DNA from: a virus
Virus record (IMG/VR): IMGVR_UViG_3300041964_000194
Location: 1-53,373 of that record
Direction: 5' to 3' (one strand)
Length of the DNA stretch: 53,373 nucleotides
Positions within the stretch are counted from its first letter, which is position 1. Every line of letters starts with the position of its first letter. The notes under the pieces are model-generated. The model did no database searches, was not told the origin of the DNA, and was given only the letters and a program-made list of their open reading frames with translations. The position numbers and the translations under genes are program-made. Shown one piece after another: positions 1-53,373 of the stretch.

Positions 1-165
1 ATGCTGCGAAAGCTTTCTCCCGACCAAATCACCACGCTGCTTGGCGTTGTCGCCGCCTTCAAAGTTTACGTCTTTGCTCAAGGCTGGATTGACGCCAATA
101 CAGATGCCCTTTTCAATGCGCTGCTGGCGATCGCCGCAGGCTACTACAGCAACAGGAAGGCATAG
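1..165 (+). CDS. Small hydrophobic protein, possible holin-like
   Basis: 54 codons from an ATG at the first base to TAG, so the true start could lie upstream of the window. Two hydrophobic stretches can be seen (around residues 12-27 and 37-48) with charged ends (MLRKLS at the N-terminus, NRKA at the C-terminus). This is the shape of a small holin or other membrane protein, but I recognise no family. Two bases separate its stop from the GTG of the next gene, and that gene overlaps the one after it, so the three form a tight cluster. A lysis role is inference from size, hydrophobicity and phage context only. Confidence 0.5.
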   Translation: MLRKLSPDQITTLLGVVAAFKVYVFAQGWIDANTDALFNALLAIAAGYYSNRKA

Positions 166-167
166 CC

Positions 168-506
168 GTGGAAAGCCTCTATCCCGTCCTGGCTGGCGTT
201 ATTGGCGCGATCGCATCCTGGAACCTATCGAGGATTCAGGAGCGGCAGAAGTCGAAAACCTTCGACCTTGAGTACGTGCGCTCGGTTGTAGCTGAGCAAA
301 TCAAGGATCTCCGCGACGAGCGCGATCGAAATCACGCCGAAATCGTCTCTCTTAGGGAACGCATGGCTGTGCTGGAAGCCGAGCACAAGCAAGCAGAAAG
401 AGCGCGAGCAGCGGTCATCGTCCGGTTGCAGCGTGAGAACGACGAGCTGCGCCAGCAAAATGTGAGCCTGCTCTCGGAAGTTGAAAAATTGAGGACGGCC
501 TCATGA
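168..506 (+). CDS. Membrane-anchored coiled-coil protein (112 aa)
   Basis: GTG start two bases after the preceding stop. An N-terminal hydrophobic segment (about residues 5-20, LYPVLAGVIGAIASW) is followed by a long charged heptad region rich in E, R, L and Q up to the C-terminus. This is a short anchored coiled coil, the layout of spanin-like or other small phage envelope proteins. No enzymatic motif is visible. It overlaps the next reading frame by ATGA (503-506), indicating translational coupling. Function unknown; an accessory lysis protein is possible. Confidence 0.6.
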   Translation: MESLYPVLAGVIGAIASWNLSRIQERQKSKTFDLEYVRSVVAEQIKDLRDERDRNHAEIVSLRERMAVLEAEHKQAERARAAVIVRLQRENDELRQQNVSLLSEVEKLRTAS

Positions 507-634
507 GCCGAGACTTGATAGCCCTTGAAGTTTGGATGCTGTTCAACCTGCCACTGTTCGCGCCGAAACTGCGACGGCAACGGCAGGTTGAGCACTTGGA
601 GTACTGCCTAAAATTGCAGGGACAAAAGTCGTAG
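503..634 (+). CDS. Small hypothetical protein (43 aa)
   Basis: Starts in an ATGA overlap with the upstream gene and ends at TAG 632-634, which is itself part of a GTAGGAACG leader motif. A hydrophobic N-terminal half (EVWMLFNLPLFAP) is followed by a basic Arg/Gln-rich tail. The coupled start and tight spacing support it as a real third member of the small cluster. No family recognised. Confidence 0.45.
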   Translation: MSRDLIALEVWMLFNLPLFAPKLRRQRQVEHLEYCLKLQGQKS

Positions 635-672
635 GAACGATTGCAGCGAACAAAACTATACTTTTGTCCGCT
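631..672 (+). promoter_or_regulatory. GTAGGAACG leader with hairpin, upstream of recombinase
   Basis: GTAGGAACG at 631-639 is followed by an inverted repeat with arms 645-655 and 662-672 (one mismatch in 11 pairs, loop CTATAC). One base later comes the ATG at 674. If the hairpin folds, AGGA lies an effective 9 nt from the start, a good Shine-Dalgarno distance. Confidence 0.5.
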
Positions 673-673
673 C

Positions 674-1504
674 ATGGATCAGCTTGCCAAGCTCGATGAT
701 GACGATCGCCTGATTGCGATGTGGCTGCATGGCCGTCCCGACTCAACCCAGAAAGAGTATGCGCGGGACGTGCAGAAGTTTCGATCGATCATCGGCAAAG
801 CTCTCAGGGCAACATCTCTAGAAGATTTGCAGCATTACCAGAATTATTTGCTGTTGCGCGACCTCAAGCCTGCCACGCTGAGGCGCAAGCTCAACACGAT
901 TAAATCGCTGTATTCGTTCGCCGCATCGCTGAATTACTTGCCCTTCAATATCGCTGCGGCGCTGCGTCTGCCCAAAGCAAAAGCAGTTTCTGCTCAGCGG
1001 TTTCTGCGGCCAGACGAGGTGAAGCGGTTAATTGCGGCAGCTCCACCAGGGAAGGCGCGATCGCTGCTGCTGTTTCTCTACGGCACCGGCGTCAGGATCA
1101 ACGAAGCCTGTACGCTGCGCTGGCGTAACTGCTGGCAGCGGCTCGACGGCAGCACCCAGGCCACGATTACAGGGAAGGGCGATAAGCAGCGTGTAATCCT
1201 GATCCCTCCGCAAGTTTGGGCAGAGGTTGCAGCTCTAGCACCCCACCCCCCACAGCCAGACGCACTTGTCTTCAACCTCGATCGCCGTCGCGCCTGGGAG
1301 CTGGTCAAAGCCGCTGCGATCGCCGCCAATCTGCCCAAGGTTTCGCCGCACTGGTTCCGCCACGCTCACGCCATCCACTCACTCAAGGGCGGTGCACCGA
1401 TTGAACTGGTACGAGACTCGCTTGGGCACAGCTCGATCGCGGTGACGAACTGCTATCTAGAAGCGGCTCCTGACGATGGCAGCAGCCGCTATTTGAATCT
1501 GTAG
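674..1504 (+). CDS. Tyrosine recombinase, XerC/D-like
   Basis: Site-specific recombinase of the lambda-integrase superfamily, about 276 residues, the length of XerC/XerD. An N-terminal SAM-like core-binding domain (about residues 15-100) precedes a catalytic domain carrying the Arg of GTGVRINEA, the Lys of GKGDKQR, the HxxR box HWFRHAHA, LGHSS and the nucleophile Tyr in NCYLEA. ATG 674 is preferred over the in-frame TTG at 641 because the family begins here and because the leader hairpin ends at 672. It is separate from the larger integrase at 41118, so this element encodes two tyrosine recombinases. This one could resolve multimers or act at a dif-like site. It is followed by HU. Confidence 0.85.
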   Translation: MDQLAKLDDDDRLIAMWLHGRPDSTQKEYARDVQKFRSIIGKALRATSLEDLQHYQNYLLLRDLKPATLRRKLNTIKSLYSFAASLNYLPFNIAAALRLPKAKAVSAQRFLRPDEVKRLIAAAPPGKARSLLLFLYGTGVRINEACTLRWRNCWQRLDGSTQATITGKGDKQRVILIPPQVWAEVAALAPHPPQPDALVFNLDRRRAWELVKAAAIAANLPKVSPHWFRHAHAIHSLKGGAPIELVRDSLGHSSIAVTNCYLEAAPDDGSSRYLNL

Positions 1505-1696
1505 CTACTGCTGGCTGCACTGGAAGATTGAGTAGGTAGTCGTAGGGTTCCGAGAGGCGTGGCAAGTGAAAAATCATAAAAACAGTAGTAATTATTGCTC
1601 AATTTATTCTTCAATTTTCCGATCGCGCCCTCTCTTTAGGCAGCAGTAGATCTACTGGGATACAATTCCTGACAGCGTTTCGAGGATTTAACCCTC

Positions 1697-1972
1697 ATGA
1701 ATAAAGGTGAACTGGTTGATAAAGTTGCAGAAACAGCAAATGTCACCAAGAAACAAGCTGACGTGATTGTCACCGCAGCGTTCGAGAGCATCACTGAAGC
1801 AGTGGCGGCTGGTGAGAAGGTAACACTGGTCGGGTTTGGGACATTTGAAGCACGCAAACGGCAAGCACGCGAAGGCCGTAATCCCAAAACCGGAGAGACG
1901 ATGCAAATTGCTGAATCTGTTGTGCCTGCCTTCAGTGCGGGCAAGCTGTTTAAGGATAAAGTCGCAGGTTAA
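1697..1972 (+). CDS. hup: HU-type nucleoid DNA-bending protein
   Basis: 91 residues, normal HU length. The family pattern is complete: an N-terminal helical dimerisation region beginning MNKGELVDKVAE, the GFGTFE turn, the DNA-embracing arm GRNPKTGE with its intercalating Pro, and a C-terminal FSAGKLFKDKV. HU homodimers bend DNA and assist site-specific recombination, replication and packaging. Here it lies between a tyrosine recombinase and the terminase genes, so it could serve as architectural cofactor for either. A GAGG sits at a suitable distance before the ATG, and a perfect intrinsic terminator follows. It may be phage-borne or host-derived; the sequence does not decide. Confidence 0.95.
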   Translation: MNKGELVDKVAETANVTKKQADVIVTAAFESITEAVAAGEKVTLVGFGTFEARKRQAREGRNPKTGETMQIAESVVPAFSAGKLFKDKVAG

Positions 1973-2011
1973 ATCAGCAAGTTAAGTTTGCCGTGTTTAC
2001 TCCCAGCTCCC

Positions 2012-2049
2012 GCCGCGATCGAATGTGATGAACTCGATCGCGGCTTTTT
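2012..2049 (+). terminator. Rho-independent terminator after HU
   Basis: Perfect 11-bp stem (2012-2022 with 2034-2044) enclosing an 11-nt loop, followed by TTTTT. Both arms contain CGATCG. It separates HU from the terminase operon. Confidence 0.85.
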
Positions 2050-2149
2050 GTTGCCTGTGAGAATGACAGCTAAGACAAATTGCTCCGTGTGTCCCCACGA
2101 CCAGCGCCCGCTGCCTCAACCCTGCGCGATCGCCCCTGTTTTTCACCCA

Positions 2150-2223
2150 TTGCAAAAACCGCAAAACCGCTCACTGTGGGAATTCCAGCAGTAGTGATGA
2201 AAATAAAACTTCGGTTTTTGCAA
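2150..2223 (+). promoter_or_regulatory. 12-bp inverted repeat before terminase small subunit
   Basis: TTGCAAAAACCG at 2150-2161 is repeated as CGGTTTTTGCAA at 2212-2223, ending one base before the GTG of the small terminase. The 50-bp spacer is too long for a simple hairpin; it looks like a pair of protein-binding sites. An operator or a packaging-initiation (pac/cos) element are both possible. Confidence 0.45.
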
Positions 2224-2224
2224 C

Positions 2225-2692
2225 GTGCCCAAGCAAATCGACTGGGAAGAAATTCGCAAGTATTGGCAGACCACCGGCGCATCTTCGCAGGCGATCGCGG
2301 ACCACTTCGGCGTTAGCAAACGAGCGGTTGACGATCGCCTGCCGCAGTGGAGATCGACTGAGAAAAGCCCGAAGGTTGTGACGCTCCAGGCCAGGTCGGA
2401 ATCGCGGCAGCCAACAACGCATCCGCCGATTCGCCGCCGCATTCCCAAAGGGCAAATAGACAAGCTCGAAATTCTTGAGGACGCGATCGCCCAGCTATCG
2501 GCGACGCTCAGCGGTGATGTTGACCCCAGGTCAATGGGCAGCATCGCAGGCGGCCTAATCAAGCTGATGGAATATCACGACAAAAAGCAGCCGCTGACAG
2601 CAGCAGAAGTTGTGGATCTGGCGATCGAGGTGGGAGTTACCCCGCAGCAGTTTGTCGATGAATTGAAGGCAGCATGGCAACAGCGAGCCTGA
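2225..2692 (+). CDS. terS: Putative terminase small subunit
   Basis: 155 residues starting at GTG. An N-terminal helix-turn-helix is visible (residues about 5-40: WEEIRKYWQTTG, SQAIADHFGVSKRAVDDRL), followed by a linker and a helical C-terminal half. TerS recognises the packaging site and recruits the large subunit. It overlaps the terL start by 19 bp, the usual arrangement. The HTH plus position immediately before a clear TerL is the basis; the C-terminus matches nothing I can name. Confidence 0.75.
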   Translation: MPKQIDWEEIRKYWQTTGASSQAIADHFGVSKRAVDDRLPQWRSTEKSPKVVTLQARSESRQPTTHPPIRRRIPKGQIDKLEILEDAIAQLSATLSGDVDPRSMGSIAGGLIKLMEYHDKKQPLTAAEVVDLAIEVGVTPQQFVDELKAAWQQRA

Positions 2693-4155
2693 AGCAGCAG
2701 TATCTCGCCGCGCTGGAAGCCGAGTTCTGTGAGCCGCAAGCAGAAGCTGAAACCAAGCCGCTCCTCACCTTCCGCGAATTTGTCGATCGCGTTTACCCGA
2801 AATATCAGTGGTATCGCCACAACGTTGTCCTGGGTAATGCTTTGCAGCGCGTGGCAGATGGCGAGCTAAAGCGGCTGATGGTGTTCATGCCGCCACGCGG
2901 CGGCAAGTCGCTGCTAACTTCCAAACTGTTTCCGGCCTACTACCTCTATCGCCACCCCGATCGCTTCGTTGGCTTGAATGCCTACAGTGCTGAGCTGGCT
3001 TACACCTTCAGCCGTGCTAGTCGCGAAGCCTTTCTACAGAATGGTGGCACGCTCAAGGGCGATGCAGCAGCAGTAAAGCATTGGGAGACTGAGCAGGGCG
3101 GTGGCTGCTGGGCGGCAGGTGTGGGCGGCTCAATCACCGGAAAGGGCTACTCGCTCGGACTGATTGATGATCCACTGAAGAACGCTGAGGAAGCCTTCAG
3201 CGACAAGATTCGCGCCAAGCAAAAGGAGTGGTATGAATCCACCTTCTACACTCGCGCTGAGCCAGACGGGGCGATCGTCGTGGTGCAGACCCGTTGGCAT
3301 CAAGACGACCTCAGCGGCTGGCTGCTGAGTGAGGAGGCCGGCAGCGACCAGCCGGAGGGTTGGCACATCGTCAACTTCGAGGCCATCAAGGAAGAGACGC
3401 TGCCCGACTTCCCCAAAACCTGCACGGTCGAACCGGACTGGCGATCGCCTGGTGAGGCACTGTGCCCGGAGCGCTTCACACTCAAGCGGCTGCTGCAAAT
3501 CATGCGCAAGGTCGGGACGCTGTTCTGGTCAGCCATGTACCAGCAGCGCCCATCTCCGGCTGAGGGTGACTACTTCAAGCGCAGTTGGTGGAAGTTCTAC
3601 CCGTTAGCTCCAGCGCAGTTCGATCGCGTTATTCTCAGCGCCGATTGCACCTTCAAAGAATCGAAAAAATCTGACTTTGTTGTCCTGCAAATTTGGGGAC
3701 AAAAAGGCGGTGAATTCTGGCTGCTAGACCAGGTGCGCGGGCGGATGGATATCAACGCCACCATCACTGCGATTCGCGCTTTGTGCGCCAAATGGCCGCA
3801 GGCGACAGCGAAATTAGTTGAAGACAAAGCCAACGGCTCAGCAGGTCATCGACCTGCTCAAACGCGAGATCTCAGGGCTGCTTCCCATCGAGCCAGAGGC
3901 GGCAAGCTGGTTCGTGCTGTGGCGATCGCCCCTTACGTTGAGGCGGGAAACGTCTATATTCCCGATCCGGCGATCGCGGCCTGGGTAAACGACTACATCG
4001 AAGAGTTCGCGGTCTTTCCGAATGGCGTGAATGACGACCAGGTAGACGCCACCTCGCAGGCGCTCAACTGGCTGAAACAGAATCCGCCGCCCTGTACCCG
4101 CCCGTCGCTACACTCCCACATCAAGCCGGAACTGGTAGGAACGCTGACGGCGTAA
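2674..4155 (+). CDS. terL: Terminase large subunit
   Basis: 493 residues: an N-terminal ATPase and a C-terminal RNase H-fold nuclease, the motor and headful/cos nuclease that packages DNA into procapsids. Walker A is MPPRGGKS (about residue 75), Walker B is LGLIDD, and the nuclease acidic clusters are SADCTFKE, LVEDKANG and GVNDDQVDA. Between 3844 and 3901 the frame slips: the other frame gives VIDLLKREISGLLPIEPE, which fits exactly between EDKANGSA and GGKLVR. So there is one extra base near 3844 and one missing near 3900. The C-terminus overlaps the leader motif of the portal gene. Confidence 0.93.
   Translation: MATASLKQQYLAALEAEFCEPQAEAETKPLLTFREFVDRVYPKYQWYRHNVVLGNALQRVADGELKRLMVFMPPRGGKSLLTSKLFPAYYLYRHPDRFVGLNAYSAELAYTFSRASREAFLQNGGTLKGDAAAVKHWETEQGGGCWAAGVGGSITGKGYSLGLIDDPLKNAEEAFSDKIRAKQKEWYESTFYTRAEPDGAIVVVQTRWHQDDLSGWLLSEEAGSDQPEGWHIVNFEAIKEETLPDFPKTCTVEPDWRSPGEALCPERFTLKRLLQIMRKVGTLFWSAMYQQRPSPAEGDYFKRSWWKFYPLAPAQFDRVILSADCTFKESKKSDFVVLQIWGQKGGEFWLLDQVRGRMDINATITAIRALCAKWPQATAKLVEDKANGSAGHRPAQTRDLRAASHRARGGKLVRAVAIAPYVEAGNVYIPDPAIAAWVNDYIEEFAVFPNGVNDDQVDATSQALNWLKQNPPPCTRPSLHSHIKPELVGTLTA
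4135..4143 (+). promoter_or_regulatory. GTAGGAACG motif upstream of portal gene
   Basis: Located inside the last codons of terL, 34 nt after which the portal GTG (4177) begins. No convincing hairpin is visible in the spacer here. Confidence 0.35.
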
Positions 4156-4176
4156 GCTTTCCAGACGGCGATCGCA

Positions 4177-5632
4177 GTGAAAACCGCTCAAACTCTTAGC
4201 CTGAAATCGATTCAAGAAAACCAGCGGTACTACGACGGGGAATTTTGGTCTTCTTGGATTGGTCCCAGAATTCCAGATAATGAACCCGGCGCGGCTGACC
4301 TGATGGCCGAGGTGAAACGGATCTTCCAGTCGGTAAACATGGTGCGCGAGTGTGTCGATCGCCATGTTGCAGCACTCATCGGCAGATTCCCCGTCTGGTA
4401 TTTGAAGGACAAAAGCGGAGAGCGGATTGAAGCAAGTGAGGCGGAGAAACTGCTTCAACGCTGGCTCGATGCCGTGCAGCAACGATCGGCATCGGGAGCA
4501 ACTGAGCAAGGGCGATCCATTTTTGAGTCTGTCACTAACCTGGCTATCAACGGAGAAGGGGCACTTCGGCTGTGGCAGCCCGCTCGATTTGAGAGCGCCT
4601 CAGACCCGATCGAGCGCATCCACCTGCACGCTGTCAAACCTGGCTCGCTGGAAGTTGAGCGCGGCGATGATGGGTTCATTGACGAACTGCGCTACCGCTA
4701 CGGCCAAAACAAAACTGAGGTTGAGCGGCTGGAAGACAACGGCGATCTAACGATCGAAAGCGATGACCTGGAAGAGCCGCTGACGCTTCCCACAGGCGGA
4801 CGCTGGACGATTTCGCAGATGCGCTCGCCCTCACTGCTGACGCCACAAATTAAGCAGAACCAGGATGCGGTCAACCACAGCTTGACCATGATGCTTCGCA
4901 ATCAGGAGCAGGCTGGGTTTCTCGATCGAATCTTCCTCAATGCCCAGCCTCCTGGCGAGTGGGTGGACGATGCCACGGCTCCAGGCGGCCAGCGCTTCGT
5001 GCCCAACGGCAAGGGTCTGGAGAAGGGCGCTGGTATCGACAACTTCCTGTTCGGAGTCCCCACCGGCGACCCAGCAGAACCCCACGTACACGACTCCGAG
5101 CGTGGTGACGAATCAGCCGATCGCGCCTGATGGGTTTCTCAAGTCGATCGCCGCCTACCGCGAATTCATCTATCACAGCTTCGGTCAAGGTCATCTACTT
5201 GCCAGCGCCGATGGCAACATCAACGGTGTCTCTAGAATCCAGCTACGTCAGGATTTCGAGATGAAACTGACGCGGCAGAAAACGACGATCGAAGCGGCGA
5301 TCGCCAACATCCTCAACGTGGTCCTGCGGATTCTGGGCTACGAGGAGCTTGAGGCAGTGGTGCAGCTCCGAATCACCACTGGCAAGCTGTCACCTGAAGA
5401 GCGGCAGATGATTATCACCGAGTTCGATAAGGGACTGCTGTCAAAGGCCACGGCGATCGCGCTTTTAGGAAGTGTCGAGGATGTCGATAGCGAACTCGCA
5501 CTCATCAGAGAGGAGGCCACAGAGGAGATGCGATCGCGCTCCAGCGACGACGACGACGATCCGCCAGTGCCAAACAACGAACCAACACCGCCAAACAACG
5601 AACCAACCGACGAGGAGCCAGATGAAGCCTAA
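4177..5632 (+). CDS. Portal protein (frameshifted reading)
   Basis: About 484 residues when two frames are joined near 5072, where one extra base separates GVPTGDP from QNPTYTTPSVV. The portal is the dodecameric ring at the unique vertex through which DNA enters and leaves. Start is GTG 4177 (MKTAQTLSLKSIQEN). The N-terminal half has the portal pattern VNMVRECVDRHVAALIGRFPVW, and the C-terminal half includes SRIQLRQDFEMKL and an acidic D/E/P-rich tail (DDDDD, NNEPTPPNNEP). Position directly after terL and before scaffold and capsid fits. Whether the frameshift is biological or an error is open. Confidence 0.8.
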
Positions 5633-5810
5633 ACCACAAATCTCGGAGAACTTTCAGCCGCAGCGTAATTTCCAGATTCCTGGTGCGTCGGTGATTGTGC
5701 AAAGTGAAGATGACCCGATGGCGATCGAGCAACTGCTGGCGATCGTCTTTTCGATGGCTGGCTCAAATCCTGAGTGCAAAGTACATTTCTACATCAAGGT
5801 CGAAGGGTGA
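5622..5810 (+). CDS. Small hypothetical protein (62 aa)
   Basis: ATG lies inside the last codons of the portal gene in another frame (GATGAAGCCTAA), a coupled start. The product is soluble with a mixed sequence (ending VHFYIKVEG) and no recognised domain. Small genes between portal and scaffold are common in siphoviruses. Function unknown. Confidence 0.5.
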   Translation: MKPKPQISENFQPQRNFQIPGASVIVQSEDDPMAIEQLLAIVFSMAGSNPECKVHFYIKVEG

Positions 5811-5829
5811 ATCCCCCTGACTGCGCACG

Positions 5830-5868
5830 GTGGGAACGCTGCCGAAGAACTGACGGCACAACTCCCAC
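5830..5868 (+). promoter_or_regulatory. GTGGGAACG leader with nested hairpins, upstream of scaffold gene
   Basis: Variant of the leader motif at 5830-5838. An inner stem TGCCG/CGGCA (5840-5844, 5854-5858) is enclosed by GTGGGA/TCCCAC (5830-5835, 5863-5868) directly before ATG 5869. The outer stem would mask the GGGA, so this copy could be a translational switch. Confidence 0.5.
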
Positions 5869-6538
5869 ATGGAATTCAAAGAGGCTCTGGCAGCCCTTGA
5901 GAAACTAGAAGGCGGCGCGGCTCTGGCAGCCGTTTTCTCCTCCCACGTCAACAAGCTTGACGAGAAGATTTACACCACCATCGGCGAATCACGGACCAAG
6001 GGCGCGAAGGCATCAAGCCTTGAAGCCACCGTGCTGGCGATCGCCAAGTCGCTGGGCATTGAGGGCGATGTCGATACCGTACTGACTGGCCTGGAGCCGA
6101 AGGTAACGGCGATCGCCTCTGACCTCAAGGCTGCTCAAACCAAGCTGACCGAGACCGAAACCCGCGCCACGACCGCAGAAACGAAGGTGCAGGGTTTCGA
6201 GCGCAAAGGCAAGTTTGCAGACATTGCCAGCCAAAGCCGGTGCATCAGCAGCCGTGCTCGAAACGCTGTTTGGCGACAAGCTCGACCAGCTCGCGATCGA
6301 TGGCGAGACGGTCAAGTTTGGCGACAAGCTGCTGCGTGAGCATGTCGAAGCCGACGCCACGCTGAAAGATTTTCTCCCTTCGCTGTTTCCCTCCACCGAA
6401 CAGCCTCAGTCGAAACCCGCGCCGAAGCTGCCCAGCAGCCCGCCAAGCAGTGGGAACACCAGCAAAGACCCAGTTGGCGCTTATCTCAAGCGCACCTACA
6501 CCGGACGCAAGGCGTTCGAGAAACCGCAGGCGCAATAA
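5869..6538 (+). CDS. Putative capsid scaffold protein (frameshifted reading)
   Basis: About 223 residues when frames are joined near 6233, where one extra C separates KFADIAS from KAGASAAVLETLFGDKL. An N-terminal helical part with a predicted coiled coil (DLKAAQTKLTETETRATTAETKVQ) precedes a Pro/Ser-rich hinge (PAPKLPSSPPSSG) and a basic tail (LKRTYTGRKAFEK). An acidic helical rod with a short basic C-terminus immediately before the capsid genes is the layout of phage scaffolds. No protease motif is seen. Confidence 0.6.
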
Positions 6539-6592
6539 CTTCTGCTCGCGATCGATCGACTGAGCACTCACCCCTAATCCCTCCAAAACAAG

Positions 6593-7231
6593 ATGGCTCA
6601 AGTAACTTGGACTAGTTCAGCCTTTGCGCTACCCGGCTTTGCAGCAGAAGAACTGACTCCCGCAAAGCTGATTCCGGGTGGCGCTCGGCTCGATGTCGCT
6701 CAGTTTAATGCTGAGGACGCAATGACGATCGTGCTGGCTGCCGGTGCAGTCACAGCAGGCAACAACAAAACGCTGAACCTTACCGCACCACTACAGCACA
6801 GCATTCCAGCAGGCTTCATTCTCGACTTCGGCGCGGGTGAGTTTTGCAACCTGGTGAATGGTGCAACCAAAGGCACTAGCGCAATCACAGGCGTCACAGT
6901 GGCTGCTGACCTTGAAGGCGGCGAATCAGCTACGTTTCGCGGTGTTTCTCCTCGCAAGCCGATCGCCGCTGGCCTGTTGGTCGGTCGCACCTTCACCGAG
7001 CGCGATGCTGGCACTGGCTACGGCGTAGCCTCAGTTGCCGCTGGCTCAGTCGATGACGAGATTTTTCTGACTGCCTTCGGCGTGATGGACGCCAACATCA
7101 ACGCTGATGTAACGCTGTTGCGGCATCAAACGCTGATCTACGAAGACAAGCTACCCAACTGGGCAAGCCTCAGCGCCGATGCCAAGTTTGCGATTCGATC
7201 GCGCTACCACTGCATTCAATCGGCTGGCTAA
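6593..7231 (+). CDS. Putative head decoration protein
   Basis: 212 residues, beta-rich with many Ala, Gly and Thr, directly upstream of the major capsid protein. Phages of this gene order carry a decoration or capsid-stabilising protein here. Segments such as NNKTLNLTAPLQHSIPAG and IAAGLLVGRTFTERDAGTGYG resemble small beta-barrel cement proteins, but this is a resemblance by composition and place only. The reading frame is intact. Confidence 0.55.
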   Translation: MAQVTWTSSAFALPGFAAEELTPAKLIPGGARLDVAQFNAEDAMTIVLAAGAVTAGNNKTLNLTAPLQHSIPAGFILDFGAGEFCNLVNGATKGTSAITGVTVAADLEGGESATFRGVSPRKPIAAGLLVGRTFTERDAGTGYGVASVAAGSVDDEIFLTAFGVMDANINADVTLLRHQTLIYEDKLPNWASLSADAKFAIRSRYHCIQSAG

Positions 7232-7269
7232 TTCCTTAACGCTCTAGAACAACTCCACACTCTTTCACC

Positions 7270-8454
7270 ATGCAGAAGACTTTTCTCCAGTTTTATCGAG
7301 AGCTTCAGGAAGACGGCCACTTTGCGCGGCTAGCCCTCGATCCCAATGCTCAGTTTGGCTCGGAAGACCAGCCAATGCTGGGCGCGTCCATCCTGCCTGA
7401 ACAGTTTGTTACCGAAAACGCTTACGAAGAAACGCAAGTGCGCTATCGCACTCAGCCCGCCCTGGACGGCGCGCGCTACAGCCCTGCTCAGATGCAAAAA
7501 TCTGGGCACCTAGTTGGTTCGGTGAAAGTCGAACTCGGCAACACCGATACCGCTGACCAGCTCACCGGAGCTGACCACGATGGCCTAGTGAAGCTGCTGA
7601 TGCGCGGTGGTGACGAGCAGGCGATCGCTCAAGCCCTCATGTGGACAGACAAATCACTTATCCGTCCACACACCATCAAAAACGAAATTCAGCGCTGGCA
7701 GGCGATCATTCTTGGCGACGTGAAGCGACGTGGCTCAGACGGATATCAGGAAGACGTGTCGTTCTACGCTCCGAACGGCCATCGCCCAGTTGTTTCTAGC
7801 GGCACGATCGCTGCACCGCAAGGTTGGTATAACGACAGTTACGACCCGCTTGCAGACATTGCACTGGGTGTAGAGACGCTCGAAGATTTGGGCTACTCTG
7901 TGGCTGGAATGTTCTCGTCTGGCAAGCTTACCAGCGTCCTCAAGCGTAACGGGGAAGTTGCCAAGCGCAACAGCCGCGTCGTGATTAACGCCGGTGGCAC
8001 GATCGCCAGCACCTCTGCGCGCATTACCGACGCTCAATTGCGCGCCATTCTCGAAGAAGAAGAATTTCCCGCTATCACCAAATACAACGGTGGCTATGAG
8101 TCCCCGAACGGCTTCAAGCGCTTTATTGATGTCGCCCCCAACGCCGATCGCGACTACTTCGTGATTGTTGGCCGCACCGAACGGCAGTGGGATATGGCGA
8201 CCAGCTATGCAGGTGCCGTTGATGCTGATTTGGGTGATTTTGCTGACGGTGCGATCGTGCTGGGCAGCACGCTGGGCTACTACGCAGTAGGCCGCAACGT
8301 TGGTCAAGCTGCTCCTGGACGAACTGTATTTACTGAGCCGCAAGAGCGCAAGCCTGCTGGCATGTATGGCGAATCCTACCAGACTGGCTTCCCTGTGATT
8401 ACTGAACCACAGGCAATCTACGTGATTCAGGTCATGCGCCCGACTGCTAGCTAG
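7270..8454 (+). CDS. Major capsid protein
   Basis: 394 residues, intact. It forms the icosahedral shell. The length, the order scaffold-decoration-MCP, and the mixed alpha/beta sequence with a long internal loop region (DGARYSPAQMQKSG) support the call. The C-terminal segment ends AIYVIQVMRPTAS, as in capsid proteins of the gpE/GpE-like type (inference). It is preceded by a 38-nt intergenic gap without the GTAGGAACG leader and followed nine bases later by a small gene with GGAGG. Confidence 0.75.
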   Translation: MQKTFLQFYRELQEDGHFARLALDPNAQFGSEDQPMLGASILPEQFVTENAYEETQVRYRTQPALDGARYSPAQMQKSGHLVGSVKVELGNTDTADQLTGADHDGLVKLLMRGGDEQAIAQALMWTDKSLIRPHTIKNEIQRWQAIILGDVKRRGSDGYQEDVSFYAPNGHRPVVSSGTIAAPQGWYNDSYDPLADIALGVETLEDLGYSVAGMFSSGKLTSVLKRNGEVAKRNSRVVINAGGTIASTSARITDAQLRAILEEEEFPAITKYNGGYESPNGFKRFIDVAPNADRDYFVIVGRTERQWDMATSYAGAVDADLGDFADGAIVLGSTLGYYAVGRNVGQAAPGRTVFTEPQERKPAGMYGESYQTGFPVITEPQAIYVIQVMRPTAS

Positions 8455-8462
8455 GAGGGTTA

Positions 8463-8684
8463 ATGATGCAAGTCAATTTGACTGAAGACCAGTCCTGGCG
8501 CGGCGTGCTCTACCCAGCAGGCGATCGCGAGGTTCCTGATGAACTAGCGATCGCTCTGGGACTGATGGCACTGCCGACCGTCCCAGCAGCGCCGCCAGAA
8601 GTCACCGTTACCAGCAGCGATCCGGTTGCTGACTTTGCAAAAGTCCAGCAGCCGTCGAAAGCCACACGGCGCAAGGGGGCTTAA
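8463..8684 (+). CDS. Small head-associated protein (73 aa)
   Basis: Strong GGAGG five bases before the ATG pair (8463 and 8466 are both in frame). The sequence begins with a compact beta-like part (SWRGVLYPAGDREVPDELAIALGL) and ends in a flexible basic tail (ATRRKGA). The pattern of a short domain containing YPAG and VPD after the capsid gene is seen in head-tail joining cassettes. Its TAA overlaps the next ATG (TAATG, 8682-8686). Confidence 0.55.
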   Translation: MMQVNLTEDQSWRGVLYPAGDREVPDELAIALGLMALPTVPAAPPEVTVTSSDPVADFAKVQQPSKATRRKGA

Positions 8685-8968
8685 TGGCCTACACGATCTA
8701 GCAGCAGCATTGTCACGAGGCAAAGGAACGATCGGGAGCAACTGCTGCGAATGACGAATTTCTAACCGAGATACTGAACCTCTCAGCAGGCAAGGATGCG
8801 GCTGGAGCGACGCACTACAGGCCGATGTATGTGGCCGCCGACTTCCTTGAGCAGAATCGAGCCTTACAAGCACTCGAAGAGGCGAAAGGCGTGAAATTCA
8901 CCCGACAGGCCACGACGATCGCCAGCCTGCGAAAGCTGCAAGCCTCGATCGATGCCGCGCTCGGTTGA
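8684..8968 (+). CDS. Putative head-tail connector with in-frame amber codon
   Basis: From the TAATG-coupled ATG the frame reads MAYTI, then TAG, then continues open for 88 codons to TGA 8968. The downstream part contains FLTEILNLSAGKDAAG, HYRPMYVAADFLEQN and TTIASLRKLQASIDAAL, a helical protein like phage gp6-type adaptors. The stop at codon 6 (8699-8701) could be an error, a nonsense mutation or a readthrough site. A GGAACG lies near 8728, but no convincing restart follows. Confidence 0.45.
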
Positions 8969-9057
8969 CCGTTCCGCCAGGGTTTGAGGCGCTGCCCAGT
9001 GCAGCGTCCTCTCGCCGATATGCGTCCCGATCGCTACCCACCCAGGTGCGGCCATGA
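8965..9057 (+). CDS. Very small coupled reading frame (30 aa)
   Basis: A TTG overlapping the previous TGA opens a 30-codon frame (TVPPGFEALPSAASS) that ends in an ATGA overlap with the next gene at 9054. Tight coupling on both sides argues for translation; the non-ATG start and size argue for caution. Function unknown. Confidence 0.35.
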   Translation: MTVPPGFEALPSAASSRRYASRSLPTQVRP

Positions 9058-9692
9058 GCGACAGCCCTTTCGCGGCTTATGCCAACACGATCCTGCGGTT
9101 TGAAGTGCCCAGCGGCGAGCTGACGACAGTCCCAGCAACGGCAACATCAAGCCCGCAGGAACGGCGGTTGTGCAAGTCACGGCCATGCTGCTGCAAGCTC
9201 GCCCTCCGTCTGATACGACTCGGCCTGGAGTCGATTCGACCGCAGTCTACCTGGAAGGCTTCGCTGTCGAACCAATGGCACTGCCCAGCATCGTGACGCC
9301 TCAGTCGCCCTGTGCGGCCACCTGGAACGGCAGGCGCGGCAAGTTCCTTCTGGAGCTGGACAGGGCGATCGCCCTTTGGCTATGAAGACTCAACGGGCGA
9401 AGAAATTAAGGGCTGGTTCCAAGTCTTGAGCTTTGCGGTTGAGGGCGATCTGTATGTGCCTCCGCCGCCTCCGCCGCCTCCCACTCCGATCGGCGATTTG
9501 ATTGCCTACACCCACACCCAAACAACTCCCAGCTTGGTTTGGGTAATCCAGCACAACCTCAATCGGGAGCCTTCAATCACGACCAGCACCACGACTAACA
9601 GCGTGATAGATGGCGACATCACTTACAGCAGCAGCAACGTGGCGATCGTGACGTTCTCAGTGCCGCTGACCGGACAAGCTTACTGTATCTAG
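9054..9692 (+). CDS. Putative tail fibre / receptor-binding protein (frameshifted reading)
   Basis: About 213 residues assembled from three frames (shifts near 9140 and 9370). The N-terminal domain (MSDSPFAAYANTILRFEVPSG, then VQVTAMLLQARPPS and VYLEGFAVEPMALP) precedes a run of nine prolines broken only by Thr, used as a rigid linker. The C-terminal beta domain contains WVIQHNLNREP and NVAIVTFSVPLTGQAY. A related HNLN domain ends the next gene, so both probably sit on the same tail-tip structure. The fibre role is inference. Confidence 0.55.
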
Positions 9693-9700
9693 GCTCAGCC

Positions 9701-11016
9701 ATGCCCAATTTCAGAACACGATCGAGTGTAACCAGAACGAGGTCCGCAACCTAAAGCTTCACAACCTGGCGTCAGCTCCCACCTCGCCGACAGCGGGTCA
9801 GATGTACTTCGACACCACGCTGAACAGGCCGCGAATTTGGAGCGGATCGGCGTGGCTCAACCTCGAAGGCAATGCCGTCACCTCGGTTGGGGCGACTGCG
9901 CCGATCGCCTCTAGCGGCGGACAGGCTCCCACTATTTCGATTAGCCCTGCAACCCAATCAGCCGCAGGCAGCATGAGCGCGGCGGACAAAACCAAGCTCG
10001 ATGGCGCGACGGCTATAAACACGGCCAGCGCGATCGTGCAGCGTGATTCGAGCGGCAACTTTGCAGCCGGAACCATTACAGGAAACCTCACAGGCACAGC
10101 CAGTAACGCTTCCAACCTCAACAACCAGGCTCCCAGCTTCTACACCAATCGCGCCAACCAAACTGGCACGCAGACTGCCAGCACAATCTCAGACTTTGAT
10201 TCTTCCGTGCGATCGAGTCGCTTGACCAAATGGCCGCTCCAACGACGAAGCCTCTCGCTCAACTCGCAGCGCATCACTGGACTGGCCGACCCGCAGAACG
10301 CGCAAGATGCTGTCACCAAAGCGTATGCGGACGCGCTCAGCAACGGGCTGGACGTGAAGCAGTCAGTGCGTGTGGCGACGACTGCGAACATCAACCTCAG
10401 CGCTCCAGGAACGGCGATCGACGGCGTGACGCTGGCAAATGGCGATCGCGTCCTGGTAATGAGCCAAACGACCGCAAGCCAAAACGGGATCTACTTCTTC
10501 AACGGCTCGGCCACGGCGATGACGCGATCGGCAGATGCCGACGCGAATGCCGAAGTCACAGCAGGGTTGTTCGTCTTCGTGGAAGACGGCACAACCAACG
10601 CCGATGCTGGCTTCACCCTGACCACCAACAACCCGATCGTCGTTGGCACAACCGCGCTGGCCTTCGCTCAGTTTTCGGGCGCAGGGCAAATCACAGCCGG
10701 AGCGGGTCTGGTCAAGACTGGCAACCAGCTCGCAGTCGGAGCCGGAACCGGAATCGCCGTCAGTACGGGCACAGTGGCGATCGATACGGGCGTCGTCGTT
10801 CGTAAGTTTGCTCAGAACATTGGAGACGGCACGAGTACGGCGATCGCGATTACGCACAACCTCAACAGCCGCGACGTGACTTGGCAGGTTTACCTAAATT
10901 CGGGCACTTTTGACGATGTGATCCCTGACGCCCAGCGCACATCAGCAAATGTTCTGACCCTGCTATTTGCCACGCCGCCAACCGCGAATCAGTATCGTGT
11001 CGTAGTCCACGTTTAA
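9701..11016 (+). CDS. Tail fibre protein (frameshifted reading)
   Basis: About 438 residues. The ATG at 9701 has one base missing at about 9706; the frame then reads QFQNTIECNQNEVRNLKLHNL and continues. Features typical of phage fibres are the shaft-like repeats (GNLTGTASNASNLNNQ), TGLADPQNAQDAVTKAYAD, a beta-prism-like middle (NGDRVLVMSQTTASQNG, YFFN), and a C-terminal HNLN domain. Between 10222 and 10245 two compensating indels turn LDQMAAPTTSLSLN into unrelated residues. Adsorption is the expected role. Confidence 0.7.
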
Positions 11017-11019
11017 CCG

Positions 11020-11811
11020 ATGCCACAATTTCTCAACACAGTTATCACTCCAGCTCTGAACAGTACGGGACTGCTGCAAATTCCGATGGGTTCGCCGGAA
11101 GGCTTGACGCTCAGCCCGAACAGCACAATCCCCGATCTACAGCTCGATATCGCGCCTGGAAGGGCGATCGTTGCAGTAGGCAGCAATCGATACGTTGCGA
11201 TCAACAGCTCAACCATGACCAAGCGGCTCGATGCGGCTTGGTCGATCGGCAGCGGCAGTGGCGGCTTGTTTTCGGGCCGTGGCGCAGGCAATACGACCTA
11301 TCACGTCTTCATCATTCGGCGAGCGACCGATGGGGCGATCGACTTTGGCTTTGATGCTTCGGCATCTGCGGCGAACGCTCCGAGCGGCTGGAACGCCCGG
11401 ATGATTGGATCGATCCGCACTCTGGCAAACGCATGGATTCGAGGTTTTTTTCAGGCTGGCGATCGGTTTCAGTGGACGACAGAAGGGGTAATTGATCTTG
11501 CGACTGGCACAACTTCCACTTCAACCACAAACCTGCAAGCGCTGACCGTCCCGACAGGGATTCGGGTCTGCCCGTTTGGAATCACTGATCACTTCAATCC
11601 TTCGAGCGTTGCGGGTCTTTTCCTTAGTTCTCCAGACGCATTCAGTGCGCAGCGCCACGCTTACAGCGCAGCAGTGAATACTCAGGAGCGTACTCCGTTT
11701 TTGACTCTCTCCAATACCAGCGGCCAAGTCCGGCTGTATTCTCCAGTAGCAAACACGAATACAACGATCTACACCTACGGTTTCTTCCACCCTAGAGGAG
11801 CGTGGAGCTAA
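11020..11811 (+). CDS. Putative tail fibre / tip protein (263 aa)
   Basis: Intact. Begins MPQFLNTVITPAL, like the reconstructed start of the preceding fibre (MPQFQNTI), suggesting a shared attachment peptide. It is rich in Ser, Thr, Asn and Gly, with a glycine-rich loop (GSGSGGLFSGRGAGN) and alternating hydrophobics through to YTYGFFHPRGAWS. This is the composition of exposed tail-tip domains. Its TAA overlaps the next ATG (11809-11813). Confidence 0.6.
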   Translation: MPQFLNTVITPALNSTGLLQIPMGSPEGLTLSPNSTIPDLQLDIAPGRAIVAVGSNRYVAINSSTMTKRLDAAWSIGSGSGGLFSGRGAGNTTYHVFIIRRATDGAIDFGFDASASAANAPSGWNARMIGSIRTLANAWIRGFFQAGDRFQWTTEGVIDLATGTTSTSTTNLQALTVPTGIRVCPFGITDHFNPSSVAGLFLSSPDAFSAQRHAYSAAVNTQERTPFLTLSNTSGQVRLYSPVANTNTTIYTYGFFHPRGAWS

Positions 11812-12235
11812 TGCCTTTCGGAAAATATGATGCGGCTGGCAATCCGATCGGCTATGCAGAAAATGCTCCTCCGACCGCAGAGGCGGAGCTTTGGAATTTG
11901 TCGCAGAGAACGATCCAAAGATGCAGGCGTTTCTAAATCCTGTAGTGCCCAGTCCGCCTGACTGGAACGGCTTTTTTGAACGGCTGGAGGCGTCTGATAT
12001 TGCCATGCAAATTATGAGTTCACGGTCGCCTGTCCTCATGTGGCTGGCCGTTGAGTTTGGGAAGCGATCGACAGACAGCATCGACGCTCAGCGGCTTCTG
12101 AACTATTGGAATCAAACCATGCTGGGGCTGAGTAGCCGATTGAGCAGCGAGCAAATCGAACGCCTAAACAGTTGGGCGATCGAGTTCCGGCTGCCCGTTC
12201 GGGCGCTGCCAAACAGCAACCTGGCAATGGTGTGA
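11811..12235 (+). CDS. Hypothetical protein downstream of fibres (frameshifted reading)
   Basis: Starts in a TAATG overlap with MPFGKYDAAGNPIGYAEN; one base is lost near 11889, after which the frame reads EFVAENDPKMQAFLNPVVPSPPDW and then a helical C-terminal domain (IQRLLNYW-like: SIDAQRLLNYWNQTMLGL) to TGA. About 141 residues. A small protein following the fibre genes could be a fibre-assembly chaperone, but nothing in the sequence proves it. Confidence 0.5.
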
Positions 12236-12258
12236 GCTGACCGAGCCAAGCCCGCAGC

Positions 12259-12267
12259 GTAGGAACG
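12259..12267 (+). promoter_or_regulatory. GTAGGAACG motif upstream of lysozyme
   Basis: Precedes ATG 12294 by 26 nt. No clear hairpin is seen, and a second weak GGAA lies 8 nt from the ATG. Confidence 0.35.
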
Positions 12268-12431
12268 ATCGCCTGACGAAATTGGAACTTGCAATGGCGC
12301 GATCGATTAATGCAGAAGGCTTGGCGCTGATTAAGAGCTTCGAGGGCTGCCGACTGACGGCCTATCGCTGTCCGGCTGGCGTCTGGACGATCGGGTACGG
12401 TTCAACCGCAGGCGTGAAGGCTGGGCAACTA

Positions 12432-13396
12432 TAGCTATCACCAAGACTGTTAGGACACAGCATCCTTCAGAACCGACTCCATGACTTGCCGTAAAGAGCT
12501 AGAGCTAGACAAGCTTTTGCGAATGCGGCTTTTCAGCCAAGCCCAACACTTTTCAATCCGATTGAAATCTGGAGAATAAGCAGGTAGATACAACAAACGA
12601 CACCCCTTAAACTCAACCAGTTGAGCAATCCGTCCCCCATGATGAAACGTTGCGTTATCTAGAATCAAAACCTTTCCTGGCTTGAGTGTGGGCAGTAAAC
12701 AGGTTTCTAGCCAAGTTTCAAACACGACTCGATTACACGAACCATCGACGGTAAAAGCAGCACTCAATTGGTGCTCACAGTAAGCGGCGATCATATTGAT
12801 GCGTTCACTGCGCCGCCCTGACCTGAGTGCTTCAAAGCGCACTCCGCGTTCACACCAACCATAGGCATAATCGTCTCGTTCATCCATGCCTGATTCATCG
12901 AGATACACCCGGTCACAAACAGGCACCTGAGCAAGTTCTTCTAGAAATGCTGCTCGTTTGTCCTCATCCCGTTCTCGATAGCCATACGTCTTTTTTTTCG
13001 ACTCAAACCCAGCTTCTGTAACGCCCTGGCAATCGTACGGTCACTGATTGGGTCGTCCCACAACTGTGCCATCTGCTTTTGGGTTTTACCCCCATGCTGC
13101 TTAGCAAACTCGGCAAACTTGTCCCAATCGGTAATTTTGCTGGGCGTCTGATGCGGACGAGTGGTTTTGGCTTGATAATCTCCAGTGGTCTTCCGCCGCT
13201 TGAGCCACAAGTTGATGGTGTTGCGACTGATCCCAAACACTTGGGCAGCTTCGCTCTGCTTCATGCCGTCTAATTGGATGGCGTTGATCACCTTTTGTCG
13301 CAAGTCATAACTGTAGGCTTTTGCCATAAACACATTCAGGTTTTCTAGAGGGGGAGTTACCTCTAGTCTATGTCCTAACTGTCTTGGCGATAGCTA
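12432..13396 (-). mobile_element. IS630-family insertion sequence
   Basis: 965 bp. Terminal inverted repeats at 12432-12457 and 13371-13396 match at 24 of 26 positions (outer bases TAGCTATC). The element is flanked by TA (12430-12431 and 13397-13398), the target duplication expected for the Tc1/mariner-IS630 superfamily. It carries one minus-strand transposase in two frames. Inserted into the lysozyme gene. Confidence 0.9.
12450..13327 (-). CDS. IS630 transposase, two frames joined at an A8 run
   Basis: The first frame (from ATG 13327, MAKAYSYDLRQKVI) holds a helix-turn-helix (SEAAQVFGISRNTINLWL). The second frame holds the DDE catalytic triad: YLDESG, LDNATFHHGG and NRIEKCW. The coding strand has TCG followed by eight A and then GACG at 12991-12998, and a -1 slip on A AAA AAG joins the frames to give SRKKKTYGYRERDEDK. 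Such slippage is used by several IS families, but a homopolymer error would look the same. The stop lies within the left terminal repeat. Confidence 0.85.
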
Positions 13397-13721
13397 TATC
13401 ACCCAGGCTGAGGCTGAAGCGCTGCTGCGGAAAGATTTGCTGCGGTTTGAGGTCGGAGTTGAAGTGGCCGTCGAAGTGCCGCTGACCGACAACCAGTTTG
13501 CAGCGCTGGTCAGCTTCGCCTTCAACGTGGGACTGGGCGCGCTCAAATCTTCGACGCTGCTGGCGCGGCTCAACGCTCGAAACTACAGCGAGGCCGCTGC
13601 TCAGCTCGATCGCTGGAATAAGGCCAGCGGGCGCGTGCTGGCTGGCCTGGTGCGACGGCGTGCGGCTGAGAAGGCGCTGTTCCTGAAGCCATAGAGCCAA
13701 ACTATCAACAACTCCCCTACA

Positions 13722-13741
13722 GCCGCCTCCAGGCGGCTTTT
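13722..13741 (+). terminator. Terminator after lysozyme
   Basis: GCCGCC (13722-13727) and GGCGGC (13732-13737) with a 4-nt loop, followed by TTTT. It closes the lysozyme transcript before the MuF gene. Confidence 0.7.
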
Positions 13742-13747
13742 CGCTGG

Positions 13748-13756
13748 GTAGGAACG
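13748..13756 (+). promoter_or_regulatory. GTAGGAACG motif, direct Shine-Dalgarno for MuF gene
   Basis: Here AGGA lies only 11 nt before ATG 13765, with no hairpin. This copy supports reading AGGA in the motif as a ribosome-binding element. Confidence 0.5.
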
Positions 13757-13764
13757 CTGACCGT

Positions 13765-16415
13765 ATGCCCAGCAAACCAGCAGCCGAATTAATCGCCAGA
13801 ACCGATCGCGCCCTCCAAGGATTAGAGGACTCCGCGATCGAAAGAATCAATGCCGCGCTCGACGCCAGCTATCTGCGGCTTGAGCGCGACTTAATCAAGG
13901 CTTACGAGCAGCACGCTGGCAACCTCTCGCTGCTGCCAAATCAGCGCAAGCTGCTGGTGCTGACCCAGGTCAAGGATTTACTGCGGCTGGTCGATCCCAA
14001 GTCGGCCAAGCAAATCCAGAAGGAATTTCAAAATTTACTGCGCGGCTCAACCGAGCAGGGGCGATCGCTCGCTGCTGCACTGACCGAGGCAATCGGCAAC
14101 GAGAAGGCAGAGACCTTCGCCGATGTGCCGATCGAGGCATTGCGGTTTCAAGCTGAGCAGGGCGTCAAGCGATTGGAGCGGCATGGCGAGGAGTTCGCCT
14201 CTAAAGCGAGCGCGATCGTTGAGCAGGGATTAGTCCAAGGCTGGGGCGCGCGCAAAGTCGCCACGATCATGCGTGGGGAGCTGGGAATCACGAAGGGAAG
14301 GGCAGAGCGAATCGCCCGAACCGAGTCGATTAATGCCCTAGACTCTGCCACCCGATCGAGCTATCAGCAGAACAATATCGCTTACGTGCAACGTATCGGC
14401 ACGGTCGATCGGAGGACGTGTCCTTTCTGCGCGGCAAGAGTGGGCAACGTTTATCCGGTCGATAAGGCTCCAGCGACTTTACACCCGAATGACAGCTGCT
14501 ATAACGCGCCGTGGAAGCGAGAGTGGGTCGAGGCTGGGCTGGTCGATACAGCCTGGATTGACAAGCACCGTGCTGACGTTTTGGCGCAGCTTGAGGCGCA
14601 AGGCAAACAGCCCAACCCAGGCGTTGCGCCGTTTGAGAAAGCAGCCGGAGCAACAGAACCGCTGAAGCCCTACTGGAAGCCTGGAGACAAGCTGCCGCGA
14701 GCGACCAAGCCCAAGCAGACCCAAGGCAGAACCGAAGCAACCCAAGGCCAAGGCCAAGACCAAGGCCAAGACCAGCACCAAGGCCACGAAGCCAGCGACG
14801 GAGTTCCCGCAGACCATAGACGGCTTGGAGGTGGTCGATCGCTGGGTGGCAGTACGGGCGCAACGCTAGTTCGTGACCCTGCATCCGGCCAGCAGTTCGT
14901 GCTGAAGCGTGGCAGCAGCCCAGACCACTTGCGCGAAGAGGCGATCGCAGATGAAGCGTATCGCGCCCTCGGCGTGCCAGTACCAAAGTCGAAGATCTAC
15001 GAAACCAGTGCGGGACCCGCGAAGCTGGCTGAGTTTATTGAAGGGCGATCGCTTGCCGAAGTGCTTTCAAGCCGCTCCAAAGAAAGCCAGCGAGTGCAGC
15101 AAGAATTGCAGAAACACTTTGCTGCTGATGCGCTCCTGGGTAACTGGGATGTTGTTGGCATGGAACTCGACAATGTGCTGGTCGCCAATGACGGCACGGT
15201 CTATCGCATCGACAACGGCGGATCGTTGCGATATCGAGCGCAAGGTGGGCTAAAGGGCGATCGCTGGAATGGATACCCAACAGAGCTGTGGTCGTTGCGC
15301 GATAAGAGCGTTAATGCCCAGACTGCACAATCCTTCGGCAACCTCACCTTTTCGGCTCTGGCTGGTCAGATTGAGGAACTGGCAACGAAGGAAGACGCAT
15401 TGCTTAAGGCGCTGCCCAAAGAACTGAAAACCACGATGCAGAAACGGCTGGCAGAGATGAAGCGAGTCGCCGACATCAACAACACGCTCGTGGCCGACCA
15501 GTGGAAGGAGAGCTACATCGACAAATTTACGCGCCACAGCATGGGACTGCGAGCGACTCCGGGAGTTGTCGATCGCCTGCCGCAAGAACTGAAGCAAAAA
15601 GGTGGCAAAGGGGTGCGGGTGTTCGACGAGAAGAAGCGCGAGTTCGACCACCTGCGTGGCGATAAATCGATCATGTATGACGTGCAGAAGTACATCGAGC
15701 GATCGGGTGGCAATTACAAACTGCTGCAACGCTGGATGAGCGCGCAGGCTGGATCGTCCTGGTCGATGATTCTCAGGCGCTCAAGTGGTTCTTAGCCGAA
15801 CAGCGCAACGCCAGCAATGAAAACTATTACTGGCGCGAGGGTGCTGACACCGCCAAAGGTCACCACAAACGAATCACAGGGCAGTTTGGAGCAGACAAAT
15901 TTACCGAGAGCTTTGCCGCATGGCACGCCTTCAACTATGAGCTGGTGAGTAACGTTCGCTTCGCCAAAAACAATGCAGAGACGCGCAGTATTCAACTGAT
16001 GCGAACTGAAGACCCGAATGTCATACAGAAGATTTATGGATTCAAACGCGGCGATCGCAACCTCCGAATGCAACGTGGTGCAGCAGAATCGACCTCAATT
16101 TATGAGCAAGTCAAAGTTTTTGGTTCAGAGGTGACTGTTCAAGAGGTTCCTTGGCATCGCGTCTTAGGCTGCTACTTCTATGAGCGGGTCTTGGGATCTG
16201 GCGGCACGGCATTCATGGGAGACGACGAAAACGAGTTCGTCTGCCTGCTCGATGACATTCCTTTCGACTACACCATGCCGAGCAGCCAGCCAGCCAGCAC
16301 CAGCACCAGCAAACCTGCCAGTACGACCAAGACCAAGACCAAGGCGAAGCCGAAGAGCAACCCGTCATTCCTGGAGGAGCTGGAAGCCCTGGCTAAGGAA
16401 ATCGATCCTGATTAA
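13765..16415 (+). CDS. MuF head-morphogenesis protein fused to kinase-like and ADP-ribosyltransferase domains
   Basis: About 883 residues as reconstructed. Residues about 1-270 are a Mu F/SPP1 gp7-type minor head domain: ERIARTESINALDSATRS, RTCPFCAARVGNVYP, HPNDSC. A Lys/Pro/Ala linker follows (two compensating indels near 14721 and 14838 restore PKAKAKTKAKTSTK). About 365-530 looks like a protein-kinase fold: TGATLVRDPASGQQFVLKRG, LLGNWDVVGMELDNVLV, YRIDNGGSLR. After a shift near 15750 the C-terminus shows ADP-ribosyltransferase R-S-E features: LMRTEDP, ESTSIYE and DDENEF (ExE). MuF proteins can carry toxins inside virions. The domain calls beyond MuF are inference from motifs. Confidence 0.75.
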
Positions 16416-16422
16416 CTAGAAC

Positions 16423-16701
16423 CTAGACCGGACCAGGCTCAAAGCGACCGTCCTGGACTGCCTGCCCAAACTCGTCATACAGCCGCAGGATCTCAGGATC
16501 GTTCGTGAATCCGCGCAAAGTCAGGCTGCCAAACACGATCGCAGGAAGTACTGACTCAAATTCAGCGCCCAAGAAAATGATCCCTGCCTCGTATAGGGTG
16601 GGCTTTTGCTCTAGAAAAATTCGAGCAAGGCGACCATTAATTTCTACTTCCAGGACGGAATAGCCCTGATCTTGAACATAGCGTGGGTTGCGAATTTCCA
16701 T
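16423..16701 (-). CDS. Small hypothetical protein beside MuF toxin
   Basis: Convergent with the MuF gene, eight bases apart. From ATG 16701 it gives 92 residues (MEIRNPRYVQDQGYS...), soluble, with an alternating hydrophobic middle (AGIIFLGAEFESVLPAIVFG) and an acidic end. An upstream GTG at 16725 would add eight residues. No family recognised. Orientation against the late transcript marks it as cargo; an immunity role for the neighbouring ART is possible but untested. Confidence 0.5.
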   Translation of the reverse strand: MEIRNPRYVQDQGYSVLEVEINGRLARIFLEQKPTLYEAGIIFLGAEFESVLPAIVFGSLTLRGFTNDPEILRLYDEFGQAVQDGRFEPGPV

Positions 16702-16750
16702 AAGGTGATTGTAGTCGCAACCCACAGTCGCTGCGTGGTGTTAAATCGGC

Positions 16751-17170
16751 TCAAACAACCTGTGGCAGCAAGTCTAGGGCGCTGAGCATCTGTGACTTAC
16801 TGAGATGTTTACCTTCTGAAGTTGCATTGCGCCACTCAATCCCGTTGCGCTTGCAGACCGGGCGAAGCTGCTGGGCGTTGAGCGATCGCCACCAAGCGAC
16901 CTGCGGCTGACGGCGAGTGAAGGTGACGATGCGATTCCACTCCGCAGCCGGAGCAGGCAGCGCATCCGGTGAAGTGGCGGCGAAGGCTTCATCCCAAGCG
17001 GCCAGCAGCTCGGCATCAGACTTGATATCAGGCTCGATCGATTGCGGCTCAGTGACGGCAGCAGTTGAAGCGGTGCGCTGCCAGCAGTGCGCAAGGTGAA
17101 CGGCGAAGGCGATCGCGAAGTAGGCAGTAGGTGCTAGGACGATCGCGTTGCAGATGATGTGGTTAAGCAT
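16751..17170 (-). CDS. Membrane-anchored hypothetical protein with SAP-like C-terminus
   Basis: ATG 17170 is preferred over upstream starts because AAGGAA lies at a proper distance. 139 residues: an N-terminal transmembrane segment (IICNAIVLAPTAYFAIAFAV, residues about 4-24), an Ala/Pro-rich spacer, and a C-terminal part reading SLNAQQLRPVCKRNGIEWRN and KHLSKSQMLSAL, which resembles a SAP-type helix-extended-loop-helix. It is transcribed divergently from the 17358 gene across a large palindrome. Confidence 0.6.
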   Translation of the reverse strand: MLNHIICNAIVLAPTAYFAIAFAVHLAHCWQRTASTAAVTEPQSIEPDIKSDAELLAAWDEAFAATSPDALPAPAAEWNRIVTFTRRQPQVAWWRSLNAQQLRPVCKRNGIEWRNATSEGKHLSKSQMLSALDLLPQVV

Positions 17171-17308
17171 TGAAGTTCCTTGAGAATGTGTCGGTTGCCC
17201 TCTCTGCATTCACCGCTCTTGCTTTGCGGAGTTTCCAGGCTTGAGACTGGCGTTGGCTGCATTAGGCAAGCCCTTAAGGGAGGGTCCTGACCCATGAATC
17301 TAAGATGC

Positions 17309-17352
17309 CATGATATCGCGGCAACGTCAAGCGGTCTTGCCGCGATATCATG
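17309..17352 (+). promoter_or_regulatory. 16-bp perfect palindrome between divergent genes
   Basis: CATGATATCGCGGCAA at 17309-17324 and its exact reverse complement at 17337-17352, spacer 12 nt. It lies between the minus-strand gene starting at 17170 and the plus-strand gene starting at 17358, six bases before the latter's ATG. Operator or translation-blocking hairpin. Confidence 0.75.
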
Positions 17353-17357
17353 ACAGC

Positions 17358-17669
17358 ATGAGCAAAAAAGGCAATCCGAACCCCAAAACAGACCACCTGA
17401 AGGCGTACCAGAAGCAACCGAAGGGCGATCGCCCAATGGGAACGACAGTTGGCACGCGCTATCCGCAAGAAATCGACCAGCAGCTACGGGCGATGGAACC
17501 AGACGATCGCCAAGGATTTATTCGCGCTGCCGTCGCTGAGAAGCTGGCAGGGCAGTCGTCCGACCTCGATCGCCATATTCAAGCCGTGATAAATTCGCTG
17601 GAGCCGCAGGAGCAAGGCGCGGCGATCGCGCTATTTGAAAAGCTGCTGGAGCGGCTGAAGCAGCCCTAG
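17358..17669 (+). CDS. Putative ribbon-helix-helix DNA-binding regulator
   Basis: 103 residues from the ATG just after the palindrome (an in-frame ATG at 17310 lies within the palindrome itself and is less likely). A basic N-terminus (MSKKGNPNPKTDHLKAYQKQ) leads to TTVGTRYPQEIDQQLRAM and FIRAAVAEKL, which fits a beta-strand followed by two helices as in RHH proteins, then a helical tail. It probably binds the palindrome and controls both divergent genes (inference from position). Confidence 0.55.
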   Translation: MSKKGNPNPKTDHLKAYQKQPKGDRPMGTTVGTRYPQEIDQQLRAMEPDDRQGFIRAAVAEKLAGQSSDLDRHIQAVINSLEPQEQGAAIALFEKLLERLKQP

Positions 17670-17694
17670 CGAAAAGCACGCCCGATCGCTGGCC

Positions 17695-17702
17695 TGGGAA
17701 CG
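17695..17702 (+). promoter_or_regulatory. TGGGAACG variant of leader motif
   Basis: Precedes ATG 17727 by 24 nt. The spacer can form only a weak TCGA/TCGA stem. Confidence 0.3.
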
Positions 17703-17726
17703 ATCGAGCGTCGAACGGGCAGCACA

Positions 17727-18089
17727 ATGGTCAAGGTCAATCTGGATACGAAAGCGATCGAGAAGACGGCAACAGACGTCTTTCGGGAAGTTTGCTATTT
17801 GCAGGGACTTGAGTTCGTCAAGGTCATCACGGAGCCCGGAGCATTCGACGGCTTTCCGGACCAAGACATCGTGGACAAGGAGAATCTTCGAGCCAGCCAA
17901 GCGCTGACGTTTCCGCGCCCTGACATTGGCACATTTACTTGGTCGGTTGAATACGGAATTTTTGTGCGGTTCGGTTATCAGACGCGATCGGGCACGGAGG
18001 TGAAAGGTCGCGACTGGGTTGCGCTGGGTCTGGAGCGCTACGACTTCGAAGGCGCGCTGGCGAAGCTGCTGGCGTTCAAGCTGAAGTAG
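17727..18089 (+). CDS. Putative head-tail joining protein (gp10-like)
   Basis: 120 residues, intact. Mixed alpha/beta, with VEYGIFVRFGYQTRSGTEVKGRDWVALG in two beta-like stretches and a helical end. Minor capsid or head-closure proteins of the HK97 gp10 type have this size and the RDW-like end, and occupy this place before the tail-terminator. Similarity is by pattern and synteny. Confidence 0.55.
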   Translation: MVKVNLDTKAIEKTATDVFREVCYLQGLEFVKVITEPGAFDGFPDQDIVDKENLRASQALTFPRPDIGTFTWSVEYGIFVRFGYQTRSGTEVKGRDWVALGLERYDFEGALAKLLAFKLK

Positions 18090-18123
18090 GTAGGAACGAT
18101 CGGGCGACGAATTTGGTTGCTCG
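18090..18123 (+). promoter_or_regulatory. GTAGGAACG leader with hairpin, upstream of tail-terminator gene
   Basis: Motif at 18090-18098; hairpin arms 18101-18108 and 18116-18123 pair at all 8 positions (two G-U) and end directly at ATG 18124. If folded, AGGA is an effective 5 nt from the start. Confidence 0.55.
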
Positions 18124-18555
18124 ATGATTGATGTTTTAGAACTGCGGGAGGCGATCGAAGACGCCCTCGCTGCTCACACTGGAATCTACACATACAGCGA
18201 CGGCTTAATCACTCCTGCCGTCTGGGTTGAGGATGGCGAGAACCTGCTGGAGCGATCGGTCGCTGGTCTGGAGATCGTGATTCAGCCCAGCCTGGACGTG
18301 CCGATCGTTCCAACTTTTGACGGCTATCAGCAAACATTCACGGCTGCGATCATGCTGAAGCAGTGGGACATCGAGAAGACCACGCTGGAAGCCATGCCGC
18401 TGCTGCTGGGAGCGCTGCACAGCCTGCCGCAGCTTCAGGTCGGGCAGCCGCGCCGCATCGTGCGATCGACCAAGCTTGACAACATCGAAACGCTGCGAAT
18501 CCCTGTCTCGCAGTCGTTCCTGACCCAAATCGAATTTGCCGACGACGAACCGTAG
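18124..18555 (+). CDS. Putative tail terminator protein
   Basis: 143 residues, intact. MIDVLELREAIEDALAAHTG followed by a beta-rich core (AGLEIVIQPSLDVP, FTAAIMLKQWD) and a helix-strand end. This is the size and layout of tail-terminator proteins that cap the tail tube and meet the head connector. It sits exactly between the neck gene and the tube gene. Its TAG lies inside the next leader motif. Confidence 0.55.
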   Translation: MIDVLELREAIEDALAAHTGIYTYSDGLITPAVWVEDGENLLERSVAGLEIVIQPSLDVPIVPTFDGYQQTFTAAIMLKQWDIEKTTLEAMPLLLGALHSLPQLQVGQPRRIVRSTKLDNIETLRIPVSQSFLTQIEFADDEP

Positions 18556-18580
18556 GAACGCTCGCTCAGACTTTCTGAGC
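18552..18580 (+). promoter_or_regulatory. GTAGGAACG leader with hairpin, upstream of tail-tube gene
   Basis: Motif 18552-18560; perfect 7-bp stem GCTCAGA/TCTGAGC (18564-18570, 18574-18580) with a 3-nt loop, then 7 nt to ATG 18588. Confidence 0.55.
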
Positions 18581-18587
18581 AAGCTTC

Positions 18588-19288
18588 ATGGCAAATTTTG
18601 TAATTGGTAAGGGCACAAAGGTTCGCATCGCCCTACTTCCACTCGGCGACCAGACCGAACCACTGACCGCAACGCTGACTACGGGCGCATCGCCAACCGT
18701 CAAAGACACCAGCTCGCCTGCAACCATCACCCTATCGGGAGCGATCGGAGATGGGGTCAAGATTCCGGCTGGCAATTATCTGTCGTTCAAGGCTCCCACC
18801 ACTGGCAAGCTCGTGCTGGTCAAGCTGGCTGCCGATGCGTCGAAGGCGCGAGCACTCTCAGCGTAGATGTAATCCCTGAAGAAATCGCCGCCTCGTCTGT
18901 CGCCGCCTTTCCATTGCGCCTCTCAGGTCGCACCAGCGCCAACCTCGATCGCAGTGGCAACCGCACCAGCGCCGTGGACTTCGACAGCGACGGCTACTCA
19001 ACCGGCTTAACCACCTCGATCGAACAAAAGCTCACGCTCAACGGCAACTGGCTCCCGTCCGACGCAGGCTTTGCCACAGCCGAACACGCCTTTGCCGAAC
19101 TGCGCGAAGTCTATGTCTGGTTGGAGCTGCCGCGCATCAGCGACGCATATTCAAAAGGCCGGATCTATCACGGTCCCGCTTCGATCGATTCCCTTCCCTT
19201 GGAAGTGGCAGCAGACGGCATCATTACCGGGAATATCGAGATCACCTTCAACGGTCGTCCTTCCTACACTCCCGACCTCCCTGTCTAA
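18588..19288 (+). CDS. Major tail (tube) protein (frameshifted reading)
   Basis: About 233 residues. The first frame (MANFVIGKGTKVRIALLPLGD ... KLAADASKA) and second frame (VDVIPEEIAASSVAAFPLRL ... FNGRPSYTPDLPV) join near 18860. The beta-rich sequence with AVDFDSDGYSTGLTTS and NIEITFNG is typical of tube subunits. It lies before the chaperone region and tape measure, the canonical place. Its TAA overlaps the next ATG. Confidence 0.7.
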
Positions 19289-19506
19289 TGCAGATCGCCC
19301 TGCTATCGGGTTCTGATGTTTTTGCCGTCTGCTGCTCAGTGGCAGACGGCAAGCTGGCCGTTGGGATTCTGGTTCTGTCCGAGGACTTTGAGCCAGGGAC
19401 GCACCAGCTTTGGCCGGAGGCAGGCGAGCCGATCGCCCTCGTCATTCCCAGCCTGCCTGTCGTGTCTTATGGAGTGGAGCTTGATGTCGTCGTATCTGCC
19501 GTTTGA
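19288..19506 (+). CDS. Small hypothetical protein after tail tube (72 aa)
   Basis: TAATG-coupled start. It is almost entirely beta-like and hydrophobic (MQIALLSGSDVFAVCCSV, LAVGILVLSEDFEPG, VSYGVELDVVVSAV). It overlaps the next reading frame by 23 bp. In this position siphoviruses often have tail-assembly chaperones or tube-associated proteins. Family not recognised. Confidence 0.5.
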   Translation: MQIALLSGSDVFAVCCSVADGKLAVGILVLSEDFEPGTHQLWPEAGEPIALVIPSLPVVSYGVELDVVVSAV

Positions 19507-20244
19507 AGTTGCAAGCGAGCATCCTCCGCTCCAATTGGGAAGCATCAGCATTCCGCGACTGGGCTGCCTGACAGTGGCCGAATCGATCGCCCTAGACCAA
19601 CTGCTGCCCGACGCCCTCGACCTCGTGAATATGGCGTCGGGCAGCTTCAGCCAGTTCGGTCGAAGCTCACTTGCAAACCCTGCTGGCGGCGCTGCTGCTG
19701 ATTTCACGAAACAGCCCGAACTGGACGCTGGAATCAGTGAAGGGCACTGCCGATCGAGCAGCAGGCCGCAGCCAGCAAGTTCTTCTTGCAAGAGCGCCAG
19801 CGCTGGAATGATGCACCAGCCGACGCAGAGCCGACACCAGCAGGCAAAAAAGTGGAGGTTGATTGGGCGCGCATCATCTGGCGTTTGCAGGCTAACTATC
19901 CAGGCAACCGACGCTTTGACGACTCCAACTTTGGCAACTGCCCGCTGCTGCTCGTCGAATCGGCGCTGGAAGCGATCGCAGATCGGGAGCTGCAACACTA
20001 CAGCGCGCTGGCACTGCCGATCGCCCTAATTGGAGCGCACTGGCAGGCATCAAAGGGAGCGAAAGATCCCAGCACGGAAACCTTCAACCCATACGGGCGA
20101 CAGCTCAGAAAGCAGGCTGCCAAGGCGCAAATCAGCCCTACAGCCGCACGAACTTTCCTGCAATTGAGCAAAGACCGGAAGCTGCCGCCGTGGGTAGTGA
20201 CGGTCGTCAATATCGAGCAAATTCGGATCGCTGCCGAAGATTGA
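19484..20244 (+). CDS. Putative tail assembly chaperone (frameshifted reading)
   Basis: About 253 residues from ATG 19484 (MSSYLPFEVASEHPPLQLGSI) to TGA. At least two shifts: near 19640, where VEVHLQTLLAALLLISRNSP resumes, and near 19760, where LPIEQQAAASKFFLQERQRWN resumes. The intact C-terminal half (VDWARIIWRLQANYPG ... VVNIEQIRIAAED) is helical. Siphovirus chaperone genes (gpG/gpGT) lie here and use a programmed frameshift, but these shifts show no obvious slippery site, so I treat them as indels. Confidence 0.55.
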
Positions 20245-20259
20245 AGCTGGTGCAGTCCG

Positions 20260-20671
20260 CTACTTCGCGGATAGGTTTCGAGCCTTGCCAGCATTGCGCT
20301 TAGTGCGTTCTCTCAGCGCAGAAATTGGGTTCACTCCCCAATCCCCATCAGGGTTCGGCTGATAGGCGCGCGCTCGCAAATCACCATCACGTCGATCTGT
20401 TTTGTGCGGAGAGGCGATCGCCCAAAGCCTTTGCTGGAGGCGAGCTTGTACTTGACCTGCAACTGACACCCGGCTGGCTGAAGGACTGATGCGCTGAGAC
20501 GTCTCGATCTCGAATCCAGCGAGCAGTTTATGCCCGTAAGCCTCTCCAGCCACACGGCTGGGTCAGCGTGCCTCGATCGCCAGGTCAACTGCGTCAAGCT
20601 CGCCATCGCTGCCCAGTCCTGCGCTTTCCAGGCTTCTAGAAATTTGGTGAGTGCATCGGTGATCTGCCATC
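20260..20671 (-). CDS. Minus-strand cargo gene inside tail cassette (frameshifted reading)
   Basis: Reads against the late operon. Reconstructed from the minus strand: MQITDALTKFLEAWKAQDW, ASLTQLTWRSRHADP, VWLERLTG, KLLAGFEIETSQRISPS, LQVKYKLASSKGFGRSP, QIDVMVICERAPISR and a basic end (RERTKRNAGKARN). ATG 20671 needs one extra base removed. Coherent protein-like sequence over three frames shows a gene of about 137 residues (a SnoaL-like fold is conceivable). It lies between the chaperone and tape-measure genes, where an inserted moron is likely. Function unknown. Confidence 0.5.
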
Positions 20672-20687
20672 TCTTGATTCTGCCCAG

Positions 20688-20696
20688 TAGGAACGC
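20688..20696 (+). promoter_or_regulatory. GTAGGAACG motif upstream of tape measure
   Basis: Precedes ATG 20722 by 25 nt. A second GAGG lies 7 nt before that ATG. Only a 3-bp CCG/CGG stem is possible between them. Confidence 0.4.
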
Positions 20697-20721
20697 TAGC
20701 CGCAACGGGACGAGGTTTGGG

Positions 20722-23700
20722 ATGACAGCAGGCGGCAGCGTAACAGTATCAGTACGTTTGGGACTCGAACGCCTTCGGCAGGATACCGAAGAAGCGACGA
20801 GGCAAATCGATCGACCATGCAGGCGGCAGAGAAACCCGTCGCAATCACGTTCGAGAATGCCGGAATCGCGAAGCTGGCTCAAGACGTTCTCAAGGCGAAG
20901 GCAGGGTTGGCAGATACGGGCAGCGCTGTCTTTCTGCAAAAAGAAGCAGCCCTGCTCCAGGAGTCGTTGCGCTTTAAGCAGCAGCTCGCGGACATCAAGA
21001 ACGCCTATGTCGAGCCGGAGGACATCAAGAATGCAGAGCGCCTCGCGGCTGAGCTAAATGACCTCAACAAACAGCAAATCGATCGCGACTTCAAAGCGCC
21101 AGAGCTGACCGCGCCCAAAGGTCTAGCAGGCCAAGCAGCAAATTTCCAGGAGGCTGTTGATAAGGCCAGCCTTTACACTCAAGCCCTCAGTCAGGTTTCA
21201 GACCAGCTCCTGAGAACGGGCGATCGCATTAACGATTTTACGAAGCAGGCCGCTGCCGCCGCGATCGCCTTCGACGACGCCAGAGCGAAGGTTGCCACGT
21301 TGTCAGACGACGCTGACGGCATGGCTTCCCGCATGAAAGATTTATCAGCCGAGCTGGACTACCAGGCGAACTCAACCGACCTGCTCAATGCCAGCTATGA
21401 CGTCTCTCGTCTGGATTTGAAGACAGTGCGGACGTCACAGAAATCCTGCGGGTTTCGGCATTAGGGGCGCAAGGCGGTTTCTCAGATGTCGGGACCGTCG
21501 CCGACGCCACGACCACAATCCTGAACAGCTACAAAATGTCGGCGCAAGATGCCGCCAAAGTGGTCGATGTTCTCGCCCAGACTCAGGACGCGGGCAAAAT
21601 CACGATCGACCAGTACGCCCAAGGCATCGGTCGCGCTGCCTCAATCGCGGCCACTGCGGGCGTCACATTTGAGGAGTTTAGTGCGGCGATCGCCACGGCC
21701 ACGGCCAAGGGCGTGCCCGCAGAATCGGCCATCAGCGGCACTCGGCAGGCGATCGTCAACTGCTCAAGCCAACAGCAGATGCCCAGGCATTGCTGGAGAA
21801 ATACGGCATCAACAATGCGACCGCAGCCCTCAAGAGCGAAGGCTTGATCGGCGTCCTGGAGCGGCTCAAAGCGGCAGGAACGACCAGCGACGAACTGTCC
21901 AAGATCTTCAGCGACGTGGATGCGCTGGCGACAGTCTCTACCTTGGCAGGCGAAAACCTGGAGGACTTTAAAGAGAATCTGGACGGCATCAACAACTCCG
22001 CAGGCAAGGCTGCTGCCTCCGCCGAGCAGGTTGCGAACAGCTTCAGCGGGCAGATGACGGCGGCAGCGAACCAGGCGAACGAAGCGTTGGTAAGCATGGG
22101 AAATGGCGTCACAAAAGCCCTGATGCCACTGCTGCAAGCCCTAGTTTTCCTGGTCGAAAACTTCAACAAACTGCCGGAGCCCGTCAAGGAAACGGTCGGC
22201 GTGGCGATCGCGCTTACAGGCGGATTGCTCACGCTCGCAGGCGCAGTCGCCGCCGTTGCCGCCGTTACTCCGACCGTTCTGGCAGGCTTGACCGCGCTCG
22301 GCATCGGCGGCGCTGGCGGCGCGGCGGCGGCAGGTATCGGCGGCATAGCAGCCGCCATAGTTCCGCTGCTACCGCTGCTGGTTGCCCTAGCTGGCGCAGT
22401 CGCTGCCGTGAACTTCCTGCGGATGGTCGATTCGACCGAAGAGATCGAGTCGGCCATGCAATCGTTGGGAGCTTCGGCAGACAACGCGATCGGAGCGGCG
22501 CAGCGGACCAAGACAGCGATCGACCAGCTCACCGCAGCACGAACGGCTGGGCGCGCCCTGACAAAGCAAGAAATCGAAGGCGCTAGAGACCTGGCGGACG
22601 CTAACGCAAAGCGGCTGGAGCAGCTTCAGCAGGATTTGCAGCTCGCCCAGGCGCTGCCTGCGGTTGATGACGCCCAGCGCAATGCGAAGGCGGCGCTGGT
22701 CGCCCAGACAGAGGCGGCGATCGGAGTCCTGACCCGACAGAATGCGGGACTGAAGGAACTGGTCGGCGAGTCGGGCAATGCGGCCAGCGCCACTACTGAA
22801 GCGGCAGATGCCGCCGAGAATGCTGCCACAGCCTACCAGAAGCTAGGCGATCGCTATCAGCAAAGTGGCTCCCAGCTTGAGGCTGCCAATAAACTGCGGC
22901 AGGCCGAAACCGCTGAATCTGTGGCGGCAGGATTACTGACGAGGAACAAGGCCGGAAACGAAATCTGGAGGACGAGCAGCGATATTTGAGCGATCGCCTC
23001 GCCCTCAATCAACAGAAACTGGCCGAACTTCGAGAACTTCGATCGACCGACCCTGAAGAGCAGAAGAAAATTCAAGACGAGATTCTGCAAGTTGAATCTG
23101 AGGTCGCCGATGCGCGGTTGAGCGTGGCGCAAAACCTTGCTAGCCAGCGAGTAGAAGCCGAGAAACGGGCGACAGATGCAATCAAGAAAGAAATCGATAG
23201 CGTTAATCTGAATGCCCAACGGCAGACGACCGGAGTCCGGCAGCAGCAGGCGTCCGGCGGCATCTCGAAAGAAGATGCGGCGGCGGACATCGCCCAAATT
23301 GAAGCCAGCGCCACGGCTCAATCGATCGCCCTCATCCAGCAGCGGCTCGCAGTCGTTCGGCAGGGAAGTGAGGAGGAGCGCGACCTAACCCAGCAATTGG
23401 CCGACCTCCAAGAGCAGGCGGCCAACCAAGAAATCTCCAGACAGGAAGCGGTCAAACAGGCGCAGGAGGCTGCTGCCAAAGAACGGCTGGAGGGAATCGA
23501 GCGTGCCAACAAAGCCGCAGAAGCTGCGATCGAGCAGTCGCAAAACGGCGAGGTCACGGCAGTCCGGCAGCTACAGGCGCAACGAATCATCAGCGCCGAA
23601 GAAGCCGAAGACCGCATCGCCGTCATTCAACAGCGAGGCCTTGACCAGCAGCTCGCCCAGACGCAGCGCCAGATTGACCAGGTAACGCAGTTGCGGGCTG

Positions 23701-24962
23701 ACCAACTGCTGAGTGAGAAGATGCCGCCGATCGCCTGCTGGAGCTGAACGGGCAGCTTGGCACGCTGAACCAGCAGCGGATTGAGGCGGAGATTGCCGCT
23801 CAAGAACGGCTGCGGCAGGTGCAGATCGAAGCCCTGAATCAGGAGCTAGCAGCGGCGCAGAATCTAGCCGAAGTGCAGCAGGGATTGAACCAGATCCAGT
23901 TCAATTCACTCAGCAGTCAAAACAACCTGCTATCCGCTCAGAGCGGCTTGGTTCAAGCTCAGTCTGCTCTAGTGCAGCAGCGCCTGGGCTATGCGCTGGA
24001 AGAAGCCGAAGCCGCAGGAAATACCGCTCAGGCGGAAAGCCTCAGACGGCGAATTATCAACGAGCAAATCGCCACCCAGGAAGAGCAATTCGCGATCGCC
24101 CAAGACCAGCTTGACCTGAAGCGAGAGCAGGTGGAGCTGGAGGCGATCCAGCGGCAAATTCAAGCCGAAATCGCAATCACAGAGGCGGAGGTGGCAATCG
24201 CCACGGCGCAAATCAACGGCGAGAATCAGCAGGTCATCGCTGGCCTGGAAAGGATTCTGGGACTGCGCCGACAGCAACAGCAGGCGATCGACGACCAGGC
24301 ACGGTCCCAGCAGCGCGTGTTGGATTTAGAGCAGGAGACGCTGAACGTTGAGCAGCAGCGCGATCGCGAGCGACTGACACGGCAGCGGACGCTGGAAGCC
24401 CGCGACAACAATGCAGCCGGAGAAACGGGCAGCAGTGACACTGGCGACACTGATAGCAGCAGCACTGGCGGCGCTGGTAGCAGCGGCAGATCTACGATGC
24501 AGCCGGCAGGCGAACCGAACTGGCGGCGCTGGTAGCAGCAGCACTGGCGGCGCTGGCCTTACCGCTTATGGAAACCTCGCCGTTGGGCAGCTCGATCGCG
24601 CCTCAGAACTGCGGTCGGGCGGCGTATCCGACACGCTGGGACGGCTGCAAAACAGCGGCAACAATCCCTACTCCGAGGCAATTCTGGCGGCATCAGGGCG
24701 AACCGATGTCCTGAAGCTGCAAGACCTGGCGCGCAGTGGCTTCCAAGGCAATCTGCAAGCCGGACGGATTGCAGCGGCTCGCGATCGCGGCGAAATCGGC
24801 GGCGGCCAGGTTGAGCAACTAGTCGATCGCCTGTCGCAGGAAATTGGCAAGCTCGCCTTCAGCGGCAACACGTTCAACATTTCGGCAGCCGATGCAGTGG
24901 AAGGCGTTCAGCAGGTATCGGCTGACTTTATGCGGGCAAGAGTATCTGGAGCCGGACTATGA
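20722..24962 (+). CDS. Tail tape measure protein (frameshifted reading)
   Basis: About 1,413 residues over seven frame segments, with shifts near 20810, 21425, 21760, 22955, 23725 and 24510. The protein spans the tail lumen, sets tail length and helps DNA entry. The TP901-like core is visible (DVGTVADATTTILNSYKMSA, GIGRAASIAATAGVTFEEF, AKGVPAESAISGTRQAI). A hydrophobic block follows (PVKETVGVAIALTGGLLTL, then an Ala/Gly-rich stretch), then a very long Gln/Glu/Ala coiled coil (22500-24390) and a Gly/Ser-rich hinge. The product would correspond to a tail of roughly 200 nm by the usual length rule. Confidence 0.85.
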
Positions 24963-25415
24963 GCAAGGGAATCACACTGGTCGGCGGCGGCATCACGCTG
25001 CCTTAAAACTTTTTTCGGGTTCGACCTTTCCGCGAGAGCAAATCACGCCAGCGATCGGCGTAGGCTTTTCTGCCTACGGCACGCCCAACACGGACGGCAC
25101 TAGCTACGAACCGAAGCACATTTGGAACTTCGTGGCGATCGTTTCGCCTGCCGACGCTGAGCTGCTGGACGTGCTGGAGACAATCGGCAGAACGGAGAAT
25201 ATCTTGATCTACGACTACACTCGGCGAGTGTGGGATACAGCAGCGCGATCGCGGGCGCTTGCACCAGGCGCGAGTGAGGTGACCAAGGCAGCCAAACCGG
25301 ATATTACGCGCAGTTTTATGGCCGAGTCACCCAACCGATCAAACCTGAAGAAGACGGCGCTTACCTCCTTTGTGCGGTGCAACTGACCGAGACCGATCGA
25401 GTGCTACCAGCGTAG
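24959..25415 (+). CDS. Distal tail component (frameshifted reading)
   Basis: ATGA overlap with the tape measure. One T is missing near 25004 (MSKGITLVGGGITLP continues as LKLFSGSTFPREQ) and another near 25316 (ITRSF continues as YGRVTQPIKPEEDG). About 152 residues ending VQLTETDRVLPA. Segments such as IWNFVAIVSPADAELLDVLE and ENILIYDYTRRVWD suggest a compact beta-rich baseplate protein. The position after the tape measure fits a distal-tail hub component. Confidence 0.6.
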
Positions 25416-25444
25416 GAACGCTACGGCAGTCTCCCTCCCTGCCG
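25412..25444 (+). promoter_or_regulatory. GTAGGAACG leader with hairpin, upstream of tail hub gene
   Basis: Motif 25412-25420; perfect 6-bp stem CGGCAG/CTGCCG (25424-25429, 25439-25444), then one base and ATG 25446. Effective AGGA-to-ATG spacing is 7 nt when folded. The TAG of the previous gene is part of the motif. Confidence 0.55.
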
Positions 25445-25445
25445 A

Positions 25446-27277
25446 ATGGTCGTCGATCGCCGCTCTCGCCGCTTCAAAATCATCATTGTTCAGCCTGGAG
25501 AAACCGAGTCCACTGGGCTGGATGTGAGTGCGATCGTTGCCTCTTTTGAAGGCGGCAACAATGCGATCGGCCAGTCTGGGATTTGCTCTTTTACAGGCGA
25601 CCTGACGCTCAACGCCTATTCGCTGGGAAGTGGCATCAATACCAATCCCCGCAGCGATCGCAAGCGCTGGGCGCGAGGCAATCGCGTCATCATCTATCTG
25701 GCCGACAGCAGCGGCACTCTGCTTAAATACAAAACCTTACACATTCTCAAAGCACCGTTAGCGCCAACGCCACAGACGCGCCCAACGCTGCAAATCTCAA
25801 CCGGAGACAAGCTCAGCCTGCTGTCGTTCCGGCAGCCACCCGGAGACGAGAGCGGAGTCGAACCGGGAACCAGCAAGACTCGTTTGCAAGTGGTGAACGC
25901 CCTGCTCGCAGCAGCCGGAGCGGGCATGGTGTTCGGGTCGATTCCCGGCAACGTGCCCTGGCCGTTGCAGAAGCTCTGCAACGAATCATTCATCCAGGAA
26001 GCAGGGCAGATTGCCTTCGCAGCAGGGCGATATCTGTGGGTCGATCGAGCTGGAACGGTTCGCGCCAGCGCCCTGCCGCTCGACAACTCTGGCTCAGCGA
26101 TCGCACGCTCATCATTGGGCAGGATGAGCTGATTTATGAGCCGATCGAAGTCGCGGAAACGCCTGCCGAGGTCGTTCGCTGCATCGGCAGCGAGTATCTG
26201 ACCAGCTTTACCTCTGACTACACCAGGAGCGAAAACGAGTCCTGGGGACCAGCGGCGATCGTCAGTCCCAACGCAGGCGGAAAGACAATTCTGCTGCAAG
26301 AGACGATCGAGGAAACCTGGTCCGGCTCGGTGCGGAGCGTGCGGACTCATCGAGTCGAGCCGCGCGGCATCTTGTTCCTGAAGTGCAGAGCAACCGCACG
26401 ACGCTGGTTCCCAGCCTCAGCCAGGAAGAAAATTTTATTTACGAACCCAGCATCGAAGGCAAGCTGCTGAGAATTGAACGGTCAGCTCGCAGGCCATACG
26501 GCGTCGTGCTGCGCGAATACATGGCAACCCAGTCGCCGCTGGAGCAGGCGTTCAACCGCAGCAATATCATTCCGGCTGAGCGGACGACGACAACCTACAG
26601 CTACGAGAAAGGGCAGACCAGCGATATCTCCACGACCACAGCCGAGCCGCAGGGAGCGATTCTGCCGACTGAGGACTGGACGTATGGAAACCCAACATTT
26701 TTAGTTACTGCCAGCGCAGAGAAGCAGTCCTGGGAGGAGCTGTATCCGAGCGAGTGGCAATACAAAAAGCTGACTTATGCCGCCGCAGCGCGAGAGTATC
26801 CCGAAGTCATTGAGGCGATGCCACCCGAGTCGCCGACTCAGCCAAGCTGGGCGTCCTGCTGGTTGGCAAGCAAACAGTCACCTCCAACTCCGGCCAAGCC
26901 CAGCCACCCGCGCCCGATCGCCGCAAGCCGAAGGTCACGGTAAAGGAAAGCCCGATCGAAGGCGAGGCGAAGTTTAAGAGCTACGCAGGCTCGGAGTTTC
27001 AGGAGCGCGAGCGGGTTTACGACGTGCCCTATGCCACCCAACAGGAACTGGACTTGGCCGCTCAACGGCTGGGCAAGCTGCTGATCGGGCGCAACCAGGG
27101 GCAGCAGATTGGCTTCGCCCTGGACGACTACTGGCTTAGCGATCCGCCGCCGTTACAGACGATCGCAGTGACGGAGCCGGATGGCTCGAAGCAGAAATAT
27201 CTGCTCGACACCTCACGATCTCACTGGATGCGCGGACTGCCACTTGGGAGCAAACGGCATCTGGCTCGGCAGCTTGA
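25446..27277 (+). CDS. Tail hub / tail-associated protein (frameshifted reading)
   Basis: About 610 residues joined across shifts near 26100, 26375, 26880 and 27210. The N-terminal domain (RRFKIIIVQPGETESTGLDV, GICSFTGDLTLNAYSL) and phrases such as GKLLRIERSARRPYGVVLRE and YPSEWQYKKLTYAAAAREYP recall virion hub proteins with gp27-like barrel repeats. The end reads LTISLDARTATWEQTASGSA. It follows the distal-tail gene and precedes a lectin-like gene, so a baseplate hub role is likely. Confidence 0.6.
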
Positions 27278-27288
27278 AAACCAGCGTC

Positions 27289-28258
27289 ATGAGTTCCACT
27301 GGTGAGACGGTCGAAGTGCTGGATCTGCCTTACCGTCAAGAGTTCAGCATGACCAGTCGATCGGATGGACGCGCAGAAATTCTCCTGTCGCCTTATTCGC
27401 TCGTTCCTCAGACGCACGAACTGCTCAGCCGCTCAGATGGGCGCGCAGAATTCTCGACGCTGGAGATGACTGGCGGAGATGACGGCAGAGGAACCTTCAC
27501 GATCATCCCAACACTGGCTAGCAATCGTGACGGCAGATCAACCTTCACAGCCGTGGTCAAATCCACGCTGACCAATAATGTCGCGGCGGCTTGGAACTTC
27601 AACGGCAACTTTACCGATGCCGTCGGCAGCAACAACCTGTCGATCGTCAAAACCTTCTCGGAGCTGGGAATGTTTCTTTTGTCAGCGGGAAGGTTGAGCA
27701 GGCCGCCTGCTGGACCGCATTGCCTATCTGAGCTGCCCTAGCCACTCAGCGCTGGGGCTGAGCAGTGCCAACAATTTCACGATCGCCTGCATTGCTTCAT
27801 ACACAGAAGCCAACCCTAATCTCAATCTTGCAGGTAAGTGGAGCGACGATTTCACCTCGATCTATTACGACAGCTTCCCCGAATATGCGCTGCGCCTCTA
27901 TACCAATTCCGGTGGCACAGGTTTCAGGTTCAGGCCGGATTCAATGCGGCTGCTGTCAGCGGCGGCATCGTAGCAGGCGTTTATCTGGTCGTCGGCTGGC
28001 AAGACGCCTTCAACCTCGCAGCTCGGCGTCTGGGTGCGCAGCTTCGACACCGGAACCGTCTGGTCTGCCACGACCACATATAGCGGCACTCGCAACTCAG
28101 AAGCCATCAGCAACTTCAGGGTTGGAGAGCAAAACACTACTGGCTCGCCTCCTGATATCTGGATTGACGGACTGGCGATCTGGCGGCGAGCGCTGACTAA
28201 CGGCGAGCGCAACGACTTGTACAACAACGGTTTGGGGCGCGAATACCCCTATCTATAG
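27289..28258 (+). CDS. Tail protein with DGR-motif repeats and concanavalin-like domain (frameshifted reading)
   Basis: About 323 residues, several shifts between 27660 and 28020. The N-terminal part has four imperfect 18-30-residue repeats centred on SDGRAE, SDGRAE, DDGRGTF and RDGRSTF. The C-terminal part is a LamG/concanavalin-like lectin domain: VAAAWNFNGNFTDAVGSNN, FTIACIASYTEANPN, VYLVVGW, QLGVWVRSFDTGT, WIDGLAIWRRALTNGERNDL and YNNGLGREYP. Such domains bind surface sugars, so receptor or biofilm binding is likely. A good AGGAG follows for the next gene. Confidence 0.65.
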
Positions 28259-28269
28259 GAGATCAAAAA

Positions 28270-28941
28270 ATGGCTGTTCAGTGGGATTATTCGTCGGTCT
28301 GGGAAGTTCGGAGCTTGAATCTGCGGCGCGGCATCGGACCGCTGCCCGACCCGAATCAGTTTCGCGTCCTGCTATTCAACGGATCGACGCTGACGAAAAC
28401 AATGTCCAAGGCTGCCATGCTCGCAGCAGAATTGCTCCAGCAAAACGGCTACGCTCGGCAGCCTTACAACCCGACCAACGCAACCTACAACGCCACGACC
28501 CAGCGGGCAGAGCTGCCGAGAGTGACGGCGAATTATACGGGAGCCGGAGCCACATTGCAGTGGGATGCGGCGGCAGTTTTGGCCGATTGCCGTGCCACTT
28601 CCTCAAGAGCCATCAGCGCGATCGATGCAAGTACAGACATCCTGACTATTAACAGCCACGGTCTCACCAACGGCGAAGAGGTCACGGTCAGCACAACCGA
28701 TACGTTCGCAGGCGGACTCGAAGGTAGCCTGATCTATTACGCCAAGGTCGTTACCGCAAACGCAATCCAGCTCTGCTCAGATGCCGCAACCGCCAGCGTT
28801 GTGAACATCACCAACGCTGGAGTCGGCACACATCACCTCCGTTACGCGAAGGGCGATATCGTCTTTTTCGGTAACTTTCCCGGTTCGCAGACCATCGGCG
28901 ACGGCGTGACCGAATCCCTGCAAGTTGATTGGAAGAGCTAA
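28270..28941 (+). CDS. Virion structural protein with inserted beta-sandwich domain
   Basis: 223 residues, intact, with AGGAG seven bases before the ATG. Starts MAVQWDYSSVWEVRSLNLRR and FRVLLFNGSTLTKTM; the middle contains ISAIDASTDILTINSHGLTN and a domain ending TNAGVGTHHL, a phage structural motif (HGLTNGE) that looks inserted into the base fold, since VLADC before it and YAKGDIVFFGNF after it read as one domain. Tail-tip location. Overlaps the next ATG by one base. Confidence 0.6.
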   Translation: MAVQWDYSSVWEVRSLNLRRGIGPLPDPNQFRVLLFNGSTLTKTMSKAAMLAAELLQQNGYARQPYNPTNATYNATTQRAELPRVTANYTGAGATLQWDAAAVLADCRATSSRAISAIDASTDILTINSHGLTNGEEVTVSTTDTFAGGLEGSLIYYAKVVTANAIQLCSDAATASVVNITNAGVGTHHLRYAKGDIVFFGNFPGSQTIGDGVTESLQVDWKS

Positions 28942-29271
28942 TGGACGCCGCCGACAGCGCCAGGGATTTGCTCCGCAAGCGCCTGATGCGATCGCGGATG
29001 CAGCAGATTGAAGACTCGATCGCTCGCCAGCAAGAAATCGACACCACGCCCGCGCCGCTGCTCTATGAAGGGCTATGACGTAGAGCGGCAGCAGGCTAGG
29101 GCTTCAACCGATGGAGGCGAAGTTCATGTTCCGGTCATCACGAATGGGGCGATCGCAGAAGGTTCCAGCATTATCGGGAGTGGCGGCGTGATTGAGGGCA
29201 GACCCAGAGTGATTACAGAAGAAACCAGCAGCCGGACGCGCACGGCTCCCGGTCGTGGCCTGCCTATTTGA
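28941..29271 (+). CDS. Small tail-region protein (frameshifted reading)
   Basis: TAATG-coupled start. MDAADSARDLLRKRLMRSRM and QQIEDSIARQQEIDTTPAP read in one frame to LLYEG; one extra C near 29071 then separates it from YDVERQQARASTDGG and VHVPVITNGAIAEG up to APGRGLPI. About 109 residues. No known domain. Confidence 0.5.
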
Positions 29272-29312
29272 GGCACTACAAGAGCTTACGGCGGCGGCGA
29301 AGCGCTGCCATC

Positions 29313-29609
29313 ATGCCGCAGACGACGCTGTATCTGCGCGTAATGGGCGAACCGTTGAGCTGCTGAATATTGCCAATCGGCTGAGCAACCGTCGAATCGA
29401 CTGGCATCACGCCGCTGTTTTTCTCGATCGTGGAGCGGCCTCGCCGCGCCGTGATTGTGCAGGGCATCACCGTGGCCGGCTGAAGCCTTCGGAGAGGGCA
29501 TCGCAGCAGATCGGTTATCCATACACCAGTGCGGCTGCATACCTGGATTGTGGACCCCAGCAACGGGCGATTGATTGCCACTCACGAGCAAATCCTGGGC
29601 GATCGCTGA
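29313..29609 (+). CDS. Small tail-region protein (heavily frameshifted)
   Basis: MPQTTLYLRVMGEP, VELLNIANRLSN, TVESTGITPLFFSIVERP, RRAVIVQGITVAG, EAFGEGIAADR and VRLHTWIVDPSNGRLIATHE form one consistent protein of about 98 residues when four or more single-base shifts are allowed. The dense indels make the exact sequence unsafe. No family recognised. Confidence 0.4.
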
Positions 29610-29814
29610 CCGACCAGACTTATCTATTTGGCACTTTCCAATCGGCTGGCCTGGAACGCTCAACGCCATGCAGAACGGGATGTTTCCAAAAGCGATCGAG
29701 TATCCTGCTGCGCTGGCGAGCTGGCAGCAGAATCTAGTGACCAGCGAGCTGACGGACATTCGGCAGCCTGACAGCCTATCAAGCTGTGCAGCCACAAAGC
29801 TGGGCGCGGGCTGA
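29610..29814 (+). CDS. Small tail-region protein (start unresolved)
   Basis: Frame fragments TDQTYLFGTF and PIGWPGTLNAMQNGMFPKAI plus SWQQNLVTSELTDIRQPDSL end at TGA 29814, one base before the next ATG. A missing C near 29641 joins the first two. The start codon cannot be placed because the sequence just after the previous stop lacks an ATG. About 70 residues, function unknown. Confidence 0.4.
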
Positions 29815-29815
29815 C

Positions 29816-30300
29816 ATGGCTGGCTTCTATCCTTTCCTTAATCCGGTCGCCAAGGCCAACCAGCTCACTCGCCTGCGCGTTTTTCGAGATGCAACTGGCT
29901 ATCAGCCGTCGCTGCCTGGTCTGTTTGGCAGCAGCCCAGTCGTGGCGATCGAAGTTGCACCCATTGCCCAGATCGACCAGGCGCTATTTGAGCCGGAGTC
30001 AGTGTTTCAGTTCAGGCAGCGCCTGCCGCAGCGAGCGGACCTGATTGCCGACTATCCATTTTTGGGCAGTGGGGATTTGACCTCAGCACCCAGCTCAGCG
30101 GGTTGTTCTATCCCTTCGACAGCATCGCCGCGATCGCGACGATCGCGCAGTTGCTCGCCGCCACGCCCAGCGACGGCTTCGGGATATTCGGCAGAACCGA
30201 GCTGGTGTTTGCGGACGTGGGCATTCCTGGATCGGGCACGATCGTGCGGCGGCGACCATCTCGCTACTTTCGTTTGTTGAACGCCTTGGGAGCGACTTAG
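29816..30300 (+). CDS. Tail-region protein (frameshifted reading)
   Basis: About 161 residues. MAGFYPFLNPVAKANQLTRL, PGLFGSSPVVAIEVAPIAQI and RADLIADYPFLG read in frame; a shift near 30075 leads to LSTQLSGLFYPFDSIAAIAT, FGIFGRTELVFADVGIPGSG and RYFRLLNALGAT. Mostly beta with short helices. The last large protein of the late operon; likely structural. Confidence 0.5.
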
Positions 30301-30302
30301 GT

Positions 30303-30578
30303 ATGGCTAAAAAAAACTGCCCGCGATCGGCTCAGATTCGCCTGCAACAGCAACAGCAGGCTTATGTCCAGCGCGCCACTCAGGACGATCGCCGACCCAT
30401 CAGCGGGACGTGCCTGGGCTACGATGCCGAGGCCGTTGGATATCGCATCCAGATTCCTGGCGGCGGCATCATTCGCGCCAGCAGCCTCACCAATGGCGCG
30501 ACCGAAACGGGCACTCGCCTGCGAGTCAACACGGCGCGAGGCAGCGTGCTGGCAACCATCAACGGAATGCCGAGGTAA
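30303..30578 (+). CDS. Small barrel-like hypothetical protein (91 aa)
   Basis: Intact. A basic Gln-rich N-terminus (RSAQIRLQQQQQAYVQRA) precedes a compact beta part (GTCLGYDAEAVGYRIQIPGG, IIRASSLTNGATETGTRLRV) like a small OB or SH3 barrel. It follows the previous stop by two bases, so is co-translated with the late genes. Function unknown. Confidence 0.5.
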   Translation: MAKKNCPRSAQIRLQQQQQAYVQRATQDDRRPISGTCLGYDAEAVGYRIQIPGGGIIRASSLTNGATETGTRLRVNTARGSVLATINGMPR

Positions 30579-30580
30579 GC

Positions 30581-30865
30581 ATGAACCTTTCGATCGTCGA
30601 TCGCATAATGTTAATGGCTGCCCAGAGCAACCGCTTCCAAGCCTGCCTCCCGATTGAGGGCGTCGTCGCAGGTTATAGCATCAGCGGGCAGGGCATCGAG
30701 ATCCACGTCCAGAAACCTGGAGACATCGATCGGCTCCGGTCGATGGAGGCAGTAGTTCTGCAAGCGGCTCGACTGATAGCCGGAGTCGAATATCTAAGTC
30801 TCTGGTTTTGCGGCGAGCTGGTCTGCGTGTTGGAGCGAAGTGAACTGGCACAGTCGATCGAGTAG
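30581..30865 (+). CDS. Last late-operon gene, copy 1 of a duplicated gene (94 aa)
   Basis: Intact copy: MNLSIVDRIMLMAAQSNRF, PIEGVVAGYSISGQGIEIHV, IAGVEYLSLWFCGELVCVLE. Two bases after the previous stop. The gene and about 160 bp downstream occur again at 36434-36854, and a second 5' end (ATGACCCTATCGACCGTCGA) lies at 31062, so a paralogue existed next to it and was split by an insertion. No family recognised. Confidence 0.55.
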   Translation: MNLSIVDRIMLMAAQSNRFQACLPIEGVVAGYSISGQGIEIHVQKPGDIDRLRSMEAVVLQAARLIAGVEYLSLWFCGELVCVLERSELAQSIE

Positions 30866-31029
30866 TCCAAAACTGAGATGCGAGAGACGTACTACAACGC
30901 TGGACTGATTTTGGACTCGATCGACCTGTAGCACGTTTTGTAGTACGAGTCTCAAGCCTGATTCTGTCGTGAGACTGGCAGACCTCGAAAAATGCTGGAC
31001 TAAACCGCTAAAAACGCCTCAGCGTGTGA
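30609..31029 (+). repeat. Direct repeat, copy A (421 bp)
   Basis: Covers most of the 30581 gene and its 3' flank. Matches 36434-36854 over the whole length with many single-base differences and indels, both copies being 421 bp. The two copies bracket the cargo island. Confidence 0.85.
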
Positions 31030-31057
31030 CGACTATCAACTGTGGAATGCGAGTGTG

Positions 31058-31087
31058 AAGCATGACCCTATCGACCGTCGATCGCAT
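31058..31087 (+). pseudogene. 5' end of a second copy of the 30581 gene
   Basis: AAGCATGACC..TATCGACCGTCGATCGCAT matches the 5' end of the 30581 gene and then stops abruptly; its continuation begins at 36434. This marks the left edge of an approximately 5.35 kb insertion. Confidence 0.6.
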
Positions 31088-31140
31088 GGCTTAGTTCGTC
31101 GCTCATCCATTGGAAGACAGTGTTAGTTTTAAGCAATCAG

Positions 31141-32925
31141 TCATTCAGCTAGGTCATCAGGAGCGTTGTTCACAATCCATTCTGTTAGTGCTACTCCGTA
31201 TCTCACTTTGTTGTCCTGAAGAGACATGGCTGTCAGAAGACTAATGAAAAGATCTGTCAGGATTTTTTGTTCCGTCTACCTCTTCTAGCCACTGTTGCGT
31301 GAGCGGATCAGCAGTGCTTGAATGTGGCTGAAAATATTTGTCTCCGTCCACGTTTTTGTAACACTGTTCAACCTCCTCCGAGGTAACTGATAGATTCTCA
31401 GAGCTAAGAACTGTACTAATTGCACCAGGGGTTTAGTAGATAGTATTCATACATCTTCCGCGCCAAAACGATACTTTTCCATTGCTTCGACGCGTCAAGA
31501 TCTGCTCGCTCTCTCGGAGTGCGCTTCTCCCGATCGAATATAAAGCCGATGGCGGGCGGCAATAAACCTCGTCCCTGGCTCAGGCGCTGGTAGATTTCAA
31601 AAACTGTTTTAGAAAACATGCAACAAAATCACCAGTTTGCAGTACTCCCATAATCTGTGTACCAACAAAGGAAGCCTTAAAATCTTCTCTACATTATGGG
31701 GAAGCACTCTTCTTCTGTTTTCCCTTCTACCCATAAGATATTAATCTGCTCCAAATGTGTCAGTAATTTTGCTCCAACCTCCTTAAGAAACAAGCTCCAT
31801 CTGTCGATTTCCGAAACGTCTATTGTCTCTACATCGCTTTCAAACTCAGTCTTACGAACTAAAAAAAGATTTCAGGATTTGTTGCAGTTACCGCTGTTGG
31901 GGAATGCGTTGTAATAATAAATTGATGCTCGAATGAAGCTTCAAAATCTCGATAAGTTTTCTAAGAGCACCTGGATGCAAAAAGCTCTGTGGCTCGTCAA
32001 TAACTATAGTCTGTGGCTGAGCCGAATTAATAACAACATAGAGTATTGCTAGAACTTGTCCAATTCCTGTTCCACTTTCCGATAGTGGCACTGCCAGATC
32101 ATTCCGCTCATATCTTGATCATGATGCCAGATAAGAATCTGAACTCGATTTCCACCAATTGGGTATGGTGTATACCCTGAATGGATGGAAAAACAGTTCT
32201 GGCAAAGAGAAGGAACCTGTCAAAGCGAGTTACGATTAGATTAGCAATAGATTATACTTGTAGCAAGATTTTCAGCGTTATTTGCTAAGTATGAGTTATT
32301 TCCGATTTCCCAGCTTCCGATGTTTACACCTTCGCCTTGAACATATAAATTTGAGCGAAAACAAATTTGCTAATTTAATTCCATATGATTCTTCTAGATT
32401 AAAATTTCCATAATTTCCTTGTTCAAGCTGCCTCGTTTCCAAATTAAATAAATATTCACTCCAGGCAGGTGTGAGGATGAGACGGTTGGTAACTAGCACA
32501 GCCTCTAAGCTAGTTTCTATATTGGTTAAAAGTGCTGAAGAGGAATTTGCCTTGTCTATAAACACACACTAAGCCCTAGACCTATGTATTGAAGTCAAGA
32601 ATCGTTGCAGGGAATTATTAAGGTCACGTTCGGCAGAAGGAATCAAAAAACTTGCAATTTGTTGTAGCGATTCAATGACTCTTTTGGCTCTAGAGAGAAA
32701 TATATGCGGCATTCAGCGACTGGATTGAATGTCTGGCTTGAGTCTGGTTGAGGTAGAGTTTATAGGCTTGCGATGAGGGTGGTTTCAAACTGTGAGCTAA
32801 TGCCTCTAGAAGTGCTGTTTTTCCAACATTATTCTGCCCAACAATTACGTTAAATCCTGGCTCAAGAAATAACCTGAATCAAGAAAGCTTTTATAATTAA
32901 CAACTTTGAATATGGATATATACAT
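31141..32925 (-). pseudogene. OLD-family AAA ATPase / TOPRIM nuclease, broken
   Basis: About 590 residues on the minus strand, spread over all frames. Start ATG 32925 gives MYISIFKVVNYKSFLDSGYF; Walker A is VGQNNVGKTALLEAL (about 32830-32860), Walker B IDEPQSFLHPG (about 31990), then FIITTHSPTAVTATNPEIF, a TOPRIM box ILWVEGKTEEECFP (about 31705) and FIFDREKRTPRERADL (about 31540), ending ALTEWIVNNAPDDLAE. OLD-type proteins couple an SMC-like ATPase to a TOPRIM nuclease and act in phage defence or superinfection exclusion. No GajB-like helicase partner is next to it. AT-rich; more than six indels make it inactive as drawn. Confidence 0.75.
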
Positions 32926-33025
32926 GTAAAATTAACCTTTACGTGGTTTGTTAGAGATGGAGCAGTTAAGACAGCTATTGCCTATTCTCGATCGGGATAC
33001 CACTTAAGCCATCCATTCTAAATAA

Positions 33026-33055
33026 TCAAACCCCCCGCTGCACACAGGGGTTTGA
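33026..33055 (-). terminator. Terminator for the 34.6-33.1 kb minus operon
   Basis: TCAAACCCC (33026-33034) pairs with GGGGTTTGA (33047-33055). It lies 42 bp beyond the stop of the last gene on the minus strand. Confidence 0.6.
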
Positions 33056-33096
33056 TTGACTGAGCGAGCGTCAGGCTACAATCGCGCTCATGTTTG

Positions 33097-33378
33097 CTAT
33101 TTCCACCATGCCGCGTTCCTGTCATTCTTCATCGTGGCGACAGTCAGAGCATGACTGGTAGCCTGCTCTAGCAGATTCGTGATCCGATCCCATTCCTGCT
33201 TGCAGTCAGCGTCTTCATCCAGCCGCGCCTGACTGCTGATCAGGTCAGCCAGTCGATCGAGTAGTTCGGCTAGGCCGTGACGATTGGCTAGGGTGTGCAG
33301 CTCGTCTCTGAGTAGGTTGACCTCACGCCGCCTGCACTGGCAAGCGATCGGGCTTGGGGGTTTAGCTTCAGTTTGCAT
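33097..33378 (-). CDS. Small helical hypothetical protein (93 aa)
   Basis: ATG 33378 (MQTEAKPPSPIACQCRRREV) is preferred because GGAGG precedes it; a longer frame to 33489 lacks a site. Mostly helical and charged (LHTLANRHGLAELLDRLADL, EWDRITNLLEQA). Last of four minus-strand genes of the regulated cargo operon. No family recognised. Confidence 0.55.
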   Translation of the reverse strand: MQTEAKPPSPIACQCRRREVNLLRDELHTLANRHGLAELLDRLADLISSQARLDEDADCKQEWDRITNLLEQATSHALTVATMKNDRNAAWWK

Positions 33379-33527
33379 GGTGTCCTCCCTACCAAGTGCT
33401 GAGCTGTGACTGTGGAACTTGCAGCACGGGCTGCACTGCCGCTGCTGGGCTGTCAGGATGCAGTTTGATGCTGTAGTGCCATTCGCCATCCAGGAACGCT
33501 AACCCTGCGATCGTGCCGAAGTTGCCC

Positions 33528-33938
33528 TCAGCTCACAACCGAGTCATCGAAGCCAAACTTTGGCTTTTTGTAGCCTCTAGGCAGTGGTAGGCTCTCGGCT
33601 GACCACCATCCGGTGCTGCTTTTGCACACTCCTAGCTTTTGCGCCTGCCGCACGATGTCAGCCAAGCGCAGCACGAATGGAATGTAGGCTGGGTACTTGC
33701 TGTAGTGCCTGCCCCATCTGGCAACCTCCCAGACTGCAAGCCCAGTCGCACGGCAAAGCGCATCTTCACAGGCTTGCTTGTAGTCGGGATCAGTCAGGGG
33801 ATAGCTCACCCACTTGTGGCAGAACTCAGCAGGCGTCATCAGCTGATGCACAACGGTGGCGATGTAGCTCAGCAAGGCTTTGGTGCGTTCATCGCGGGAA
33901 AGGGCAAAGGCCGGGATCAGAGTGATATCTGCTTGCAT
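33528..33938 (-). CDS. Hypothetical protein (136 aa)
   Basis: Intact frame MQADITLIPAFALSRDERTK ... GYKKPKFGFDDSVVS. It includes a helix-turn-helix-like stretch (CRATGLAVWEVARWGRHYSK) but no clear enzyme motif. Three bases separate it from the upstream gene of the same operon. Cyanobacterial accessory-type protein; function unknown. Confidence 0.55.
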   Translation of the reverse strand: MQADITLIPAFALSRDERTKALLSYIATVVHQLMTPAEFCHKWVSYPLTDPDYKQACEDALCRATGLAVWEVARWGRHYSKYPAYIPFVLRLADIVRQAQKLGVCKSSTGWWSAESLPLPRGYKKPKFGFDDSVVS

Positions 33939-33941
33939 GGC

Positions 33942-34268
33942 TTAGCCCTCCCCTTGCTGCTGGCATGGAGGACACAGGCAGCAACGCAGGCTGCGTTCGT
34001 AGACGTACTCAGTCGTTTCGTCGGCTAAGAGTGCCTCTTGTGGTGTTTTGCCAAAGATGTCGCTGATGGTGTAGCTCCAACCCCAATCGCTGGTACTCTC
34101 TGCCAGTGCCTCTAGCGGGCAGATGTAGCGCATACCAACGACAACGCCTTTGCGCTTGCAATAGTAGACCTCTTGAAACAGATGGAACTTGGGAGCGGGC
34201 ACATCGGGCGGTAGGACAAACGAAACTTGTGCCCCAACTAACGGGGCATCTGCGGATACGATATTCAT
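33942..34268 (-). CDS. Hypothetical protein (108 aa)
   Basis: ATG 34268 with GAGG nine bases before it. MNIVSADAPLVGAQVSFVLP, then a beta-rich part (EVYYCKRKGVVVGMRYICPL) and a Cys-rich end (SLRCCLCPPCQQQGEG) with four Cys in CCLCPPC, a possible metal site. Operon member with the neighbours at 33528 and 34376. Confidence 0.55.
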   Translation of the reverse strand: MNIVSADAPLVGAQVSFVLPPDVPAPKFHLFQEVYYCKRKGVVVGMRYICPLEALAESTSDWGWSYTISDIFGKTPQEALLADETTEYVYERSLRCCLCPPCQQQGEG

Positions 34269-34375
34269 CAAGCTGTACCTCGGTTTAAGTGCTTAGGTGC
34301 AGTGGAAGCCCTCTGGTGAGCCGTCGAAAGTACACCAGGGGGTTTAGCTTTTGTTGAGCGATCGCTCTTAGTTTC

Positions 34376-34621
34376 TTAGTCGTTGGCAGCGCCTTCGTCT
34401 ACCAAAAAACTGCTCATCAATTCGTCAAGCTTCTCAAGCTGAGAAGGATTCTCTAGTCGCCAGCGATCGATACCTTCTCTAATCCACCGCTCCAGTTGGG
34501 CGGTATCGCTGCGATCCTCCAGAATTGCTACGCCCTTTAACCCAGCAAGAAGTTCATACGAAATCTTGTAGTTCTGACGCTTAGCTGGTTTTTTTGCTCT
34601 TCCCACTACGGCTTGTGTCAC
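34376..34621 (-). CDS. Putative small DNA-binding regulator (81 aa)
   Basis: GTG 34621 is chosen because GGAG lies nine bases before it; the longer frame to 34696 runs into the promoter repeats. A basic N-terminus (VGRAKKPAKRQNYKISYELL) precedes two helices (DTAQLERWIREGIDRWRLEN), consistent with a ribbon-helix-helix fold. First gene of the minus operon, next to repeated operator-like sites, so probably autoregulatory (inference). Confidence 0.5.
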   Translation of the reverse strand: MTQAVVGRAKKPAKRQNYKISYELLAGLKGVAILEDRSDTAQLERWIREGIDRWRLENPSQLEKLDELMSSFLVDEGAAND

Positions 34622-34679
34622 AAGGCTTTTCTCCTTAATTGAACAACACAAACCCATAATTACACGATTTGAAGTAAAA

Positions 34680-34777
34680 CGTATATACGATTGCATACGA
34701 AAAACTGATAACTGAGCGCTAAACTAATCGGGATTTAGTATGTATTAATGTAGTAATCGTATGTACGATATGCCATA
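34680..34777 (-). promoter_or_regulatory. Paired operator-like repeats in a divergent promoter region
   Basis: CGTATATACGATTGCATA (34680-34697) and CGTATGTACGATATGCCATA (34758-34777) share the pattern CGTATRTACGAT and lie in AT-rich DNA between the 34621 minus-strand start and the 34861 plus-strand start. The first includes the perfect palindrome CGTATATACG. Confidence 0.5.
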
Positions 34778-34860
34778 ATAGGTACAGAGAAAGCGCCCCC
34801 GACTCTCACATCTGAAGCGCTTCTCTACATCCAAACCCTCATTCAAGGATTTGCACCAAT

Positions 34861-35092
34861 GGTAGCTCAACTACAAGACCGCTTCGACATCCGCTCGATC
34901 GAAACCCCGACGATTTATCTGCATATCGTGACCTTGATTCACCGTCGCACGGGTCATGAAGTTTGCCTCAACATCGAAACCGACTCAGCCCGCTATGCGT
35001 GGTGAGTCGCGAAATTGCCCATCAGAAGGTAGTTCGCAAGCTGCTCGGTTACGAGATTTACGAAGTTCTCGACTGTAACGAACCGTTCTAAG
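34861..35092 (+). pseudogene. Small gene upstream of tnpB, frameshifted
   Basis: MVAQLQDRFDIRSIETPTIY and LTLIHRRTG-like HEVCLNIETDSARYA in one frame, then VVSREIAHQKVVRKLLGYEI and YEVLDCNEPF in another; one base lost near 35003. About 77 residues. It precedes the TnpB relic and may travel with it. Function unknown. Confidence 0.4.
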
Positions 35093-35148
35093 TCGATCGG
35101 GCTTTGGGGATGCCTTCATCCCCTTCACTTCCTTCACCACTGCTCACC

Positions 35149-36383
35149 ATGCGCCTCTCCTACCAGTACCGCTTACGTCCAACCAAAGCTCAGATCGCCA
35201 TTATGGAGAACTGGCTTGAACTGCTGCGACGGCAGTACAACTACCGCTAGCGGAGCGGTTTCAACTGGTGGGAGCAAAATCGCTGTGATGTCAATGCTGC
35301 GCTCATCCGCCGTCTTCCCGCAGTTGCAGGATAAGCTCAGCCGCTAAAAGTCAGCAAGGCTGATTTGCTACTGACCAGAAGCGCGATGTTTCGTGAATAC
35401 GAAGACGCTGTATGCTCCTGTGCTATGGAGCGATTGCAAAGGGATGTATATGGGTGCTTCATTTGACGCGCGCGTTATTGCGTTTTATGGTAGATGAGAT
35501 TGTGGCGCTGGCTAGGGGACTGCCAGACGGCAGATCTGGTGTCAGGGATTAGATTTGAGCTGAGATTCAGAGCGTGCGGATCGCTGCTGTATCACTATCA
35601 GATTGTTCAGCTGATGGCATCATGAGCAGTTTACATGATCATTTTTGGGGTAGCGGTCAAGCTGAGCTGCATCGCCCTTCGATAAAGCGATCACCGTCAG
35701 GATACTGTCAGACTAGTTACGCGAGAGCTGATCGGTTGTATGGAAATCACTTCAGTGCTGATGCGATATGTGACCAGAACTCAGTCCCGGCGCGCAACAG
35801 TGGACAACACGATCGGCATTGACCTAGGCCTAAAGTCCTTTCTGGTCACAAGTGAGGTGAAGCGGTAGACATCCCCAGCGCTATCGCAAAGCTGAGAAGC
35901 GGCTGAAGCGGTTGCAGCGACAGTTATCCAAAAAGAAAAGGGGTCAAAGCGACGGGCTAAGGCAGTCAAGCGTGTTGCCAAAGCTCACCTAAAAGTTGCC
36001 AATCAGCGCCAAGATTTTCACCACAAAACGGTGAACTGGCTGCTAGCCAATCTAAGTTTATTGCTCATGAAGATCTCCATATCAGGGACTAGCGAGAACA
36101 AGGCTAGCCAAATCGATCAACGATGCGGGCTGGGTCAATTTCTGACAATTGCCGCTTACAAGGCTGAAGAGCTGGGGGCGGAACATTGCCAAGAAATCCG
36201 GCCAGAACCACGATCGACTGCTCAGACTGTGGGGCAGCAGTGCCAAAAACACTGTCTGACCGCTGGCATAATTGCGTGTGTGGTGCGTCCTACGATCGCG
36301 ACCACAACGCAGCCAGAAACATTAAGCAAAGGGCGGTGGGGCATCCCGTCCAGCTCCTGGAGGCGATCGGGATACGAGCCTGA
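35149..36383 (+). pseudogene. tnpB: TnpB (IS200/IS605-group nuclease), heavily decayed
   Basis: The start MRLSYQYRLRPTKAQIAIME and NWLELLRRQYNYR match cyanobacterial IS1341/IS891-type TnpB. Further fragments are TIGIDLGLKSFLVTSEG (RuvC I), RYRKAEKRLKRLQRQLSKKK, FHHKTVNWLL, and the C-terminal zinc finger and RuvC III: DCSDCGAAVPKTLSDRWHNC, CGASYDRDHNAARNI. TnpB is an RNA-guided endonuclease associated with these elements. Many indels and stop codons; no TnpA is present. Confidence 0.8.
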
Positions 36384-36394
36384 TGAAGGAGAAG

Positions 36395-36422
36395 CCAGCG
36401 CCACGCAACGCCGTAGCGCTGG
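36395..36422 (+). mobile_element. Right-end hairpin of the TnpB element
   Basis: CCAGCGC (36395-36401) pairs with GCGCTGG (36416-36422), 12 bp after the tnpB stop. IS200/IS605 elements carry subterminal hairpins here, and the 3' part of the transcript is the guide (omega) RNA scaffold. Element end is close to 36433, where the interrupted gene resumes. Confidence 0.5.
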
Positions 36423-36433
36423 AGCATGTCCAC

Positions 36434-36854
36434 TGTTAATGGCTGCCCCAAGCAACCGCTTTTCAAGCCTGCATCCCGATTGAGGGGTCGTCGCAGGTTT
36501 TATAGCATCAGTGGGCAGGGAATCGAAATCCACGTCCAGAACCTGGAGACATCGATCGCTCCGGTCGATGGCGGCGTGGTTCTGAAGCGGCTCGACTGAT
36601 AGCCGAGTACGAATATCTCAGTCCTCCTGGTTTTGCGGCGAGCTGGTCTCGGATTTGGAGCGAGTCAACTGGCACATGTCGATCGAGTAGTCCAAAGCTG
36701 AGATCCGAGAGACGACTACAACGCTGGACTTGATTTTGTGGACTCGTGATCGACATTGTAGACATTTTGTAGTATGATCTCAAGCTGATCTGTCGTGAGA
36801 CTGGCAGAGTCGTAAAATGCTGACAAAACGCTAAAAAACACCTTCAGCGTGTGA
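36434..36854 (+). repeat. Direct repeat, copy B (421 bp), 3' part of the split second gene copy
   Basis: Begins TGTTAATGGCTGCC as in copy A and ends CAGCGTGTGA. In frame pieces LMAAPSNRF, GVVAG and WFCGELVSDLE echo the 30581 product, but several indels destroy the frame. Right boundary of the insertion. From 36855 to 37126 I see no gene, only a short stem (AATTCGGC/GCCGAATT near 36991-37012). Confidence 0.8.
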
Positions 36855-37126
36855 GCTTGAGGCTTTGACTAGTTTTTGCTTATTTGCCTTGTACAGCAGG
36901 CCATCTAGGGCGATCGATCGGTGGAACTAGAGCAACTGTCACAGTGTTGATGGAGCCAGCAAAATCTGTGGAATCTAAAAATAGGTGGAACAATTCGGCC
37001 TAAAAGCCGAATTTGAGGTGTTATACAGAAAGATTCTGCTTATCTACCTGCTACGAGATCTTAGCCGGAAACGTTCTGTCCAATAATTGTTGGGCAGCTG
37101 AGTAGGAGAGATTTTTTGAGGCCAAT

Positions 37127-38053
37127 ATGAACAGAATTGAGTTTTTGCGTTTTCGCCGATCTTACGAGTGGGTATTGCGTCAAGTTCTACTAGATCTTGA
37201 ATTTTTTATTGAAGATTTAGTTGGAATTAATGTTTATGCAGTAACACATCGACTAAAGACTTTTGAAAGTGCTCTTGAAAAATCAAAGCGGCTTAATCTG
37301 AAAATTGATGAAATGCAAGACATCGCTGGCATTAGAATTGTTGTAGCAACTTCAGATGAAGTTGCGATTCTTGCTCGCTTCTTCTCTAGAAAGGCTGATT
37401 TAAAAGATCTCATTATCAAGTCAGACGAAATAATTGATAGAAAAAATGGTTATCGAGCAAGGCATTTAGTCTTAGAGTTCTCAGGGCACTATTCGCGCTC
37501 AATGCATTCAGCCTTTGTAGAAGTTCAAATTCTCACTCTTTTGCAAAGCACTTTCAATTATATTTCAAGAGCTTGGGTATACAAAGCTGATTGCGCATTA
37601 ACGGATACATGGCGCTCCAATTTCCAAAGATTATCCAGTGATTTGGCGGAAATCGATCAAAGAATTGCTCAGCTACAGAAGCAAGTTGTTGAATCCTCTG
37701 TATCTTCAGCGCCAAACGATCCTCTCACTCCTTTTTCTTACCAACAAATCGTTACTGAAACCTTCGGAGAAACCATCAAAATAAACGATGCAGTAGATAG
37801 CGTACAAATGTTAATTGATCTGGGTTGTGATACAAATGGAAAATTACAAGATTTCTTCGGAAGAAATGACATTTTAAACATGCGTGAACAGATTATAGCC
37901 ACGAAGTCAGAAGCTGGACAAGCTTTTGCAGAACTTGTAACTAGCCTGTCAATCCATAGTTTTTATATGATGTTTGGTCTTCGAGTTGACTCGACCAAAG
38001 AATTGATTCAATGGCTTAATCAAGCTAAGCCAAAAAATGAAAGCTCACAATAG
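37127..38053 (+). CDS. RelA/SpoT-domain nucleotidyltransferase (small alarmone synthetase / toxSAS-like)
   Basis: 308 residues, intact, AT-rich, GAGG five bases before the ATG. The synthetase core lies at about residues 45-165: KRLNLKIDEMQDIAGIRIVV (with the conserved D and R), DRKNGYRARHL, and FVEVQILTLLQSTFNYISR followed by AWVYK. There is no HD hydrolase or TGS domain. A helical C-terminal part of about 130 residues follows (LSIHSFYMMFGLRVDSTKEL). Such stand-alone enzymes make (p)ppGpp or act as toxins, pyrophosphorylating tRNA in phage defence. The usual His before YK is Arg here. Its neighbour at 38134 could be a partner. Confidence 0.85.
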   Translation: MNRIEFLRFRRSYEWVLRQVLLDLEFFIEDLVGINVYAVTHRLKTFESALEKSKRLNLKIDEMQDIAGIRIVVATSDEVAILARFFSRKADLKDLIIKSDEIIDRKNGYRARHLVLEFSGHYSRSMHSAFVEVQILTLLQSTFNYISRAWVYKADCALTDTWRSNFQRLSSDLAEIDQRIAQLQKQVVESSVSSAPNDPLTPFSYQQIVTETFGETIKINDAVDSVQMLIDLGCDTNGKLQDFFGRNDILNMREQIIATKSEAGQAFAELVTSLSIHSFYMMFGLRVDSTKELIQWLNQAKPKNESSQ

Positions 38054-38133
38054 TTCACACAGCTCAACAGCACTCACACACACCGATCGCCGAGGATTGA
38101 TTATTTCAGGAAAATTGAATTAATACGCTGAAC

Positions 38134-38569
38134 ATGACTGAACAAGAGAAGTGGGACTACATAAATAGGTTAGAGGAGGAGCTTTGCTGGGCGGTGTAGT
38201 TATCTCTGAGTGGTCAACTTTTCTTGCTAAAGATGCAGAGCTAGCATTTTGTTCAGGAGCTAATTTGGCGGCTATTCTAGCGGCACAAGCTGCTATTGAG
38301 TCCCATTTAAGATACGAGTACTTTGATCCGATTGAAACGAAAGGTTGGGGATTGTACCGCCTTCTTGAGAATGTGCAGTTACCACTTGGCTTAAAGAGCA
38401 ATTTACATAAGCTTAGACGTTTAGAAATCAGTGGGTGCATGTTGAAGATCCAGCTCACGATGCGGATCTCCTTAACAAGCCAGAGTACTATTCAGCAGAG
38501 CTAGAAGAAATGGCAAAACTAGCAATCGAATCTATGTTGAAAGTACTTTACGTAGAGCAGTCGGTATGA
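38134..38569 (+). CDS. Putative HEPN-like partner protein (frameshifted reading)
   Basis: About 144 residues when bases lost near 38185 and 38425 are restored: MTEQEKWDYINRLEEEL, LLGGVVISEWSTFLAKDAEL, NLAAILAAQAAIESHLRYEY, LKSNLHKLRRLRNQWVHVED, PEYYSAELEEMAKLAIESML, KVLYVEQSV. All-helical with RNQWVH, an R-x4-H pattern seen in HEPN-type domains and in DUF4145-like proteins. It follows the RelA/SpoT gene by 80 bp on the same strand, so they may form a two-gene system (inference). Confidence 0.55.
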
Positions 38570-38642
38570 GGATATTATTCAACTAATAGTTGTACTGAAC
38601 TTAATTCTAAAGTTAGAATTGCAACATCCATTTTTTAATGTC

Positions 38643-39460
38643 TTAAAATAAAGTTCCTTGAACTATTTCTGGTTGTGCCTTACTTGGCTTAGGTGGCCAG
38701 AAAACACCGAGCACAACCCATGTATTGTATGGAAATACTGTGCCCATGAAGAAACGGGTATCCTTGCTTTCGTTACATAGCTCGTCAAGGAACTTGTGGC
38801 GAACGCTTAAAGCTGCTTGGTTTTCATCCCTCAAACGAGCTACTTCATTCAGCCAAAGCACCCCTAGCTCCCAGTCCTCAATCATGGCATTGTGAGGTTT
38901 GTTGCTATCATTGCATTCAAAAACATAGCTAAACTTGTACGGTATTTTGCGAAGAGGTTTTTGAACTGGTCCAAAAAGGGTCAATTGATCGAACAAAGCT
39001 TGCCATTCTGGTTTCCATTCAGGATCAGCGGGTTCAATCTTTAAATCAAGTATCCTTGTAGGCTGCACAATACCAAGTGATACATGTTCAGATTGATGCA
39101 GTTCCCGTAACTGCTTTACCGTATGAACCGAAATCCGATCGATAATTTGACGCCGCTCTCTCCATCCATCTTTGTGGAGAGCGGTTCTCCTAAAACGCGG
39201 AGCGTATCTAAAATCGGTTTTCTACTTTCTTTCCTCCGATCATTGCCAGCTCCCTGGGGAAAGAGATCAACTTCTATCCACTGATATTTACGGAATTGTT
39301 GATTTCTGGGTCTGTAACGGTAGTCTACTGGATAAAGCCGTACCCATTCGCCCTGTTCAGTTACACCAGCTGTACAAACAAGTTCTTGATAACCTCTAGA
39401 TGGATGTGGGTAGGTCATCACAGTAATAAGAACTTTAGTTCTGATTGCCTGATTACTCAT
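38643..39460 (-). CDS. Dual OB-fold domain protein (frameshifted reading)
   Basis: About 272 residues. ATG 39460 (MSNQAIRTKVLITVMTYPHP) lies two bases after the DUF488 stop. The N-terminal domain has LVCTAGVTEQGEWVRLYPVD and RYRPRNQQFRKYQWIEVDL; one base is lost near 39172, then WRERRQIIDRISVHTVKQLR leads to ILDLKIEPADPEWKPEWQAL and FMGTVFPYNTWVVLGVFWPP. The pattern of two beta-barrel domains with GEWVRLYPV is that of proteins found next to DUF488 genes; a nucleic-acid-binding role is plausible. Third gene of a minus operon. Confidence 0.65.
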
Positions 39461-39462
39461 GC

Positions 39463-39942
39463 CTAACATCCCAAATGCTTGATCGGCATATCGATTAAAG
39501 TTGTTAGGTGTTGAGCTAAAACATTGCGATGGCAAAATTTTGGATTAGCTTCCATACACACGAGGACACTAGGGTCAGATTGCAATAACCTACTTACATT
39601 GGTCAGATCCTTTTCACGAGAGGGAAGATTACAACGATAATTTTCAAACAGGGCTGTGTATTTATGATGAGAGTCTAGATGTTCTCGTTCTGAGCTTGGT
39701 ATTCCCAAACCAGGAAGGTGTTGATAGTCTATTTTCAAAGAGCTGCATAAGCGTAAAAGAGTACTTTTATGGAAACCATATCGGCGTGAAATGGGATTAT
39801 ATCGGACATCAATCAAACGTGATATACCGGATTCCATAAGAAGATTTAGAAACTCATCAACGGTTTTGCCTTCATAACCAGCAGTATAGATAGATGTCTC
39901 AGCAACTGGGCGTCTTCTCTTTTCTTCCTCCAGGAAGATCAC
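39463..39942 (-). CDS. DUF488-family protein
   Basis: 159 residues, intact. Family motifs are IYTAGYEGKTVDEFLNLL, LIDVRYNPISRRYGFHKSTL, the HLPGLGIP stretch, and the C-terminal Cys-containing VLVCMEANPKFCHRNVLAQH. DUF488 proteins have a rhodanese-like fold with conserved Arg, Cys and His; their reaction is not settled, and they often sit in defence-rich regions. The frame overlaps the upstream gene by 44 bp. The intact frame contrasts with the broken genes nearby. Confidence 0.85.
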   Translation of the reverse strand: MIFLEEEKRRRPVAETSIYTAGYEGKTVDEFLNLLMESGISRLIDVRYNPISRRYGFHKSTLLRLCSSLKIDYQHLPGLGIPSSEREHLDSHHKYTALFENYRCNLPSREKDLTNVSRLLQSDPSVLVCMEANPKFCHRNVLAQHLTTLIDMPIKHLGC

Positions 39943-40327
39943 TGTTGATTGTAAACCAAGAGTACTTGTCGTAAATTAGACTTATTAACTGTTGTCCAGA
40001 TAATTTCCCGTAAATCTCAGAAATTTGGCAAATATCTTTAGTGACATCATTTGGCAAATTTATTTCTAGTTCTTCCCTAAGAGTAAGATTCCATCGATTG
40101 TCAAGTCCTTTTTCCAGGAAACCATTACGAATAAGTGAATCGGTTTCCTGATTGAGAGTAAAGGAGTAAGGACCGTACCGATACGGAATGAATTGATAAA
40201 ACGTTTTCCCGCCATGAGATGGCGTTTCACAAGACAATAAAAATGCCCACTTCATTATTTGCAAGCTGGAAGCTGCACCTCCAACTTGCTGAAGCATCAT
40301 CAGTAGGGCTTTTTGTCGGTGTAACAC
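39899..40327 (-). CDS. Hypothetical protein, possible DUF4065 (Panacea)-like
   Basis: 142 residues, intact, first gene of the DUF488/dual-OB operon. Helix pair, then LQIMKWAFLLSCETPSHGGK, FYQFIPYRYGPYSFTLNQET, DSLIRNGFLEKGLDNRWNLT and a helical end. A leucine-rich helix followed by an aromatic-YGP-S motif is the shape of DUF4065/SocA-like (Panacea) proteins, which act as antitoxins and adaptors. The match is weak and by eye. Its start lies within AT-rich DNA; no operator seen. Confidence 0.5.
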   Translation of the reverse strand: MLHRQKALLMMLQQVGGAASSLQIMKWAFLLSCETPSHGGKTFYQFIPYRYGPYSFTLNQETDSLIRNGFLEKGLDNRWNLTLREELEINLPNDVTKDICQISEIYGKLSGQQLISLIYDKYSWFTINSDLPGGRKEKTPSC

Positions 40328-40520
40328 CTTGTTTATTAACCTCTAAATAGTTCATTTATACTATTAATTATCTCACAAGGTGAAGCTCGATCATCATCAC
40401 AGAGAGCAGAGCGTCTACTCCCAATTTTGCCCGTTTAGATGCTAGATGGGACTGGATTGAGATCTCAAGCTATTGCAAATCGCTGTAACGCTCGGCTAGG
40501 CAGCATCATAGGCTAGAAGA

Positions 40521-40569
40521 TTTTACTTTGGGGTAGTAGGGATCGTGGGTTCAAATCCCGCCGCTCCGA
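40521..40569 (+). tRNA. 3' part of a tRNA (tRNA-Pro-like), probable attachment core
   Basis: T arm GTGGG-TTCAAAT-CCCGC (40545-40561), acceptor 3' strand CGCTCCG (40562-40568) and discriminator A 40569. Upstream TTTGGGG resembles the tRNA-Pro(UGG) anticodon loop, but no good 5' acceptor or D arm is visible. A tRNA 3' end 550 bp before an integrase gene is typical of an att core. Confidence 0.6.
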
Positions 40570-40826
40570 TCGCTGAAAACTCGTCATTTGGCGGGTTTTG
40601 CCGTATCCAGGAAGAGCTTAGCCGCAGTCTGTCAATTCACACATACCTTAACTTTTACACTGGCTGACCTCAAACAAGCGGCCAATACGGTAGCTCTGCA
40701 AACCTCACCCCGCGATCGAGCTGTGGTGCTAAAAACTTTTGGCAGGCTGGCAAAGCAGCTAGGTAGTCCTTAATATCAGCTCAAGCGATCTGCGGCGCGG
40801 GTAGCGATCGGGGTGGAGGTAGAGGC

Positions 40827-40846
40827 TAGTCACAGCACTAGTCACA
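40827..40846 (+). repeat. Arm-type site pair 1 (TAGTCACA x2, 12-bp period)
   Basis: TAGTCACA at 40827-40834 and 40839-40846. Same repeat and same spacing as 41050-41069. Likely binding sites for the integrase N-terminal domain. Confidence 0.6.
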
Positions 40847-41049
40847 CTGGAAACAAAAAATTTTCAGAGCGCTTGTTTGGCAAGGAATTGAGCGATCGAG
40901 TTCGGACTGGGGGGCTAGTCCCTCATCTGCATTGGCTGAGATGTAGACGTAGCAAGAAACCTAGACACAGCAACCGCTTCCAGCCCTGCTTTTGCTTTGT
41001 GCAGCATTGAGCAATTTTGAGCAGGTTTTTGCAGTTTTGCCAAAACTTA

Positions 41050-41069
41050 TAGTCACAAATCTAGTCACA
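41050..41069 (+). repeat. Arm-type site pair 2 (TAGTCACA x2, 12-bp period)
   Basis: TAGTCACA at 41050-41057 and 41062-41069, just upstream of the integrase start. Confidence 0.6.
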
Positions 41070-41117
41070 GCGTAGGCTCTTACTAATCCTTCGATCGATC
41101 CTAAGGGATGTTTCCTA

Positions 41118-42233
41118 ATGGACGTTTCAGATCTTGTCGAGGCCGCAAACCAGAGGCTTAGGCTGGCACGGATTGCCGCGTCGATCGAGCTGCGCGGCAA
41201 AGAGCAGCGACTCTACCTGCGAGCCACACTGCCGCCAAAACCGGGACACCCGCGATCGTATCCCTACCAGCAACGCATTTGTCTGAACCTACTAGGAACA
41301 CCCAGAGCAGTGAAATTTGCAGAGGCGCAAGCAAAACTGCTGGGAGCGGAGCTGGAAACAAAAAGCTTTGATTGGAGCCGCTGGGACTATTCACCCCATC
41401 GCCCCACAGCAGAGACGATCGCGGACTGGGTGCAGCGATTTGAGGAGGATTTTTGGAGCCGGAGAGAGCGAGATTCTGGGCGAGAGGCAACCTGGAAGAA
41501 TTATCTGAAGGTATTTCGGCATCTACCACTCGATCGCCCGCTCACCAGTGAAGTGCTGCGAAAGCGAATTAAAGACACAGACGAAGACTCGCACCATCGA
41601 CTACAAACCACACTGGTGCTTTGGCGACTGGCGAAATTTGCTCAGATCAAGGGCTGGGAAGATTTGATCAAGTTGAAGGGCAGATACTCTCCCAAGCGAG
41701 TAAATCCTCGATCGCTGCCAACTGACGAGACGATTGCCAAGGTGCAGCAGTCGGTCAGCGACCCTGGCTGGGCATGGATTATCGGTATGCTTGCGGCTTA
41801 TGGTCTGCGCAATCACGAAGTTTTTAAGCTGGACTTGAGCCAGTTTCCCAACATCCGGGTGGAACCAACCAACAAGACTCGCTCTTCTAGGCTGATTTAT
41901 CCGCTGTATCCCGAATGGGCTGAGCGCTGGAAACTAGGCGATCGAGTTCTACCAAACGTACAAATTCGACCTGGGATGGGCAACTCTGCGCTGGGTGCCA
42001 AAATTACGGCGGCGTTCTGGTATCAAGATTTGCCTTTCACGGCCTACGACTTGCGCCACTGCTTTGCCCGCCGCTGCTTCGAGTTCGGCATTCCGATCGA
42101 GACCGCAGCTCGACTGCTGGGGCACTCGGTCGATCGCCATCGGGAGACCTATCAGGCGTGGATTGGCGAATCATCGCACCGGTTTGCCTATGAGCGGCAA
42201 ATTAACAGGAGCGATCGACCTCTGCCGCCCTAA
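41118..42233 (+). CDS. int: Phage integrase (tyrosine recombinase)
   Basis: 371 residues, intact. An N-terminal arm-binding region (about 1-60) precedes a core-binding domain (TAETIADWVQRFEEDFWSRR, about 95-180) and the catalytic domain: Arg in AYGLRNHEVF, Lys near NKTRSSR, box II YDLRHCFARR (the usual first His is Tyr), LGHSVDRHRETY with the nucleophile Tyr, then AWIGESS. It would catalyse insertion at the tRNA 3' end. It converges with the 42493 gene, their stops overlapping by 3 bp. Confidence 0.9.
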   Translation: MDVSDLVEAANQRLRLARIAASIELRGKEQRLYLRATLPPKPGHPRSYPYQQRICLNLLGTPRAVKFAEAQAKLLGAELETKSFDWSRWDYSPHRPTAETIADWVQRFEEDFWSRRERDSGREATWKNYLKVFRHLPLDRPLTSEVLRKRIKDTDEDSHHRLQTTLVLWRLAKFAQIKGWEDLIKLKGRYSPKRVNPRSLPTDETIAKVQQSVSDPGWAWIIGMLAAYGLRNHEVFKLDLSQFPNIRVEPTNKTRSSRLIYPLYPEWAERWKLGDRVLPNVQIRPGMGNSALGAKITAAFWYQDLPFTAYDLRHCFARRCFEFGIPIETAARLLGHSVDRHRETYQAWIGESSHRFAYERQINRSDRPLPP

Positions 42234-42493
42234 CGCTGACTCTCAGGCAGCGACAGCCATTGCAGCACGCCTTCAATGTAGATTTTGATTTTGCGGTTGC
42301 GAGCACCGCGCGGCGCGGCATTACTCCAGATGCGCCCCTCATATTGCTGCCAGTCAGTGTCGATGCGGCGTCGCAGGCTGTGATAACTCCAGCCTGACCC
42401 TGCACGTTCAGATAAAATTTTTGCCGCCTCAGTTAAGTCGTGCAGCGTGGCAGAGCCAGGGAAGCGTGGTAGTGGAGAGGAAGGTTTAGGCAT
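42230..42493 (-). CDS. Putative excisionase / small HTH protein (87 aa)
   Basis: Last gene of the minus early operon, tail to tail with int. TLHDLTEAAKILSERAGSGW and SYHSLRRRIDTDWQQYEGRI form a winged-helix-like unit; NRKIKIYIEGVLQWL ends it. Size, charge and place next to int suggest a recombination directionality factor. Start ATG 42493 overlaps the previous gene's end by 8 bp. Confidence 0.55.
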   Translation of the reverse strand: MPKPSSPLPRFPGSATLHDLTEAAKILSERAGSGWSYHSLRRRIDTDWQQYEGRIWSNAAPRGARNRKIKIYIEGVLQWLSLPESQR

Positions 42494-42707
42494 TGCGATC
42501 GCCTCCCTCTTTGCGTTTCACAGCTTCGATCGCTGCTGTTCTGGCTTTCACATACCTCTCGACTGGCTCTGAGGCGTGCTGTTGCACCGCCCAGCTTTGA
42601 TAGACCGATCGCTGGATTTGTGGCGGAACCATCCGCCAGTGCCGCCTACACATCAGCATCTGAGTTGGCATGATCGTCGTGCATCCGTCGGCGTGGCATT
42701 TGTGCAT
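42486..42707 (-). CDS. Small zinc-binding phage protein (73 aa)
   Basis: MHKCHADGCTTIMPTQMLMC followed by RRHWRMVPPQIQRSV shows Cys4, Cys9, Cys20 and His23, a small zinc-knuckle family (CxxxxC...MCRRHW) common in phage early regions. It starts directly after the stop of the ASCH gene. Function unknown. Confidence 0.65.
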   Translation of the reverse strand: MHKCHADGCTTIMPTQMLMCRRHWRMVPPQIQRSVYQSWAVQQHASEPVERYVKARTAAIEAVKRKEGGDRNA

Positions 42708-43139
42708 CTAAATCACCTCCACAATCGGCAGCTGCACCCGCCCAGGCGCGATCGCAGCAGGCTCAGCCAGCGGCTTTATCAGTTCGTCCCACTCGATCAG
42801 CACGCCTTCAAATGGGTAGCTGTACTGCTTGAGAAAGAACAGAAAAAACTCTTCGACACTGCCAAAGCCGTCCTTCGTCGCTAACTCAAGCAGTTGATCG
42901 AAGCTCAGTGCTGCCTGTGAGCCGTCGAGCCACACTTGCGCCTGGTCGATGCGAATCTGGCGAGTCGCAGTGCAAATGGCCTCTCCCAGCTTGCGCCGTT
43001 GGGGTGTGCGCTGCTGCTGCCAGTGGTAGAGCCGATCGCCCACTTTAATGGGGCGTTTGCGCTGCTGCCGGATGGTGCAGCGGCATTCGCCCGATTCAAC
43101 CTTGGCAGCCTTCCAGGGCTGAAATGAAAGTCCTGGCAT
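42708..43139 (-). CDS. ASCH-domain (PUA-like) protein
   Basis: ATG 43139 overlaps the previous stop (TGATG). 143 residues: the N-terminal 70 have the ASCH pattern, LSFQPWKAAKVESGECRCTI, RQQRKRPIKVGDRLYHWQQQ, RRKLGEAICTA, a small beta-barrel that binds RNA or modified nucleotides. A helical half follows (DQLLELATKDGFGSVEEFFL). Common in phage early operons next to replication genes. Confidence 0.7.
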   Translation of the reverse strand: MPGLSFQPWKAAKVESGECRCTIRQQRKRPIKVGDRLYHWQQQRTPQRRKLGEAICTATRQIRIDQAQVWLDGSQAALSFDQLLELATKDGFGSVEEFFLFFLKQYSYPFEGVLIEWDELIKPLAEPAAIAPGRVQLPIVEVI

Positions 43140-43525
43140 CAGCTCACCTCCGAGGCGATCGCGCCACTGAACGCCCGCGCAAACGATTCGGTTGCCTGTT
43201 GCAGGTCGGGATCGACCCACCATTTGGGGTTGCAGCGAACCTCGACCTTGCGGCCGTCGGTGGTGAGTGTCAGCGTTGCACCATCCCGAATGACAGAGAT
43301 GAGCGTGCCGCCAAAGCTAACGATCGCCACCGAGTTGAGGTGGGTCAGGTGATTGGCTGGCTCGCATTCTTCGAGCAGGTACTCGGTCGCCTGCTGGCCG
43401 CGTGGAGCATCGAGCAAGTAGAGGCGGAGCGATCGCCGGATGCGGTGTTCGCAGAAAAACAAAACGTTCTGCGGTTTGTGTCGAATCAAGGCTTTAGGGC
43501 GAACCCAGTCGGGGAATTTGCTCAC
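43139..43525 (-). CDS. Hypothetical early protein (128 aa)
   Basis: Intact. MSKFPDWVRPKALIRHKPQN, LFFCEHRIRRSLRLYLLDAP, LISVIRDGATLTLTTDGRKV and a helical end. Overlaps the primase gene end by 4 bp and the ASCH start by 1 bp. Mixed alpha/beta without a recognised motif. Confidence 0.55.
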   Translation of the reverse strand: MSKFPDWVRPKALIRHKPQNVLFFCEHRIRRSLRLYLLDAPRGQQATEYLLEECEPANHLTHLNSVAIVSFGGTLISVIRDGATLTLTTDGRKVEVRCNPKWWVDPDLQQATESFARAFSGAIASEVS

Positions 43526-45888
43526 GATTCGTTTTCCCAGGGAATGTCTTCGTAGTCGTCTTCTGTCGCTTCTGACCGACTTGATGCACCGCTTTCGGAG
43601 GTGGGTCGGGAGGTGGGTCGCGCTAAAAGTGCTGAATTTTCGACACTTCCATCTTCTTTAGACCCACCTGACCCACCTGACCTACCTATTTGAAAGAAAG
43701 AAAGTCCGGGAAAAGTTGAAATTAGCGGCGGCGAATGATTTTCTTTTTGTTTGGTAGTTGATGCTGCCCCAAAAGGTTGGTCAGGTTGGTCGGCGATCGC
43801 CTGACTGTTTGCCTCGCTTGAGTTTGAGGTGTGACCCACCTCTGACAATACAGGTTGGTCAGGCGGGTCAGGTTGGTCGGGAGCCAGCCAAATTCGCAGC
43901 CGCTCCAGTCCTTTGCGAGCTTTGCGCCACCCAGCCATTCGCAGAATGTCGGCCACGCGCATCAGCATCCCCCGGTCTTGCCGTCCGGGTTCGATTTTGA
44001 GAACTTGGTCAAGGATGCTGCGGGTGGTCGTTTCCTTCAGTCCACTGAGTTCGGGCAGAATCACTTCTTGCCACGGGTCAGAGGTTTGGTACTCGGCGGC
44101 GATCGAGGCGGCGATCGTGTCCTCGTCCTGGGTCAAGTGCCACTGCTCCCCAGCTTTGTAGAGGGCGACTGCCGCAGCCCAGATGCGATCGCGTTCTGCT
44201 CCAACCGCTGGATATCGATCGGCTTCCGCAGTGGGACAACCCAAAAACGGCGGCTCCCAGTTGGGTCGCTCAAGAACTCGTCTTGGTTGGTCGTCCCGCA
44301 GATGACGCTGTGGCGCGGCATCCGCTCAACCTCGCGGCCATAGGGCGGACGCAGGTTGTCGGCAACTGAGGTCATGAACTGCTTGGTCTGACCGATCTCG
44401 CGGCGCTTGAAAATCGCCTCAATTTCGCCCCACTCAGCGAACCAGGTGCGATGCAGCTTCAGTCGCTCATCTTTGTCGGACGCATTGCCAAGCGAATCGT
44501 CGAACCAGTCAGGACTTGCCAGCGTCCGAAAGAAACTGGTTTTTTTGAAGCCTTGCTGGGCGCTCTGCAAGACGAGCGCTGTGTCCGCTTGGCAACCGGG
44601 ATTGAGGGCGCGGGCGACGGCAGCGATTAGTGTGCGTTTGGCAAAGACGTTGTAAATCGGTGCAGGTTGGCCGAAGTAGCGTACTGCAAAGGGTTCAAGC
44701 TCGATCGAGCCATCTGCTGCTGTAATGCCATCCAGAATGCTCGTGTCACTGCCGTGCCGCTGGTAGACCGGCTTCGAGGTATTCAGCAACCGGACTGTAG
44801 GCGTTGCGCTCTGCGAGTTCGCGAATAAACTCTTCGACATCTTCGCGCTTGAGTCCAATGTCGTGCTCGGTTGCTAGCTTCAGCCGCCACCGGCGCATTG
44901 GAAATGGCTTGCCATCTAGCTCGATCTGCTGGGTCAGTGTGTTGAGCCGCAGCCGCTTGCCCAGCAGCCGCTCGACTTTCTTAAATTGCAGGGCGATTTC
45001 GTTGGTTGGCTCTGGCTGCTCTGTGGCCGATGCTCGCTTCTTGCGATCGACGATCTGCTGTTGAGTTGCCAGCTCCCGTCTGAGCGTCTTGATGCCAAGG
45101 TTGGGGCATTCGGTCGCCACAACACCTAGCAGCAAATCTTGCTCTAATGCGGGCAGGTAAAGCGCTGCCAGTCGGAACAGCGATTTGACGCACCGCCCTA
45201 GCTTCTGAATGGGTAGCTTATCCCAGCGCTTGGGCAGCTCCAGCAGGAACTCGAGGGCTTCATTGCCAGCTTTAGCATTCGCTGATAGTCGCCAGCGGTG
45301 CGGCCTGACTTGAAGTACTCGCAGAGTCCAGCCTTTGGTTCGCCAGAATCTCCGGCACAAGCTGGATTTTGCCGCGCAGATAGTAGCCAGCGTGGACCAG
45401 GTTTGAGAAGACCTGCGGATTGGTCCAGCCATCGGCGTCGAAGACGATCGTCTCGCCACTGCCCTGCTTGAGCGCTTTGCGGTAGTGACTGACGCCTGCC
45501 AGCGCACCAGTGGCGATGCCGCCATGCAGCGTGCCCGCTGCCGCATCTTTAAAGCCCTCGGTGAGCACGCGACAGTTTGGCTCTGGCCTCCAGACTTGCG
45601 ATCGCGCCCCAACCGGGGTGAGATATTTGGCTGTGTCGCCGTTCGATCGCACCATGGCACATCGCACCGGAGCTGACTAAACGTGGACGTGAACGGGAAG
45701 TAGAGGCCATCTGACGATCGCCAGTGATTTCCCTCTTGGTCCCAGATTTTGAGATTCAAGGCTACAGCTTCGGCGGCGGTGAGCGATCGCACGCCCAGGC
45801 GCTGAAGCTGCTCGATCTGGTCGGGGGTAAAGCCTTCGCTAGTGAGGTGAGCGATGTGGCTTGCCGTGAGAGTGGAAGTTGCTTGCAT
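43522..45888 (-). CDS. VapE-type primase-helicase with DUF3854 TOPRIM domain (frameshifted reading)
   Basis: About 789 residues on the minus strand with shifts near 45665, 45300, 44770 and 44190. The N-terminus is HIAHLTSEGFTPDQIEQLQR; the DUF3854/TOPRIM part has CRVLTEGFKDAAAGTLHGGI, VSHYRKALKQ and ETIVFDADGWTNPQVF. The helicase part has Walker A-like LVLQSAQQGFKKTSFFRTLA, HRTWFAEWGEIEAIFKR, HSVICGTTNQDEFLSDPTGS and RRFWVVPL (VirE type). A Ser/Pro-rich acidic tail ends it. It should prime and unwind phage DNA. It is the core of the early operon. Confidence 0.8.
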
Positions 45889-45894
45889 TGCTAG

Positions 45895-45984
45895 TTACCT
45901 CTCTCGATCGATTGCTTGGCGGTCTTCGAGAGATTTCAGCTCGGTTGCAAGGGTGTGTAGGGTGACTTGAGTAAGGTCGGACAT
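45895..45984 (-). CDS. Very small protein upstream of primase (29 aa)
   Basis: MSDLTQVTLHTLATELKSLE then DRQAIDRER, ending six bases before the primase ATG. Short helical peptide; it may act as a leader or accessory factor. Weak support beyond tight spacing. Confidence 0.35.
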   Translation of the reverse strand: MSDLTQVTLHTLATELKSLEDRQAIDRER

Positions 45985-46051
45985 GATTAACGTAATCTCC
46001 GGTCTCGATCAATCGGTCTCTAGCTGCTGGGTCAGGTCGGACAGGGATTCA

Positions 46052-46345
46052 TCACGCTGCCACCTCCAGCCATTGAGCAGGGACAGCCAGAACCTCATAC
46101 GCGCAAAACGCCCGACCAATGCTCTCAGGCATGTCGGGCGCAAATACAATCTCGGCAACATCAGCGGCGATCGCGGGGGGCAGAATGCTGAGCGGAATTT
46201 CGTAGCACTCCAGACCGTCTAGGTCTAGCGTTGGCTCAACATCGATCGTGGTGACTGCCCAAAGTAGGGTGCTGAGGCGATCGAACAGGGTGTCTGTTCG
46301 CACAGACGAGTTCGGTTGTAAAGTACCGTTTACAGTTGTTATCAT
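46052..46345 (-). CDS. Hypothetical early protein (97 aa)
   Basis: Intact. MITTVNGTLQPNSSVRTDTL, LDLDGLECYEIPLSILPPAI, AEIVFAPDMPESIGRAF. Acidic, mixed fold, no known domain. First substantial gene of the minus early operon. Confidence 0.5.
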   Translation of the reverse strand: MITTVNGTLQPNSSVRTDTLFDRLSTLLWAVTTIDVEPTLDLDGLECYEIPLSILPPAIAADVAEIVFAPDMPESIGRAFCAYEVLAVPAQWLEVAA

Positions 46346-46368
46346 TGGCTTCTATTGAAATTTGGATG

Positions 46369-46404
46369 GGCGCAGCGGGGTCGAAATCGCTGCGCCTGTT
46401 TTTT
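46369..46404 (+). terminator. Plus-direction intrinsic terminator
   Basis: GGCGCAGCG (46369-46377) pairs with CGCTGCGCC (46388-46396), followed by TGTTTTTT. It would stop plus-strand transcription entering from the left and shields the divergent regulatory region. The stretch to 46569 contains only further short inverted repeats. Confidence 0.6.
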
Positions 46405-46569
46405 GTGGGCTATTGAGTTGTGATGCCTGCCTGCTGACGTGCGGACTCGGTGAGCCGATAAGTCAGCAGATCGTTTGCAGGCGGAAAATACTATTTGGCT
46501 GATGAAGGTATAGGGATTGAGGGATTTTCCCCGTCATCGTTTTTGGCGATCGATTGGGCAGACTCAGGG

Positions 46570-46760
46570 CTAGGAGGCGACGGGTTCGGCAGTCCTAATC
46601 GACGGCAGGTGTTGTTCTTCGCGATCGAGGTACTCGACTAGCGCTCGCTCAACCACGCCGTGCTCGCGCATTCCGCTCAGCCTTGCATAGTCCTTCAACC
46701 GTGCCGCAGTCGTTGGAAGCAGCAGAAGTTGCTTGCGAACAAATCTGTCTGGATGGTCAT
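46570..46760 (-). CDS. Ribbon-helix-helix regulator (frameshifted reading)
   Basis: From ATG 46760 MTIQTDLF, then after one lost base near 46735 RKQLLLLPTTAARLKDYARL, SGMREHGVVERALVEYLDRE and EQHLPSIRTAEPVAS. The second part is a helix-turn-helix of RHH type. About 63 residues. It is divergent from the XRE repressor gene and shares its operator region, like a Cro/CI pair in layout. Confidence 0.5.
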
Positions 46761-46775
46761 TGCTTTTACCAAGGT

Positions 46776-46840
46776 GGTAGTAGTTGCTATCACTAAGAAG
46801 ATAGTAGCACCTACCTACTGTCGGTCAAGCAACTACTACC
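46776..46840 (+). promoter_or_regulatory. Operator region: 12-bp inverted repeats 41 bp apart
   Basis: GGTAGTAGTTGC (46776-46787) and GCAACTACTACC (46829-46840) flank further TAGTAG/CTACTA elements between the divergent starts at 46760 and 46854. Likely binding sites of one or both regulators. Confidence 0.65.
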
Positions 46841-46853
46841 AGGGCTGCATGGT

Positions 46854-47249
46854 ATGACATGTCCTATTGATTGGTATGAATCCTTGATGAATGCTGAGTA
46901 CCGCCAGAGATTGTCTGATGCTGTCAGACGAGCAAGAGGCGATCGCACAATGCGGCGATTCGCCAAAGATCTCGGTGTCTCATACCCAGCGGTACGCAGT
47001 TGGGAAGAAGGCGAAAGTCTGCCAGGGCTGGAAAACCTAGAGGCGATCGCGGGAGCACTGGGTATGTCACTTGAGGAATTCCTTGCGTACCTACGAGACG
47101 AACCCTTGGAAGCCTCTACTCCAAGACCAAAGATTGCTGATGATCTGCTGCCCTTGGTGAAACATTTATCGCCAGATGAGCGCCGTCGTCTGGTGCATCT
47201 GCTTGTTGATCTGCTAGGCAGGGAGCAGGAAACCGATGAAAAAACATAA
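46854..47249 (+). CDS. XRE-family repressor (lysogeny-type)
   Basis: 131 residues. HTH_3 domain at about residues 20-70: TMRRFAKDLGVSYPAVRSWE, EGESLPGLENLEAIAGALGM, LEEFLAYL. C-terminal helices (LPLVKHLSPDERRRLVHLLV) could dimerise. An internal ATG at 46887 is an alternative start. No peptidase domain is present, so it is not a LexA-type cleavable repressor. It sits across an operator from a divergent RHH gene and upstream of int-distal cargo. Confidence 0.8.
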   Translation: MTCPIDWYESLMNAEYRQRLSDAVRRARGDRTMRRFAKDLGVSYPAVRSWEEGESLPGLENLEAIAGALGMSLEEFLAYLRDEPLEASTPRPKIADDLLPLVKHLSPDERRRLVHLLVDLLGREQETDEKT

Positions 47250-47368
47250 GCCAAAACGAGCCAAGAGTAGGCACAGCCCGATCGCCTACCCAATTCCCTA
47301 ACGGTTAGGGATTCTGGCTTTGTCCGGCAGCTAGCGAACTTAGGCCAAAATGAATTCAGAACATCAGC

Positions 47369-47393
47369 GCCCCGCCTCGTCGTGGGGCTTTTT
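47369..47393 (+). terminator. Terminator after repressor
   Basis: GCCCC (47369-47373) pairs with GGGGC (47384-47388), then TTTTT. A further palindrome CCCTAAC-G-GTTAGGG lies just upstream near 47297. Confidence 0.7.
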
Positions 47394-47472
47394 CATGCAA
47401 TCTTTGCAGAGCTGATCTGTGGAAGTTTACGAATCGCTGAGGACAGTGAGATCGATGTTCTGACTCCCCCTC

Positions 47473-47814
47473 ATGAAACTCAAAGCTCTGCTTGGAGCGA
47501 TCGCGCTGCTGCCCGCCTGCTCTACAGCGCCGACATCTAAACAGAGTTGCCACACGCTCTCACTGCATTTCAAACGCGGAGCCACTGCAATGAGCCAATC
47601 TAATCGGCCTCCACAAAATCCCAGCCTCGTTGAACTTCGATTGATGCGACAGGAGCTTGCAAAACTTCGAGAAGAAGTCGCTGCATTTCGCGCCGAACTC
47701 GGCAGCAAAAAGCCGCCCGACATCACAGACCAGGTAGCCAGAGGCGTTGTCTTGGCTGGAGTTTTCTGGTTTGCGCTGATTTTCCTCTTTCAGGCTCTAT
47801 TCGCCCGACTGTGA
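47473..47814 (+). CDS. Small membrane protein, possible lipoprotein N-terminus
   Basis: The open frame from ATG 47473 has a signal-like start with a lipobox (MKLKALLGAIALLPAC) and runs without stop into MSQSNRPPQNPSLVELRLMR (ATG 47590), a coiled coil (ELAKLREEVAAFRAEL) and a C-terminal transmembrane segment (VVLAGVFWFALIFLFQALFA). Either one 113-residue protein or a 74-residue C-tail-anchored protein starting at 47590, before which a GGAG is present. Function unknown. Confidence 0.5.
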   Translation: MKLKALLGAIALLPACSTAPTSKQSCHTLSLHFKRGATAMSQSNRPPQNPSLVELRLMRQELAKLREEVAAFRAELGSKKPPDITDQVARGVVLAGVFWFALIFLFQALFARL

Positions 47815-47938
47815 GCGAATCGAAATCTCGATCGAGCTGTATTAGTCGATAAAATGCTACCTTTCGACGAAGCATTCTAGATCTTGGCAGCAAAACTCAT
47901 AGACTTTCTAGAAAGCAAAAATCTTTCATTTAAAGAGC

Positions 47939-49233
47939 ATGACTAATCAACCTTCTCAGCTAGATTTGTTTGGCTCGTCTGATGATAGCGAAAACTTCTT
48001 CAATCGCAAACAAAACTGGTCAATCATTAAACATCGCGTCATGCTGAGATATATTCAGTCGTTTTGTTACAACTTGGGTGGAGACAGCGAGTACCAATCT
48101 AAAACGCTGAACTATGTTGATGGATTTGCAGGTGAGGGACGGTATGAACAGGGAATTGGTATTGAGGAATTTGTAGATAAATCTAGTTTTTGGCAGCGGT
48201 ACGAGCATCGTTTTTCAAACACAGATGGCTCCCCTTTGATTGCCTTGCGATGCGCCAAAATCTTTCAGGATGAAGATCGAGTCAATTTGCGCTGCTTCTT
48301 TGCAGAAGCAGGAAAAAAAGAATACCCAAAATTAGTTGATAATTGTGCTTCTGTAGGGCAGGTTTGGAGTACAAATTTATGAGAGACAAACATTTGCCAA
48401 GACCTTGCCACAAATTATGAAAGATCTGCATGGATATCCAACTCTATTTTTCCTAGATTCCTATGGAGTCAAGGGAGTCGATTTTGAGCAGATGTGTTTG
48501 ATTGGTGACTATTTGAGCCAGTACAAGGTGAATTATTTGTGCTGTTTCACAATCGAACTGTAGCCGTGATGCAGGCTATTTCACTCAAAATCTGAAAAGC
48601 CGCGCATGATCCAAGCCGCCCAAACTTGTATGGGTCATCTGACCAAGCATTTAGGTGTAGATTCAGATCGTGATTGGCAACCACAAATGGTTGACACTTA
48701 AAGATCAGCCACAACAATTTGAGCGCTGGGCATTGCGCTACCTCAAAACAAGACTTCGGCGGGAGAGCCAGTTCAAGGGAGCTGCTAGCTTTGAGATTAA
48801 AGAGACTTATAACGAAACCCGACCTCAATACAGCATTTTAGTGTGCAGCAATCATCCAAAGAGGCGTTTGGGGAATTTCTAAATGAGTTTCGTCGCAGAT
48901 GAGAATCGATTGTTATATCATCAGGTCGATAAATCAGGACGGATCGCCAGTTTCTTGAGCGGGAATGGAATCGCGAAGTTAAAGAGCGAGTTGAACAATA
49001 GAGCCTGAAGTTAGAGCAGCATTAAAGCGAGTTAATCAAGGCTGGAGCCACTCAAAGAGGTTATCACTTTAGTTATTATAGAAATGATTTTGCTTGACTA
49101 TGATTTAGGCTATTTAAAGCGAACTCAATACAAAGAAATCATTCTTAATTTATACCAAGAAGGCATAATACAGGCTCAAAAACTAAATAAAAAAGGTGAT
49201 TTAACCCTTGAAAGTTTAATCAGAATAATATAA
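47939..49233 (+). CDS. tcmP: Three-Cys-motif partner protein TcmP (frameshifted reading)
   Basis: About 430 residues with several shifts after 48360. Family features are SIIKHRVMLRYIQSFCYNLG, LNYVDGFAGEGRYEQG, DGSPLIALRCAKIF, LRCFFAEAGKKEYPKLV, LFFLDSYGVKGVDFEQM and the C-terminal DYDLGYLKRTQYKEIILNLY. The DGFAGEG motif recalls class I methyltransferases. TcmP is known to co-occur with the DUF5131 three-Cys protein, which is the next gene here. AT-rich compared with the phage genes. Confidence 0.8.
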
Positions 49234-49270
49234 GATTTAAAGTTTAAACAGTTTATTATCTGGGACTGTT

Positions 49271-50022
49271 ATGTCGGCACTTTCAGCGATCGAGTGGACT
49301 GAATCTACTTGGAACCCTACAACAGGCTGTAATAAAATCAGTCCAGGATGTACGCATTGCTACGCTGAAAGATTTGCTGAAAGATTTCGAGGAGTTCCTG
49401 GGCATCCCTATGAACAAGGATTTGATATCCGTCTTTGGCCTGATCGATTAACAATGCCACTGACTTGGAAAAAACCACGCTTAGTTTTTGTAAACTCGAT
49501 GAGTGATCTTTTTCATCCTGAGATTCCAGATGAGTTTATTAAAGCGGTATTTTCTATGATGCAGCAAGCACATTGGCATCAATTTCAGGTACTTACAAAA
49601 CGCCCTGAACGAATGCTTGAAATTGCTAAACAGATAGACAAGCTCTGCTAATGTTTGGGCTGGTGTGAGCGTAGAATCCCAAGCTTGGGCTTGGCGCGTT
49701 GATGTCTTAAGAGAGATTCCTGCTCAAATCCGGTTTCTGTCTTGTGAACCGCTGCTGGGAGATTTAAAGCTTCTGTTGGATGATATTCACTGGGTCATTG
49801 TTGGAGGCGAATCTGGTAATGGCGCAAGGCCAATGCAGGCAGAAATGGGTCAGAAACATTCGAGAGCAGTGCATCAGCGCCAAAGTTCCCTTTTTCTTCA
49901 AGCAGTGGGGCGGAGTGCAGAAGAAGCGGAACGGACGAACACTTGACGATAGAACTTGGGATGACTTTCCTCAATTTGGTGCAGCCCGCTGCTCAATCAA
50001 ACAGATAGCATTACCACTGTGA
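49271..50022 (+). CDS. DUF5131 / phage Gp37-Gp68 three-Cys-motif protein (frameshifted reading)
   Basis: About 250 residues, shifts near 49645 and 49845. [20 protein letters not shown] followed by [15 protein letters not shown] gives the three-Cys cluster [11 protein letters not shown], similar to radical-SAM-type iron-sulfur sites. Later parts are [70 protein letters not shown] and FKQWGG. Partner of TcmP (37 bp upstream). The enzymatic role is unproven. Confidence 0.85.
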
Positions 50023-50050
50023 GTAAGGTCTGCGTTTTACAGCCTTACTC
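50021..50050 (+). terminator. Hairpin at the end of the TcmP/DUF5131 pair
   Basis: GAGTAAGG (50021-50028) pairs with CCTTACTC (50043-50050), followed by AAAACTTATC. It starts at the stop codon of the DUF5131 gene; no T run, so a weak terminator. Confidence 0.4.
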
Positions 50051-50152
50051 AAAACTTATCCTCTAGGGGCAGGTTCTACAAAGCTCCGCACTGCTTGGGC
50101 TCTCACACAAAAAACAATTGCAACCGTGAGCGATGGGGTTTTTGATGCTTGT

Positions 50153-50174
50153 GTTTAGACGATCGCGTCTAAAC
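50153..50174 (+). repeat. Short inverted repeat in intergenic DNA
   Basis: GTTTAGACG-ATCG-CGTCTAAAC, a perfect 9-bp stem with a 4-nt loop. It lies between convergent genes, so it may be a bidirectional terminator. Nothing else is visible between 50051 and 50275. Confidence 0.4.
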
Positions 50175-50275
50175 AGCTTTCGTCTTAGCTCGTTGTCTAA
50201 ATCGTTTCAAAATCAATAACTTCAGATTTTTTCGCTGCCTCCAGATTTCATTAACGATGTTAGTGAGGGGTGGAA

Positions 50276-50673
50276 TTACAAGCAGCATGTACTGTCCCAC
50301 AGTGTTGCTCTTGTTGCTTGCAACTTCAAGGCGGCTGGCATTTGCTCAGAGAAATCTTTCCAGTCAGCCCTGACCCAGAAAACATCGTTGTCAACCACAA
50401 TCAGTTGCTTGTTTCTGAGTGTGTCATCCAGGCCGCTGTCATCTAGAAATTTAATAATCTTTCTCACTGTTTGAAGCGAGGCTTCTTGCCGCAGATTCTT
50501 GATTGCTCGAATTTCGAGGATTTGCTCCCAAGCGTAAAGCACTGTTGGCTTAGAAGTCGCTCAATCCTCTCAGGTATAACTAGCCCCACTCGCTCTAAAT
50601 ACTGCAATCGATTAGACGTTGTTTCTGTAAGGGCTAGGGTTTCACGCCTTGTGAATCCCTCGATAAGACTCAT
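50276..50673 (-). CDS. MerR-like HTH protein (frameshifted reading)
   Basis: About 132 residues. MSLIEGFTRRETLALTETTS, NRLQYLERVGLVIPERI then, after a shift near 50540, VLYAWEQILEIRAIKNLRQE, LQTVRKIIKFLDDSGLDDTL and VVDNDVFWVRADWKDFSEQM. The N-terminal winged HTH with a dimer helix is of MerR type, and the C-terminus resembles cyanobacterial proteins that pair with DUF433-like toxins. Monocistronic. Confidence 0.6.
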
Positions 50674-50820
50674 AGCCAGCTCCTCTTGTAAGGTGTACGA
50701 GCCTACCGATTGTATTCCTTAATAAAACTTATGTCACTGAGAGCATGATTTTTAAAGTTTTTAAGAAGCCTACGTATTCTTTCTGATGATATTTAGAATA
50801 CTCACCTTTACCTTTAAAAG

Positions 50821-50854
50821 CACATGAGCCAGAGATAGCGCTCTGGCTCATGTG
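50821..50854 (+). promoter_or_regulatory. 14-bp perfect hairpin upstream of small basic protein gene
   Basis: CACATGAGCCAGAG (50821-50834) pairs exactly with CTCTGGCTCATGTG (50841-50854); 6-nt loop. It ends 31 bp before ATG 50886. No T run on the plus strand; CTTTT follows on the minus strand. Confidence 0.5.
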
Positions 50855-50885
50855 TAAATCTACTGCCTAGAAGGAGGCATATCTC

Positions 50886-51017
50886 ATGAGCAAACAACGT
50901 AGAACAAGTGCTGGAGCAGCTAAAGCCGCTTCTCAAGTTCTCCGTAGCAAGACCGCTAGCAAGGCCGCTAAAAAAGCGGCTGGCTCTGCGCTCTCGCAGC
51001 GTGCTCCTAAAAAGTAG
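50886..51017 (+). CDS. Small basic Ala/Lys-rich protein (43 aa)
   Basis: Strong AAGGAGG eight bases before the ATG. MSKQRRTSAGAAKAASQVLR and SKTASKAAKKAAGSALSQRA show imperfect SKxASKAA-type repeats, ending PKK. This is a known type of tiny basic protein of unknown role in many bacteria; it could bind nucleic acid. It is flanked by a large hairpin upstream and an intrinsic terminator downstream, so it is its own transcription unit. Confidence 0.7.
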   Translation: MSKQRRTSAGAAKAASQVLRSKTASKAAKKAAGSALSQRAPKK

Positions 51018-51085
51018 AATCCCTATTCTACTCGAAGCGAAACCCTTCTAGCACCTAGTCTTTAGTTGCTAGAGGCTGTTACGAC

Positions 51086-51120
51086 AAACCCTCCTGAAAC
51101 TCAAAACTTGGGAGGGTTTT
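51086..51120 (+). terminator. Terminator after small basic protein
   Basis: AAACCCTCC (51086-51094) pairs with GGAGGGTTT (51111-51119), ending in TTTT. Confidence 0.75.
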
Positions 51121-51185
51121 ACCCCAAATGGTTTACCCGTTCATCCAGGTAAGTGTCAGCTGCAAGTATTTTAGGAGAACTAAAA

Positions 51186-51449
51186 GTGGATGTCCAACTA
51201 GCTCATCTTCGGGTTCAGGGTATCAATTTTGCCGTTTTTGATGCAGATGCTCGTTCTGGCCTGGATAGTGATAGAGCAAAATTGTTGCAGCAACTAACTG
51301 TCGCAGCCCGTGGCGCTGGCTTGAAAATTGACAAATCTGCTTTGGCTTACAGCAGGGCAGGAAGGCGTGAATACTACGGAACCAAGGATCTTGTTCGATA
51401 TTTAGCAAACAATGGAGTATCTCATTGGAATCACACAATCACCACTTAG
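51186..51449 (+). CDS. Small hypothetical protein (87 aa)
   Basis: GTG 51186 is chosen because AGGAG lies eight bases upstream at 51173-51177; a longer frame begins at 51153 without a site. VDVQLAHLRVQGINFAVFDA, DSDRAKLLQQLTVAARGAGL, LAYSRAGRREYYGTKDLVRY and a short end. Alpha/beta, compact, no catalytic motif I can name. Its own terminator follows. Confidence 0.6.
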   Translation: MDVQLAHLRVQGINFAVFDADARSGLDSDRAKLLQQLTVAARGAGLKIDKSALAYSRAGRREYYGTKDLVRYLANNGVSHWNHTITT

Positions 51450-51462
51450 AATAAGAACCCCA

Positions 51463-51491
51463 AAGCCCGATCGAAATGCTCGATCGGGCTT
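51463..51491 (+). terminator. Terminator, 12-bp stem
   Basis: AAGCCCGATCGA (51463-51474) pairs with TCGATCGGGCTT (51480-51491); loop AATGC; T-rich sequence follows on both sides. From 51500 to 51680 I see no gene. Confidence 0.75.
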
Positions 51492-51680
51492 GTTATTTTG
51501 TTGATTGAAGTAGAAGTAGTGGCAGTAGTTTTCCAAGCTTTAACCGTGCGACGCTGAAGCGCTGGCGTTAGATTCAGCAGGAGCTTGAGGCTGCTTGAAC
51601 CGCTGTGGGGAGAGGCTAGCACGGGAGCATCAATCCCTATCCCAAAGTGCCTTGTGTGGGGCTGAAGGCAGCCCCCAATC

Positions 51681-52333
51681 CTACCTAGCGACCGCTGCCG
51701 CGATAGAGCGAGGGTTGTCTGGCTGCGTAGTCTGTGCGCTGCCCTGCTCAGTGGCGATCGCGCCCGGAGCAAGCGTGGCGATGGCGATCGCAGCCACAGC
51801 CAATCCAGCAGTCCACTGACTCAACCGACCACCGTTAGCCCGCTCGACTGGGTTGCGAGCCAACTTCAGCAGTGCCTTTGCCGCTTCGGTGTAGCTGGGA
51901 TGCCGCACGCCATCGTTGTGAGGTTGGCGATCGACGTTCGTCACAATCCAGCCGCTGACTGACAGCTCGATCCGTCCCAAGAATTTGCGGTAGGGAGACT
52001 GCACAGAGACATCCCAAACGGCGCGATCGGTTTGGATGAGGCCAAACAGCGTTGCTCCTTCCCAGTGGTAGCTAGGCGGCAGAGCGCGATCGACCAATCC
52101 CAGTTCAAGAGCTGGCTGCATCGTGTCTGCGAAGCCTGCGATCTCAATCTCGCAGGTGTCGCTTGCGGGTTCGTTGCCGAGCGTGATCTGGTCGAACTGG
52201 CAGCAGCGCCCAACATTGGGAGTGCGATCGGACGGCTGCCAGAAGGGGCAGTTTGCACAGGTGCGGGCGATTCGAATTTCGCGAAAGTGTTGATACCATT
52301 TGATGAAGACCTCGTAAGGGTTGTACAGAGGCG
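51681..52333 (-). CDS. Zinc-ribbon protein with C-terminal membrane segment (start unresolved)
   Basis: Minus-strand frame PLYNPYEVFIKWYQHFREIR, IARTCANCPFWQ, VGRCCQFDQITLG, ASDTCEIEIAGFADTM continues as ALELGLVDRALPPSYHWEGA and KFLGRIELSVSGWIVTNVDR, ending with a hydrophobic stretch WTAGLAVAAIAIATLAPGAI. Cys in CANC and RCCQF suggest metal binding. No ATG lies upstream in this frame, so the start is lost, probably by an indel near 52340-52390. About 217 residues. Function unknown. Confidence 0.55.
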
Positions 52334-52416
52334 ATCGCGAGAGCTGTCCAGGCGTAGCGATCGCTTTTGTTTTGGGTAGGTGCGGTTGATTGCCTCACCT
52401 AAACTAATATTACTAC

Positions 52417-52478
52417 ACACCTACACACATCAACAAGTATGTGTACTATGAACTCAGGTAAAGTTTATGTGTAGGTGT
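52417..52478 (+). promoter_or_regulatory. Operator: 11-bp inverted repeats 40 bp apart
   Basis: ACACCTACACA (52417-52427) and TGTGTAGGTGT (52468-52478), the second ending 4 bp before ATG 52483. Spacing matches the 41-bp spacer of the 46776-46840 operator. Confidence 0.6.
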
Positions 52479-52482
52479 TGAT

Positions 52483-52710
52483 ATGGTCAGAGTCTTGTCG
52501 AAAGATTACCGAGTGAAGCCGGGTGCGTGGGGCGAGAGCAAGCAGCGCGTTCAAATTATGTTGACTCCGACTGCGATCGAGCGTGTCGATGCCCTTGCGG
52601 AGACAATGCAGCTTACTCGCGCCGAAGTGATTGAGAGATTAATTCGCTCTGACTGTCTTGACGCTGAAACCCTTCTATCTATCGATGGCGGAGATCTAGG
52701 CTTGTCATGA
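52483..52710 (+). CDS. CopG/RHH-type DNA-binding protein (75 aa)
   Basis: RVQIMLTPTAIERVDALAET followed by MQLTRAEVIERLIRSDCL is a typical beta-helix-helix ribbon-helix-helix unit. The inverted repeat just before its start is a likely autoregulatory operator. It is coupled to the next gene by an ATGA overlap. Confidence 0.75.
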   Translation: MVRVLSKDYRVKPGAWGESKQRVQIMLTPTAIERVDALAETMQLTRAEVIERLIRSDCLDAETLLSIDGGDLGLS

Positions 52711-53024
52711 CCCCATCTGAACCCTCTAGACTCGATCGCATCGAAGCACTGCTGGGCGCACTAGCCGATCGCCAGGAAGGCACCCAGCGGCAGCTTGACC
52801 AATCGATCACCGCCTCAAATGCCCGCACCGAGACGATATTTCTGGCGATTCAGCAGGTTGTTGAACAGCAGCAAGCGGCGCAAGCAGACTTTCGCGCCAG
52901 TATCACCGATGTCATGCAGATGCTCACGCTCCAGGCCGAGCAAATTGCTGAGATGCAGTCTGAAGTTCGCGGACTGCAAACAGAAAGTCGCCGAATTCTC
53001 GATGTTTTGCAAAACAGAGCCTGA
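52707..53024 (+). CDS. Coiled-coil protein (105 aa)
   Basis: ATGA-coupled to the RHH gene. Nearly all heptad repeat: LDRIEALLGALADRQEGTQR, QVVEQQQAAQADFRASITDV, MLTLQAEQIAEMQSEVRGLQ. No membrane segment. Probably forms a complex or acts with the RHH protein; the pair resembles small regulatory modules of cyanobacterial mobile DNA. Confidence 0.6.
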   Translation: MTPSEPSRLDRIEALLGALADRQEGTQRQLDQSITASNARTETIFLAIQQVVEQQQAAQADFRASITDVMQMLTLQAEQIAEMQSEVRGLQTESRRILDVLQNRA

Positions 53025-53071
53025 CGAGCGCGAGTGATGGCGGCTGGCGATCGTCGTATTCCATTGGTATA

Positions 53072-53127
53072 CACAAAACATGAACCCCGCGATCGAGCTG
53101 AGGCGATCGCGGGGTTCATGTTTTGTG
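53072..53127 (+). terminator. Bidirectional terminator with 24-bp perfect stem
   Basis: Arms 53072-53095 and 53104-53127 are exact reverse complements; 8-nt loop AGCTGAGG; the outer ends are CACAAAACAT and ATGTTTTGTG, giving T-rich flanks both ways. It lies between convergent genes ending at 53024 and 53137. Confidence 0.8.
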
Positions 53128-53136
53128 GCGTGAAAG

Positions 53137-53373
53137 CTATTCGCTGCCGTCTCTGAGCCACTGCTCAATCAGTTCGTCCAGCGTAAGCCCTTGGTATTTT
53201 GCGATCGCCTCCAGCTCTCTCTCGATTTCTGGCCAGTTCGCTTCGATTCGGTTTTGCACAATATTCGCTGCCAGTGTTGCGCGGGTCGTGCCCTTAAGTT
53301 TTGCCCACAACACTAACTTGCGGTGATACCAGTCTGGCAGTCCGATCGTAAAGCGAACCATGAGATTTTCCAT
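53137..53373 (-). CDS. Putative RHH-like DNA-binding protein (78 aa)
   Basis: Ends the window at its ATG (an internal ATG at residue 5 is also possible). MVRFTIGLPDWYHRKLVLWA, KGTTRATLAANIVQNRIEA and a helical end (YQGLTLDELIEQWLRDGSE). The beta-strand RFTIGLPDWYHRKL followed by helices fits a ribbon-helix-helix fold. No operator can be seen because the upstream DNA is outside the window. Confidence 0.55.
   Translation of the reverse strand: MENLMVRFTIGLPDWYHRKLVLWAKLKGTTRATLAANIVQNRIEANWPEIERELEAIAKYQGLTLDELIEQWLRDGSE

What the first reader, a model, noticed from the sequence alone, without database searches (positions are those of the whole stretch)
31141..32925. Relic OLD-type AAA/TOPRIM nuclease in phage cargo
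All landmark motifs (VGQNNVGKT, IDEPQSFLHPG, ITTHSP, VEGKTEE, FDRE) are present in order but spread over three frames. No helicase partner adjoins it, so it resembles single-gene OLD and not Gabija. Phages such as P2 use OLD for exclusion of other phages.
Basis: partly seen in the sequence, partly recalled or inferred. Interest (0 to 1): 0.5.

Follow-up and report, generated by a model that had tools for sequence, protein, structure and literature searches.

The report
Stand-alone OLD nuclease, indel-scrambled in record
A prophage of a cyanobacterium carries a full-length gene for a known kind of anti-phage ATPase-nuclease (OLD family); its reading frame is scrambled in this record, more likely by insertion/deletion errors in the sequence than by true decay, so the finding is fairly ordinary.

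Summary
On the minus strand of 31141-32925 lies a complete OLD-type gene (ABC ATPase plus TOPRIM) broken over three frames: eight pieces cover profile positions 1-595 of 609 in order. Thirteen intact relatives of 596-662 aa define the family. No UvrD helicase or reverse transcriptase was found in the record and no partner recurs among 71 neighbour ORFs of 14 relatives: a stand-alone OLD by context. "Relic" is poorly supported. A frame-aware alignment needs about 18 shifts (12-27 by penalty) but one internal stop, and 44 of 44 invariant residues away from shifts are kept (51 of 54 in all). Frame breaks also hit terminase, VapE helicase, TcmP, DUF5131 and two candidate defence genes. Indel errors explain this best, though the OLD gene is hit several times harder than others tested. 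HIP1 sites point to a cyanobacterial host (68 against 1.1 expected). One mild surprise: the TOPRIM region of the closest relative fits the PARIS tRNase AriB at least as well as OLD DNases. New member of a known kind.

The parts
31141..32925 (-). Full-length OLD-family ATPase-TOPRIM gene, scrambled over three frames
   Evidence: 8 profile stretches covering 1-595/609; frame-aware alignment 582 codons, 18 shifts, one internal stop; 13 intact relatives
32693..32878 (-). Piece with Walker A (VGQNNVGKTALLEAL)
   Evidence: AAA_15 5.2e-6 and AAA_23 7.5e-6
31891..32118 (-). Piece with ABC signature-like SESGTGIGQ and Walker B (IVIDEPQSFLHPG)
   Evidence: AAA_21 4.9e-10; 85% identical over 59 aa to Dictyobacter L083
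31862..31960 (-). Piece with ITTHSP switch motif
   Evidence: only AAA_15 at 0.15 on its own; in register in tblastn of relatives
31692..31871 (-). Piece with first TOPRIM acidic motif (WVEGKTEE)
   Evidence: no Pfam match on its own; inside profile stretch 345-497, E 3.9e-38
31419..31628 (-). Piece with FDRE and KMYEYYLL (further acidic sites)
   Evidence: no Pfam match on its own; corresponds to invariant D471 and E500 of the family
31144..31275 (-). C-terminal piece, holds the position of invariant K583
   Evidence: no Pfam match on its own; profile 555-595, E 5.1e-5

Best explanation
A prophage of a cyanobacterium carries, in an A+T-rich cargo island, a full-length stand-alone OLD-family gene: an N-terminal ABC ATPase that senses and gates, joined to a C-terminal two-metal TOPRIM nuclease. 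Most likely it is intact in the real virus, and the broken frame comes from insertion/deletion errors in the assembled record. By analogy with P2 Old it would help a lysogen shut out competing phages: an act of the invader (for P2, inhibition of RecBC) releases the TOPRIM nuclease, which cuts nucleic acid and stops the infection. Shown here: domain order, ATPase and TOPRIM motifs, no helicase or RT match in the record, relatives without a recurring partner, frame breaks elsewhere in the record. Inferred: error rather than decay, exclusion function, trigger and substrate.
For: Family: profile match over positions 1-595; AAA_15, AAA_21, AAA_23 and DUF2813 over the curated cut-offs in 3 of 3 intact relatives, OLD-like_TOPRIM below cut-off in 2 of 3 and listed for 11 of 13 C-terminal regions at E up to 10, best 2.5e-5; PADLOC 'Old' is the top model for 2 of 3 relatives; the ATPase half of the model matches SMC, Rad50 and PtuA heads at Z 17.7-20.9; the C-terminal model matches AriB, Xcc/Bp OLD and Ts OLD at Z 8.1-12.3. 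Context: no UvrD, no RT, no recurring neighbour family at E 1e-10 in 71 ORFs of 14 relatives. Artefact rather than decay: 18 shifts against one internal stop, and 0 shifts in 4 of 4 intact controls; 44 of 44 invariant residues kept; that puts a 95% ceiling of about 50 on neutral substitutions; terminase has a block where another frame fits G208 at 14 of 27 against 1 of 27 in frame; DUF5131, TcmP, VapE and PDC-M19A/B are also split between frames.
Against: Shift density is uneven: 18 in 582 codons here against 2 in 480 for terminase and 16 in 3174 for eight other genes together, so uniform error does not explain it; a locally weak assembly or real decay of this gene would be needed. Shifts are not clearly enriched at homopolymers (8 of 18 within 6 nt of runs of 4 or more, chance 4.8, P 0.085). 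Three of 54 invariant residues differ close to shifts. The window's end branch (1.06) is longer than that of its neighbour L083 (0.61; median 0.81). There are no reads and no near-identical second copy. On function: in E. coli YbjD, a class 1 OLD, the TOPRIM domain was dispensable and a Walker A mutant still acted on phage (PMC13261556, passages), so the two-step mechanism need not hold for every stand-alone OLD.
Confidence: 0.62

Rival explanations
1. True pseudogene: the OLD gene is a decaying relic in a partly decaying prophage.
For: Shift density is several times higher here than in the other genes aligned; one in-frame stop far from any shift; longer end branch than L083; no significant tie of shifts to homopolymers.
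Against: Conservation at constrained columns is that of an intact gene. With a usual bacterial excess of substitutions over indels (about ten to one, recalled), no change in 44 invariant codons has probability about 2e-5 for 180 neutral substitutions and 0.004 for 90; counting the three changes beside shifts would soften this. Frame breaks also occur in genes a phage needs.
Confidence: 0.28
2. Single-chain PARIS-like system (ABC sensor fused to an AriB-like TOPRIM tRNase) rather than an OLD DNase. This can be true whether or not the frame is really broken.
For: The C-terminal model of the closest relative matches the 306- and 305-residue chains of PARIS complexes, AriB by their length, at Z 12.3 (211 aligned, 4.5 A) and 11.7 (204, 4.1 A), against 9.6-9.8 for Xcc/Bp OLD (168-175 aligned) and 8.1 for Ts OLD (132 aligned). 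PADLOC AriA and AriAB profiles also match L083.
Against: By sequence the C-terminal region lists OLD-like_TOPRIM in 11 of 13 members and the AriB family DUF4435 (name-to-family link recalled) in 2 of 13, at E up to 10. The OLD crystal chains are truncated regions, which may lower their Z. Foldseek ranks Xcc/Bp OLD (E 4.2e-4 to 2.7e-3) ahead of the PARIS chain (3.4e-3). On the whole model its first rows are retron Eco8 and, at rank 4, GajA.
Confidence: 0.15
3. Gabija GajA whose helicase partner was lost or missed.
For: GajA models match the relatives; the protein has the length of class 2 OLDs; one of the 71 neighbour ORFs itself matches GajA-type ATPase models.
Against: No UvrD-type match in the record, with the control ringing in 14 of 14 genomes; GajB is not among the 22 families found at E 1e-10 in 71 neighbour ORFs of 14 relatives.
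Confidence: 0.03

Closest known systems
Phage P2 Old and other class 1 (stand-alone) OLD proteins, e.g. Thermus scotoductus OLD (6P74)
   Same: Single gene; ABC ATPase then TOPRIM; the spacing of the first acidic pair (E406/E410 of L083) is that of Ts E377/D381 (Ts positions from PMC7049728, passages); carried by a temperate phage, as in P2.
   Different: Low sequence similarity (6P74 at E 3.3e-6 with L083 over 90 residues; 1.4e-10 with the family profile); about 90 residues longer than Ts OLD, with a longer helical C-terminal region.
Class 2 OLD: Gabija GajA; Xcc and Bp OLD C-terminal regions (6NJV-6NJX, 6NK8)
   Same: Similar length and C-terminal fold (Z 9.6-9.8 for Xcc/Bp).
   Different: No helicase match in the record and none recurring near relatives.
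PARIS (AriA ATPase plus AriB TOPRIM tRNase; sometimes one chain, PMC12409363, passages)
   Same: Best structural match of the C-terminal region, Z 12.3; same two domain types.
   Different: Sequence favours OLD-like_TOPRIM over DUF4435.
Retron Eco8 OLD effector (class 3) and MADS MAD3 ATPase
   Same: ABC ATPase (with TOPRIM in Eco8: C-terminal Z 6.2). NCBIfam scores with L083 far below cut-off: NF047739 73.3 of 420, NF038234 59.2 of 250.
   Different: No reverse transcriptase match in the record.

Membership tests
OLD family | N-terminal ABC ATPase with Walker A and Walker B | tested here: met
   Motifs in window pieces; AAA_21 4.9e-10; 3 of 3 relatives over Pfam cut-offs; fold Z 17.7-20.9 to SMC/Rad50/PtuA heads
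OLD family | C-terminal TOPRIM nuclease domain | tested here: met
   Model of the L083 C-terminal region, pLDDT 85.7, matches PARIS and OLD structures at Z 8.1-12.3; OLD-like_TOPRIM listed for 11 of 13 members, weak, at E up to 10; a sequence profile of this region finds no TOPRIM chain in the PDB
[quoted passage not shown]
   E406, E410, D471, E500 and K583 invariant in 13 of 13 relatives, E473 in 90% or more; window pieces read VEGKTEE, FDRE, KMYEYYLL. Their catalytic role is by analogy with PMC7049728 (passages), not tested
Class 1 OLD | Stand-alone gene, no helicase or RT partner | tested here: met
   No PF00580 (control 14 of 14) and no PF00078 (control 4 of 14) in the record; no recurring partner at E 1e-10 in 71 of 108 listed neighbour ORFs. 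The record may be a fragment
Class 1 OLD | Shorter C-terminal region without the class 2 helical domain | tested here: inconclusive
   Relatives are 596-662 aa against 528 for the 6p74 chain; the model has helices after the TOPRIM core, but no direct superposition was made
[quoted passage not shown]
Class 3 OLD (retron) | Adjacent reverse transcriptase and ncRNA | tested here: not met
   No RVT_1 match; no Rfam match at gathering score (retron ncRNAs need not be in Rfam)
PARIS (AriAB) | AriB-type (DUF4435) TOPRIM effector | tested here: inconclusive
   Structure Z 12.3 and 11.7; DUF4435 listed for only 2 of 13 members, best 0.003

The most novel reading that the evidence does not exclude
The family is a stand-alone, one-chain ATPase-TOPRIM defence protein whose effector is an AriB-like tRNase, a one-gene link between P2 Old-type exclusion and PARIS, here carried by a cyanobacterial prophage beside several other candidate defence modules.
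Probability: 0.18. Interest if true: 0.5.

Novelty: new member of a known kind. Interest (0 to 1): 0.25.

Why it matters
It warns against calling phage cargo genes relics from a single error-prone record: a residue-level constraint test and a look at essential genes of the same record change the reading. It also adds a cyanobacterial prophage to the carriers of stand-alone OLD proteins, which PMC13261556 (passages) calls poorly understood and rare, and gives a set of intact relatives that can be tested for DNA or tRNA cleavage.

Tried and rejected
Near-identical copies: a megablast of 1-25000 against phage records gave no match; a 24-base exact pattern from the OLD piece found nothing in viral contigs; the 76-aa piece found no relative in viral contigs and none in phage records. 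So no sister phage with the same gene was found, and the finding's own check (an intact copy in sister phages) could not be done. The two closest phage relatives by terminase, G208 (67%) and G122 (62%), gave no ORF of 80 aa or more that matches the OLD region, in the 60 kb and 48.9 kb looked at. Two viral contigs carry distant full-length relatives (L134 31%, open frame 608 aa; L133 27%, open frame 571 aa). In phage records the whole L083 protein found two partial matches only (32% and 24% covered).

Homopolymer cause of the shifts: tested, not significant; protein-level placement of shifts is only good to a few codons, so power is low. VapE relatives in viral contigs: none. GajA chains are not in the C-terminal structure list; that absence says nothing.

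Control alignments, all eight rows: terminase 2 shifts in 480 codons; small terminase 0 in 154; integrase at 641 1 shift and 1 stop in 305; integrase at 41118 0 in 367; minor head 3 in 526; ORF at 1622 0 shifts but 3 stops in 134; tail gene 10 shifts and 1 stop in 851; ORF at 11020 0 shifts and 1 stop in 357. Only terminase rests on three relatives; the other seven rest on one relative each, some distant, so a shift or stop there may be misalignment or profile overhang.

Relatives dropped: of 18 loci, 13 were aligned; L084 runs off its contig, L085 and L088 have open frames of only 375 and 233 aa, L087 repeats L086, and L100 is another kind of ABC protein (UvrA-like by eye, recalled). In the tree 3 of 8 cyanobacterial loci (L123, L125, L126) fell out because the script read them on the wrong strand.

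Of 108 neighbour ORFs listed I gave 71. The 37 left out are all 7 of L087, three longer ones (L083:10493-12058, L095:11044-11814, L098:11002-11652) and 27 of under 185 aa.

Full report
What is there. The window is the whole of one virus record of 53,373 bases, which may itself be a fragment. On the minus strand, 32925 down to 31141, three frames together carry one OLD-type protein from its start codon to an in-frame stop. A profile of 13 intact relatives finds eight stretches in this record at E up to 1, all of them here, covering positions 1-595 of 609 in order, best E 3.9e-38. The piece with Walker B alone matches AAA_21 at 4.9e-10. The region is A+T-rich (GC 0.44 and 0.38 in its two kilobases, against 0.52-0.63 in the first 31 kb), as expected of acquired cargo.

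Host and phage. The record is full of the octamer GCGATCGC (68, against 1.1 expected from base composition), known as HIP1, a hallmark of cyanobacteria (recalled). It carries integrase, terminase, major head, head decoration, minor head and tape-measure genes and a second integrase. The closest terminases among 388 genomes of the class of Calothrix PCC 7103 are 67% and 62% identical; 21 of 388 genomes matched at all.

Relatives. One 76-aa piece found 18 loci in the genome collection: Chloroflexota, cyanobacteria, Nitrospira, Bacteroidetes, Proteobacteria, Pyxidicoccus and others. Thirteen intact ones, 596-662 aa, were aligned; the five dropped are told under Tried and rejected. In the same 388 genomes, 8 hold a close relative (56-78% over the piece); 78 of 388 have some match at E up to 0.001, mostly distant. 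The window's copy groups weakly (88/76) with Dictyobacter and not with the cyanobacterial relatives, which form a group of their own (94/94); neither branch reaches the tool's mark for firm support.

Domains. Three of three intact relatives scanned match AAA_15, AAA_21, AAA_23 and DUF2813 over the curated cut-offs; OLD-like_TOPRIM is below cut-off in two and absent in one. No NCBIfam model shown reaches its cut-off (for L086 the best 25 of 33 were shown). The ATPase half of the model (mean pLDDT 77.6) fits SMC, Rad50 and PtuA heads (Z 17.7-20.9). Foldseek on the whole model puts retron Eco8 first and GajA at rank 4. The C-terminal region, modelled alone (pLDDT 85.7), fits the PARIS effector chains (Z 12.3 and 11.7), Xcc and Bp OLD (9.6-9.8), Ts OLD (8.1) and retron Eco8 (6.2); the next rows are small TOPRIM proteins at 4.7. 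Foldseek orders the same set differently, Xcc/Bp OLD first. Residues E406, E410, D471, E500 and K583 are invariant in the 13 relatives, and the matching motifs stand in the window pieces.

Context. There is no UvrD-type helicase match (control 14 of 14) and no reverse transcriptase match (control 4 of 14) in the record. Among 71 neighbour ORFs of 14 relatives, each of the 22 PADLOC families found at E up to 1e-10 occurs once; GajB is not among them. By the context-based scheme in PMC10568477 (passages read) this is class 1, the stand-alone class of P2 Old. The longer C-terminal region is unlike Ts OLD, so I file it as an OLD-family member that is class 1 by context only.

Relic or artefact? 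A frame-aware alignment to the profile gives 18 shifts and two stops, one of them the natural end; over the penalties tried, shifts run from 12 to 27 and stops from 1 to 3. Four of four intact controls gave no shift. Conserved residues are kept: 44 of 44 invariant positions at least four codons from a shift, 51 of 54 overall; at columns conserved in 75% or more of the other rows the window has 86.0%, inside the range of intact relatives (58.9-95.0%). No change in 44 codons puts a 95% ceiling near 50 neutral substitutions; counting the three changes next to shifts would raise that ceiling. Decay normally brings many more substitutions than indels (recalled), so decay fits poorly.

The same kind of damage lies in genes that the phage needs. 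In the terminase a block near 3.83-3.89 kb reads in a shifted frame: over 27 positions 14 match G208 in the other frame against 1 in frame; for G122 it is 12 against 7, the 7 all at the near edge. The VapE-type helicase is split between two frames with adjoining profile ranges, and DUF5131, TcmP, PDC-M19A and PDC-M19B are split likewise. Long-read-only virus assemblies can carry hundreds of indels per 100 kb (474 on average in one mock community; PMC6487183, passages read). I do not know how this record was made.

Against this, the OLD gene is hit harder than the rest: 18 shifts in 582 codons, against 2 in 480 for terminase and 16 in 3174 for eight other genes together, about six- to seven-fold. 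The shifts are not clearly tied to homopolymers, and the window's branch is longer than its neighbour's. A locally thin assembly would explain the excess; so would real, indel-rich decay. I put artefact near 0.65 and pseudogene near 0.3.

How it would work. P2 Old protects lysogens against lambda (PMC10568477, passages) and is reported to sense RecBC inhibition and then cut a host tRNA (Govande et al. 2025, seen only as cited in PMC13261556, passages). By analogy the ATPase here would sense an invading phage and release the TOPRIM nuclease. Whether the target is DNA or tRNA is open; the AriB-like fold of the C-terminal region makes tRNA a fair possibility. A caution: in E. coli YbjD, also a stand-alone OLD, the TOPRIM domain was dispensable for the anti-phage effect (same paper). 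Trigger and substrate are inference.

Novelty. One search for 'overcoming lysogenization defect' with cyanobacteria and prophage found one paper, on Tn7-like transposon cargo (PMC8649781, search listing only). I make no claim that this is unreported. It is a new member of a known kind.

Noticed in passing
37127-38053 +: Open ORF of 308 aa with a RelA/SpoT synthetase domain (RelA_SpoT 5.4e-14; PADLOC PDC-S33 3e-19): a possible alarmone-type defence toxin in the cargo.
   Followed up: partly
38646-40327 -: Candidate defence pair PDC-M19A (with DUF488) and PDC-M19B, each split over two ORFs in different frames.
   Followed up: partly
48017-50022 +: TcmP (TIGR04474, 57.3 bits, over its cut-off of 53; in two frames) followed by DUF5131 in three frames (PDC-M41A/B models): a further candidate defence module.
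   Followed up: partly
2674-4155 +: Terminase large subunit with a block near 3.83-3.89 kb in a shifted frame that leaves the ORF open, which an ORF finder would not notice.
   Followed up: yes
4177-5632 +: Two overlapping same-strand ORFs; only the second matches the end of portal profiles (phrog_64 4.1e-9): the portal gene is probably frame-broken too.
   Followed up: no
641-1504 + and 41118-42233 +: Two different tyrosine-type integrases in one record; possibly a second integrated element or a cargo island with its own integrase.
   Followed up: no
25434-28400 +: Staggered same-strand ORFs where relative G208 has one 953-aa ORF: probably one frame-broken structural gene.
   Followed up: partly
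1622-1963 +: Stretch 60% identical to a G122 ORF; the alignment to that ORF shows three in-frame stops in or beside it in the window.
   Followed up: no

What the first reader, a model, noticed from the sequence alone, without database searches (positions are those of the whole stretch)
38643..40327. Three-gene operon: DUF4065-like, DUF488, dual OB-fold
The genes overlap or abut (44-bp overlap, 2-bp gap) and converge on the RelA/SpoT pair inside a defence-like island. DUF488 and dual-OB proteins are recurrent neighbours with unknown chemistry. Coupling to a possible Panacea-like adaptor suggests a nucleic-acid-sensing or toxin-control system.
Basis: partly seen in the sequence, partly recalled or inferred. 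Interest (0 to 1): 0.6.

Follow-up and report, generated by a model that had tools for sequence, protein, structure and literature searches.

The report
Broken prophage copy of PDC-M19 pair
A cyanobacterial prophage carries, beside its chromosome attachment site, a frameshifted copy of a known but untested two-gene candidate anti-phage system: an enzyme domain fused to an adaptor-like domain, plus a DNA-binding-type partner that temperate phages often carry.

Summary
The sequence is real, but it is two genes, not three. In every full-length homologue, the 'DUF4065-like' ORF and the DUF488 ORF form one protein of about 290 residues. The window splits it with one extra base near 39,920, which creates the '44-bp overlap'. 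The dual-OB gene has lost one base near 39,173. PADLOC names both products: PDC-M19A (E 4e-83) and PDC-M19B (E 9e-86), a two-gene phage-defence candidate. The N-terminal domain is a remote relative of DUF4065/Panacea (profile-profile probability 93%, controls at most 5%). DUF488 is confirmed, with an invariant C-x-E-x5-C-H-R motif. The partner models as tandem OB domains resembling RPA, telomere-end-binding proteins and HIN-200.

The window is a prophage-like virus record. The operon lies about 200 bp from a tRNA-Pro(GGG) 3' half, an integrase att core, so it is terminal cargo. The pair recurs on viral contigs (47 of 54 loci have both genes side by side) and in the isolated Gordonia phage Nymphadora. 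One copy sits between Mod and Res of a type III restriction operon. Most likely function: lysogen-expressed defence in which the OB protein binds phage DNA and DUF488 acts on it. That is inference. Known candidate; damaged member.

The parts
39463..40327 (-). Gene A (PDC-M19A-like): N-terminal Panacea-like winged-helix domain fused to DUF488; one gene in all homologues, split here by a frameshift
   Evidence: Single 288-290 aa ORF in L002-L005; PADLOC PDLC04505 E 4e-83 for the intact homologue; 1-nt insertion seen
39924..40327 (-). N-terminal domain of A (remote DUF4065/SocA_Panacea relative)
   Evidence: No Pfam hit; hhalign prob 93%, P 3.4e-7 to the SocA_Panacea profile, controls at most 5%
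39463..39918 (-). DUF488 domain of A with the C-x-E-x5-C-H-R motif
   Evidence: PF04343 E 1.1e-22; invariant motif in A3; PTP-fold Foldseek neighbours
39919..39923 (.). Frameshift 1: one extra A in an A-run relative to L002/L003
38643..39460 (-). Gene B (PDC-M19B-like), dual-OB protein, 2 bp after A, split by a frameshift into ORFs 39116-39535 and 38643-39068
   Evidence: 275 aa intact in L002/L003; PDLC04508 E 9e-86; AF2 and Foldseek tandem OB
39172..39175 (.). Frameshift 2: one base missing relative to L002/L003
40524..40569 (+). 3' half of tRNA-Pro(GGG), from anticodon loop to acceptor end: att core, about 200 bp upstream of gene A
   Evidence: One mismatch to the tRNA-Pro genes in L171/L172 recognised by ARAGORN; no whole tRNA in window
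41118..42233 (+). Tyrosine integrase adjacent to the att core
   Evidence: phrog_1 integrase E 1.4e-17; PF00589 below cut-off

Best explanation
It is a prophage-borne copy of the two-gene candidate anti-phage system PDC-M19, currently out of frame. Shown here: gene A fuses a Panacea-like domain (predicted winged helix) to a DUF488 Rossmannoid enzyme domain; gene B is a tandem-OB protein; A and B (or DUF488 and B) almost always travel together and are recurrent cargo of temperate phages. Inferred mechanism: the dual-OB protein binds single-stranded DNA or a DNA end exposed during infection by a second phage. It brings the DUF488 enzyme to it. DUF488 uses its C-x-E-x5-C-H-R site, in the position of the PTP/rhodanese catalytic loop, for a phosphotransfer or end-processing reaction that blocks replication or packaging of that DNA. 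The optional Panacea-like domain holds the enzyme in check or docks it to a partner until DNA is sensed. In this window the pair sits at the integrase-proximal end of the prophage, the usual place for genes that protect the lysogen. This copy may not work, because both genes carry frameshifts, unless these are assembly errors.
For: PADLOC PDC-M19A/B at E 4e-83 and 9e-86. DUF488 and dual-OB adjacent in 47 of 54 viral loci in several gene arrangements, with the N-domain optional but never separate. Independent insertions into phage structural clusters: Mu-like gpG/I-protease (L115, L119), terminase/portal (L101), tail tube/tape measure (L107). In phage Nymphadora, DUF488 (gp42, E 2e-26) and dual-OB (gp43) lie beside immunity repressor gp44. 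A-B lies between Mod and Res of a type III restriction operon (L112) and next to type I (L140) and type ISP (L056) systems. Dual-OB fold neighbours are ssDNA and DNA-end binders or DNA sensors. DUF488 fold neighbours are PTP phosphatases. dN/dS is about 0.10 across the window copy, on both sides of both frameshifts.
Against: No activity has been measured here, and no paper in the held library names PDC-M19. Methylase-motif neighbours are not significantly enriched (5/177 near vs 1/186 far, p = 0.11). Ten cyanobacterial-phylum chromosomes keep a B-DUF488 pair among mostly housekeeping genes, which fits repair or modification as well as defence. Foldseek support for DUF488 as PTP-like is weak (E 0.03). 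The window copy is broken.
Confidence: 0.55

Rival explanations
1. Toxin-antitoxin-like abortive system: DUF488 is a toxic enzyme held in check by its fused Panacea-like domain and/or the dual-OB partner, and is released on infection.
For: DUF4065/Panacea domains are antitoxins of many toxins (PMC8832971). The N-domain is remotely Panacea. Gene starts and stops abut or overlap as in TA operons.
Against: The Panacea-like domain is absent from about half of the loci (D-B only), so it cannot be the obligatory antitoxin. PanA antitoxins form two-gene loci with their toxins (PMC8832971), whereas here the domain is fused. Convergent D/B arrangements are unusual for TA operons.
Confidence: 0.2
2. Phage-beneficial function, such as anti-restriction, DNA-end protection or repair for the carrier phage, rather than defence of the lysogen.
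For: Location inside phage structural clusters; dual-OB similarity to end-protecting telomere proteins; proximity to a phage methylase in L161.
Against: Also present alone in bacterial chromosomes with unrelated flanks, on plasmids, beside an immunity repressor in Nymphadora, and embedded in a restriction operon (L112).
Confidence: 0.15
3. Ordinary housekeeping or tRNA/DNA metabolism genes picked up by chance.
For: Chromosomal relatives lie between housekeeping genes (L002, L003, L005, L059-L066). DUF488 is a very common family.
Against: Patchy distribution: full-length A in 5 and B in 16 of 386 genomes of the phylum. L002/L003 share the cassette with unrelated flanks. Recurrence on viral contigs.
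Confidence: 0.1

Closest known systems
PDC-M19 (PADLOC-DB 2.0 phage-defence candidate; PDLC04505/PDLC04508)
   Same: Both genes match over full length in the intact homologues, and the two genes are adjacent
   Different: The window copy is frameshifted in both genes; it is on a prophage next to an att site
DUF488 family (PF04343) and the RapZ-C/DUF488 clade of the rhodanese-phosphatase superfamily (the latter from memory: Burroughs and Aravind 2023, not held)
   Same: Pfam hit above cut-off, CHR motif, PTP-like fold neighbours
   Different: Fused to a Panacea-like N-domain; paired with a dual-OB protein
Panacea/DUF4065 (SocA, PanA antitoxins; PF13274)
   Same: Remote profile-profile similarity over 111 columns, including the YGP-type motif and the final Y..YPW-type motif
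   Different: No Pfam-level match; fused to an enzyme; not in a toxin-antitoxin bicistron
Tandem-OB nucleic-acid binders: RPA, telomere end-binding protein, POT1, HIN-200 (IFI16/p204)
   Same: AF2 model of B aligns with these tandem OB folds (E 3e-5 to 1e-3 for the best)
   Different: About 10% identity; additional invariant D-x-R-x-E and DWE residues; bacterial; no binding shown
PDC-M45 (PADLOC)
   Same: Its B and C components match A's DUF488 domain (best E 2e-15)
   Different: Weaker match than PDC-M19A; the dual-OB protein matches M19B

Membership tests
PDC-M19 | A component matches PDC-M19A over full length | tested here: met
   Intact homologue L002: PDLC04505 E 4.2e-83, residues 1-285 of 288 to profile 1-293/294; the window first ORF is 87% identical to it but the gene is frameshifted
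PDC-M19 | B component matches PDC-M19B and is adjacent | tested here: met
   PDLC04508 E 8.9e-86 for the L002 homologue; 2-bp gap in window
PDC-M19 | Both genes intact in the window | tested here: not met
   One frameshift in each gene
PDC-M19 | Confers phage protection | not testable with these tools
   Needs experiment; no paper naming it is held
DUF488 (PF04343) | Pfam score over the gathering cut-off | tested here: met
   81.4 bits vs 22.2
DUF488 (PF04343) | Conserved C-x-E ... C-H-R motif | tested here: met
   Invariant in 25 fused proteins; present in the window ORF as VCMEANPKFCHR
DUF4065/Panacea (PF13274) | Pfam gathering-level match | tested here: not met
   No hit at E up to 1 or 5
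DUF4065/Panacea (PF13274) | Homologous fold/profile | tested here: met
   hhalign 93%, P 3.4e-7; other-domain controls at 0.1-5.1%, reversed profiles 0.2%
DUF4065/Panacea (PF13274) | Two-gene toxin-antitoxin arrangement (PanAT) | tested here: not met
   The domain is fused to DUF488 in every locus with it; absent from about half of D-B loci
Dual-OB | Two OB barrels | tested here: met
   AF2 pLDDT 89.8; best PDB neighbours are tandem-OB proteins RPA, TEBP, HIN-200
Dual-OB | Nucleic-acid binding | not testable with these tools
   Needs binding assay

The most novel reading that the evidence does not exclude
The pair is a bacterial DNA-end or ssDNA-sensing immune module. A HIN-200/telomere-protein-like tandem-OB sensor directs a DUF488 enzyme with a so-far undescribed phosphotransfer or end-modification chemistry onto invading DNA, gated by a Panacea-like domain, and it is spread mainly by temperate phages protecting their lysogens.
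Probability: 0.3. Interest if true: 0.75.

Novelty: new member of a known kind. Interest (0 to 1): 0.42.

Why it matters
PDC-M19 is a bioinformatic candidate without a mechanism in the papers held here. This work adds a testable anatomy: DUF488 plus tandem-OB is the core, and the Panacea-like domain is an optional fused part. It also shows that temperate phages are frequent carriers, and it finds an isolated, culturable phage (Gordonia phage Nymphadora, host G. terrae 3612) in which the pair lies next to the immunity repressor. A knock-out in that phage would make the function and the unknown chemistry of DUF488 directly testable. For the window itself it corrects a three-gene reading to a two-gene, frameshifted one.

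Tried and rejected
A single-protein scan of viral contigs with the window DUF488 found nothing; alignments were needed. Pfam and NCBIfam gave no family above cut-off for the N-domain or the dual-OB protein. phmmer against PDB gave nothing. Three separate genes: rejected by homologues. Programmed frameshifting: rejected, since relatives are single in-frame ORFs at those places. A whole tRNA at the att site: none by ARAGORN or Rfam; the 3' half was recognised by comparison with real tRNA-Pro genes. Functional coupling with RelA/SpoT: no obvious such neighbour in the relatives inspected by eye. Enrichment of methylase neighbours: suggestive only, p = 0.11. Terminal repeats of the contig: none. 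The 2023 rhodanese-phosphatase paper is not held, so its predictions are cited from memory only.

Full report
What is in the sequence. The window is a 53,373-base IMG/VR virus record. PHROGs and Pfam identify a terminase, major head protein, minor head protein, tape measure, VapE primase-helicase, a repressor and two integrases, so it is a prophage-like genome.

Two genes, not three. A scan of bacterial genomes with the first ORF found four relatives, all cyanobacterial. In each, the first ORF and DUF488 form one uninterrupted protein of 288-290 residues, and where the contig continues, the dual-OB gene follows at once. Aligning the window with L002 and L003 shows one extra A in an A-run near 39,920 and one missing base near 39,173. 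These two events create the apparent 44-bp overlap and cut the dual-OB gene in two. A phylum survey of 386 genomes found five full-length fused A proteins, none with internal stops. In viral loci the N-domain occurs only fused to DUF488. The codons on both sides of both frameshifts show dN/dS of about 0.10 against L003, so the gene was under purifying selection until recently. Whether the frameshifts are decay or sequencing error is open. The VapE gene of the same contig is also split into three ORFs matching contiguous parts of one profile, while terminase, capsid, minor head and integrase ORFs are long and open.

Identity. PADLOC-DB names the intact homologues PDC-M19A (E 4e-83) and PDC-M19B (E 9e-86), the two components of a phage-defence candidate. 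No paper naming it is in the held library. The PADLOC candidate sets are, as I recall, from Payne et al. 2024 (bioRxiv 10.1101/2024.01.29.577857, seen only as a citation); that PDC-M19 comes from that preprint is my recollection and was not checked.

Domains. DUF488 is a clear Pfam hit. Across 25 fused proteins the motif C-x-E-x5-C-H-R is invariant. In the AF2 model (pLDDT 93.3) the first Cys (258) ends a strand and the Arg (268) starts the next helix, as in PTP/rhodanese active sites (general knowledge), and PTP-fold phosphatases are the best Foldseek neighbours, though only at E 0.03. The N-terminal domain has no Pfam match, but its profile aligns with SocA_Panacea (DUF4065) at 93% probability over 111 columns; controls with other domains and reversed profiles gave 0.1-5%. 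It also resembles the end of some type I specificity subunits (E 3e-10), and more weakly DarG. The partner models as two OB barrels (pLDDT 89.8); its PDB neighbours are RPA, telomere end-binding protein, POT1 and HIN-200 domains.

Neighbourhoods. Profile-guided scans of viral contigs gave 36 loci for A and 34 for B. After removing second hits on the same contigs, 54 loci remain and 47 have both DUF488 and dual-OB side by side: 22 fused A then B, 12 DUF488 then B on one strand, 12 convergent, and 1 B then DUF488. Some of these are near-duplicates of each other. Several are inserted in phage structural clusters: between the Mu-like gpG and protease genes, between terminase and portal, and between tail tube and tape measure. 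The isolated Gordonia phage Nymphadora and its relatives carry gp43 (dual-OB) directly after immunity repressor gp44 and convergent with gp42, which is annotated as HipA but matches DUF488. In L112 the pair lies between the Mod and Res genes of a type III restriction operon; in L140 it precedes a type I system; in L056 it adjoins a type ISP enzyme. A motif-based count of methylase neighbours was not significant. In the 386-genome survey dual-OB occurs in 16 genomes: 5 with fused A, 10 with a separate adjacent DUF488, mostly among housekeeping genes, and one cut by a contig end. L002 and L003 share the cassette and about 45 bp upstream but not the flanks, which indicates horizontal transfer as a unit.

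Position in this prophage. Window 40524-40569 matches, with one mismatch, the anticodon-loop-to-3' half of the tRNA-Pro(GGG) gene of a cyanobacterium (L172; L171 is close too), and a tyrosine integrase lies just beyond. This is an att core. The pair is about 200 bp from it, at the end of the element where lysogen-benefit cargo usually sits (the last point is general knowledge). Whether the contig shows attP of an excised form or attR of an integrated one could not be settled.

Mechanism. The step 'OB protein recognises exposed DNA, DUF488 acts on it, Panacea-like domain regulates' is inference from folds, conserved residues and company kept. Alternatives are a toxin-antitoxin-like system, a phage-beneficial end-protection function, or housekeeping; each is weighed in the rivals section.

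Verdict. The finding is real but misread in gene count. It is a damaged member of a known candidate system. Its value lies in the clearer anatomy, the recurrent temperate-phage carriage, and a culturable phage in which to test it.

Noticed in passing
window 37127-38569 (+): RelA/SpoT-domain ORF (37127-38053; PADLOC PDC-S33 E 3e-19) followed by a small ORF (38184-38504) whose other frame continues with RNQWVH, an Rx4H HEPN-like motif; this second gene also looks frameshifted near 38411. Possibly a HEPN-nucleotidyltransferase-type toxin-antitoxin pair; no Pfam or PADLOC match to the second gene.
   Followed up: partly
window 43522-45888 (-): VapE primase-helicase split into three ORFs matching contiguous parts of phrog_36873: at least two more frameshifts, so either a decayed prophage or assembly errors.
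   Followed up: partly
window 36186-36383 (+): Remnant of a TnpB gene (Cas12f1-like TNB zinc domain, E 1.6e-10).
   Followed up: no
window 12450-13333 (-): IS630-type transposase in two ORFs inserted in the phage structural region (DDE_3 hit for the second ORF).
   Followed up: no
L173 4831-5283 (Gordonia phage Nymphadora gp42): Annotated 'HipA toxin' but matches the DUF488 profile (E 2e-26), not tested against HipA; probable misannotation.
   Followed up: partly
L112 5620-12397: PDC-M19-like pair embedded between the Mod and Res genes of a type III restriction-modification operon on a viral contig.
   Followed up: partly
L004 8870-9604: The dual-OB gene of Kaiparowitsia has a premature TAA near its 3' end: another possibly decayed copy.
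   Followed up: no
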